From positions 1-39,589 of the forward strand of contig JALUXB010000064.1 in the NCBI GenBank assembly GCA_027019175.1: a stretch of DNA of 39,589 bases. The letters run 5' to 3'. Shown here piece by piece: positions 1 to 39,589 of the stretch. The notes beneath the pieces were generated by a model. The model worked only from the letters and a program-made list of their open reading frames with translations, made no database searches and was not told the origin of the DNA. Both the position numbers and the translations under genes were made by a program. How positions within the stretch are numbered: position 1 is the first letter of the stretch; the number at the start of each line of letters is the position of its first letter. The DNA comes from Sulfurovum sp. GTDB lineage: Bacteria > Campylobacterota > Campylobacteria > Campylobacterales > Sulfurovaceae.

Positions 1-1
1 G

Positions 2-157
2 GTCGATAGGCTCTACCGCATCCGCTATAGAGGTGTCAATCCATTTACATGCGAATACCGCGAATACTTCCTGTTTTTCAACGAGCTTGGCAAAAAAGTA
101 AAAACTGAAAAAATAAAACATTATCGTAAAAAAGGGTGTGCGGAGATAATGCCATGA
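2..157 (+). CDS. C-terminal fragment of an unrecognised protein, cut by the window edge
   Basis: An open frame runs in from the left edge and gives 51 residues before a TGA at 155-157. The peptide is rich in Arg, Lys and Tyr (for example YRIRYRG and KHYRKKGC) and matches no family I recognise. Its stop codon overlaps the ATG of the next gene as ATGA (154-157), the usual sign of translational coupling, which is the main reason for calling it coding. The start lies outside the window, so length, domains and function cannot be judged. Confidence 0.6.
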   Translation, partial: VDRLYRIRYRGVNPFTCEYREYFLFFNELGKKVKTEKIKHYRKKGCAEIMP

Positions 158-1053
158 TGAAAAAGTATGCCGTTTTTATATCTCTGTTTGTCATCATACT
201 CTATGCAGATCGATACCCGATACTACCACTTGAAATTGTCTCTGTAAGCGGAGGACACACCGACCGATGGGAGCGTGATGCGTTTATTGACGGGGTCGGA
301 CATACGCTGCAAAAGCGAGGGCATATAGCGTTGATGTATAACGCCCCTTTTGTACTCGTTGTAAGAATAAGAGGCTACAAAAGACCCGACCCACACAGCG
401 GTACACCGCACCGATACCGGCTGAAAACAAGAGTGAAAGCCGATTTCTGGGTAAGGGACAGATGGGACTATGATGTCTACAGCGGCAGTGTGGATTATGC
501 ACTCTCTCTCGATGCGCATACTTCCGGGGTAACCCGCGCCTACAACGATGCCAGGCGACGTATCTTTAGAGGGCTTGGCGAGCGCGTCGCCGAACGTCTT
601 GACGAAAACTTCAAATTTATGGTCGACTTTCAACGACAGCAGCATTCGCAAAAAGACAGAAGGGTTATGGCGATGTCGGGACAGGCTCTTTTGATGCGAG
701 GTGAGACACTCGATCTCGAAAGTGCTGCAGTAAGTAGAACGAAGCAGGCAAAAAGTGACATCGGCTGGTATGGTGACGCATACAAAACCAATATGCAACG
801 AATGGTTTTTTTTAACGGAACACGCTACGGCATAGCGAAACATTCAGACTACAGGAGGATCGACCGCGGATATGCCAAGCATATGAAGCTGCAAGGCTAC
901 GATCTTTTTGCGAGAAAGCTGCATAAAGGTACCGTTTTCGTACTTGTAACGGCTCAGGGGCACTATGTAAAAATGAGAATTGAAGGGCTCGTACGAAAAA
1001 ACGGCATAAAAGACGCCGGATTACGTTTACGATGGGAATTTCTCAAAAGGTAA
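154..1053 (+). CDS. hypothetical exported or membrane-anchored protein, 299 aa
   Basis: I do not recognise a family. The N-terminus (MMKKYAVF then a hydrophobic stretch to about residue 18) looks like an uncleaved signal anchor or a short signal peptide; no lipobox cysteine is present. The rest is soluble and strongly basic, with many Arg and Tyr residues and no repeats. An in-frame GTG exists at 136, but ATG 154 is preferred because GGAG (142-145) lies 8 bases upstream and ATGA overlaps the stop of the preceding gene. A new promoter follows at 1100, so this gene closes its transcription unit. The early region has a vague resemblance to small envelope-assembly proteins, but that is only an impression. 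Coding status is fairly secure; function is unknown. Confidence 0.65.
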   Translation: MMKKYAVFISLFVIILYADRYPILPLEIVSVSGGHTDRWERDAFIDGVGHTLQKRGHIALMYNAPFVLVVRIRGYKRPDPHSGTPHRYRLKTRVKADFWVRDRWDYDVYSGSVDYALSLDAHTSGVTRAYNDARRRIFRGLGERVAERLDENFKFMVDFQRQQHSQKDRRVMAMSGQALLMRGETLDLESAAVSRTKQAKSDIGWYGDAYKTNMQRMVFFNGTRYGIAKHSDYRRIDRGYAKHMKLQGYDLFARKLHKGTVFVLVTAQGHYVKMRIEGLVRKNGIKDAGLRLRWEFLKR

Positions 1054-1099
1054 ATCCAAACAAAAACCACCATTCTTTTGCTTGTACAATCTATTCCGA

Positions 1100-1127
1100 T
1101 TGTCTAATAGTTATTATTCGCTATAAT
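1100..1127 (+). promoter_or_regulatory. predicted sigma70 promoter of the permease/channel/efflux operon
   Basis: TTGTCT (1100-1105) and a perfect TATAAT (1122-1127) are separated by 16 bases in an AT-rich gap between the unknown gene and the permease. The predicted transcript starts near 1134, giving a leader of about 50 bases. The ribosome binding site AAAGGA sits shortly before ATG 1186. No comparable promoter is evident in the 3-9 base gaps between the following genes, so it probably serves all six. Confidence 0.6.
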
Positions 1128-1185
1128 TTCATATCATTTTATTATTAAATCGTTAAACAGATAAATTGGGCAAAAGGATATACAT

Positions 1186-2271
1186 ATGCCGACACAAAAC
1201 CATAAAGATGAAAAGGTTGCGATAGCCATCGAAATTGCCGTCAAACTGGGACTTCTCTTCCTTGTCATCTACATCTCCTACCTTATCGCCAAACCCTTTT
1301 TGGCGCTTATTATCTGGGCTATCATCATCGCAGTTGCCCTGCAGCCGGTAATTGCCATGCTCGAAAAGCGTTTTGGCAACCGCAAGAAAATCATCATCGC
1401 ACTGACCACAATCATCGTAACCGCGCTTGCCGTCCCAACCTACACACTCTCCGACACCGTCATAGAAACGGGGCATGAACTCGCTACCGCCCTGCAGGAC
1501 GGCTCTATCGACATTCCCCCTCCGACAGATAAAGTAAAAGAGTGGCCGCTGATTGGGGAGAAAACCTACAAACTGTGGTATTCAGCCTCTGAGAACCTTG
1601 CAAAAACCCTTGCACCATTCAAGAATGAAATCAAACACATTGCCGGATCTGTTTTCTCCGCACTGGGCAGCGGCCTTGGTACCATTTTGATGTTCATTGC
1701 CGCCATGATCATCGCCGCCTTTTTCCTGATGGGAGCCGAAGGGGGCGAACGTTTCTACAAAACCATCATGCGCCGTCTGCTTGGAGACAAAGGGGATGAG
1801 TGGGCGAACCTCTCCACACTTACCATTCGTTCCGTCGTCACCGGCGTGATAGGTGTTGCGGCCATACAGGCATTCTTCGCTTTCATCGGTCTGTTGCTTA
1901 TGGGAGTACCTTTTGCTATTGTTTGGGCACTTGCCATTATGTTCCTGACTATCATCCAGATGCCTGCACTCATCGTCATAGCTCCCATCATCGCATGGGT
2001 CTTCTCACAGGGGAGCGGAACACCTGAAGTGGTCTTCACAGTCTATATGCTCATTGTCGGTGCACTTGACGGCATACTCAAACCAATGCTGATGGGGCGC
2101 GGCGTAGATATTCCTATGCTCGTCATCCTCATCGGTGCCATCGGGGGGATGATGCTCATGGGCATGATCGGTCTCTTTATCGGAGCGGTGATCTTTGCCC
2201 TGGCATACAAACTCTTCGAACTCTGGATTGCAGAGGTCAGGGAGGAAGAGGAAGCGAAACAGGTATCATGA
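1186..2271 (+). CDS. AI-2E family transporter (PerM/UPF0118-like permease)
   Basis: Polytopic inner-membrane protein of 361 aa, a normal length for the AI-2E transporter (PerM) family. The N-terminus has two hydrophobic helices (about residues 18-60), then a soluble segment around residues 95-150, then a membrane domain with about five more helices (for example AIWALAIMFL-type segments and the Gly/Met-rich LIGAIGGMMLMGMIG stretch near the end), which is the usual family layout. Members are linked to quorum-signal export, Na+/H+ exchange or unknown substrates, so substrate cannot be assigned. It is first in the operon, and its TGA overlaps the ATG of the ion channel gene (ATGA, 2268-2271). The C-terminal tail is acidic (REEEEAK). 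The family call is secure; the role is not. Confidence 0.88.
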   Translation: MPTQNHKDEKVAIAIEIAVKLGLLFLVIYISYLIAKPFLALIIWAIIIAVALQPVIAMLEKRFGNRKKIIIALTTIIVTALAVPTYTLSDTVIETGHELATALQDGSIDIPPPTDKVKEWPLIGEKTYKLWYSASENLAKTLAPFKNEIKHIAGSVFSALGSGLGTILMFIAAMIIAAFFLMGAEGGERFYKTIMRRLLGDKGDEWANLSTLTIRSVVTGVIGVAAIQAFFAFIGLLLMGVPFAIVWALAIMFLTIIQMPALIVIAPIIAWVFSQGSGTPEVVFTVYMLIVGALDGILKPMLMGRGVDIPMLVILIGAIGGMMLMGMIGLFIGAVIFALAYKLFELWIAEVREEEEAKQVS

Positions 2272-2936
2272 AACCACTCAGCCGGGAAAACAACTTTCTT
2301 TACCTCTTTGTCTCGCTGCTGCTCTTTCTGCTCAGCGGTGCGATCGTTGCAGAGTTCACCAATATTTTCAGCAAAGGAGCTTTCGGCCTCATTGTCGTGC
2401 TGATGCTCATTGCCAGCATCAGAAGCCTGCATACCGACAAGAGCTGGAGGCATGTCATCTTCTTTCTTATACCGGTCTTTGTTACCCTCAACATACTCGA
2501 ACACATCTTTCCCAGTAAAACCTACCTCTTTTTGGTACTTCTGACACTGTTTGTCTTCTTCATCGGCCTCATTGCCAAAGCATTCTGGCAGGTACTCTTC
2601 GAAGGCGATGTCGATGCCAACAAGATTATCGGTTCACTCACACTTTACCTACTGCTGGGACTCATTTGGACAGTGATTTACATGATCATTATGCTCTTCG
2701 ATCCAACTGCATTCAGCGGCATAGAGGTGACAAGCTGGCAGGCTGGCTTTTCACGGATGGCCTACTACAGCTTCGTGACGCTTACCACCCTTGGATACGG
2801 CGATATTTTGCCAAAGAACCACATTGCCGAATTTTTCGCCTACATGGAAGCGGTCATCGGCGTCTTCTATATGGCTATCATTGTCTCCAGCCTCATCAGC
2901 CTGAGGCTCAACGCCATCGAAAAGAAACGGAGCTGA
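2268..2936 (+). CDS. small ion channel protein with K+-type selectivity filter
   Basis: A 222-aa membrane protein of the two-pore-helix ion channel superfamily (Ion_trans_2). Four or five hydrophobic helices occupy residues 8-110, followed by a helix at about 123-144, a pore loop with the selectivity filter TLGYGD at residues 174-179, and a final helix at about 190-212. No cytoplasmic RCK domain follows the last helix, unlike the second channel in this window. The GYGD filter predicts K+ selectivity. Translation is coupled to the upstream permease through a 4-base overlap, and the FUSC gene starts 6 bases downstream, so it appears to be expressed with the efflux system, perhaps to balance charge or volume; that link is inference. 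Confidence 0.85.
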   Translation: MKPLSRENNFLYLFVSLLLFLLSGAIVAEFTNIFSKGAFGLIVVLMLIASIRSLHTDKSWRHVIFFLIPVFVTLNILEHIFPSKTYLFLVLLTLFVFFIGLIAKAFWQVLFEGDVDANKIIGSLTLYLLLGLIWTVIYMIIMLFDPTAFSGIEVTSWQAGFSRMAYYSFVTLTTLGYGDILPKNHIAEFFAYMEAVIGVFYMAIIVSSLISLRLNAIEKKRS

Positions 2937-2942
2937 TCTTTT

Positions 2943-5108
2943 ATGTCCACAGCGGAAGCGGCACTGCCTGGCAACACTGAAAGCAGAGTAGACGCTACGC
3001 CACTGCTCAACGACAAGATGAAGTTCGCTATCAAGGCTGCTGCCAGCCTGGTACTGGTCTACCTCATCGGTTTCGCACAGGGTTGGAGCAACATCACCAC
3101 GGCTGCCACCACCGTTATGCTCATCGCCGCAGTCGGATCACTTGAGAATGCAGTCATGAACGGCTTGCTGCGCGTACTCGGCTCCATTATCGGTGCCATT
3201 ATCGGCATGGTGTTCATTGCAATCTTCCCGCAGGAACGCTTTTTGTACCTGCTGGTCCTCTCGCTTGCCGTCACCTTTGTGCTACACCTTACTCGCACCT
3301 ATAAAGGCGATATGACCGTTTTTATGCTGACAGGTATGACCATGATGATGATGTTTCAAAATGGCAATACGGACAATGTCTTCCTCTATGGGGTCGACAA
3401 AGCTTTCATGACCCTTTTTGGCATTGCCGTCTACACACTGGTCGGGATTCTCATCTGGCCGGTCAGCGACAAGAAAGCGGAGTTCGAACATGCACAGCAG
3501 CTTGCACAAGCACTCAAGAAACGTTACGAAGTACGTCTCGAAGATGAAGCGACACAAAATAGGCTCCACAACGAAGCGCTGCAGGCACAGGAGCTGCTGC
3601 AAAAAAGTATCCCCCAAATCCCGGGAACCATGGAGACGAACTTCTCTCCTGCACAGTGGCGCAGCCTGATGCGGGACTTCAAGGCACTCGATACCCTCCT
3701 CTCACTGCTACCGACCTCCGGAGAGCTTTCCGATTTTCCAAAACCTGTATCACACTATCTCAAGGGCTTTGAGACGGTTCACAGCCAGATAGAGACACTC
3801 TTTGATGCCATCGTCAAGGGGTGGCAGGAGAAGCAGCTCATTGAAATCCCCAAAAAAGCGGAGCTCTCTGTCGATTTTGAAGCGTCAGAAGAGCTGACAC
3901 AGCTGCAGCGTGCCACCCTTGGAAGCTTTGCACTTGAGACAAAAAACCTGCACGCGCTGCTTTCACGCATCGCAAAGAAGCTCAATGCCCTGCATCGTCC
4001 GGAACCTACGCACTTTGTCGATGATGAACGCATCAAAACGCATGCCTTTGATCTGCTCGATCCGGAACATCTCAAGGCGTCCGTCATTACCTTTCTTATC
4101 TTCTGGACAGCGGTTGTATGCTGGATACTCTTCAACCCTCCCGGCGGCTTCATGGTCGTCGTACTGGCTACGGGACTGAGCGTCATTACCGCTTTCAGCC
4201 CCGTCAAGCCCTCGCTGCTCATTATTGTATTCACCCTCTCATTTTTCTTCGCTGCCGCTGCCTATGTAGGGGTACTGCCGCATCTCGATCACAGTGTCGG
4301 GCTGGCACTGTTTTTATTTTTCTATGGCTTCATCGGCTTCTACTTCCTGCCCGCACAACTCTCCATCTTCTTTCTGCTGGGGCTGGTAACGATGAACATC
4401 ACCAACCAGATGTACTACGCCTTCGATATCTTCCTTCTGGTACTGACGATGTTCTACGCCTTTCTCTCGCTGCTGCTGCTCTTCTACTATCTGCCGTTCT
4501 CGACCAAACCCGAGCGTCTTTTTCTCATCCTGCAAAAGCGCTTTTTCAGCCAGTCACTCCAGCTTGCCCGCTACCACTTCGCACTCATTAAGGGCAAAGC
4601 ACGTTTCTGGCAGAAGATTGCGGCACACTACAACAGACGCTACCTGATGAACACCGTCGCCAAGATGAAGCTCTGGGCTGCACAGATAGACACCGCCTAT
4701 TTCGACGACATAGAAAAAGAGGCGCTGCTCTCCTATGTACGCAACTGTGAACGCTTCGCCACCCTGCTTCTGATACACATCCACACCATCGATGCGCAAA
4801 AAGAGAATCCGCTGCTGCGGTCCTACCTGCTCGAACGGCACAACGCCGCCCTTGTTGAAGCGCTTGAGCGCCTTGCTGACAAACCCCTTCTGACATCTGT
4901 CTCCGATATGAAGGCTGCGACAGAACGGTTTGAAAAAGAGCTCTTGGATTTTTTTACAAAGGAGAACCCGGAGCGCTATGAGAGAGAATCGGTGGTCTCC
5001 TTTTATGAGACCATTTCGCTCTACCGGCATATCTGGCACACCTTTTTTGACCTGGAGGCAAAAATGGCACACCTCAACCTCACCTCACTCAAAGAGAGCA
5101 GATTTTGA
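2943..5108 (+). CDS. FUSC family inner-membrane efflux protein (AaeB-like)
   Basis: A 721-aa protein with the duplicated architecture of the FUSC / aromatic acid exporter family: a first block of membrane helices (about residues 28-175), a cytoplasmic segment (about 175-375) with heptad-like Leu/Glu patterns, a second block of helices (about 380-520), and a long soluble C-terminus (about 520-721). AaeB in Escherichia coli exports p-hydroxybenzoate-type acids with the adaptor AaeA. Here the gene is followed directly by an outer-membrane factor, a DUF1656 (AaeX-like) protein and an HlyD adaptor, so a full trans-envelope pump is encoded. ATG 2943 has GGAG about 10 bases upstream within the end of the channel gene. 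The stop overlaps the next start as TGATG. Confidence 0.87.
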   Translation: MSTAEAALPGNTESRVDATPLLNDKMKFAIKAAASLVLVYLIGFAQGWSNITTAATTVMLIAAVGSLENAVMNGLLRVLGSIIGAIIGMVFIAIFPQERFLYLLVLSLAVTFVLHLTRTYKGDMTVFMLTGMTMMMMFQNGNTDNVFLYGVDKAFMTLFGIAVYTLVGILIWPVSDKKAEFEHAQQLAQALKKRYEVRLEDEATQNRLHNEALQAQELLQKSIPQIPGTMETNFSPAQWRSLMRDFKALDTLLSLLPTSGELSDFPKPVSHYLKGFETVHSQIETLFDAIVKGWQEKQLIEIPKKAELSVDFEASEELTQLQRATLGSFALETKNLHALLSRIAKKLNALHRPEPTHFVDDERIKTHAFDLLDPEHLKASVITFLIFWTAVVCWILFNPPGGFMVVVLATGLSVITAFSPVKPSLLIIVFTLSFFFAAAAYVGVLPHLDHSVGLALFLFFYGFIGFYFLPAQLSIFFLLGLVTMNITNQMYYAFDIFLLVLTMFYAFLSLLLLFYYLPFSTKPERLFLILQKRFFSQSLQLARYHFALIKGKARFWQKIAAHYNRRYLMNTVAKMKLWAAQIDTAYFDDIEKEALLSYVRNCERFATLLLIHIHTIDAQKENPLLRSYLLERHNAALVEALERLADKPLLTSVSDMKAATERFEKELLDFFTKENPERYERESVVSFYETISLYRHIWHTFFDLEAKMAHLNLTSLKESRF

Positions 5109-6706
5109 TGAAAAGATCCCTTCTACCAAGACTCACCGCTGCTGCTTCGGTCCTGCTTCTGCTTGGCGGCTGTGCTAAACTGGGCCCCGATTTCAGCGGC
5201 ATAGAGAACCCGCCCGTTCCCCAAAAGTGGCAGAAGCACACAGCAGCCAAAAGTCCCGTAGTACAATGGTGGCGTACCTTCCGCGATCCGGTGCTCAACG
5301 AACTGGTCACAAAAGCGTATGCACAGAACCTTGACATCAAGAGTGCCGGGCTGCGTATCGTCCAGGCGCGTGCGGCACTTGGCATCGCCCAGGGGCTTGC
5401 CTTCCCCCAGTCACAGAAGATCAATGCAAAGGCAACCTCGACACGCACCGGCCTTGGTGATGTCGCCGCCACCGACGTGAGTTTCGATATGGGTTGGGAG
5501 CTTGACCTGTGGGGCAAGTATGGCCGCGGTATCGAAGCGGGTGAAGCGGGACTCTATGCGAGTGTCGCCACCTACGACAACATCATGGTCTCCGTCATTG
5601 CCGAAGTGGCACGCAACTACATCAACTACCGCACTGCACAGGAGCGTCTTGCCTACGCAAAGCGAAACGTCATCATCCAGGAGCGTGTCACGAAGATGAC
5701 AGAGGTGCAGTTCAACTCCGGGAATGTCTCCGAGCTTGACGTTCAGCAGGCACGCACCCAACTCTACACGACACGTACCAGTATTCCCGCGGTTGAACTG
5801 AACAAGGCAAAGGCACGCAACGCACTGGCACTGCTGCTTGGTATGGATGCTGCTGCTGTCGAACGCATACTGCAGCGTGGCAACAGCCGCACCTACACCG
5901 ATGCCAACCGCTTCATCGCCATGCACAAAGGGGTTATTCAGCTCAACGAAGGACTCAAAGGCCTTGTCGATGTCAATATGGTACCAAAGGCGAAGCTCAA
6001 CTCCAGCTACCGGATCGACGCCAACCTCATCACGCAGCGTCCCGACCTCAAAGCTGCTGAACATCTGGTGCATGCCAATGCGGCAAAACTGGGAGCCAGT
6101 ATGGCTGACCTCTACCCGAGCTTCTCCATATTCGGCTCCATCGGCTACCACAACTCCAACCGGCTTGGCGGCTGGATGAGCGGGAACGATCCGCTTGGCA
6201 TCACCATCGGGCCGTCGTTTTCGTGGAATATCCTCAACTACGGACAGATCAAAAACCAGATACGCCTCAAAGACGCCATCTTCGAAGAGAGCCTCGTCAA
6301 CTACAACAAGGCTGTTCTCGGTGCCGTTACCGAAGTCTCCAACGCACTTGAGGGGTATGCCCTGACCCTCAAACAGCAAAAGGAGAACAAAAAGGCCGTT
6401 GCCGCGACACTGCGCGCCTTCAACCTCTCCGTCATCCAGTACAACGACGGACTGGTCAACTACCAGCGTCTGCTGACAACGGTCGAGAAGCTCACCAGTA
6501 CGCAGGACCGCTACGCCACCATCAAGGGCAATGTCGCACTCAATGCCGTAGCACTCTACAAAGCGCTTGGCGGCGGCTGGCAGATAAGCCGAGGAAAACG
6601 CTACCTCTCCGAAGAGACCGTAGCACGCATGAAAGCACGTACCGACTGGGGAAAAATGCTTGACGGCAACGCAACCATGCTGCCAAAAGGATTTACCCAT
6701 GAGTAA
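5108..6706 (+). CDS. efflux outer-membrane lipoprotein (NodT/OprM family, TolC-like)
   Basis: This 532-aa protein is the outer-membrane channel of the pump. A lipoprotein signal peptide ends in LLGGC, with the lipidated cysteine at residue 22. The body carries the two OMF repeats typical of OprM/NodT proteins, including PPVPQKW early, the WELDLWGKYGR segment near 125-140, ARNYINYR near 160, and a second-half ADLYPSFSIFGSIGY segment followed by WNILNYGQIKNQIR. ATG 5108 is chosen over the upstream TTG 5105 because it overlaps the FUSC stop as TGATG. Length is slightly above the family norm, with a C-terminal extension after the last helix that may be periplasmic. Substrate is inferred only from its neighbours. 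Confidence 0.9.
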   Translation: MKRSLLPRLTAAASVLLLLGGCAKLGPDFSGIENPPVPQKWQKHTAAKSPVVQWWRTFRDPVLNELVTKAYAQNLDIKSAGLRIVQARAALGIAQGLAFPQSQKINAKATSTRTGLGDVAATDVSFDMGWELDLWGKYGRGIEAGEAGLYASVATYDNIMVSVIAEVARNYINYRTAQERLAYAKRNVIIQERVTKMTEVQFNSGNVSELDVQQARTQLYTTRTSIPAVELNKAKARNALALLLGMDAAAVERILQRGNSRTYTDANRFIAMHKGVIQLNEGLKGLVDVNMVPKAKLNSSYRIDANLITQRPDLKAAEHLVHANAAKLGASMADLYPSFSIFGSIGYHNSNRLGGWMSGNDPLGITIGPSFSWNILNYGQIKNQIRLKDAIFEESLVNYNKAVLGAVTEVSNALEGYALTLKQQKENKKAVAATLRAFNLSVIQYNDGLVNYQRLLTTVEKLTSTQDRYATIKGNVALNAVALYKALGGGWQISRGKRYLSEETVARMKARTDWGKMLDGNATMLPKGFTHE

Positions 6707-6914
6707 CCCCTTTCCGCACGAGCTGAGCATCGGTGATGTCTATTTCTCTCCGCTGCTGCCGGCAGTACTGCTTGCCTTCCTGGCTGCGGTCATCACCGTA
6801 ATGCTGCTAAACAGGCTGAAGCTCTCGCGTTTTTTCTATGCACCGGCGTATGTATTCATCGCAATCATGGCACTCTACCTGGTGCTTATCGATACCTTCT
6901 GGATCAAATTTTAA
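6699..6914 (+). CDS. DUF1656 family small membrane protein (AaeX-like)
   Basis: A 71-aa protein starting MSNPFPHELS with two hydrophobic helices (about residues 18-40 and 47-65). The size, the N-terminal EL.IGDVYFSPLL pattern and position directly before an HlyD adaptor match DUF1656/AaeX proteins, which accompany AaeA-AaeB pumps and have no firmly established role. ATG 6699 lies inside the end of the outer-membrane factor gene (8-base overlap), with AAAAGG eight bases upstream. A longer in-frame start at 6660 would add residues with no family support. Confidence 0.85.
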   Translation: MSNPFPHELSIGDVYFSPLLPAVLLAFLAAVITVMLLNRLKLSRFFYAPAYVFIAIMALYLVLIDTFWIKF

Positions 6915-6923
6915 GGAACAACC

Positions 6924-7847
6924 ATGACAAAACATATCATCAAACTTCTATTGACAGTCACTATCCTTGGCGCTGCACTCTACTTAGGATACACCAAATA
7001 CAGGAAGTACACCGACAATCCGTGGACACGGGACGGACAGGTGCGTACACAGGTGATACAGATCGCACCGCGCGTGACGGGAATGGTTACCAAAATTCAT
7101 GTCAGGGACAACCAGAAGGTCAAAAAAGGCGACCTGCTCTTCGAGATAGACCCCTCACAGTACGAACTGAAGGTCAAACAGGCCGAGGCACGCCTGAAGC
7201 GTACCCTCGAAGCAGCCAAGGGCACCAAAATAGAGTATGAGCGTATCAAGAAGATCTATGAAAAGGATAGGGGTGCCGTCTCTCAGAAAGACTATGTACG
7301 CAGCGAGACCAACTACTTCAAATCGCTCGCCGATATCGACGCCAGTACCGAAGCGCTTAACGCCGCGAAGCTCAACCTCACCTACACCAAAGTCTATGCC
7401 GAAGTGGACGGTTATGTCTCCAACATCAACTTTCAGATCGGTACACAGGCGACAGCCAACAAACCGCTGCTTGCACTTGTGGATACCTCCTCCTTCTGGG
7501 TCTTTGGCTTCTTCAAAGAAGATGCCATCCCCCAAGTGCGTGTCGGCGATGATGCCATTGTAACCCTTCTTGCTTACCCTGATACTCCACTCAAAGGCAA
7601 AGTGGAATCGATCGCATGGGGCATCTCTCCCTCGGACGGCAACCCCGGCCCCAACCTGCTGCCAAACGTCAAGCCTGTCTTTCAATGGATACGCCTTGCC
7701 CAGCGTATCCCGGTACGAATAAAGCTCGATCCGCTGCCTGACAATATCAAACTCAGAGTAGGCTTGACCGCTTCGGTACAGGTACTCAAACGCAGCCATT
7801 CACATTCAGTACACGATTCTATGCTAAAATATTTTTATAGGATGTAA
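6924..7847 (+). CDS. HlyD/EmrA-type membrane fusion protein (AaeA-like)
   Basis: The periplasmic adaptor of the efflux pump, 307 aa. One N-terminal membrane anchor (about residues 6-23) is followed by the DNPWTRDGQVRT segment typical of AaeA/EmrA adaptors, a split lipoyl/biotinyl domain (QIAPRVTGMVTKIHV and, in the second half, AEVDGYVSNINFQIG), a short alpha-hairpin between them (about residues 75-150), and a beta-barrel with FGFFKED. It would bridge the FUSC protein and the outer-membrane channel. GGAAC lies upstream of ATG 6924, nine bases after the DUF1656 stop. It closes the six-gene operon. The C-terminal end (SHSHSVHD) is His/Ser-rich and overlaps a possible internal minus-10 (TAAAAT near 7824) for the next gene. 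Confidence 0.92.
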   Translation: MTKHIIKLLLTVTILGAALYLGYTKYRKYTDNPWTRDGQVRTQVIQIAPRVTGMVTKIHVRDNQKVKKGDLLFEIDPSQYELKVKQAEARLKRTLEAAKGTKIEYERIKKIYEKDRGAVSQKDYVRSETNYFKSLADIDASTEALNAAKLNLTYTKVYAEVDGYVSNINFQIGTQATANKPLLALVDTSSFWVFGFFKEDAIPQVRVGDDAIVTLLAYPDTPLKGKVESIAWGISPSDGNPGPNLLPNVKPVFQWIRLAQRIPVRIKLDPLPDNIKLRVGLTASVQVLKRSHSHSVHDSMLKYFYRM

Positions 7848-7859
7848 AGGAGCAGATAT

Positions 7860-8240
7860 ATGCGTAACTACTACAAAATCGTTTTGGCAGCAGTTTCGCT
7901 GCTTCTGGTTGCCGGATGTGCAAGCCATGAAAACTTTGCCAAACATTATGATACATGGATAGGCAAAAACATTCATTACTTTACTGCCTCTTACGGCTAC
8001 CCCGATACTTCCTACAAGCTGCCAAACGGCCATGAAGTTTATGTCTATGAAAAAACCCGTATCGACTCCTACCCACAAGTGGTACCGACATTCGGTTACG
8101 GCTGGGGCGGATACTACGGCGGTATGATGGCTACTTACGGTACAGATATCGACTACAAGACCTGCAAGCTCTTTCTTGAAGTCAACAAAAAAGGGAACAT
8201 TGTACAATGGGGATCACGCGGTAACAACTGTGTAATGTAG
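7860..8240 (+). CDS. hypothetical lipoprotein, 126 aa
   Basis: A type II signal peptide (MRNYYKIV, hydrophobic core, then LLVAGC with the lipid cysteine at about residue 20) indicates an outer- or inner-membrane lipoprotein. The mature part has no family I can name; it is rich in Tyr and Gly, including YGWGGYYGG around residue 82, and has two further cysteines near the C-terminus (TCKLF and NNCVM) that could form a disulfide. AAAGGAG is well placed before ATG 7860. It lies 12 bases after the HlyD gene and may be read through from that operon or from a weak promoter inside its end. Function unknown. Confidence 0.8.
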   Translation: MRNYYKIVLAAVSLLLVAGCASHENFAKHYDTWIGKNIHYFTASYGYPDTSYKLPNGHEVYVYEKTRIDSYPQVVPTFGYGWGGYYGGMMATYGTDIDYKTCKLFLEVNKKGNIVQWGSRGNNCVM

Positions 8241-8241
8241 G

Positions 8242-8269
8242 TTACACTCTGAATAATTGATGATAGTAT
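8242..8269 (+). promoter_or_regulatory. possible promoter of the glycine-zipper lipoprotein gene
   Basis: TTACAC (8242-8247) and TAGTAT (8264-8269) with a 16-base spacer lie in the 57-base gap between the two lipoprotein genes. Both boxes deviate from consensus, so this is tentative; the gap is nevertheless longer and more AT-rich than those inside the upstream operon. Confidence 0.3.
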
Positions 8270-8297
8270 AGATTTCATATACACAAAGGAGTACATG

Positions 8298-8597
8298 ATG
8301 AAAAGAATGCAACTGGCAATTTTAGGTGTGGCAAGTGCTACACTGCTTGGACTGACAGGATGTACGAATGGACAACTGAGCAACCCAGAAGAGAAAGCAC
8401 TCATCGGTGCGACCGGGGGTGCTATTATCGGCGGAATTGCGAATGGAGGCAAAGGTGCAGCCATTGGTGCAGCACTTGGAGGAGTCTCAGGTGCTGCTTA
8501 TGGCGCATATCAGGACAACCAACGTCAATATTACCGTGACCAGTATGGTCGCACCTACTACATTGACAAAAATGGAAGAGCTGTCTATACCGACTAA
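8298..8597 (+). CDS. glycine-zipper lipoprotein, 99 aa
   Basis: A lipoprotein signal peptide ends in LGLTGC. Residues of about 36-70 form a glycine-zipper stretch (ALIGATGGAIIGGIANG, then GAAIGAALGGVSGAAYG), as in the Gly-zipper/YMGG-type and SlyB-like small envelope proteins, which insert or pack helices in the outer membrane. The C-terminus is Tyr/Arg-rich and ends in a YYIDKNGRAVYTD-type segment. Two adjacent ATGs exist (8295, 8298); the second is preferred because GGAG (8288-8291) is 6 bases from it but only 3 from the first. The exact function is unknown; a structural or stress-related envelope role is usual for this class. Confidence 0.8.
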   Translation: MKRMQLAILGVASATLLGLTGCTNGQLSNPEEKALIGATGGAIIGGIANGGKGAAIGAALGGVSGAAYGAYQDNQRQYYRDQYGRTYYIDKNGRAVYTD

Positions 8598-8598
8598 T

Positions 8599-8627
8599 AA
8601 AAAAAGGGAGCAGCATAGCTGCTTCCC
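8599..8627 (-). terminator. intrinsic terminator of the cbpA-hspR operon
   Basis: Read on the minus strand, a GC-rich hairpin (AGCAGC / GCTGCT around a 3-base loop, extended by GGG/CCC with a single-base bulge; 8606-8627) is followed directly by a run of seven T (complement of 8599-8605). It lies 14 bases beyond the hspR stop. On the plus strand the hairpin is followed by a C-run rather than a T-run, so it is a weaker terminator for the lipoprotein gene. Confidence 0.75.
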
Positions 8628-8640
8628 CCCCCTTCTTCAT

Positions 8641-9012
8641 CTAATCTTCAAAAATAATAATATCGTAACTGTTTTTTGCAACCAGTGCTTTAGAGCTATG
8701 CACAGAACCGTTCCGGTTCGCTTTGCTCAGCTCTTCACGCAACTGATCGATATCTGACTGCATCTGGTCGATCTGCTCTTTAAGCTGTAAGATAATATCA
8801 ACACCTGCAAGGTTCACCCCCAGCTGGCGCGTCAGGCGTAAAATAAGCTTCATTCGGTCAATATCGCGCTGTGAGTAAAGACGCATACGCCCCTGTGTCC
8901 GGGACGGTTCTACCAGCCCTTCGCGCTCATACTGGCGAAGCGTCTGCGGATGAATATCAAGCATGGATGCCACTACCGATATAAGATATACGGGTTCATC
9001 ATAACTGTGCAT
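8641..9012 (-). CDS. hspR: HspR, MerR-family heat-shock transcriptional repressor
   Basis: A 123-aa MerR-type regulator. The winged helix-turn-helix occupies about residues 8-75: a VYLISVVASML entry, DIHPQTLRQYEREGLV recognition region and the RMRLYSQRDIDRM wing/helix typical of HspR. A coiled-coil dimerisation helix follows (about 85-112, QLKEQIDQMQSDIDQLREEL), and the tail is basic then hydrophobic. In Campylobacter and Helicobacter, HspR sits in an operon with cbpA and represses chaperone operons, including its own, often with DnaK as corepressor. Here it lies 12 bases after cbpA on the same strand. I could not find a clean HAIR inverted repeat at the cbpA promoter, so autoregulation is inferred from family and context. 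Confidence 0.92.
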   Translation of the reverse strand: MHSYDEPVYLISVVASMLDIHPQTLRQYEREGLVEPSRTQGRMRLYSQRDIDRMKLILRLTRQLGVNLAGVDIILQLKEQIDQMQSDIDQLREELSKANRNGSVHSSKALVAKNSYDIIIFED

Positions 9013-9024
9013 TGTTAGCTCCTT

Positions 9025-9909
9025 TTAGAGTTTCTCTTCACACATTTTTCTCAGCTCAGGATCGAGCGAATCTACATCCGGCAGAACAATGTTTGCTATA
9101 AGATACAGATCACCTTTCAATCCTGTTTTCCTGTCAGGCACACCTTTGCCTTTCAGTCGGAACTTCTGTCCGTTCTTGGTATTTTTCGGTACCTTCAAAG
9201 AGACCTCTTTTTCGGGTGTCTGTACCTGTACTTTTCCGCCAAAGAGCGCAGTTTTCAGAGGTACATCGAACGTTTTATACAGATCGTTGCCTTTACGCTC
9301 ATATTCCGGCGAATCAGCCACTTCTACCTTGATAAGCAAATCGCCGCTCTGTCCACCTGCCTTTTTCCCTTTGCCTCTGACACGGAGGGTTTCTCCGTTT
9401 TTGATACCCGCAGGGATCTTGATGTCGAAACTCTCTCCATTAATGGAAATGTGGTGTTTTCCACCATTTACCGCTACAAGGAACGGTACGGTGATGCGTG
9501 CATGGATATCCAGATCCGGTGCCCGGTATCCGCCGCCGAAACCACCGCCGCTAAATCCGCCAAATCCGCCGCGTGCACTTCCGCCGCCAAATCCGCCGGC
9601 ACCACCGCCGCCGCCGAACATCTGACGCAAAATCTCTTCCAGGTCGACTTCAGCACCCTGTCCGCGTGCAAAGTCCTGGAAGTTCTGACCGCCGAACATC
9701 TGATCACCAAACTGGTCATACTGTGCTTTCTTTTCAGGGTCGCTCAACACTTCATACGCAGCGTTGATCTCTTTGAATTTCTCCTGTGCTTCCGGGTCTT
9801 TGTTGATATCCGGATGATATTTTCTTGCGAGTTTTCGATACGCTTTTTTTATCTCGTCAGCACTCGCACTTTCGCTGACGCCCAATGTTTCATATAGACT
9901 TTTTGACAT
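9025..9909 (-). CDS. cbpA: CbpA-type DnaJ co-chaperone (J domain, no zinc finger)
   Basis: A 294-aa Hsp40. The J domain covers about residues 4-70 with the DnaK-stimulating HPD at 32-34. A Gly/Phe-rich linker (about 98-135, with [12 protein letters not shown]-like runs) follows, then two DnaJ C-terminal beta domains (about 137-290). The CXXCXGXG zinc-finger repeats of true DnaJ are absent, which makes this CbpA rather than DnaJ; 294 aa is the usual CbpA size. It delivers substrates to DnaK and is encoded first in an operon with hspR. The upstream minus-strand promoter (10085-10114) predicts a leader of about 170 bases that contains a large folded repeat (9941-10047), unusual for a heat-shock gene. 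Confidence 0.93.
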
Positions 9910-9940
9910 GGCTTAACCTCTTCCTCTTATCAGATCAATA

Positions 9941-10047
9941 CTCCGCAAAAGGTATTTTATGACAATACGATAAACCTTGCACCCAACCCGAAGGACGGCT
10001 ATGCCGTTTGCAAGGTGCAGGAGTGTTGTCATAAAATACCGCCGGAG
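9941..10047 (-). repeat. constant-core nested-hairpin element, copy 1 (predicted cbpA leader)
   Basis: Outer arms of 15 bases are perfect complements: GGTATTTTATGACAA (9951-9965) and its inverse (10026-10040), extended outward by CTCCG (9941-9945) / CGGAG (10043-10047). Inside, CCTTGCA (9975-9981) pairs with TGCAAGG (10009-10015), and ACGGC/GCCGT (9995-9999/10003-10007) forms a small apical hairpin; on the minus strand a CCTTCGGG segment could form a UUCG-type tetraloop. The 33-base core 9979-10011 recurs at 12729-12761 with only two differences. Orientation is given as minus because both copies lie upstream of minus-strand genes in the same sense. Not a family I can name. Confidence 0.8.
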
Positions 10048-10084
10048 CTAAAGAACTTCTTAATCTAACTTTAATTTTAGACGT

Positions 10085-10114
10085 ATTATATCAGAAAAGT
10101 TTAGTCAATGTCAA
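10085..10114 (-). promoter_or_regulatory. strong sigma70-type promoter of cbpA-hspR
   Basis: On the minus strand, TTGACA (10114-10109) and TATAAT (10090-10085) are both perfect consensus boxes with an 18-base spacer. Transcription should start near 10078, leaving about 170 bases of leader before cbpA. A short palindrome AAGAA-C-TTCTT (10051-10061) lies about 20 bases into the transcript and could be an operator, but it does not match the published HspR HAIR consensus. Confidence 0.75.
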
Positions 10115-10149
10115 TCAACTTTAAGCTTTTTTTTCACTTTTTTTTGCTG

Positions 10150-10179
10150 TTGTAAAAATAGTCCGCTTTTGTGTACAAT
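10150..10179 (+). promoter_or_regulatory. predicted promoter giving a leaderless methyltransferase mRNA
   Basis: TTGTAA (10150-10155) and TACAAT (10174-10179) are 18 bases apart. The first base after the normal 6-7 base gap is about 10186, the A of the ATG start codon. No Shine-Dalgarno sequence precedes this ATG, consistent with a leaderless message. Confidence 0.5.
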
Positions 10180-10185
10180 ACCGCT

Positions 10186-10968
10186 ATGAAAATGATACCC
10201 GTAGAAACCCTCGATCTGCCGGAACTGCAGATATACCAACGTTTTAGAGAGAATGCCTTTGGCAAAGACGGCTCTTTTGTCGCAGACAGCCCCAAAGTAG
10301 TCAAACTCCTCATTGAAGCCGGTGTGGAGGTCAAAAGCATCTTCGCCACACAAAGCTACTATGATGAGAATATAGGGTGGCTTTCCGAGCATAACATTCC
10401 CATAGCCTATGTCGCCCCCAAAGCGGTACTCGAACAGATCGTCGGCCACCGCCTGCACCACAATGTCATGATGCACGCTCTGCGTCCTGCCGAGATACCG
10501 CTTGAAGCGTTGGGCGACCAGATCATCATGCTTGATGAGATCAGCAATTCCGACAATGTCGGAGCCATCGCCCGAAGTGCCGCCGCTCTTGGAGTGAACA
10601 ACTACCTTGTCCCAACCCACGGTCCCCACCCCTACGCCAGACGCGCCGTACGCATCAGCATGGGGCATATCGGCAAACTTCGCTACCACCGCTACAGCGA
10701 CATCAGGGAGACCCTTAAAGCGCTCAGACAGCTTGGCTACCGCATCTTCGCAGCCGAAGTCACTTCAGACTCCACCCCACTCTCGCAGGTCAAAGTACCT
10801 GAAAAATGGGTACTCCTCATGGGACACGAACAGCTTGGCATTGCAGAAGATATTTTGGCACTCTGTGATGAAGTGGTTACCATAGAGATGGAACCGGAGA
10901 TCAAGAGTTTCAATGTGGCGATTGCAGCGTCGATTATGATGTATCAGTTTCAGAGGGTTAAGGGTTAA
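10186..10968 (+). CDS. TrmH/SpoU-family RNA 2'-O-methyltransferase
   Basis: A 260-aa SPOUT enzyme that transfers a methyl group from S-adenosylmethionine to a ribose 2'-OH in rRNA or tRNA. The three family motifs are present: motif 1 around residues 121-132 (NSDNVGAIARSA), motif 2 GHEQLG at 213-218, and motif 3 SFNVAIA at 241-247. An N-terminal substrate-binding domain occupies about residues 10-100. Target cannot be told from sequence; an RlmB- or TrmH-like role is possible. ATG 10186 is chosen over the in-frame GTG 10171, which overlaps the predicted minus-10; ATG 10192 is the alternative. The stop codon TAA (10966-10968) is formed inside the GGGTTAA tandem repeat, so the last residues RVKG are encoded by repeat DNA. 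Confidence 0.88.
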   Translation: MKMIPVETLDLPELQIYQRFRENAFGKDGSFVADSPKVVKLLIEAGVEVKSIFATQSYYDENIGWLSEHNIPIAYVAPKAVLEQIVGHRLHHNVMMHALRPAEIPLEALGDQIIMLDEISNSDNVGAIARSAAALGVNNYLVPTHGPHPYARRAVRISMGHIGKLRYHRYSDIRETLKALRQLGYRIFAAEVTSDSTPLSQVKVPEKWVLLMGHEQLGIAEDILALCDEVVTIEMEPEIKSFNVAIAASIMMYQFQRVKG

Positions 10969-10999
10969 GGGTTAAGGGTTAAGGGTTAAGGGTTAAGGG
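10955..10999 (+). repeat. GGGTTAA heptanucleotide tandem repeat (six units plus GGG)
   Basis: Six perfect GGGTTAA units run from 10955 to 10996 and are followed by GGG. The plus strand therefore carries seven GGG runs separated by TTAA loops, a classic intramolecular G-quadruplex pattern. The first unit and a half are coding and create the methyltransferase stop; the rest is non-coding, between convergent genes. Because the stop falls in the second unit, gain or loss of later units would not change the protein. Confidence 0.95.
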
Positions 11000-11059
11000 A
11001 GTTTTGCATTGTTTGTTTGAAGAGAAGCTTAAAATGTGTCAATACCTTATCATCAATAA

Positions 11060-11083
11060 AAGCTTTGCAAAGCAAAGCTTACC
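11060..11083 (-). repeat. GGTA-headed hairpin repeat, copy 1
   Basis: AAGCTTTGC (11060-11068) and GCAAAGCTT (11072-11080) form a perfect 9-bp stem with a 3-base loop, followed by ACC. Read on the minus strand it is GGT then the palindrome. Its downstream flank (ACCGAAAC) resembles that of two further copies at 38180 and 37482 (ACCACAAC), suggesting a dispersed family. Confidence 0.6.
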
Positions 11084-11096
11084 GAAACTCTTCACT

Positions 11097-11123
11097 GCAC
11101 TAAAAGCAACCGCTTTTTAGTGC
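11097..11123 (-). terminator. hairpin over the purH stop codon
   Basis: GCACTAAAAGC (11097-11107) pairs with GCTTTTTAGTGC (11112-11123) with one bulged T and a 4-base loop. The purH TAA (11117-11119) lies in the stem. No T-run follows on the minus strand, so it may stabilise the 3' end rather than act as a standard terminator. A very similar CACTAAA-type hairpin covers the dapD stop at 38578-38602. Confidence 0.45.
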
Positions 11124-12649
11124 AAGAAGTGTCTTACAGTCGTAAAGTAAAGCGCAATGCCATGCTCGTTGGCAGCTTCGATAACCTCATCGTCACGGAT
11201 GGAGCCGCCCGGTTCGATGATGGCGCTTACACCTGCCTCAGCAGCGGCATCGACTGAGTCACGGAACGGGAAGAAGGCTTCAGATGCCATTGCCGCACCG
11301 GTCACGTCAAGTCCCATCTCTTTGGCTTTTTTGAGTGCGCACTGCGCCGCATCGACACGGCTGGTCATACCCATACCTACGGCGACCATTGCCGAGTCTT
11401 TGACGTAAACGACACAGTTTGACTTGGTAAGACCTGCCACTTTCCATGCAATCTCAAGGTCTTTCATCTCCTGTGGTGTCGCCTCTTTTTTAGACTTGAG
11501 CTGTGCGTTGTGCACTTCGTTGTCACAGATACAGTCGGCATTCTGGAAGACGAAGCCGCCATCGACATGTTTGAAGTCGTACTTGTCGCCTGCCATCACC
11601 AGTTTCTCGCCGCCCTGAGCAAAGAGTTTGATACGCTTTTTCTTCTCGAATACTTCCAGCGCGTCAGGCGTGAAGTCTGCCGCCATGATCACTTCAAGGA
11701 AGATCTCGTTCATCTTCTCGGCCAAAGGCTTATCTACCACACCATTAACCGCTACCACACCGCCAAAGGCAGAGACCGGGTCACATTTGAGCGCTTCTGT
11801 GTAGCTCTCAAGCAGCGTATCTTTGATGGCAAAACCACACGGGTTGCCGTGCTTGACGATACAGACAGCATTCTCATCCCCAAAACTTGAAGCGATCTTG
11901 AGTGCACCGTTGACATCGGTGAGGTTATTGAAGCTTGCTTCGCCTTTGAGCTGTTTGAAATTGTCGCTAAAGAAACCGTCAAACTCATAGAGCGCACCAT
12001 CTTGATGCGGGTTTTCTCCGTAGCGTGTCTGGAAGGCTTTTTTACCTGCAATGAACTGATACTCCCCAAAACCGTTGTTGAAACGTTTGTTCATATAGTT
12101 GGCAATCATGCTGTCATACGCGGCGGTATGCTCAAAGGCTTTGATCATCAAATCACGTCTGAACTCAAAACTGTCCTCACCCTTTTGGAGCGCTTCAAGC
12201 ACAGGAGTATAGTCCGATGCATCAGTAACGATGAGTACATCGTTGAAGTTCTTCGCTGCAGAGCGTACCATTGTCGGCCCACCGATGTCAATGTTTTCAA
12301 TGATCTCATCAAAATCATCGGTACGTTCGATAGTCGCTTTGAACGGATAGAGGTTGACACAGACAAGATCGATGCCCTCAACGCCAAGCTCTTTTGCCTG
12401 TGCCACATGCGCCTCATCACCACGCTTGTGCAGAATACCACCATGTACATACGGGTTGAGCGTCTTCACACGCCCCTCAAAACACTCAGGAAACTTCGTC
12501 ACCTCATCGATCTCGATGATCTTTACACCCGCATCACTTAGCTTCTTGTAGGTACCGCCCGTTGAGATGATCTCCCAACCCAGCTTCTCCAACCCTTTGG
12601 CAAACTCTACAATCCCACTTTTGTCACTCACACTCAATAATGCTCTCAT
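11117..12649 (-). CDS. purH: bifunctional AICAR transformylase / IMP cyclohydrolase
   Basis: Catalyses the last two steps of de novo IMP synthesis: formylation of AICAR with 10-formyl-tetrahydrofolate, then ring closure to IMP. The 510-aa length is normal. The N-terminal IMP cyclohydrolase domain (about residues 1-195) shows [29 protein letters not shown] (53-66) and [16 protein letters not shown]. The AICAR transformylase domain follows, with RYGENPHQ (209-216), the catalytic KHGNPCG (266-272) and the C-terminal [13 protein letters not shown] and [14 protein letters not shown] segments. It lies downstream of purL on the same strand but is separated by 211 bases holding two repeat elements, so co-transcription depends on read-through of those hairpins. 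Confidence 0.97.
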
Positions 12650-12682
12650 TTTCTCTCACTTTTTCTAATTTCTAATTGATGC

Positions 12683-12801
12683 CTCTGAATCATTAAACAC
12701 TGAGGTTTCATCCGATGGCGACAAAGGAGCACCCAACCCGAAGGGCGGCTCTGCCGTTTGCGACTGCCAGAGCTATCGGATGAAACCGGACGTTTTCAGA
12801 G
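12683..12801 (-). repeat. constant-core nested-hairpin element, copy 2 (purL-purH gap)
   Basis: Perfect 13-base arms GGTTTCATCCGAT (12704-12716) and its inverse (12775-12787) flank the shared 33-base core 12729-12761. TGGC/GCCA (12716-12719/12766-12769) can extend the stem across a bulge, and CTCTGAA (12683-12689) pairs with TTCAGAG (12795-12801) further out. The apical CGGC-TCT-GCCG hairpin is retained. Arm-to-core spacing (12 and 13 bases) nearly equals that of copy 1 (13 and 14), although arm sequences are unrelated. It lies 33 bases upstream of the purH start at its nearest extended end and 54 bases at the main arm. Confidence 0.8.
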
Positions 12802-12819
12802 AACGCTATTTCCAAATAA

Positions 12820-12841
12820 GGTGCGTGAATACGCACCCTAC
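12820..12841 (-). repeat. REP hairpin, GTAG family
   Basis: GGTGCGT (12820-12826), a GAAT loop and ACGCACC (12831-12837) are followed by CTAC; read on the minus strand this is GTAG plus a 7-bp palindrome, the layout of RAYT-associated REP sequences. It sits 19 bases after the purL stop. Related copies lie at 37530, 37811, 37862, 38282 and 38557. Confidence 0.8.
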
Positions 12842-12860
12842 ATTCACACCATCTTAAACG

Positions 12861-15086
12861 TTACAGGTCTTGTTCAATCGTTCTCGCAAAGGTATTGAAA
12901 TAAATATCTTTGACGCGATCCAGCGGCATCACCACCTCATTGACCTTCACATCTTGACCACCAACATTTCCGATCACCTGGGCTTTGAGACCCAGCTCAT
13001 TTGCCATCGCCATCACCGCATCGAGGTCTTCGATGCTGCCTACTTCAAGCAGGGCACGGCTTTGCGACTCATCGAAGATATCTCTGCTGTTTTTCAGTTC
13101 AAAGTCCACAAAGACACCCTTGTCGCCCACTGCCGCCATCTTGCTCAGTGCTATGGCAATTCCACCAAGGTTAACATCTTTGGCGCTAAGCAGCAGCCCT
13201 TTTTTGTTCGCTTCAATGACCAGTTCCCAAAGTGCAAGCTCTTTTTCATACTCAAAGCTTGGCAGTTTGCCTACTGTCTCTCCGTAGAGCTCTTTGATGT
13301 AGAGCGATCCGCCAAACTCCCCTTTGGTCTCACCGACAAGGATAATGTGTGATCCATCTTTCTGAAACGAAGAAGGCAGTACCTTGTTCTCGTCATCATT
13401 CAGTCCTACCATCGCAATAGCCGGCGTTGGAAATACGGAAACACCGTTGGTCTCGTTGTAGAGTGACACGTTTCCGGAAACTACCGGCGTGTTCAACGCG
13501 CTGCACGCCTCTTTGATCCCCTCACAGCCCTGGGCAAACTGCCACATCACTTCAGGATTTTCAGGGTTACCGTAGTTCAGACAGTCGGTAATCGAAAGTG
13601 GTTTCGCACCTGTCATCGCCACATTTCGCCCTGACTCTACCACCGCCAGTGCCGCACCGCCTTTGGGGTCGATGTAGCAGTAACGCGGGTTACAGTCTGA
13701 GCTCATCGCCAGTGCCTTGCCGTTCTCTTTGACGCGGATAGCTGAAGCATCGAGGCTTCCGGGATGTTTGGTAGTATTGGTCTGTACCATAGAGTCATAC
13801 TGGTTGTAAACCCATGCTTTGTCCACCACTTCGAGTGATGCCAACAGTTTTTCATACGCTTCCTGGTCTGTAACCGGTGCAAAATCATCGACACTCTTGG
13901 CATTGACCTCGTCAAGATATTTTGGTCTCGCCGTTGGTCTGTCCAATATCGGTGCCTCTTCACTCACCGGAGCGATCGGCATATCACACACCTTCTCTCC
14001 ATGCCAGAAGAGTTCCATTCGCTCCGTGTCGGTCACTTCACCGATAACAGCAACATCCAGCTCCCACTTCTCGAAAATATCGATGATCTCCTGCTCACGT
14101 CCCTTTTTGGCACAGATGAGCATACGCTCCTGAGATTCTGAAAGCATGAAGTCATACGGGGTCATTCCCTCTTCACGCGCAGGGACTTTGTCAAGATCCA
14201 TTCTAAGCCCCGCACCGGTTTTACCTGCCATCTCGAACGATGAAGAAGTCAATCCGGCCGCACCCATGTCCTGAATCCCTACAATCGCATCGGTTTTGAA
14301 GAGTTCAAGGCACGCCTCAAGCAGCAGTTTTTCGGTAAAAGGGTCACCCACCTGCACAGTTGGTCTGAGTGACTTGGACTCTTCGGTAAAGGAGTCAGAA
14401 CTCATCACTGCACCACCCAGTCCGTCACGTCCGGTTTTCGAGCCGACATACATGACCGGGTTGCCTACACCCGAAGCGACACCGAGAAAGATCTCATCTG
14501 CCTTCACCAATCCCAGAGAGAAAGCATTGACAAGGATGTTGCCGTTGTAACTCTCATCGAAGCTCACTTCACCGCCGATGGTTGGTACCCCCATACAGTT
14601 ACCATAGCTTCCGATACCGTCAACCACACCGCGTACCAAGTGACGCTGATATTTTGCTGTCTCGTCATTGCCTCTGACCTTACCAAAGCGCAGCGCATTG
14701 AGGTTTGCAACCGGTCTGGCACCCATCGTAAAGATATCACGCAAAATACCGCCCACACCTGTAGCTGCCCCCTGAAACGGCTCGATGTAGCTTGGGTGGT
14801 TGTGGCTCTCCATCTTGAAAACCGCTGCCATACCGTCACCGATATCGATGACACCGGCATTTTCACCCGGTCCCTGAATGACCCATGGCGCTTTGGTAGG
14901 GAAGCCGTTAAGGTATTTCTTGCTCGACTTGTACGAACAGTGCTCCGACCACATCGCAGAGAAGATACCGATCTCGACGATATTCGGGTGGCGTCCGTCA
15001 AGAATGCGAAGGATATCTTCATACTCTTCTTTGGAGAGCTTGTGGCTCTTGAGTACTTCATCTAAATTTTCAACTGGTTGTGACAT
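12861..15086 (-). CDS. purL: phosphoribosylformylglycinamidine synthase subunit PurL (small type)
   Basis: Converts FGAR to FGAM with ATP, using ammonia supplied by a separate PurQ and requiring PurS; neither is in the window. At 741 aa it is the small PurL form, lacking the fused glutaminase of the about 1300-aa enzyme. AIR-synthase-type signatures are visible: [11 protein letters not shown] (45-55), KMESHNHPS (91-99), the [13 protein letters not shown] segment, and in the second half SGNVSLYNE and [14 protein letters not shown] ribosome binding site AAAGGA precedes ATG 15086. The gene starts a minus-strand purine cluster (purL, purH) and is divergent from the dUTPase gene across about 150 bases. 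No PurR-type operator or riboswitch was recognised. Confidence 0.97.
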
Positions 15087-15236
15087 AAAGTGTGTCCTTT
15101 GTGAGGGTAGAATAAGGGTACTATTTTACTCAAAATGTGCTAAATATGCGCTTTTCCACCAAGCAGACGATATAGCTGTATGTTTAAGAATACGTGGTAT
15201 CATTATAGACAAAAAGATAACGCCAAAGGCAAAACA

Positions 15237-15914
15237 ATGACTGAGATACTCCAAATGCTCAACCTCCAGCAGCAGCTCAACGACGCTACAAATGGTGAAG
15301 GATGGGAGAACGGCATTACCAAAAACGGCAAGCTGATCGACTGGAAACGCTGCGCCTACCTTGAGTGCGCCGAACTGATCGAGAGCTATCCCTGGAAACA
15401 CTGGAAAAATATCGATGCCAATCCCGATTATGAAAATATCAAAATCGAAGCAGTAGATATCTGGCACTTCATTATGTCACAGGCACTGGCTGACTACAAA
15501 ACGAAAGAGCTTGGTACCATAGAAGCACTGGCAGACAATATCGTCAATCTTCCCAACTTTGATAGGTTCAGGGAAGCAACAGTAACTACGGAAAAAGACA
15601 ACTACGAACAGATTGAAACGGTAGAAGAGATGATGCGTACCCTGCTCTGCGGCGGATCGACCGAAAAACTGGTCATGCAGTTTATCGATGTTGCCATGCA
15701 GTCAGGACTTAACCTCGACAGCCTTTACAAACTCTATATCGGCAAAAACATCCTCAACCAGTTCAGACAGGATCACGGCTATAAAGAGGGAAGTTATATC
15801 AAAGAGTGGAACGGTGAAGAGGACAATGTGACAATGCAGCGTATTCTCGACCATACACCGCAGATATCACCGGAGGAATTATACCGGAAACTGGAAGAGG
15901 CATATCCTGAATAA
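15237..15914 (+). CDS. dut: dimeric dUTPase (all-alpha NTP pyrophosphatase)
   Basis: Hydrolyses dUTP to dUMP and pyrophosphate, keeping uracil out of DNA and feeding thymidylate synthesis. The 225-aa protein fits the dimeric, MazG-related dUTPase of Campylobacter and kinetoplastids rather than the trimeric Dut. Metal-binding acidic motifs are visible: E43-C-A-E46 in YLECAELIES and E71-A-V-D74 in EAVDIWHF, preceded by DWKRCAYLE and followed by a second helical bundle with YKLYIGKNILNQFRQDHGYKEG. ATG 15237 is chosen over an in-frame ATG at 15180 because the family begins close to the MTEILQMLNLQQ helix and AAAGG lies 7-8 bases upstream. It is convergent with the next lipoprotein gene. Confidence 0.9.
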   Translation: MTEILQMLNLQQQLNDATNGEGWENGITKNGKLIDWKRCAYLECAELIESYPWKHWKNIDANPDYENIKIEAVDIWHFIMSQALADYKTKELGTIEALADNIVNLPNFDRFREATVTTEKDNYEQIETVEEMMRTLLCGGSTEKLVMQFIDVAMQSGLNLDSLYKLYIGKNILNQFRQDHGYKEGSYIKEWNGEEDNVTMQRILDHTPQISPEELYRKLEEAYPE

Positions 15915-15918
15915 GCGA

Positions 15919-15956
15919 GTGGCGCAAAACAGTTGCCACCCCGCACATAATGCGGG
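15919..15956. terminator. two adjacent hairpins between convergent genes
   Basis: GTGGC (15919-15923) pairs with GCCAC (15935-15939), and CCCGCA (15940-15945) pairs with TGCGGG (15951-15956). They occupy most of the 64-base gap between the convergent dUTPase and lipoprotein genes and probably end transcription from both sides. Neither has a proper T-run, so the call rests on position and stem strength. Confidence 0.45.
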
Positions 15957-15978
15957 ATCTTAACGTGGTCAGCCAACC

Positions 15979-16620
15979 TTAGTACATACTCCCTACAAGA
16001 TCTTTCTTGACTACCTGATTGCCTTTAACCGTTACAAGAGTTGCAATACGGATATTCTTTGGTACATCATAACCACACTCCGTACCGCACTTGACTGTAC
16101 CGATCAGGTAATAGCTGCCGCTTGGTACACCGTAGAAGGCGAAATTTCCGTTGGCATCGGAAGAGGTAAAGCGCAGATAGTTGAAGAGTCTGTCATCTGC
16201 CTTTTGCATCTTGTGACCGCCGATATAACTTTCGCGGTACCATTGGTCTGAATAACTTGTTTTGGGGTTGAGGTAGAGTCTTGTACCCTTTCCTAGGATT
16301 TTCTGACCGCCGCCGTCACTAACATAGATCTGCCCTTTGATCGTACCCTTTCCGGTTCTGGCCAGTTTGGCATATTCGGAAACAGGAAATGCAATGCGTG
16401 CTACTTTCTGTGACCCTTCATTGAGTACCGCACCGCTTTCAGTCATATTGTCATCAAGATCAGAGATATCGATATTTTCTTCATCTTCAGCACTTGAACC
16501 GTTATCCTGTCCATAGCCGCTTTGGTCGCCCGGAAGTACCGGCAGATTTCTCTCAACACAACCGGAGAGAAATAACACTGCGGTCAGTGCTATCAAGAGA
16601 GTTGTTAATGTTTTTTTCAT
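15979..16620 (-). CDS. hypothetical lipoprotein with a beta-sandwich-like C-terminal domain, 213 aa
   Basis: The lipobox FLSGC places the lipidated cysteine near residue 21. An acidic, Gly/Asp/Glu-rich linker (about 30-60, with SSAEDEENIDISDLDD) is followed by a domain beginning GTIKGQIYV and containing a SSDANGNFAFYGVPSGSYYLIGT segment. That last pattern resembles carboxypeptidase-regulatory-like (CarboxypepD_reg) beta-sandwich repeats found in surface proteins. Two cysteines (KCGTECGY) may form a disulfide. RBS AGAAGGAA and a TATAAT at 16646-16651 precede it, so it seems independently transcribed. Specific function unknown. Confidence 0.8.
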   Translation of the reverse strand: MKKTLTTLLIALTAVLFLSGCVERNLPVLPGDQSGYGQDNGSSAEDEENIDISDLDDNMTESGAVLNEGSQKVARIAFPVSEYAKLARTGKGTIKGQIYVSDGGGQKILGKGTRLYLNPKTSYSDQWYRESYIGGHKMQKADDRLFNYLRFTSSDANGNFAFYGVPSGSYYLIGTVKCGTECGYDVPKNIRIATLVTVKGNQVVKKDLVGSMY

Positions 16621-16645
16621 GCTTATTTCCTTCTTTGGTTTTGGT

Positions 16646-16651
16646 ATTATA
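16646..16651 (-). promoter_or_regulatory. minus-10 box for the 213-aa lipoprotein gene
   Basis: A perfect TATAAT on the minus strand, preceded by GTG, lies 26 bases upstream of the lipoprotein ATG (16620) in the 51-base gap after the Sel1 gene. I see no good minus-35 at the expected distance, so the call rests on the minus-10 and the placement. Confidence 0.45.
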
Positions 16652-16671
16652 CACTATTGGCCGCTGAAACA

Positions 16672-16971
16672 TCAGCACTTTTTACGCTTGTTTTCCATAT
16701 ATTTTTCCAGAAAACCTTTGGCATCCTCATCACCGCTAAACGCTGCTTTCTGATACCAAAAGGCTGCCTGTTGACAGCTTTTTTTGACCATATCGCCTTT
16801 TTTATAGCGTTTGGCAAGGTGACGCTGTGCTTCCACATCACCCTCTTTCGCAAAACGGTGCATATGCCTGAGCTTGCGTTTCTCTCCGTAATAGTAATTG
16901 ATCGTGTTACGGATAAACCAAATCGTAAAGAGTGCCAGAGCTCCGAAAATATAAATTTCAATATCACCCAT
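16672..16971 (-). CDS. small membrane-anchored Sel1-repeat protein, 99 aa
   Basis: An N-terminal membrane helix (about residues 4-22, IEIYIFGALALFTIWFI) is followed by a basic linker and about one and a half Sel1/TPR-like repeats, recognisable from EGDVEAQRHLAKRYKKGD and AAFWYQKAAFSGDEDAKGFL. Such proteins usually mediate protein contacts at the membrane. The start ATG 16971 follows the mnmE TAG (16976-16974) by two bases; a GTG at 16974 overlaps that stop and is an alternative start. The Cys-containing, Lys-rich tail (ENKRKKC) is unusual. It is the last gene before the independently promoted lipoprotein. Confidence 0.75.
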   Translation of the reverse strand: MGDIEIYIFGALALFTIWFIRNTINYYYGEKRKLRHMHRFAKEGDVEAQRHLAKRYKKGDMVKKSCQQAAFWYQKAAFSGDEDAKGFLEKYMENKRKKC

Positions 16972-16973
16972 CA

Positions 16974-18314
16974 CTATTTTCCCAAACAGAATTCGCCAAA
17001 CATTTTATCCAGTATCTCTTCACTGTCATACGGCTTTGAGATAGAAGACAGCGCTTTCACTGCTTCCTGCAAATGATAGGAAAAGAACTCAAGCTCTCCG
17101 TTTTCAAGAGGAATCCTTGCTTCTATAATGGCTCGTTTTGCCGCTTCGACCGCTTCAATCTGGCGTGTAGAGATAAGCATCAGTTCCTCCCCTTCACCGA
17201 TACTGTCAAGCAGTTTTTCCAAGGCTTCTGTCAGACGGGCAAAGCCCATCTTCGCACTCACCTCAATCGGGTTGAAGGCAGTAAGCTGATTCCTGTCCAG
17301 CACAGCAGGAAGATCCGACTTGTTAATGGCAACGATCACATGTTTGTCTTTGGCATCTTCTATCATCGAGATGATGCGTGCATCCTCGTCATCCAGCGGA
17401 CGGGATCCATCAAAAAGGGCAATGATCACATCGGCATCTTCAGCCGACTGTTCCGAACGCTCGATACCTATTTTTTCAATGGTATCTTCCGAGTTGCGAA
17501 TGCCGGCAGTATCGACCAGACGGATAATGTGCGAGCCTATACGCACCTGTTCTTCAATGGTATCACGCGTCGTACCCGCAATGTCACTGACAATGGCGCG
17601 CTCGTAACTGAGCAGTGCGTTAAGCAGCGAACTCTTTCCCACATTCGGCTTGCCGATGATCGCTACTTTAAAGCCTTCGATAAGTCCTCTTCTTCTATGG
17701 CTGGCATCGACGATCTGCTCAATCTGTGCTACCAGAGCATCAAGCTGTTTCAGGATGCTTTCCATGATGTCTTCAGGAATATCCTCTTCCGCATAATCAA
17801 TCATCACTTCCGAATAAGCAAGTGAACGCAGTAAAGCCTCCCTACTTTCGTCCACAAAACGGCGCAGTTCGCCTTTCATCTGCTTGGCAAGGATCTTTGC
17901 CGCATCGACACTTTTGGCTTCAATAAGTTTGGAGATCGCTTCCGCTTCCGTAAGGTCGATCTTCCCGTTCAGAAAAGCACGCTTTGAAAACTCACCGGGT
18001 TGGGCAAGTCTGATGCCCATCGCCAAAATCGTATCGAGCACCTCCTGCGCAACGATCATACCTCCGTGACACTGGAACTCAACAATCTCTTCCCCGGTAA
18101 AACTGTTGGGAGCGGCAAAATAGATAAGAATCGCCTGATCGATCAGGTCGTCTTCTTTGTTGTAAAGCGGAACAAGATGGGCGTAACGAGGCTTGATGGT
18201 TTCTTTTTTTGAGAGTTGTCGTGCCACTTCAAGGGCACGTGAACCGCTCACACGGATAATGGAGATAGATGAAACACCGTGCGCAGTCGCAATGGCGGTA
18301 ATTGTCTCAGCCAT
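16974..18314 (-). CDS. mnmE: tRNA uridine-5-carboxymethylaminomethyl modification GTPase MnmE
   Basis: With MnmG, modifies the wobble uridine of certain tRNAs. The 446-aa protein has the N-terminal tetrahydrofolate-binding domain (about 1-118, starting ETITAIATAHG and containing SFTGEEIVEFQCHGG), a helical domain, and an inserted Ras-like G domain: GKPNVGKSS P-loop (221-229), DTAG (268-271), NKSD (331-334), with the potassium-type switch region IAGTTRDT. The C-terminal CLGK supplies the catalytic cysteine motif. It overlaps the end of jag by 8 bases, the usual yidC-jag-mnmE order. Confidence 0.96.
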   Translation of the reverse strand: MAETITAIATAHGVSSISIIRVSGSRALEVARQLSKKETIKPRYAHLVPLYNKEDDLIDQAILIYFAAPNSFTGEEIVEFQCHGGMIVAQEVLDTILAMGIRLAQPGEFSKRAFLNGKIDLTEAEAISKLIEAKSVDAAKILAKQMKGELRRFVDESREALLRSLAYSEVMIDYAEEDIPEDIMESILKQLDALVAQIEQIVDASHRRRGLIEGFKVAIIGKPNVGKSSLLNALLSYERAIVSDIAGTTRDTIEEQVRIGSHIIRLVDTAGIRNSEDTIEKIGIERSEQSAEDADVIIALFDGSRPLDDEDARIISMIEDAKDKHVIVAINKSDLPAVLDRNQLTAFNPIEVSAKMGFARLTEALEKLLDSIGEGEELMLISTRQIEAVEAAKRAIIEARIPLENGELEFFSYHLQEAVKALSSISKPYDSEEILDKMFGEFCLGK

Positions 18315-19179
18315 TACGTTTCGTATTGAACTCGTTTATAACGACGAATTTCTTGCCGGATTTCCCGGTTTTAATCGCCACATATTTGTCAGGGAACGCT
18401 TCACGCAGCTGTTCAAGTGCAATCTGTACCAGAATACCGTCAAGAAAACGGGTTTTACCTTTCCCATACTGTTGCACATTTTCAATGACCGGCTGTATGT
18501 AATTTCGTATCATCTCCTGTTGTGTTGTCAGGAATTCTGCAATTTCCAGTTTGATGTAGAGTTGATATTTGCTGTGAAGCCAGTTAAAGAGCATATAGGA
18601 AAGTGCATTGTAACGGTACCCCTCTTTCCCAATCAGCAGTGCCGCATCTTCACCGTCAATAAAGATGAGTGCCGTATTGTCTACCACATCTACCTCGACA
18701 ACATCAATATCAAAACAGGAGAGTTCCATCAGGTGTTTCAGACTCTCTTCTATACTTTGTGCCAACCCCCTGTCTTCAAAAACCGTGTCTTCTATAGTGT
18801 CTTCTGCTGCAACAGAAGGTGTTTCCGAATCCGAATCTGCATCAAAGAACTGTTCGACAATACTGTCGGTTTCAGACGGTACTGCCGTACGTGGCTCAGT
18901 CTCTTCAGTTTCATGCTGCACACTTTCAATAATCGCCTCGGCTACTGTCTCTTCAATGGTACGCTCTGCCGCAATCTCTTCCAAAGAGAGTGTATCGCCA
19001 CTTGCATTCAAATCGGGCTTGACTGTTGCTACAATAATGGCTTTTTTACTGAAAAGGCCGAGAATACCCTTGCTTGGGTACTGTACGACTTCACATTTGA
19101 GTTCCGTAACAGAACAGGAGAGTTGTGATGCGGCCAGCTCATACGCCTCTTCAAGCGTTGCTGCTTCCACTTTTGTCAT
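18307..19179 (-). CDS. jag: Jag/KhpB-type RNA-binding protein (Jag-N, KH, R3H)
   Basis: A 290-aa protein with an N-terminal Jag-N domain (about residues 1-55, TKVEAATLEEAYELAA onwards and YPSKGILGLFSKKA), a long acidic Thr/Glu/Ser-rich linker (about 70-145) without obvious fold, then a KH domain (about 150-220, with IDGEDAALLIGKEGYRYNALSYM; the GKEG loop is present) and a C-terminal R3H-like region. KhpB homologues bind many transcripts with KhpA. It lies between yidC (adjacent with no spacer: the yidC stop immediately follows, in map order, the jag ATG) and mnmE. The linker is longer than in Firmicutes Jag, which seems normal for this lineage. Confidence 0.88.
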   Translation of the reverse strand: MTKVEAATLEEAYELAASQLSCSVTELKCEVVQYPSKGILGLFSKKAIIVATVKPDLNASGDTLSLEEIAAERTIEETVAEAIIESVQHETEETEPRTAVPSETDSIVEQFFDADSDSETPSVAAEDTIEDTVFEDRGLAQSIEESLKHLMELSCFDIDVVEVDVVDNTALIFIDGEDAALLIGKEGYRYNALSYMLFNWLHSKYQLYIKLEIAEFLTTQQEMIRNYIQPVIENVQQYGKGKTRFLDGILVQIALEQLREAFPDKYVAIKTGKSGKKFVVINEFNTKRNG

Positions 19180-20802
19180 TTAACTCTCCTTTCCCTTTTT
19201 GTGTGCTGCGGCTGCAACCGCTGCTTTATGTTTGGCATATGCTCTGTTGATCACATACTGTTGCCCTATGGTAAAGATGTTGTTGACTACCCAGTAGAGT
19301 ACCAGTCCTGAAGGGAACGGCATAATAATGAACATACCTGCCATTAAAATCGGGAAGAACTTGAAGATCTTCTCCTGCATAGGATCGGTAAAGTTGTTTG
19401 GCGTAATACGCTGCTGGAACCACATGGAGAGTCCCATCAGTACCGGCAGAATATAATATGGGTCAGCTGCCGCCAGGTTGTCGATCCAACCATGGATCCA
19501 AACAGCACCCTGAAGCTCATCGGCATTGAGCAGTACACGGTAGAGTGCAAAGAATACAGGGATTTGCAGCAACATAGGCAGACATCCGCCCATTGGGTTG
19601 GCACCATGTTTCTTGTACATCTCCATCATCTTCATGTTAAGCTTGGCCGGGTCACCTTTATACTTCTCACGCAGCTCTTTCATTTTCGGCGCAAGATCTT
19701 TGAGCTTCTGCATGGACATCATACCCTTATAGGAGAGAGGGAAGAGAATCAGTTTAACAAGAAGCGTAAAGAGGATAATTGCCCATCCCCAGTTGCCGAT
19801 ATGGCTATGAAGCCACAACAGCACCTTGAAGAAAGGTTTGGAGAGGAATGTAAACCACCCGAATTCGATCGCATCGGTCAGTTCAGGGTTGATAGAGGCA
19901 AGTGTATGATACTCTTTGGGACCGATATATCCGCCAAGGTGCAGAGACTGGCTGCCTTTGACAAAAAGAAGCGGATCATCTTTACCCACTTTCAAGACAG
20001 AAACATCCATCCCTTTTTTGAAATCGTAGAACATGGTTGCAACATAACGGTCAAATGCAGAAGCGATTTGCGCATTTTTAAATGTTTCATCCCCTTTTGC
20101 ATCACCGTCTTCAATCACAGTAATCACACCGTCAGCCGTTTTGATCAGCGCACCGCGTACCAGCATATACCGGGAACTGTCTGCCAACGGCCTGTGTCCC
20201 GGAGTAATGAAATACGGTACATTATCGGAGAGATGAAGATCAAGTGTATAGGCACCGTTGGGCTGAATGGTCACCTTTTTGGTTACAGTTACTTTTGAAA
20301 GTTTCTGTGTCAATGTGACGGTTACAGGGCCGTTCTTTGCATCAACTGTGCCACTCAATGATGCGGTATAGGGCGTTTTAAAGGCTTCAGCATTAAGCGC
20401 TGCATCCGCAAAACGGATCTCAAGCGGTTTGGCGACATTGGCACCAAGAATCTTCAGATTGTGCCCTTCGGCATTCTGATACTTTTTTTCAAGCAGTTCA
20501 AACTGCTCAATACGTCCCAGCTCGTCAAATGTCATTTTAAAGGTGTGTGACACAACATTGAGGAGTACCTTTCTGTCAGATACGTCTGTACCGGGTGCTT
20601 TTTTCTCTACTGCTGCTTTGCCTTTTTCCACCTGTGGAACTGATTTGTCCGCTGTGGAGGCTGCCGTAGATACCGTTGTACGGTTTGATTCCTGTGAAGC
20701 CGGCACATTCTTCGGTGAGAAAAGATAACTGTACCCTATAAATACCAGAAATGAAAGTGCGAGTGCGAGGAGGAGCCGTTTATTGAGATCTTGTTGTTCC
20801 AA
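19180..20802 (-). CDS. yidC: membrane protein insertase YidC (TTG start)
   Basis: Inserts and folds inner-membrane proteins alone or with SecYEG. 540 aa, Gram-negative type: an N-terminal helix (about residues 8-27, RLLLALALSFLVFIGYSYLF), a Thr/Ala-rich linker, a periplasmic beta-sandwich domain (about 75-325) and the five-helix insertase core (about 340-515), with the cytoplasmic hairpin carrying KGMMSMQKLKDLAPKMKELREKY and the GGCLPMLLQIPVFFALYRVL segment. The start is TTG at 20802, the only plausible start for the conserved MEQQDLNKRLL N-terminus; AAAGG lies about 8 bases upstream. The usual small yidD gene is not present between rnpA and yidC. Confidence 0.95.
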   Translation of the reverse strand: MEQQDLNKRLLLALALSFLVFIGYSYLFSPKNVPASQESNRTTVSTAASTADKSVPQVEKGKAAVEKKAPGTDVSDRKVLLNVVSHTFKMTFDELGRIEQFELLEKKYQNAEGHNLKILGANVAKPLEIRFADAALNAEAFKTPYTASLSGTVDAKNGPVTVTLTQKLSKVTVTKKVTIQPNGAYTLDLHLSDNVPYFITPGHRPLADSSRYMLVRGALIKTADGVITVIEDGDAKGDETFKNAQIASAFDRYVATMFYDFKKGMDVSVLKVGKDDPLLFVKGSQSLHLGGYIGPKEYHTLASINPELTDAIEFGWFTFLSKPFFKVLLWLHSHIGNWGWAIILFTLLVKLILFPLSYKGMMSMQKLKDLAPKMKELREKYKGDPAKLNMKMMEMYKKHGANPMGGCLPMLLQIPVFFALYRVLLNADELQGAVWIHGWIDNLAAADPYYILPVLMGLSMWFQQRITPNNFTDPMQEKIFKFFPILMAGMFIIMPFPSGLVLYWVVNNIFTIGQQYVINRAYAKHKAAVAAAAHKKGKES

Positions 20803-20844
20803 AATAGTACCTTTGATATCATCTTAAAGATGACAGTATAGTCT

Positions 20845-21267
20845 TTAGTCTTTTAAATTCTGTTTGGGATGTTCTGACCGCTGTTTGAGTGCACGGGATT
20901 TTCTAAGCGCATTGAGAAATGCCTTGTGCGTAATATCGTACGGCTCATTGAGCAGTGCAGGCTTTGCGACCAGAACATACGCACCAGTACCCAGACGGTC
21001 ACATTCGGCAATAAAGTGCGCGCGCAAAAGGCGTTTGGCTCTGTTACGGTGCACGGCATTGCCTATTTTTTTACTGGCAACGAATCCTACCTGATAACTG
21101 TCTGTTTTTTGATAGAAAAGTACAAAGTAGGGAGTATGCCAGGTTTTTGTGGCGTGTCTATACACGCCGTTAAACGCTTTACTGGTCTTTATGCGCGTAA
21201 AATGTTTAATCTTGGAGATGGGATTATACCGCCAATCTCTTTCTGCCTTTTGCTCTTCTTGCAGCAA
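20845..21267 (-). CDS. rnpA: ribonuclease P protein component (start uncertain, overlaps rpmH)
   Basis: The protein subunit of RNase P, which removes 5' leaders of pre-tRNAs together with the RNA subunit. The conserved body contains [39 protein letters not shown] (two pieces; the RNR core is the family signature) and a helix ending [13 protein letters not shown]. No ATG lies upstream of the conserved part. The only standard start is TTG 21267, 43 bases inside rpmH, giving 140 aa with about 17 residues read out of frame from the rpmH 3' end. Non-standard ATC or ATT codons near ISKIKHF are other possibilities. Function is secure; the N-terminus is not. Confidence 0.88.
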
Positions 21268-21358
21268 TCACTTTTCTTCCGTTCTTTGTCTTCATTCTTG
21301 TTCTAAAGCCGTGTGTTCTCTTTCTTGGTGTGTTGTGCGGTTGATAAGTACGTTTCAT
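21224..21358 (-). CDS. rpmH: 50S ribosomal protein L34
   Basis: A 44-aa protein translated from the minus strand: [18 protein letters not shown], then [20 protein letters not shown] and RKRLAV. This is a complete, typical L34. AAGGAAAG precedes ATG 21358. It is first in the rpmH-rnpA-yidC-jag-mnmE block and its 3' end overlaps the rnpA frame. It is too short to appear among longer open frames and is easily missed. Confidence 0.97.
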
Positions 21359-21378
21359 CTGTCTTTCCTTATTGTTTG

Positions 21379-21417
21379 CCCACAGCGTGGGTATATTTGG
21401 ACGCGATTTTATCCAAA
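21379..21417 (-). promoter_or_regulatory. rpmH leader: minus-10-like box and two inverted repeats
   Basis: CCCAC/GTGGG (21379-21383/21387-21391) forms a tight hairpin with a 3-base loop just before the rpmH ribosome binding site. Further upstream TTTGGA/TCCAAA (21396-21401/21412-21417) flanks a minus-strand TAAAAT (21411-21406) that could be a minus-10. No clear minus-35 was found. The hairpin may tune translation or mRNA stability of the rpmH operon. Confidence 0.35.
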
Positions 21418-21448
21418 AAGCGCTTAAAGCCGCCTAAGCTTGAATACT

Positions 21449-21928
21449 TTAGTTGAGTGTCTTGAAGACAATCTCACCCCCAAGCTTCTCCTCCTTCGCT
21501 TTGAGATACTCTTCAAGCAGTTTGAATACAATAAACTTAATCTCATGGACAGTCGTACGGACTTCCACTTCTACACAATAAGGTTCCTCTGCCTCATTGA
21601 TCTGCATATGCCGCATGACACGGTCGGCAAAATGGTATCCGCCGTCTATCTTGGTATCCTGACAGATGATCGCATAAATATGTCTATTCTCATCCAGTTT
21701 AAAAAGAATGTCTGTATTCCTTTTTTGCTCTGCGACAATGTCACCTACATCGATCTTCTCGTCAGATACCAACATCATTACAAAAGAACGCTCTTCGCGT
21801 CTGTTCATAAGATAATACATAATATCAATCGTCGTCGACAGCTTTTCAATCATGGTTGCAGCCAGTGCGATATCATCTCCGTTAAAACGGATCAATCCCC
21901 GTTTTGTATCTGTTTCACGCTTAATCAT
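21449..21928 (-). CDS. conserved-looking hypothetical protein, 159 aa
   Basis: I do not recognise a family. The sequence is soluble with mixed alpha/beta character: a helix near LAATMIEKLSTTIDIMYYLMN, a strand RSFVMMLVSDEKIDVG, then IYAIICQDTKIDGGYHFADRVMR, CVEVEVRTTVHEIKF, and an amphipathic C-terminal helix rich in Lys/Glu. The order is reminiscent of a degenerate signalling domain, but no GGDEF, PAS or GAF signature can be pointed to. ATG 21928 is preferred to ATG 21940, because GGGAG lies 5 bases before the former and nothing precedes the latter. It has its own promoter, divergent from nspC, and lies just downstream of no other gene. Confidence 0.65.
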   Translation of the reverse strand: MIKRETDTKRGLIRFNGDDIALAATMIEKLSTTIDIMYYLMNRREERSFVMMLVSDEKIDVGDIVAEQKRNTDILFKLDENRHIYAIICQDTKIDGGYHFADRVMRHMQINEAEEPYCVEVEVRTTVHEIKFIVFKLLEEYLKAKEEKLGGEIVFKTLN

Positions 21929-21970
21929 AGAATCTCCCATCTGATTTTTAATAGTATTGCATATCGGACA

Positions 21971-22006
21971 ATTATATCAAAATATTTTGCTTTTGCCTGA
22001 TATAAT
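21971..22006. promoter_or_regulatory. divergent pair of extended minus-10 promoters
   Basis: Two identical TGATATAAT boxes face away from each other: minus strand 21979-21971 for the 159-aa gene and plus strand 21998-22006 for nspC. Both are extended minus-10 elements (TG one base before TATAAT) without good minus-35 boxes. The plus-strand box ends 6 bases before the nspC ATG, so the nspC transcript should start at or within a base or so of its start codon. Confidence 0.65.
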
Positions 22007-22012
22007 GCGTCC

Positions 22013-23152
22013 ATGAAAAATGAAACCTACAATTCCCTCCCCTCTCCATGCTGGCTGCTTGAAGAAAAAAAGCTGATTGAAAACCTTGAAACCATTGCAT
22101 ATGTTAAAGCACAAAGCGGCGCAAAGGTACTGCTCGCACTGAAAGGCTACGCACTGTGGAAAAGTTTTGACACACTACGTCCCTATCTTGATGGTTGCTG
22201 TGCCAGCGGCCTTTACGAAGCAAAACTGGCTGCAGAGGCATTTGGCAAAGAAGTGCATACCTACTCCCCGGCCTATAAAGCCGAAGAGATCGAAACCATC
22301 GCCGGCATCTCACACCACATGGTCTTCAATACCCCTTCACAGTTTCACCGTTTTGCAAAGAAGGCAAAAGAGATCAACCCTAATCTCTCTCTTGGACTTC
22401 GTGTCAATCCGGAGTATTCTGCCTCACCGAAAGAGATCTACAATCCCTGTGGCCTTTATTCCAGACTGGGAACGACTCTGGAAAATTTCGATGAAACTTT
22501 ACTGCCCCAGCTTGACGGACTGCATTTTCACGCACTTTGTGAGCAAGACAGCACTGCACTTGAAGCGGTACTGGAGAACTTCGAAGAAAAATTTGGCCGC
22601 TACCTTTCACAGATGAAATGGGTCAACTTTGGCGGAGGACACCACATCACCAAAAAAGGGTATGATCTCGATAAACTCATTACCCTTATCAAAACATTCA
22701 AAACAAAATATAATGTAGAAGTTTATCTCGAACCCGGTGAGGCTATCGGCTGGGAAACCGGAGTGCTTGTCGCTACGGTACTTGACATTGTACACAACGG
22801 TATCGACATCGCCATTCTGGACACCTCCGCAGAGGCACATATGCCAGACACCATCATCATGCCCTACCGGGCTGAAGTCCGCGGTGCGGGCAAAGCCGGA
22901 GAAAAGCCTTACACCTACCGGCTTGGCGGCAATACCTGCCTGGCCGGTGACATTATGGGTGATTACAGCTTCGATGCGCCATTGCAGATAGGTGACAAAA
23001 TCGTTTTCGAAGACCAGATGCACTATACCATGGTTAAGGCGACTACCTTCAACGGCATCGAACTCCCTGATATTGCCGTAGAAAGATGTGATGGTACGAT
23101 AGAGATTCTAAAAACATTCGGATATGAGGATTTCAAAAACAGGCTTTCATAA
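22013..23152 (+). CDS. nspC: carboxynorspermidine/carboxyspermidine decarboxylase
   Basis: A 379-aa PLP enzyme of the alanine-racemase-fold decarboxylase family. It decarboxylates carboxynorspermidine or carboxyspermidine to norspermidine or spermidine, the alternative polyamine route used in Campylobacterota. The PLP lysine is K44 in LLALKGYALW. Other family segments are HFHALCEQDS (171-180), the GGGHHITKKGYD phosphate-binding loop, EPGEAIGWETG, and the C-terminal GGNTCLAGDIMGDY with the catalytic cysteine. The partner dehydrogenase is not in the window. The gene is divergent from an unknown gene and convergent with tamB, and its mRNA is probably leaderless (TATAAT ends at 22006, no Shine-Dalgarno). 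Confidence 0.94.
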   Translation: MKNETYNSLPSPCWLLEEKKLIENLETIAYVKAQSGAKVLLALKGYALWKSFDTLRPYLDGCCASGLYEAKLAAEAFGKEVHTYSPAYKAEEIETIAGISHHMVFNTPSQFHRFAKKAKEINPNLSLGLRVNPEYSASPKEIYNPCGLYSRLGTTLENFDETLLPQLDGLHFHALCEQDSTALEAVLENFEEKFGRYLSQMKWVNFGGGHHITKKGYDLDKLITLIKTFKTKYNVEVYLEPGEAIGWETGVLVATVLDIVHNGIDIAILDTSAEAHMPDTIIMPYRAEVRGAGKAGEKPYTYRLGGNTCLAGDIMGDYSFDAPLQIGDKIVFEDQMHYTMVKATTFNGIELPDIAVERCDGTIEILKTFGYEDFKNRLS

Positions 23153-23161
23153 AAGAAAGCC
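23136..23161 (-). terminator. intrinsic terminator of tamA-tamB
   Basis: GGCTTTC (23142-23148) pairs with GAAAGCC (23155-23161) around a 6-base loop. Read on the minus strand the stem is followed by TGTTTTTG, a T-rich tail suiting tamB, which ends at 23170. The nspC stop codon (23150-23152) lies in the loop, so the same DNA serves both convergent genes. Confidence 0.6.
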
Positions 23162-23169
23162 AAAACACT

Positions 23170-26100
23170 TTATTGCTTTTTGCGTTTGATGACAATATCG
23201 TCATCTTTTTTGTCCGATCCAAAACCTTTGAAATCTTTTCTGTAAAGCACATCTACTCCTGTTGACTGGCTATTGAACTGAATGTCACCTTTGATATTAC
23301 GGCTGTAATCGTATTGCAGTTTGATCGTCGGTATTTCATCCTGAATGTAGATGGCAGTCACATCATCCATAATCTTCTTTCCTACTTCAAAACCACCAGA
23401 ACCGATTACCAGGTGGTCAAGCTTCACTCCGGCATTCGCCAAAGCAGACTTGGCCATAGCACCACCCATCATCTTCATCATCTCCTCACCGCTTCCGCTG
23501 CCGCTTTCTGCAACGGAACCAAAAAGAATCAAAGACAGAATCTGCTCACGCTTCAGAGGCGGTACCGAAGAAAATTCAATGACAGGAATCGCAGGGGTAC
23601 CCGTCACCTGAATCTTGACGAAATAGTCAAGCGTCGTATAGTGTGCTGTGATATCGAGTCTTGGCTTGGAAGGATCGCCTATAAAGTAGATTTTACTCTT
23701 GTCCAGTACAAATTTTTTCTCCTGGAACTGATAGCTTCCACCCTTGAGCAGTGTGACATCCCCCAGCACAAAAAGCGGTGCGTTTTCAGATTTTTGAATA
23801 CTCAAATCTACCATCGCCTTAATATCAATACCGCTCTGATTGTATACAAGAGGCTCCTTGCTCTTGATAAAAATGCTGGTACTCAAACCATCCATAAACG
23901 ACGGCCCCTCGTCTTTTTTCTTCTTTTTAATATCCTGCACGATGATCACATCACTGTCTGACGGGAAACTCTTCTGTCCAAGGTCATAGGTAATCTTGCC
24001 GCCAAGGAGTACCACTTTGCCGGTAATGTTGGTTTTCGGACCATTCAAGAGTGTTTTAAGATCGATCTTACTTTCAATATCGGCAAACTTGTGTTTGATA
24101 TGCAGTTGTGCCGCATTCGCATCGATCTTCCCTTTGGCCTGCTTCAGATCGTAAGTGCCCACAACCTTGAGCTGATCGTTCAGCCAGAACGGGTTAATCT
24201 CGATGGTATTGCCTTTGAGATTGACGATAGAAGGTTTGGTCGCATAGATTTTCATACCGTCATAGGTAAGGGTATAGGATTTCAGTGCTACCTTTTCGGC
24301 ACTTGCAGCCAGAACGATCTTGATATCATCCACCTTCATCGCACTCTTTCGGTCGGTATGGTAGACAATATGCGGTGCATTCAGTGAAAGTTCTGCCTCT
24401 TTGAGCTTTTTGACCTTCAGCCCCAGTGCGATCTTCCCTTCCACTTTCGGAATCGCCGGTACAGTATAGACAGACTTGATACTTGCCAGCATCTCCTTGA
24501 CTGAACCGACATTGGCCTTGATATCAATATCGCCTTTCGTACTGCCCTTGACATTCATGCGCAGCCCGGCAAGCTGAAGCACCCCGTCTACATTGCCGTT
24601 TTTGGGCAGATAGTGCACAGTACTGTTGAGCGCATGTGAGGTAAGTTTGGCATCAATCTTCTCTTTGCCCACAACGGCACTCAGTTTCAGCGGTGAGAGA
24701 ACATCAAGATGAAGGTTCTTGTCGAAGTTTCTCAACAGAGAATTTTTGGGAATCACACTGGTCACATCAGCTTTAATGGTATCGGCATAATGCACATTTA
24801 CATTGACATTACTCAGGTTTGACGTAATTTTCGCTTCGGCATCGAGTGGGGTAACCTTTGCAAAGTCAAGCGGTACTTTGATGCTAAAGTCGGCATACGC
24901 TCCGGCAAGCTGTTTTGGCAGCGATGCCATTGAATCAAGCTGAAGCGTTCTTTTGTTCGAAAGCAGGAAGAGCCCTTTTTTGAAATCGTCCGAGACGAAA
25001 CTGCCTTTCAGATTCTCCGCATCAATTGCCGCATGTACAGCCTTGTCGGTACCGCCGTATGCAACAGTGAAATTATTCAGCGGCCGGGTCAGTTTTTCAT
25101 CAATACCGATAATCTTTGGCACACGCAGGCTGCCGCGGTAGGAGATATTGCCGTCCATTACAAAATGGTTGGTCAAACGTACCCCTTTGGCATATGGTGT
25201 ATCAACCTTGACCTCACTGTCTGCCGTAAGCGCTTTGTTCTTGGGCACGAAGACGATATGGCTTTTAAGCAACGGCACATCGATGTTGAACGGCTCCGTT
25301 GTATTGGCATCGGCAAGCGTCGTTGCATTGGACTCTGCCTTAGCATTGTTTTCTTCCGGCAGTTGCAGCAGTTGCAGCATTTTCGTATCCAGGTCTGCAA
25401 CGATCTTCTCCTGGCTCGCATCGAGGCCGATAGCGATGTCGCCGATCGCCTCTTTGCGAAGCGGCAGTTTGTAAGTATCAAAAAGCGGCTGATTCGGTGT
25501 GACTACAATGCGCCCCTTGAGGTGGTTATCTGCAATGTCGGCATCATAATTAAGGTTGGCCAGATTGGTCTGACCACGCAGTGTAACCGTTCCTTTTTCT
25601 GCCTTCAGCGCATCGATGGCAAAGAGAAGATCACTTACGTTCAGATCAAGATGCTCCAGCTGAACAGGGTCATAGAGTGCCGGCAGAACCCCGACATGCA
25701 GATGCTTGAGTCTAAGCATCTTTGGAATGAGCGGATTATCCGGCACACCTGCAGTTACATTGCCCTCTTCAGTCTGCAGTGCTGCTTCTGCCACGGTAGC
25801 ATTTGTTTCGTTGTTTTCAGCTGCCGGAGCAAAGGCTTGCTGCAGCGCCATTGTATCGATACGGTCAATATCGAGTGTATCAATTGTCACTGTTTCCCCC
25901 TGAAGTCCGGCACGCAGCGTAGCCTTTGTGACATTGGTATCGACATCGACCCCAAGCTCACCGACCGACACGGCACCTTTGGCTGGGACAATCAGCTTTG
26001 GAATATCCGCCTTGAGATCGCGAAGAGTCAACACCGCCTTTTCGATACCGATATTTTTATAGATACGCGGTTTGAGAGAGGCTGTAAAGTGTACAAGCAA

Positions 26101-26856
26101 TACCGTTTTGGGAATCATGGGATTCAGCGCCGCATCTTCCACTTTATTATCATTTTTCACTTCAACAGGTTTCGGAGTATTTTCTGTAGTGTTACTCTCA
26201 TCTGAGAACCGTGCAGCAAGTTTCTCGATCGCTTCACTGTCAATACCGTTCAGATCCAGTACGCCAATCTTCAAAACACCGTCATCGAGCGATGCCTTCA
26301 GATTCAGCTGCGTCACATCGGTATCAAGTTTCAAAGAGAGGCTGTCGACACCAACCTCGTCAGCCGCATAGAAAATATCTTCGGCATCCAGTGCCACCTT
26401 TTCAAACGCGATTCCCTGCTCTTTGAACGGTGAAACCGTAATATGAGCCGTTGCGACCTTGATCTTCAGCGGGAAAGGCGTACTTTCGTTGTTTTCCACA
26501 GGTTTTGGCTCTGCTTCATCTGTTTCAAATGAAGCGGCAAGTGTTTTGATCGTATCGACATTGACACCGTCAAGTGCAATAGTATTGACCTTGACCGTTT
26601 TATAGAGCATCTGCGAGGGATCAAGATGAAACCTGATTTTGGAGACAAGCGGCTGCTTATTGTAGGCAAGCCCGTCGATGGTGATGCCGGTAAAGACATT
26701 CCCCCGGATATCGCTGTAGGTAATATTGTAGTCAGGCGCAAATTTGTCTGCTGCCATTTTGATGACAAAAGAGGAGTTTACCAGTACCACAAGCAGTGCC
26801 ACCAGCGTCACTACCAAGATTGCCAGCCACTTCAGTACTTTTTTTACCATACACAT
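23170..26856 (-). CDS. tamB: translocation and assembly module protein TamB
   Basis: A 1228-aa AsmA-like bridging protein of the envelope, close to the about 1260 aa of E. coli TamB. An N-terminal anchor (about residues 5-30, VKKVLKWLAILVVTLVALLVVLV in two parts) precedes a long periplasmic beta-rich body, predicted to form a hydrophobic groove for lipid transport or TamA-linked assembly. The C-terminus carries the DUF490/TamB domain with the GDVTLLKGGSYQF, FVLDKSKIYFIGDPSKPRLDITA and PPLKREQILSLILFGS segments. About residues 88-448 hold three diverged repeats. ATG 26856 is chosen because GGAG lies 7 bases upstream; an in-frame start at 26961 would extend into tamA. It follows tamA by 37 bases. 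Confidence 0.93.
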   Translation of the reverse strand: MCMVKKVLKWLAILVVTLVALLVVLVNSSFVIKMAADKFAPDYNITYSDIRGNVFTGITIDGLAYNKQPLVSKIRFHLDPSQMLYKTVKVNTIALDGVNVDTIKTLAASFETDEAEPKPVENNESTPFPLKIKVATAHITVSPFKEQGIAFEKVALDAEDIFYAADEVGVDSLSLKLDTDVTQLNLKASLDDGVLKIGVLDLNGIDSEAIEKLAARFSDESNTTENTPKPVEVKNDNKVEDAALNPMIPKTVLLVHFTASLKPRIYKNIGIEKAVLTLRDLKADIPKLIVPAKGAVSVGELGVDVDTNVTKATLRAGLQGETVTIDTLDIDRIDTMALQQAFAPAAENNETNATVAEAALQTEEGNVTAGVPDNPLIPKMLRLKHLHVGVLPALYDPVQLEHLDLNVSDLLFAIDALKAEKGTVTLRGQTNLANLNYDADIADNHLKGRIVVTPNQPLFDTYKLPLRKEAIGDIAIGLDASQEKIVADLDTKMLQLLQLPEENNAKAESNATTLADANTTEPFNIDVPLLKSHIVFVPKNKALTADSEVKVDTPYAKGVRLTNHFVMDGNISYRGSLRVPKIIGIDEKLTRPLNNFTVAYGGTDKAVHAAIDAENLKGSFVSDDFKKGLFLLSNKRTLQLDSMASLPKQLAGAYADFSIKVPLDFAKVTPLDAEAKITSNLSNVNVNVHYADTIKADVTSVIPKNSLLRNFDKNLHLDVLSPLKLSAVVGKEKIDAKLTSHALNSTVHYLPKNGNVDGVLQLAGLRMNVKGSTKGDIDIKANVGSVKEMLASIKSVYTVPAIPKVEGKIALGLKVKKLKEAELSLNAPHIVYHTDRKSAMKVDDIKIVLAASAEKVALKSYTLTYDGMKIYATKPSIVNLKGNTIEINPFWLNDQLKVVGTYDLKQAKGKIDANAAQLHIKHKFADIESKIDLKTLLNGPKTNITGKVVLLGGKITYDLGQKSFPSDSDVIIVQDIKKKKKDEGPSFMDGLSTSIFIKSKEPLVYNQSGIDIKAMVDLSIQKSENAPLFVLGDVTLLKGGSYQFQEKKFVLDKSKIYFIGDPSKPRLDITAHYTTLDYFVKIQVTGTPAIPVIEFSSVPPLKREQILSLILFGSVAESGSGSGEEMMKMMGGAMAKSALANAGVKLDHLVIGSGGFEVGKKIMDDVTAIYIQDEIPTIKLQYDYSRNIKGDIQFNSQSTGVDVLYRKDFKGFGSDKKDDDIVIKRKKQ

Positions 26857-26893
26857 ACTTGTTCTCCGTTTGTTATGTAATTCATTATCATCA

Positions 26894-28720
26894 TTAGAAT
26901 GACTGTCCAATCTGGAAAGTGACTGCCCATTGTGACGGATCATGCACGTTAAAGCCCGCATCGAACTTGAATGGTCCTATCGGTGTCAGGTAGCGCACAC
27001 CGGCACCTGCAGCGCTGATCACTTCACCGCTGAAGTCATAGGGGTCGTACGCCAGCATTGTATTGTCGCTGAATACTGCGGCAGAAAGGTCTCCCCAGAC
27101 AGGATAATCCAGCTCCAGCGAAAGGTTTGCCATGGTCTGTGCACCGTTGACCGCAAAAGAGGTAGGCGACATGATCACCCCCATTTCACGGTATCCGTAG
27201 GCACGGTTGTAGTAGGCACCACCCACAAGGAATTTTTTCGATTCAGGAATCCCTTTGGGAGACTTGTCGATATCATCGATGACCCCCACTTTCCCCACAA
27301 GTGCCATCGTCAGGTCTGCTGCCGTATAGATCCCCCGCAGTTCCAGCTCCTGCTTCACGTAAGAACTGGAATCTGTTTCAGTCGCAAGACCAAGCTCTGC
27401 ATCATACGCAATATAATACCCCTCTTTAGGGTTGAGTTTGTCGTCACGCTTGTCATATACAATCCGCAGATAGGGATAGGTAAGCACATAGTCCGCTTCT
27501 GTAATAGGTACCGTTTTACCGGTATCAGGATCGACATACAGTGTTTTACCTTCGCTGATAGAATCGCTGGAGATGGAGGGATTTTCAAGTGCCATCCCCA
27601 ATCGGATCAGCCACACTTCATCTGTATGTTCCAAATAGGCACGAATAAACGTTTTCTCTTCCCTGAAACCTTCATATTCCAGATTGGAATACCCAAGTTT
27701 CAGTCCGAAGTCGATAGCGTAATCAAACGGGTAGAAGAGTACCGGTTTGAAAAACGCTCCGGTTGCCAGCTGCTCACGCTGTGACCATGCCGCTCTCAGT
27801 CTCAACTGCTGGGCATTGCCAAAAAAGTTGTTCTTCACGAATGTACCATGGACACGCGCTCCAACATATGTGTCATACCCCGCACCGAACTCGACATGGT
27901 AGGGTTCCTCCATCTCACGTACGACAATATCAACCGGTACGACGTTGTAGAATTTCCTGTCCACACCGACCTGTATCTTGTCAAAAGCACTCAGCGCACC
28001 AAGTGCCTCATAGGTTTCCCGTACCCGTTCGGTACTGAATCTCTCTCCGGGCACGGCACGTACACGAGACCGGATCACATCGTCACTGACAGTTGTCGTA
28101 CCATTTACCGTCATGTTTCCAAAAGTACATACACCGCCTTTGTTAACAATAAAACGGATATCGACCGTATGTGTGTCCAGATCGACAAAAGCTTTGGAAT
28201 CAAGTTCATATGAACAGTACCCTTCCTTCATCAGCGCATTAATGATATTTGCCTTTGCACGGGTGAAAGTGCTGGTCTTGAACACCTCTCCCTTCTTCAA
28301 CGCCTTGATCTCATCGGTAATGTCAAAATCACTTGTGACATTAATATCATGGATACGTACAGGCTCCCCTTCGGTGATCTTGATTTTGACAACAGTTCCC
28401 TTATCCTCAATCTTGAATTTGGCATCGTAGTAGCCTTCAGAGTCGTAAAAGGCACGCAGCGCCGGACGTATCGTTGGAAGAAGCTTCACCTTTATAGTCG
28501 GTGTCTTGTCTTTCCAAAATTGAAGAAAGCTGGCATGTTCTGCCGAAATGGCATCATACACAGCATCCATATCAAGTGCTTTTACACCTTCAACCTCTAC
28601 AGGCTTCGTGGCAAGAAGCGCTTCTTCATGTGTATTCTCTTGAGGTGTGGTCGTGTTGCTCTCTGCCATTAGCAACGTACCTGCCAAACAAAGCATGGTA
28701 GCAATTCGTTTTAAGTACAT
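26894..28720 (-). CDS. tamA: Omp85-family outer-membrane assembly protein TamA
   Basis: A 608-aa outer-membrane protein. The signal peptide covers about residues 1-19 (cleavage near LLMAES). POTRA-like domains follow (about 60-250; one contains EGEPVRIHDINV, another GGVCTFGNMTVNG), then the Omp85 barrel (about 265-608) with the RLRAAWSQREQ and DKRDDKLNPKEGYYIAYD segments and a C-terminal Phe ending (QIGQSF) recognised by the BAM machinery. The barrel GARYLTPIGPFKFDAGF-type segment is present near the end. GGAGAA precedes ATG 28720. Adjacent tamB supports TamA rather than BamA. Confidence 0.92.
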   Translation of the reverse strand: MYLKRIATMLCLAGTLLMAESNTTTPQENTHEEALLATKPVEVEGVKALDMDAVYDAISAEHASFLQFWKDKTPTIKVKLLPTIRPALRAFYDSEGYYDAKFKIEDKGTVVKIKITEGEPVRIHDINVTSDFDITDEIKALKKGEVFKTSTFTRAKANIINALMKEGYCSYELDSKAFVDLDTHTVDIRFIVNKGGVCTFGNMTVNGTTTVSDDVIRSRVRAVPGERFSTERVRETYEALGALSAFDKIQVGVDRKFYNVVPVDIVVREMEEPYHVEFGAGYDTYVGARVHGTFVKNNFFGNAQQLRLRAAWSQREQLATGAFFKPVLFYPFDYAIDFGLKLGYSNLEYEGFREEKTFIRAYLEHTDEVWLIRLGMALENPSISSDSISEGKTLYVDPDTGKTVPITEADYVLTYPYLRIVYDKRDDKLNPKEGYYIAYDAELGLATETDSSSYVKQELELRGIYTAADLTMALVGKVGVIDDIDKSPKGIPESKKFLVGGAYYNRAYGYREMGVIMSPTSFAVNGAQTMANLSLELDYPVWGDLSAAVFSDNTMLAYDPYDFSGEVISAAGAGVRYLTPIGPFKFDAGFNVHDPSQWAVTFQIGQSF

Positions 28721-28766
28721 CTGTTTTCTCCATTTTCAAAACAAGAAGTTTCATCCCATTTATCCT

Positions 28767-29654
28767 TTACCCTAAAAGATCTCGAACACTTTGCCGGGGG
28801 TTCTTACCTTCTTCAATCATGGCGTAGACCTCCTCGGCAATAGGAAGGTAAAGTCCCTTCTCCTGGGCAATTTTATGTAGTGCCTTTGCGGTAGGCACAC
28901 CCTCGGCAACTTCACCAAGTTCATCCAAAATAGTTTCCATGCTTTTCCCCTCAGCCAGTCCCAACCCGACACGGTAGTTTCTCGAAAGCTTGGAACTTGC
29001 CGTCAAAAAGAGGTCACCCGCACCGCCAAGGGAAAGAAACGTTTCACTCTTGGCACCAAAGGCTTCACCAAAACGGGTCATCTCCACCAAACCGCGTGAA
29101 ATGAGGGCTGCACGGGCATTGTTCCCCAGACCAAGCCCGTCACTCACCCCGCCGGCAATAGCGATGACGTTCTTATAGGCACCGGAAACCTCCGCACCCA
29201 CCACGTCATCACTGACGTACCCCTTGATGAAGTCGGGCAGTGCATCGGCAAAGATCCGGGCAAGATCCAGGTTTGTCGAACTGATCATCAGAGCGGTCGG
29301 CAGTGACTGCATTACCTCGGCGGCAAACGAAGGGCCGGAGATATAGGCAAGTCGCTCTTTGGATACGAACTGTTCATAAATCTCATTTAAAAATGCCCCG
29401 GTACGCGTCTCGATCCCTTTTGCCGCTACAAGAATTTTTTGTCCTTTATCTGCAAAATGTGTCTGCATCCACTCCCGTACAAACTGGGCAGGAATCGCCA
29501 TAACAAGATACTCCCTCTGCAAAGCCTCATCCAAAGACACAAAATTTTCAATATTCCGTGCCGTGCGCGAATGGATCACCACATCATTTTTCTGGCTGTA
29601 GGCGTGGTAAAGTGCCTGCCCCCACTTCCCTGCACCTATGACTGCCATTTTCAT
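28767..29654 (-). CDS. gpsA: glycerol-3-phosphate dehydrogenase [NAD(P)+]
   Basis: Reduces dihydroxyacetone phosphate to sn-glycerol-3-phosphate for phospholipid synthesis. The 295-aa protein shows the Rossmann GAGKWG at residues 7-12, the SGPSFAAEV segment, the catalytic region GAYKNVIAIAGGVSDGLGLG with the active-site lysine, and SLGGAGDLFLTASS. ATG 29654 is chosen over an upstream in-frame start at 29672 because it overlaps the preceding stop as ATGA and leaves the usual MKMAVIGAG N-terminus. It is thus coupled to the K+-regulatory RCK gene, an uncommon neighbour. Confidence 0.95.
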   Translation of the reverse strand: MKMAVIGAGKWGQALYHAYSQKNDVVIHSRTARNIENFVSLDEALQREYLVMAIPAQFVREWMQTHFADKGQKILVAAKGIETRTGAFLNEIYEQFVSKERLAYISGPSFAAEVMQSLPTALMISSTNLDLARIFADALPDFIKGYVSDDVVGAEVSGAYKNVIAIAGGVSDGLGLGNNARAALISRGLVEMTRFGEAFGAKSETFLSLGGAGDLFLTASSKLSRNYRVGLGLAEGKSMETILDELGEVAEGVPTAKALHKIAQEKGLYLPIAEEVYAMIEEGKNPRQSVRDLLG

Positions 29655-30376
29655 GCTTTGACCTCCCGACACAAATCAACTTTCCTGTGCAGCAGTTTTT
29701 TAAAGTTTCTCAACTTCTCCACTTCACCCATACAAACAATAATATCGCCACTCTCAAGCGTATGTTCATGTCCGGCTGTAACAAATTCAAAAGAGTGGAC
29801 ATTGACACTTTTGTCTACCAACCCTACCAGCAGTACATCGTAACATGAAAAATCCACGTCATCTATCTTTTTGCCATGCAGGAATGAGCCCTTGGGAACT
29901 TCCATCTCCATAAAGCTAATACCGGTCTTGCTCATGACAAAATCTTTGAGCAGCTGCGTAGCAACAGGGCGGTTGAGAATGTTATGAATGCGGTTGGCGC
30001 TTACTTCATAAAGGTCTATCACTTTGGATGCCCCTGCAAGTTTAAGTTTGCTCGAGGTATGGATGGAGTCGGAAATAGCGACAATGGAGAGTTCCGGAAA
30101 AAGAGAGCTGAGTGAGAGTGTAATAAATACATTGTAGTGCTCATCATCCATAATGCAGACAACCTGGTCATAACTTTGCGGATCGAGTTCCAGCAGTGCT
30201 TCGTCACTGCTCATATCAATGCGTACACTCTCTGTAAACCCATCTTCTATGGCACGCTGATAGTTCTCCTCTTTCTCTTCAACGATCTTGAGCAGATAAC
30301 CGTCATCGAGCAATCCTTTTGCAATATGGCGGCCATGTGCGCCATAACCGAAAACAAGGATGTTCTTTACCGACAT
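29651..30376 (-). CDS. stand-alone RCK (TrkA-N/TrkA-C) potassium-channel regulatory protein
   Basis: A 241-aa cytoplasmic protein with no membrane segment. The RCK N-domain (about 1-125) has a Rossmann fold with GYGAHGRH at residues 10-17 and an acidic end of the second strand (VEEKEEN), consistent with nucleotide binding. The TrkA-C domain follows (about 155-235, with GSFLHGKKIDDVDFSCYDVLLVGL in two parts and ESGDIIVCMGEVEKL). Such proteins gate K+ channels or Trk transporters. Its ATG overlaps the stop of the K+ channel gene at 30376, and its own stop overlaps gpsA, so stoichiometric production with the channel is likely. Specific ligand unknown. Confidence 0.88.
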   Translation of the reverse strand: MSVKNILVFGYGAHGRHIAKGLLDDGYLLKIVEEKEENYQRAIEDGFTESVRIDMSSDEALLELDPQSYDQVVCIMDDEHYNVFITLSLSSLFPELSIVAISDSIHTSSKLKLAGASKVIDLYEVSANRIHNILNRPVATQLLKDFVMSKTGISFMEMEVPKGSFLHGKKIDDVDFSCYDVLLVGLVDKSVNVHSFEFVTAGHEHTLESGDIIVCMGEVEKLRNFKKLLHRKVDLCREVKA

Positions 30377-31911
30377 TATGCCACCCCCTTATGGATCTCT
30401 TCAAAATGCTGAAGACTGATGCCTCTGCCTATCACAAGCAGCACATCGTTAGGCTCTATGATCGTATCCGGTGCGGGATTGAAAAGGAACTCACCATTAC
30501 GGTGAATACCGAGAAAAAGCAGTTTGAACGCTTTAAAATCGATGTCAGAAAGTGTTTTACCTGCCAAATCACTATAGCGGTGCATATGAATCTCATAAAT
30601 CTGGGCAGCATCTTTTCCTGTCAGGACAGCATGCAGTGCCTTGTACATAGTCGGCTGGGTAATAGCGATATGGATCATATTATTCACCACATCATGCGGC
30701 AGCAAAATATGGTCTGCTCCTGCATATTCAAACTTTTTAACCATATTCTGTGCATTGGCACGTACGATCACTTCTATTTTTTTAGAGATCGATTTGGCAG
30801 TCAGTGTAATATAGATATTTTCCACATCACTGTTGGTCAGACAAAGCAGTGTGATCTTGGCATATTTGGTATTGAAGCGCTGCAGCACTTCGGTACGGCT
30901 TGCATCTTCATGCACCACATCGTACCCCATACGGCGTGCCGCTTCAACACGCTCACTGTCTTTTTCAAGAATGATGTAATCCTGGTTCCCATTATGGTTC
31001 TGGCGCAAAAACATTTTGGTCATTTGTCCATACCCGCAAATGATCAGGAACGATTCACTCTTGTTGATCTTTTCAATGATCCGTGACTCTTTGACCTCAT
31101 TGAGCTTTTCAGAAAAGGCAGAGACGATCACCGATGTCGCAAAGGAGATCATCGCGATCCCAAAGACGATGATGATGATCGAAATGGTACGCCCCTCATC
31201 TGTCACCGGCGCAATGTCCCCGAACCCCACCGTAGAGATCGTGATAAGCGCCCAGTAGATCGCATCGAACAGCGACTCGATGTTGGGGTTGATCCGCTCT
31301 TCGAGCACATAGATGGCGATCCCTGCGGTCATCACCATGAAGGCAAGCAAAAAGAGCAGTGTATAAAGCTCGAACTGCTTGTTCTTCAATACTTCAATGA
31401 ACTGGTTGATACTCTTGGTGTAACGCAGCAGTTTTAGCACACGGAAGAGTACGAAGATACGCAGAACCCTTACCGGACGGTAGGCCGGGAAGATCGCCAG
31501 CAGATCAATAATCGCCGAGGGGGTAAGCATATAGCGCAGTTTCTGCCTAAAAGCCTTTTTCAAGGGTTTTTTTGCACGAAACGGTTTACCCAGAAAACGG
31601 CTGTCACGATACTCATCCAGTATCATTTCGGAAACATCGTTCACGACCCACAGACGCAGCAGGTACTCCACGGCAAAAACAAGGGAAACAAAATAGAGAT
31701 CATAATATTCGATCCAGAGCGGTACGGGATGCTTGACTTCATAAATGAGGATAATGACAGACGTAACAATGAGAAAAACAATGGTCAGGTCAAAATATTT
31801 TCTGTAATCGTTCTGCGGGTTGGTCAGCAGATCACGAATGGCAAGTTTCGCTTTCCGGTACCGTGAAGAGTTGTGGAGCTTTCGGGCAATCGTAAGGAGT
31901 GTTTCATTCAT
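30376..31911 (-). CDS. voltage-sensor-like six-helix K+ channel with C-terminal RCK domain
   Basis: A 511-aa Kch-type channel. Helices S1-S3 lie at about residues 41-57, 70-90 and 130-142. S4 (about 145-163) has basic residues spaced roughly every third position (R145, R148, R151, R157, K160, R163), as in voltage sensors. S5 is at about 183-203, the pore filter TVGFGD at 227-232, and S6 at about 241-266. An RCK N-domain starts near 287 with GYGQM (293-297), followed by a TrkA-C domain to the end. The next gene encodes a second, separate RCK protein that overlaps by one base. Together they may form a heteromeric gating ring. The channel call is secure; voltage dependence is inferred from S4. 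Confidence 0.92.
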   Translation of the reverse strand: MNETLLTIARKLHNSSRYRKAKLAIRDLLTNPQNDYRKYFDLTIVFLIVTSVIILIYEVKHPVPLWIEYYDLYFVSLVFAVEYLLRLWVVNDVSEMILDEYRDSRFLGKPFRAKKPLKKAFRQKLRYMLTPSAIIDLLAIFPAYRPVRVLRIFVLFRVLKLLRYTKSINQFIEVLKNKQFELYTLLFLLAFMVMTAGIAIYVLEERINPNIESLFDAIYWALITISTVGFGDIAPVTDEGRTISIIIIVFGIAMISFATSVIVSAFSEKLNEVKESRIIEKINKSESFLIICGYGQMTKMFLRQNHNGNQDYIILEKDSERVEAARRMGYDVVHEDASRTEVLQRFNTKYAKITLLCLTNSDVENIYITLTAKSISKKIEVIVRANAQNMVKKFEYAGADHILLPHDVVNNMIHIAITQPTMYKALHAVLTGKDAAQIYEIHMHRYSDLAGKTLSDIDFKAFKLLFLGIHRNGEFLFNPAPDTIIEPNDVLLVIGRGISLQHFEEIHKGVA

Positions 31912-31929
31912 GCCCGCAGCTCCACACTG

Positions 31930-33360
31930 TTACGAAAGTCTCTGTTTAAGCAGTTCGTTGACCTTGGCAGGGTTTGCCGCACCCTTGCTTGCTTTCATCG
32001 TCTGTCCGACAAAAAAGCCAAAAAGTTTCTCTTTACCCGCTTTATACTCTTCTACCTTATCGGTATTGGCTGCCAATATCTCATCAATAATTGTCAAAAT
32101 GGCACCGTCATCACTTACCTGTACCAGCCCGAGTTCTTCAATGATGGCATCGACATCACGGCTCTCATTTTCCATCATAAAGTCAAGTACCTCTTTGGCA
32201 CCTTTTCCTGAAACCGTACCATCGGCTATTTTGGAAACCAGTGTACCAAGTGTCCTGGCATCGACAGGGGAAGTTTCTATGCCGAGCCCTGCTTTGTTCA
32301 GACGGCCAAGCAGTTCGGAAGTCAGCCATGTCACCGCTGTTTTTGCAGCTGCACCGTTTTCGAGCATCTCTTCAAAGTAGGCAGCCATCTCTTTGGCAGC
32401 GGTAATGACCAATGCATCATAACGGCTGATACCAAGTTCATCTACATAGCGTGCCACTTTTTCATCAGGCATTTCCGGAATATGCCGTGCGGCTTCTTTC
32501 ATCTCTTCGGTTACCACAAGCGGGCGCAGGTCAGGTTCCGGGAAATAACGGTAATCTGCTGCTTCCTCTTTACCCCGCATAGAACGTGTCTCACACTTGT
32601 CTACATCAAAGAGCCGGGTTTCCTGTACGACTTCCTGTTCATAGACACCGTCCTCGTATGCCTCAATCTGGCGCTCGACCTCATAGGCGATCGCCTGGGC
32701 AACAAAGCGGAAGGAGTTAAGGTTTTTGATCTCCACTCTGGTACCAAACTTCTCTTCTCCCTTGGGACGAATGGAAACGTTGACATCACAGCGGAAAGAC
32801 CCCTCCTGCATATTCGCATCACTGATATCGAGATAGCGCACCATTGAGTGAAGTTTTTTAAGGTATGCAACTGTCTCGTCACTGCTCCGCAGGTCAGGAG
32901 CGGAAACGATCTCAAGCAGCGGTGTACCAGCACGGTTCAAATCTACTTTGGAGTGGTTGCCTTCATGCATATTCTTTCCGGCATCGGCTTCAAGATGGGC
33001 TTCGGTAATGTTGATGGTTTTCTGACTGCCGTCCTCAAGATCGATAGTGATCTTCCCGTCTCTTAGAATCGGTTCATAAAACTGTGTGATCTGATATGCA
33101 CTGGGAGAATCGGGATAAAAATAGGACTTTCTGTCAAAGCGGCTCGCTTCATTGACCGTCGCATCCACTGCATTGGCAAGACGCATCGCTTTGACAGCCG
33201 CCTCTTTGTTCACAACAGGCAGCGCTCCCGGCAGCGCCAGGCAGGTAGGACAGGTATTGCTGTTCTGATGCTGGGCAAACGAAGTGGGACAGGCACAGAA
33301 AAGTTTTGTCTTTGTATTGAGCTGAACATGGACTTCAAGACCGATCACGGTTTCAAACAT
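31930..33360 (-). CDS. gatB: Asp-tRNA(Asn)/Glu-tRNA(Gln) amidotransferase subunit B
   Basis: Binds misacylated Glu-tRNA(Gln) or Asp-tRNA(Asn) and, with GatA and GatC, converts it to the correct amide form. The 476-aa length is normal. The N-terminus has the [16 protein letters not shown] motif and a four-cysteine zinc site (C22, C24, C37, C40). The catalytic core includes [18 protein letters not shown] and [11 protein letters not shown]. The C-terminal YqeY-like tail domain (about 330-476) ends with [21 protein letters not shown]. It begins 18 bases before, in map order, the end of the channel gene and may share its transcript; a minus-strand TATAAT at 33409-33404 may give its own start. Confidence 0.97.
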
Positions 33361-33404
33361 CGATTTTCCTTAGGCAAAAAAATATGGGTGCTAAATGGTA
33401 GATA

Positions 33405-33695
33405 TTATACCGTTTTGGTAGTTTGGGAGTGCTGAAGTTCTTTCTCTATCTTTTCAAGCAGCCGGGTCTGTTTTTTCAACTCGTCAAGTTTTTCTTTGTC
33501 TGTAATGAAATACTCAAGCAGTACAACAGCAATAAGTCCCGGAATAGCACCGATCAGTGCAGAAACAATAGCAAAAAAAATGTTCTCGTGAACAAAAGAG
33601 AGAAAAGAGGTGGCTGCCCCAATAAGCATCACTGCCCATGAGACACCCAAAAGAAAATTGATCACAAAACTGAGTGATCCGTTCTCAAGTCGCAT
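33405..33695 (-). CDS. small two-helix membrane protein with coiled-coil tail, 96 aa
   Basis: I do not recognise a named family. Two long hydrophobic helices (about residues 8-34 and 39-64) with Gly and Ala at packing positions are followed by a charged coiled coil (about 66-90, KLDELKKQTRLLEKIEKEL). Such a layout would place the tail in the cytoplasm. It lies 6 bases downstream of atpB and shares its strand, so it may be co-transcribed and assist or accompany the ATP synthase membrane sector, but nothing in the sequence proves that. Confidence 0.7.
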   Translation of the reverse strand: MRLENGSLSFVINFLLGVSWAVMLIGAATSFLSFVHENIFFAIVSALIGAIPGLIAVVLLEYFITDKEKLDELKKQTRLLEKIEKELQHSQTTKTV

Positions 33696-33701
33696 GAAAG
33701 C

Positions 33702-34427
33702 TTATACGGCTCCCATCGTATCGATGACAGGATCCGGTGCTTTTTCATGCTCTTCATCGATCGCTACGGCACCTGCAAGGTATACATAGATAAGGATCAT
33801 AAAGACAAATGTCTGCAGCAGTGCGGAGAATGTCAGCAACAGGTATGCAGGCAGCGGCGCAATGAACGGTACAAGCATCAAGAGTACCCAGAGGAAAAGG
33901 TCATCACCCTTGATGTTACCGAAGAGTCGGAAAGAAAGGGAAATGATTCTTGAAATGTGTGATACGATCTCGATAGGGAACATCAGCGGCGCAAGCAGTT
34001 TAACCGGGCCGGCAAAGTGTGCAAAGTAGTGCACAACACCCTGTTTTCTGATTCCTTCATAGTTGTAGTAGAAGAATACCATCAATGCAAGCGGCAGCGT
34101 GATGTTGATATTGGACGTCGGAGATTCGAAACCGGGGATGATACCGATGACGTTTGAAACAAGAATAAACAGCCCCACCGCAGCCACAAGCGGCAGATAC
34201 TTTCGTGCCAGGTCTTCACCGATAACATCTTTTCCCATTGCAATGACACCGCCAAGATAGGCTTCCATCACATTTTGTGCCCCAGAGGGTACCGCTTCCA
34301 TTTTTTTGGTTGCAGATTTTGCGATCCAAATGACGATTACCGCTACAAGCAGCAAGTGTGCAATCATCACGGCTGTGTGATTGTGCTCTCCCAAGATACC
34401 GCCAAGGTAAGTAAATACACCTTCCAT
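33702..34427 (-). CDS. atpB: F0F1 ATP synthase subunit a
   Basis: The proton half-channel subunit of the F0 sector, 241 aa. Five or six membrane helices are visible; the essential arginine of the fourth helix is R167 in [10 protein letters not shown] (164-171), next to the GDDLFLW loop, and the last helix carries [17 protein letters not shown] with the conserved Gln. The partners (subunits b, c and F1) are not in the window; Campylobacterota commonly keep atpB apart from the main atp cluster. GAGGA lies before ATG 34427. The preceding gap (34428-34484) is AT-rich and has a TAGAAT that might be a minus-10. Confidence 0.95.
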
Positions 34428-34484
34428 AAAACATCCTCATTACATAATTTGCTGTATTCTACATAAAAAGGACTAAATTACGGG

Positions 34485-35252
34485 TTAATCTGAACAAATA
34501 AGTGACAATTTTTCCTGCCCGATACGGTAGAGTGCAAAATCGTATTTGACCGGGTCATTCTTGTCCCATTTTTGAAAGAGACCTGTCAATTCCAGCACCG
34601 CTTTCATGTCATAGCTTTTTCGTTTGAGCAATCCAAGCTTCCGTGCAACATGGAAAGTATGTGTATCCAACGGCATCAAGAGTGATGATGACGGTATCTT
34701 GGACCAGAGCCCCATGTCAAGTGTATCGGAGCGTACCATCCAGCGCAGAAACATCATATAGCGCTTGTAGGTTCCGGCAGAAAGCGGCTTTGGGGGCACT
34801 TTCCCTATGAGAAAATCATACCCGTAGCTTCGGTATGGATATAGGTTATGAAGTCTCTTGATAAAGTACCAAAGTCCATCCAGAATATTCTCCTCCTGCT
34901 TGTAGCCCTCATAAAAAAGAGACTCGATACTGTCAACAGACCTAAGACGTTTCAGTACAATAAAGAGCGCTGCGACATCTTCAGCTTTTTGAAAACGGTA
35001 GTAGTGTGTCCGGAGTGCCGCCTTAATGGTTTCTTCCTCCGCATCAAGCAAGGAGAAATCAAGGCTTTCAAGAAACTTGACAATCTGTCCTGCATTACCG
35101 TAGGCAAAAAGCGCACAGATGAGCGCTATGGTTTCATCCTGATAGCGGGAAGCCACCAGCAACGGATCTGGGCGTGCATAGGAAAGTTCGGCAGCATTGT
35201 TGCGTTTTGCCGCTTCGGCTTCAAGAAGGGCTTTGATTTCAGAACGTTTCAT
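34485..35252 (-). CDS. TIGR02757 family (DUF2400) protein
   Basis: A 255-aa soluble protein of a conserved bacterial family without established function. Recognisable segments are YARPDPLLVASRYQD, the IALICALFAYGNAGQIVKFL region, RMFLRWMVR-like MMFLRWMVRSD, and LDTHTFHVARKLGLLKRKS near the C-terminus, where the LD.H..R pattern recalls HhH-GPD DNA glycosylases; that link is weak. Two ATGs compete, 35279 and 35252. The second is preferred because the first lies inside a repeat-like hairpin (35278-35298) and AAGAG sits 8 bases before the second. It follows lptB, where rpoN often stands in Proteobacteria. Confidence 0.78.
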   Translation of the reverse strand: MKRSEIKALLEAEAAKRNNAAELSYARPDPLLVASRYQDETIALICALFAYGNAGQIVKFLESLDFSLLDAEEETIKAALRTHYYRFQKAEDVAALFIVLKRLRSVDSIESLFYEGYKQEENILDGLWYFIKRLHNLYPYRSYGYDFLIGKVPPKPLSAGTYKRYMMFLRWMVRSDTLDMGLWSKIPSSSLLMPLDTHTFHVARKLGLLKRKSYDMKAVLELTGLFQKWDKNDPVKYDFALYRIGQEKLSLICSD

Positions 35253-35277
35253 CTGTCGTACTCTTGCAATTTTTGCC

Positions 35278-35298
35278 ATCCCCAACTTGATCCGGGAT
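35278..35298. repeat. REP-like inverted repeat between lptB and the TIGR02757 gene
   Basis: ATCCC (35278-35282) pairs with GGGAT (35294-35298) around an AACTTGATC-containing loop. The composition (minus strand TCCCGGATCAAGTTGGGGAT) resembles dispersed intergenic palindromes known from several proteobacterial genomes. Only one copy is in the window, so the family status is a guess. It contains the ATG at 35279. Confidence 0.35.
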
Positions 35299-35323
35299 TC
35301 CTAATACTGTTCAGCCCGTATCC

Positions 35324-36046
35324 TTAAAAAGTAAAATGCTCCCCAAGATAATGCTTTCGCACATTTTCATCATGGGCAATTTCATCACTCGTTCCCGAAG
35401 CCAGCATCTCTCCGCTTCGCATGACATAGGCACGGTCACAGATGCCCAGTGTCTCACGCACGTTGTGGTCGGTAATGAGGATCCCCATATCAAGTTCCAC
35501 CAGTTGGCGGATGATGTTCTGAATATCCAATACCGCGATAGGATCGACACCGGCAAAGGGTTCGTCCAACAGCAGGAATTTAGGCTCACCTACCAATGCT
35601 CTGGCGATCTCCACACGCCGCCGCTCACCACCGCTCAGGCGGATACCGATACGGCTGCGGATCGGTTCTATGTTAAATATCTCCAGCAGTTTTTCAATGC
35701 GCGGCTGGACTGTCTCTTTGGGAAGTTTAAGCGCTTCTGCAGCAATAAGCAGATTCTCTTCTACGGTAAGGTCTTTAAAAATACTTGACTCCTGGGGAAG
35801 GTAGCCTATGCCCATCTGTGCACGGCGGCTCAACGGCAGCGTTGTTACATTTTTTCCGTCAAGAAACACTTCTCCGTCTGTTACTCCAGTAAGCCCGCAG
35901 ACCATGTAAAACGATGTGGTCTTGCCAGCACCGTTCGGCCCCAGCAATCCAACGATCTCCCGGCTTTTCACTGAAAGCGAAATATCATGTACAATCTGCG
36001 TCTTTTTGATGGTTTTAGAGAGGTGTTTGGCTTCAAGTGTGTGCAT
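35324..36046 (-). CDS. lptB: LPS export ABC transporter ATP-binding protein LptB
   Basis: The ATPase that powers lipopolysaccharide transport from the inner membrane through LptFGC to the outer membrane. 240 aa from ATG 36046. Walker A GPNGAGKTT (about 36-44), the Q-loop YLPQESSIF, signature LSGGERRR (about 137-144) and Walker B FLLLDEPFAGVDP are all present; the LptB-type ESSIFKDLTVEENL segment distinguishes it from LivG relatives. Its ATG overlaps the tsaE stop as TAATG, which rules out the longer in-frame start at 36106. LptFG are not in the window. Confidence 0.95.
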   Translation of the reverse strand: MHTLEAKHLSKTIKKTQIVHDISLSVKSREIVGLLGPNGAGKTTSFYMVCGLTGVTDGEVFLDGKNVTTLPLSRRAQMGIGYLPQESSIFKDLTVEENLLIAAEALKLPKETVQPRIEKLLEIFNIEPIRSRIGIRLSGGERRRVEIARALVGEPKFLLLDEPFAGVDPIAVLDIQNIIRQLVELDMGILITDHNVRETLGICDRAYVMRSGEMLASGTSDEIAHDENVRKHYLGEHFTF

Positions 36047-36459
36047 TAGGTATTTATCCTGTATTGTCTTTTCTCGCCGGCAGGTTCTATCTCGACTGTA
36101 AAGCAATTATAGCCAACCCCTTCTAAAAAGGCTTTAAGCGCATCACTTCCCCACTCGACAAAATGCCAGCCCGGCTTTTCGAATTCTTCAAAGAGCCCCA
36201 TCTGCATAAACTCCTCATGCTCCAGACGGTAAAGGTCATAGTGGTAGAGCCCTTCGCCGTAGCAGTGCTGCAAAGAGAAAGTAGGCGAAGTCACCTCCCC
36301 CTCGATACCGCACCGTTTGGCAACAGCTTGTGTAAGCGTGGTCTTGCCTGCAGCAAGGTTGCCGCGCAGAAAAACGATGGCATTCTCCGGAAGTTTCTCT
36401 TCCAGATATGTTACTACCTTTGGCAGTTCATCCAGCGATGCAACGATCTCTACACCCAT
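36046..36459 (-). CDS. tsaE: tRNA threonylcarbamoyladenosine biosynthesis ATPase TsaE
   Basis: An ATPase needed with TsaB and TsaD for the t6A37 modification of ANN-decoding tRNAs. 137 aa. The P-loop GNLAAGKTT is at residues 33-41, followed by the family signatures SPTFSLQHCY, HYDLYRLE and LFEEFEKPGWHFVEWGS. The stop overlaps lptB by one base and the gene lies 25 bases after trpD. The trpD-tsaE-lptB order suggests one minus-strand transcript. Confidence 0.94.
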   Translation of the reverse strand: MGVEIVASLDELPKVVTYLEEKLPENAIVFLRGNLAAGKTTLTQAVAKRCGIEGEVTSPTFSLQHCYGEGLYHYDLYRLEHEEFMQMGLFEEFEKPGWHFVEWGSDALKAFLEGVGYNCFTVEIEPAGEKRQYRINT

Positions 36460-36484
36460 ACTTTCTCCTCCCTGTCACTAACAG

Positions 36485-37459
36485 CTAAACCTTTCGGCTC
36501 ACTTCGGCAATCTTCTCCAGGTGTGCCGCTGCCTTGCCGCTGTCTATGGCCTCTTTTGCCATGGCAACACCCTCTTCAATATCCCGTACCTTGCCGTCGA
36601 CAAAAAGAGCGAAAGCGGCATTAAGCAGTACAATATCACGTTTTGCACCCTGTTCTTTTCCGGAAAAAATATCACGGGTGATCTGCGCATTATGCTGCGC
36701 ATCTCCACCCAAAATTGCCTCTTTTGGTGCCTTTTTGAATCCGTAGGTTTCCGGGTCTATCTCCCCTTCACTGATACGTCCGGTTTCCACATAGGCAAAG
36801 TTGCTGTTTGCTGAAAGAGATATCTCATCCATCCCATCCTGGGCACTGACAACATAGGCACGTTTGGCACCCAGCTCTACCAGTGCCTCAGCCATTCTTC
36901 TGATGAAAGAAGGATCAAACACACCCAGCAGGTACTTTTGCGCACCGGCCGGATTGGTTAGAGGACCCAAAATATTGAAGATGGTACGGTGATCAATCGA
37001 TTTACGAATCGGCATGATATGCTTCATCGCCGGATGATGATTCATAGCAAAAATAAAGGCGAATCCGGTCTCTTCAAGCATCTTCACCTGCGCTTCTACA
37101 GGCAGGTTGAGGTTAATACCGAGTGCTTCGAGTACATCGGCTGAACCGGACTTGGAGGTGATGGAGCGGTTACCATGCTTGGCGACCACACACCCCATCG
37201 ATGCAAGCAGCAGAGAAACCGTTGTTGAGATGTTAAAGCTTCCGCTTTTGTCACCACCTGTGCCAACCACATCGATCGCCTTTCCACGAAGCTCTTCAGA
37301 AATTGGCAATTTCACCGAATGCTCACGCATCACCGATGCCGCAGCAGCAATATCCGCACTGGTTTCACCCTTCTTATAAAGATCGATCAAAAACTGACGT
37401 GCTTCATTCTCACCCATCTCGTTGTTAAACAACCGCTCAAATTCATTTCTTATACTCAT
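36485..37459 (-). CDS. trpD: anthranilate phosphoribosyltransferase
   Basis: Joins anthranilate to PRPP in the second committed step of tryptophan synthesis. 324 aa from ATG 37459, which has GAAGG 7 bases upstream; a longer in-frame start at 37501 would read into a repeat hairpin. An N-terminal helical domain (about 1-65) precedes the PRPP-binding GTGGDKSGSFNIST (about 75-88) and KHGNRSITSKSGSADVLE (about 102-119), then MNHHPAMKH, the ILGPLTNPAG loop and VSAQDGMDEIS. No other trp gene is in the window, so the pathway is scattered or split elsewhere. Confidence 0.95.
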   Translation of the reverse strand: MSIRNEFERLFNNEMGENEARQFLIDLYKKGETSADIAAAASVMREHSVKLPISEELRGKAIDVVGTGGDKSGSFNISTTVSLLLASMGCVVAKHGNRSITSKSGSADVLEALGINLNLPVEAQVKMLEETGFAFIFAMNHHPAMKHIMPIRKSIDHRTIFNILGPLTNPAGAQKYLLGVFDPSFIRRMAEALVELGAKRAYVVSAQDGMDEISLSANSNFAYVETGRISEGEIDPETYGFKKAPKEAILGGDAQHNAQITRDIFSGKEQGAKRDIVLLNAAFALFVDGKVRDIEEGVAMAKEAIDSGKAAAHLEKIAEVSRKV

Positions 37460-37481
37460 TTTACACCTTCTCATCAAAAAA

Positions 37482-37509
37482 GCTTTCCCCAAGAAAAGCA
37501 TACCACAAC
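37482..37509 (-). repeat. GGTA-headed hairpin repeat, copy 2 (imperfect stem)
   Basis: GCTTTC (37482-37487) and GAAAAGC (37493-37499) form a hairpin with one unpaired A. The segment GAAAAGCATACCACAAC (37493-37509) recurs exactly at 38191-38207. It lies between the S4 gene and trpD. Confidence 0.6.
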
Positions 37510-37529
37510 ACTACACTCTTCACTAATCT

Positions 37530-37553
37530 GGTGCGTCGTTTTACGCACCCTAC
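37530..37553 (-). repeat. REP hairpin, GTAG family, supplying a stop codon
   Basis: GGTGCGT (37530-37536) and ACGCACC (37543-37549) surround a 6-base loop and are followed by CTAC (37550-37553), minus-strand GTAG. The TAG of that tetranucleotide is the stop codon of the S4 gene (37552-37550). The REP therefore abuts and terminates the reading frame. Confidence 0.8.
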
Positions 37554-37795
37554 AGTTCTTTAACGTATTCCTCTTTCTGTGACTTTGGGATCGTCTTTGT
37601 TGCCGGTATTTGGAGGACTTCATAAGACTTTGGTCCCTTGAGGTACTCAATGGTAATCTTGTCACCAATCTTAATGTCTTTGCTGGCTTTGGCCTTCATA
37701 CCGTTAACATAAACCACCCCGCTTTTGAGCATATCGGTTGCAATGGTTCGCCGCTTGACCACATTGACCGCACTCAGCCATTTATCTACACGCAT
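37550..37795 (-). CDS. S4-domain RNA-binding protein (Hsp15/RqcP-like)
   Basis: An 81-aa protein that is almost entirely one S4 fold: MRVDKWLSAVNVVKRRTIA, the DMLKSGVVYVNGMKAK loop and KIGDKITIEYL. Hsp15 (HslR) and RqcP share this layout and act on stalled 50S subunits bearing peptidyl-tRNA, so a role in ribosome rescue is likely by family. The tail (about 60-81) is Lys/Glu-rich. Its TAG stop lies inside the GTAG of a REP hairpin, so the last residues VKEL may have been set by that insertion. A REPIN lies immediately upstream. Confidence 0.87.
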   Translation of the reverse strand: MRVDKWLSAVNVVKRRTIATDMLKSGVVYVNGMKAKASKDIKIGDKITIEYLKGPKSYEVLQIPATKTIPKSQKEEYVKEL

Positions 37796-37810
37796 GTTTT
37801 TCCTTTAGTC

Positions 37811-37886
37811 GGTGTTGTAAGGGTACAACACCCTACAAAATTATTGCAAAACATTCATACCGTAGGGTGTTGTCCCCGACAACACC
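37811..37886. repeat. REPIN: two GTAG-family REP hairpins in inverted orientation
   Basis: First unit: GGTGTTGT (37811-37818), loop, ACAACACC (37825-37832), CTAC (37833-37836). Second unit, opposite strand: GTAG (37862-37865), GGTGTTGT (37866-37873), CCCCG loop, ACAACACC (37879-37886). The tetranucleotides face inward across a 25-base spacer. The stems share the GGTG base with the GGTGCGT copies but differ at the tip on both sides, so pairing is kept. Confidence 0.82.
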
Positions 37887-37894
37887 TTTAGATA

Positions 37895-38137
37895 TTATTG
37901 CTTAAACATCGCCTCGGCTTCTTTAGCGAACTTGTTTCCCTTCATGGTCAGGTTTCCCATCTTGTTGATCAGTCCGTCACGTTTGAGTTCATTCACAAGT
38001 TTTTTGGCTTCGGCAGGCGAATAGCTTCCGGTAGCCACAAGTGAGTCAATCACCTCTTCGAGCGATTCGCCTTTCTGCTTCTTGAGAATACCCAACAGTG
38101 TCACACGTTTGAGAAGTTTTTTGTCTTCACTGTTCAT
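37895..38137 (-). CDS. small winged-helix-like protein, paralogue A, 80 aa
   Basis: A short protein of unknown function. Residues 1-35 form helices (EDKKLLKRVTLLGIL, then SLEEVIDSLV). The rest looks like a winged helix-turn-helix: YSPAEAKKLVNELKRDGLI as helix-turn-recognition helix, then MGNLTMKGNKFAKEA as wing and final helix, as in small regulators with a LT.KG motif. By hand alignment about 42 of 80 positions are identical to the next gene (38300-38539), and both end EAMFKQ. ATG 38137 is preferred to 38161 because AAAGGA precedes it. DNA binding is inference. Confidence 0.75.
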   Translation of the reverse strand: MNSEDKKLLKRVTLLGILKKQKGESLEEVIDSLVATGSYSPAEAKKLVNELKRDGLINKMGNLTMKGNKFAKEAEAMFKQ

Positions 38138-38179
38138 TGTGCTATCCTTTAAGTTGCCCACTAACCAAAACCAATAAAA

Positions 38180-38207
38180 GCTTTTCTATAGAAAAGCATA
38201 CCACAAC
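38180..38207 (-). repeat. GGTA-headed hairpin repeat, copy 3
   Basis: GCTTTTC (38180-38186), loop TATA and GAAAAGC (38191-38197) form a perfect 7-bp stem followed by ATACCACAAC, identical over 17 bases with 37493-37509. It lies upstream of paralogue A. Confidence 0.65.
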
Positions 38208-38246
38208 TTTTCAGAAGATAAATTACAAAGCAAGAAAAGCTCCCCT

Positions 38247-38267
38247 GTGGGACAATTCTATACCCAC
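38247..38267. repeat. short inverted repeat of unknown role
   Basis: GTGGG (38247-38251) pairs with CCCAC (38263-38267) across an 11-base loop in the gap between the two paralogues, 15 bases before a REP. It may be a decayed hairpin of the same kind. Confidence 0.3.
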
Positions 38268-38281
38268 TTTTCGCCATTATC

Positions 38282-38303
38282 GGTGCGTGACTACGCACCC
38301 TAC
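38282..38303 (-). repeat. REP hairpin, GTAG family, supplying a stop codon
   Basis: GGTGCGT (38282-38288), GACT loop and ACGCACC (38293-38299) are followed by CTAC (38300-38303). Minus-strand TAG within GTAG is the stop codon of paralogue B (38302-38300), exactly as at the S4 gene. Confidence 0.8.
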
Positions 38304-38539
38304 TGCTTGAACATTGCCTCGGCAGCTTTGGCTTCCGTAAGTCCTTTAAGTGTCAACTGTCCATCGAGAAGATATTTTTCTGCTTTGAGCTCTTTAAATA
38401 TCCGTTTTGCCTCTTTGAGAGTGTACATACCGGTTCCTACCAGTATATGCATCACCTCATCGAGTGTTTCATCAGGCTTTCGGTTCATAACACCAAGCAG
38501 CGTCACCTGTTTGAGCAATTGTTTGTCTTCCTCATTCAT
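38300..38539 (-). CDS. small winged-helix-like protein, paralogue B, 79 aa
   Basis: A tandem duplicate of the preceding small gene. It shares EDKQLLKQVTLLG at the N-terminus, the TGMYTLKEAKRIFKELK helix-turn-helix region, the QLTLKG wing and the EAMFKQ end. The hydrophobic pattern is conserved while surface residues differ, as expected for functional paralogues rather than a decaying copy. AGGGA lies upstream of ATG 38539. The stop codon is provided by the GTAG of a REP, and another REP lies upstream at 38557. Function unknown. Confidence 0.75.
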   Translation of the reverse strand: MNEEDKQLLKQVTLLGVMNRKPDETLDEVMHILVGTGMYTLKEAKRIFKELKAEKYLLDGQLTLKGLTEAKAAEAMFKQ

Positions 38540-38556
38540 AATAAATCCCTATAAAC

Positions 38557-38578
38557 GGTGCGTGATTACGCACCCTAC
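38557..38578 (-). repeat. REP hairpin, GTAG family
   Basis: GGTGCGT (38557-38563), GATT loop and ACGCACC (38568-38574) are followed by CTAC (38575-38578). It directly adjoins the hairpin at the end of dapD. Confidence 0.8.
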
Positions 38579-38602
38579 ACTAAAGTTTTTAACTTTTTAG
38601 TG
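38578..38602 (-). terminator. hairpin over the dapD stop codon
   Basis: CACTAAAGTT (38578-38587) pairs with AACTTTTTAGTG (38591-38602) with two extra T in one arm. The dapD TAA lies in the stem, as in the purH hairpin at 11097-11123. No T-run follows on the minus strand, where the REP begins at once. Confidence 0.4.
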
Positions 38603-39589
38603 AAGTTCTTCGTTTAGTTTCACTTCACGCGTACTTCTGCGCGCGATGATCTCGCCGGTTGTAGAGTCCTGTCGGTAATGAATGCCGTTGAGTCCCTGAA
38701 GCTCTTCACCTTTAAAGGTAGTTTTGTTTTCCAGTTTTGCATCAGGGTTGGCCGCTTTGATCTTTTCAAGCTCTTCAGGTGCAATTTTCACTTTGGTACC
38801 CGCAAGTACAGTTACACCCGCATCGACAATACACGCATCACCAAGCGGCAGTCCGGTTACAGAGTTGGCGCCAAGCAGGGTGTTCTCCCCAATACTGATA
38901 GGGTTGCCGTCCGTACCGCTGAGTACACCGAGGATACTCGCACCTCCGCCCACATCTGAACCGCTGCCGACGATCGCAGAGGAGCTGATACGCCCTTCGA
39001 CCATCACAGGTCCGAGTGTTCCGGCATTGAAGTTGATGTAACTTGCTCCCGGCATTACAGTCGTACCTGCTGCAAGCTGCGCACCCATACGTACTTTGGA
39101 GCTGTCAAGAATTCGAGTATTGTCATCAGGAATGATGTGCTGCAGGAATCTTGGGAATTTGTCTACAGAGTCGACAGCGGGGTAGGTACCATTGAGCTTC
39201 ATCTCGATCTCATTCTCTCTGAGCCACTCAAGCTCGTATGGCGTGTTACCTACCCATGCAACGTTGGAGAGGATGCCAAACGCGCCGTTGAGATTGACCT
39301 TGCGAAGCTCTGCTTTACGCAGTGAAAGAGCATAAAGTTTCAGATAGACAGCCTCGACACTCTGTGGCGCAGCATCTTCAAAGAGGAATACGATGCGGTA
39401 GTCTTTGCCAATGTCCTCCATCGCTGCAAGTGTTTTAATCACCTGTACGTTTTTGTGTGCATCGCCTGTTGCTTCAGGAACATAAGGAGCAAACGCAGCC
39501 ATCGCATTGGCAACGAAGTTGTCATTAATTGTCGCAACAAACTCACTGCCGCTAAAGTCTACATCACACTTGGCTTCCTGCAGCGCCCT
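38597..39589 (-). CDS. dapD: tetrahydrodipicolinate N-succinyltransferase, N-terminus beyond the window
   Basis: Succinylates tetrahydrodipicolinate with succinyl-CoA on the route to meso-diaminopimelate and lysine. The frame is open to the right edge, giving 330 codons with no start; the family in Campylobacterota is nearer 400 aa. An apparent ATG at 39502 is internal, because EFVATINDNFVANA continues upstream in frame. The hexapeptide left-handed beta-helix region is clear: MGAQLAAGTTVMPGAS, INFNAGTLGPVMVEGRISSS in part, GSGSDVGGGASILGVLSGTDG and LLGANSVTGLPLGD. This is the longer DapD type rather than the enterobacterial one of about 274 aa. The C-terminus (LNEELH) lies in the stop-codon hairpin. 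Confidence 0.93.
   Translation of the reverse strand, partial: RALQEAKCDVDFSGSEFVATINDNFVANAMAAFAPYVPEATGDAHKNVQVIKTLAAMEDIGKDYRIVFLFEDAAPQSVEAVYLKLYALSLRKAELRKVNLNGAFGILSNVAWVGNTPYELEWLRENEIEMKLNGTYPAVDSVDKFPRFLQHIIPDDNTRILDSSKVRMGAQLAAGTTVMPGASYINFNAGTLGPVMVEGRISSSAIVGSGSDVGGGASILGVLSGTDGNPISIGENTLLGANSVTGLPLGDACIVDAGVTVLAGTKVKIAPEELEKIKAANPDAKLENKTTFKGEELQGLNGIHYRQDSTTGEIIARRSTREVKLNEELH

Follow-up and report, generated by a model that had tools for sequence, protein, structure and literature searches.

GTAG-headed REPs overlap stop codons in Sulfurovum and recur at the end of one S4-domain gene

Introduction

Two genes in a 39,589-nucleotide stretch of Sulfurovum DNA (the window, taken here at its whole length) end in a TAG that also belongs to the GTAG head of a REP. 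This raises the question of whether such elements bring the stop codon with them, settle at TAG stops that were already present, or overlap gene ends by chance, and whether they shape the proteins that end there. The host is a sulfur-oxidising sea bacterium, and the window makes up contig 64 in a 2.2 Mb genome (labelled G000).

The Rickettsia palindromic elements are palindromic repeats that turned into parts of genes. They add internal codons, whereas the Sulfurovum REPs end the gene. Both kinds of repeat are mentioned by Di Nocera et al. (2013, PMC3733652), who list Sulfurovum among the hosts of GTAG REPs and remark that GTAG termini 'often provide' the TAG stop (there called opal) of flanking ORFs; the idea of stop supply is already in print. 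GTAG has also been described as the element's guide sequence for a Y1 transposase (PMC8266576, PMC6006769).

Results

Two stop codons in the window

Genes were called with a codon-usage caller made for this analysis, and the calls are not an annotation. The features at issue are as follows.

36485–37501, minus strand: trpD (anthranilate phosphoribosyltransferase; TIGR01245, E 9e-111), the next gene after S4
37530–37553, minus strand: REP with GTAG head, GTAG + GGTGCGT-AAAACG-ACGCACC; TAG at 37552–37550 is the stop of the S4-domain gene
37550–37795, minus strand: S4-domain protein gene, 81 aa, C-terminus ...YVKEL-TAG (Pfam PF01479, E 4.7e-8)
37811–37836, minus strand: REP with a GGTGTTGT-type stem in the gap separating paralogue A from S4, clear of any stop
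37862–37886, plus strand: REP with a GGTGTTGT-type stem in opposite orientation
37895–38137, minus strand: paralogue A, 80 aa, C-terminus ...AMFKQ-TAA, stop without REP head; comparator for B within the window
38282–38303, minus strand: REP with GTAG head, GTAG + GGTGCGT-AGTC-ACGCACC; TAG at 38302–38300 is the stop of paralogue B
38300–38539, minus strand: paralogue B gene, 79 aa, C-terminus ...AMFKQ-TAG, stop inside the REP head
38557–38578, minus strand: REP of the same stem family; the next upstream gene has its stop 22 nt before it
12820–12841, minus strand: REP 23 nt past a stop; the same position is also occupied in the sister genome G045

The S4 reading frame (37795–37550, minus strand) closes with GTT AAA GAA CTG TAG, and the GTAG at 37553–37550 runs directly into GGTGCGTAAAACGACGCACC, which folds into a 7 bp stem with a 6 nt loop. 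Paralogue B (38539–38300, minus strand) closes with TTC AAG CAG TAG, where the GTAG at 38303–38300 is followed by GGTGCGTAGTCACGCACC (stem 7 bp, loop 4 nt). Both elements thus carry a 5' GTAG with a palindrome directly after it, as GTAG-superfamily REPs do, and both are single REPs rather than pairs. The sequence-only reading that the two stops are the TAG of a GTAG-REP is confirmed at 37552–37550 and 38302–38300. Both cases are silent at the protein level. The S4 orthologues share the terminal Leu; paralogue A, which matches B at 46% identity, finishes in the same FKQ, and so in the same Gln, with TAA in place of TAG. A Pfam search with paralogues A and B returned no family at E 1e-3. The closest relative over S4–trpD is a Sulfurovum MAG (L285, 95% identity), whose S4 gene ends in CTG-TAA without a GTAG-headed REP.

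The two GGTGTTGT REPs at 37811–37886 have GTAG heads that face each other, the reverse of the usual REP pair. Another repeat, TATGCTTTTC...GAAAAGC, often with TTGTGG in front of it, lies at 37470–37515 and 38178–38206 and is also present in L285, L302 and L308; it is intergenic near S4 and at other places.

Distance of REPs from upstream stops

The pattern GTAGGGTGN{6,18}CACC matched 145 copies in the window genome and none in a reversed control. We used 143 of these, read in context across 66 stretches and the window (two lay outside the stretches read); for one of the 143 no gene was called on the GTAG side, and 97 have a same-strand gene there. The REP TAG is the stop of the upstream gene in 20 of the 97. 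No REP among the 97 lies 1–4 nt past a stop and none is read through by its upstream gene (negative distance), while 19 lie 5–11 nt past the stop, giving 39 within 0–11 nt. In high copy number and in mostly intergenic position, as shown by the absence of read-through among the 97, these REPs match the GTAG superfamily.

The stop peak of 20 compares with ~2.7 REPs per position at 5–11 nt, a roughly sevenfold difference (Poisson P ~1.5e-11), and all 20 occupy the single stop-giving phase (P ~3e-10 under equal phases); paired elements are not fully independent in these figures, and the 20 stop REPs lie in 20 genes. Distances 1 and 2 are ruled out by the sequence itself. Distance 4 is disfavored because the base before GTAG would there be the last base of the stop, A or G, while that base is a pyrimidine in 128 of the 143 REPs.

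A count against chance had been proposed as a check, and its answer is divided. The overlap stands far above the density at neighboring positions, but its excess over a stricter control, non-coding GTAG outside REPs that falls on the stop of a same-strand gene (25/185 versus 20/97), is not significant (p = 0.13). Position alone therefore does not distinguish a GTAG borne by the element from a pre-existing GTAG used as target, and the comparison leaves room for REPs that insert directly 3' of such a tetranucleotide.

Repeated takeover of the S4 stop

A scan for S4 relatives with their flanks gave 66 loci, of which 65 were examined and one (L347, partial and distant) was left aside; L345–L346 are omitted from the S4 trees, and a second tree also omits eight rows without trpD. 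The protein ends at residue 81 in 50 of the 65 orthologues, 45 of these in Leu, and it still ends at this ancestral Leu81 where a REP sits at the stop. GTAG is present at the stop in 12 of the 65, with a hairpin directly after it in eight:

L286, L290, L294, L301, L304, L313, L319, L322

The L319 hairpin was identified by eye. Together with the window, these make nine Sulfurovum lineages with a GTAG hairpin exactly at the S4 stop (L287, whose left stem has decayed, is excluded). The stems mostly differ, although L294 resembles L301 and L286 resembles L290. On the 56-row tree the nine lineages require nine changes, at least six of them forced by well-supported branches, and a single clade is rejected (tree test, p 1e-4). 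The change count does not separate gain from loss; the differing stems make it more likely that REPs were gained separately or that one REP took the place of another.

The nearest REP-free relatives of the nine (two relatives each serve two tips) have no TAG at all (0/9; TAA in seven, TGA in two), compared with a TAG background of 13/54 among REP-free S4 orthologues. GTAG occurs in only three of these 54 and in all REP-bearing ones. The nearest relatives thus suggest that the REP brings its TAG and does not seek TAG stops, and they support a stop repeatedly supplied by REP insertion, which the sequence-only reading had offered as one of two possibilities. In three other orthologues (L293, L297, L316) the stop is TAA or TGA and a hairpin of a different type begins right at it.

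Fit of REP pairs between S4 and trpD

Species without a REP here often have the trpD ATG immediately adjoining the S4 stop, as in GAGCTTTAAATG. In six loci (L286, L290, L304, L313, L319, L322) a REP pair exactly spans the S4–trpD gap, from TAG to CTAC (CTAT in L322), with GGAG directly after CTAC/CTAT and 6–7 nt before the trpD start. The S4 gene of another Sulfurovum genome, G012, has a like arrangement, a REP pair from stop to GGAG. Of the 45 REPs in the window genome that face a gene start, 8 have CTCC (GGAG in complement) no more than 3 nt from GTAG, compared with 1 of 98 others. Read simply, the REPs fill intercistronic space up to two signals that need to be retained. The S4 pairs show no old stop on their right-hand side, far-end CTAC leading straight into GGAG, and insertion beside a pre-existing GTAG would leave the same picture.

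Protein ends in orthologues without REPs

Relatives without a REP were found for 17 of the 20 stop-overlapping genes (55 relatives, five genomes), three having no usable one. Controls were 22 genes with a REP 5–19 nt away (74 pairs), drawn from 43 candidates at 5–40 nt, and pairs were dropped if the relative had a REP head at its stop. Lengths differ by no more than two residues in 46 of the 55 stop-overlap pairs and in 67 of the 74 control pairs. Equal-length pairs share their last residue in 8/27 cases, against 32/47 in controls (Fisher p 0.002, with non-independent pairs; per gene 4/17 versus 12/22, p 0.10), and five of the eight identical pairs come from uvrB. With uvrB excluded, REP-free relatives compared with one another at these ends agree in only 5 of 14, which indicates that the tails vary regardless of REP. 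One protein (L032) is shorter than its relatives in G002 and G045 and longer than that in G003. The suggestion that REPs shape protein ends thus survives weakly: the last residue is often changed, but length is kept and tails vary without the element.

These relatives use TAG as often as the controls' relatives do (15/55 versus 20/74, p = 1.0), which gives no support to insertion targeted to existing TAG stops, the other possibility raised from sequence; a comparison over 64 S4–trpD rows gives it none either. The non-REP GTAG baseline and uvrB keep some weight on its side. The exception is uvrB (UvrB by NCBIfam), with TAG in six of seven relatives that have no REP at the stop (G001–G004, G006, G045; TAA in G005), and from these sequences the uvrB TAG predates its REP. 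The proposed comparison of C-termini in REP-free orthologues accordingly gave a divided answer, as S4 keeps the same Leu with no TAG of its own in the nearest relatives and uvrB does have its own.

Recurrence in other genomes

In G012 a REP supplies the stop in 7 of 21 cases, with none at 1–4 nt and none at negative distance; the share is 1/3 in G010 and only 1/28 in the sister genome G045, all within sampled stretches picked from the listing of one pattern. A second REP family with a GGTCG stem has 115 copies in G011 and 136 in G038, other genomes of the genus, and in this family 6 of 21 lie at a stop, with one at −40. In a small sample from E. coli K-12 (206 kb; 13 strict REPs, eight with a same-strand upstream gene), none of the eight lies at a stop. 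In G012 two convergent genes both take their TAG stop from a single REP pair (L231:7010–7102), which a pre-existing target would explain on one side only.

Pairs, decay, and a candidate transposase

Many copies form inverted pairs with GTAG outward and fixed spacing: there are 37 GTAG...CTAC pairs, eight of them 93 bp. In this they resemble REPINs (Bertels and Rainey 2011, PMC3116915), likewise inverted GTAG-headed pairs; the pairs, most often 93 bp long here, are like REP doublets, and no mention of stop codons was found in the text of that paper.

REP presence or absence differs between sister genomes G000 and G045, and stop-overlapping REPs are common to both at L011, L028, and L075. No clean empty site emerged from comparing the two: most sites occurred in both genomes, had been rearranged, or were truncated where a contig ended. 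Simple insertion predicts that the gene's former last base and stop persist on the right-hand side of the element; a possible remnant of them was seen in one gene only (L028, TTATAG). At one gene stop (L060:2231 versus L263 of G045) the sister species carry REPs of different stem families. Heads that have decayed keep the stop in all three cases, a small number: GTAG has become ATAG at L013 and L066 in G045, and the L028 head in G002 now reads GTAA.

Six REP pairs and their spacers (L013, L014, L015, L028, L054, L063) are nearly or fully identical between G000 and G045 in surroundings of about 88–94% identity; recent exchange or constraint could lie behind this.

The sole Y1 transposase gene of the genome (PF01797) encodes the HYH and Y-three-residues-NP motifs and is predicted to be RAYT-like, the likeness to RAYT/TnpA_REP (PMC8266576, PMC6006769, PMC2817692) being one Y1 gene with these motifs. 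It differs in lacking an adjoining REP: none was found in the 3.3 kb read around it (L009, contig 30 of G000). Its C-terminal part weakly resembles DUF6115, below the family cut-off.

Discussion

Our preferred reading, with a probability of about 0.68, is that these are ordinary GTAG-superfamily REPs whose GTAG is borne by the element and whose stop peak is produced by a phase filter. GTAG would travel in the element as the guide tetranucleotide for its Y1 transposase, presumably through RAYT transposition. The element would land at a pyrimidine-ended boundary (Y/GTAG), after the second base of the last codon, so that this codon becomes NYG and is followed by an in-frame TAG from the element. 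In either of the other two phases an insertion would be read through and hence go unseen; selection of this kind may account for the isolated peak and the empty phases, only the NYG-TAG phase being tolerated in last codons. The change can be silent, since the third base is irrelevant in NCN, CTN, and GTN boxes, and in S4 CTN/TTR would become CTG/TTG. Silent entry would allow the same codon to be hit repeatedly at gene ends that have no spare intergenic space. Selection would then retain the captured TAG while the repeat decays.

IS200/IS605 elements insert beside a target tetranucleotide. If Sulfurovum REPs likewise inserted directly 3' of a GTAG already in place, stop overlap would follow simply because non-coding GTAGs close to genes often contain a TAG stop. 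The similar frequency of non-REP GTAG at stops, the older TAG of uvrB, and the seamless S4 pairs fit this proposal. We nevertheless consider it unlikely, given that the nearest S4 relatives have no TAG and few REP-free orthologues have GTAG, that relatives of the 17 genes show no TAG excess, and that one G012 pair ends two convergent genes; in addition, published biochemistry places GTAG inside the element (PMC8266576).

Functional selection for a hairpin at the stop, kept because it lowers translation or protects the transcript when within 15 nt, accords with the 39 copies at 0–11 nt and with a report that E. coli REPs less than 16 nt from the stop reduce translation (PMC12306157), but the genes hit are unrelated (uvrB, the S4 protein, and others) and the absence at 1–4 nt and the single phase are left unexplained, which makes it very improbable as the cause. 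Chance overlap in crowded intergenic space, expected to some extent because REPs cluster near gene 3' ends, fails the density and phase tests, is contradicted by repetition of the pattern in two other sets and by nine lineages at one S4 codon, and retains next to no credibility.

The element-borne reading invites a broader and more tentative proposal, which we hold at somewhat less than even odds. Stops may serve as recurrent docking points for REPs, the last codon of a gene in a gapless operon being the sole silent entry that a Y/GTAG boundary permits. Different REP families would for that reason converge on the same codon across species, pairs would act as exact linkers between one gene's stop and the next gene's ribosome-binding site, and the TAG would outlive the element.

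The REPs themselves are ordinary, and the interest lies in their recurrence. They share with the GTAG superfamily (PMC3733652) the GTAG head, short palindrome, intergenic position, and high copy number; the accessible part of that paper lacks stop-overlap counts, a phase analysis, an orthologue comparison of captured stops, and recurrence at one codon. In the literature searched, mostly without subscription papers, the stop-overlap statement was found only there and recurrence of REPs at one codon was not found; the count, the phase filter, the S4 recurrence, and the stop-to-GGAG fit are new in the sense that none was found in that literature.

A one-sentence remark in the literature becomes a pattern that is measured and replicated and whose cause can be tested. 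The S4–trpD junction, which REPs have entered in at least six to nine Sulfurovum lineages, offers a natural assay for REP insertion sites. The pattern shows how an element confined to intergenic DNA can enter operons whose genes leave no spacing, and if stops are indeed docking points, mobile DNA would continually feed stop-codon turnover.
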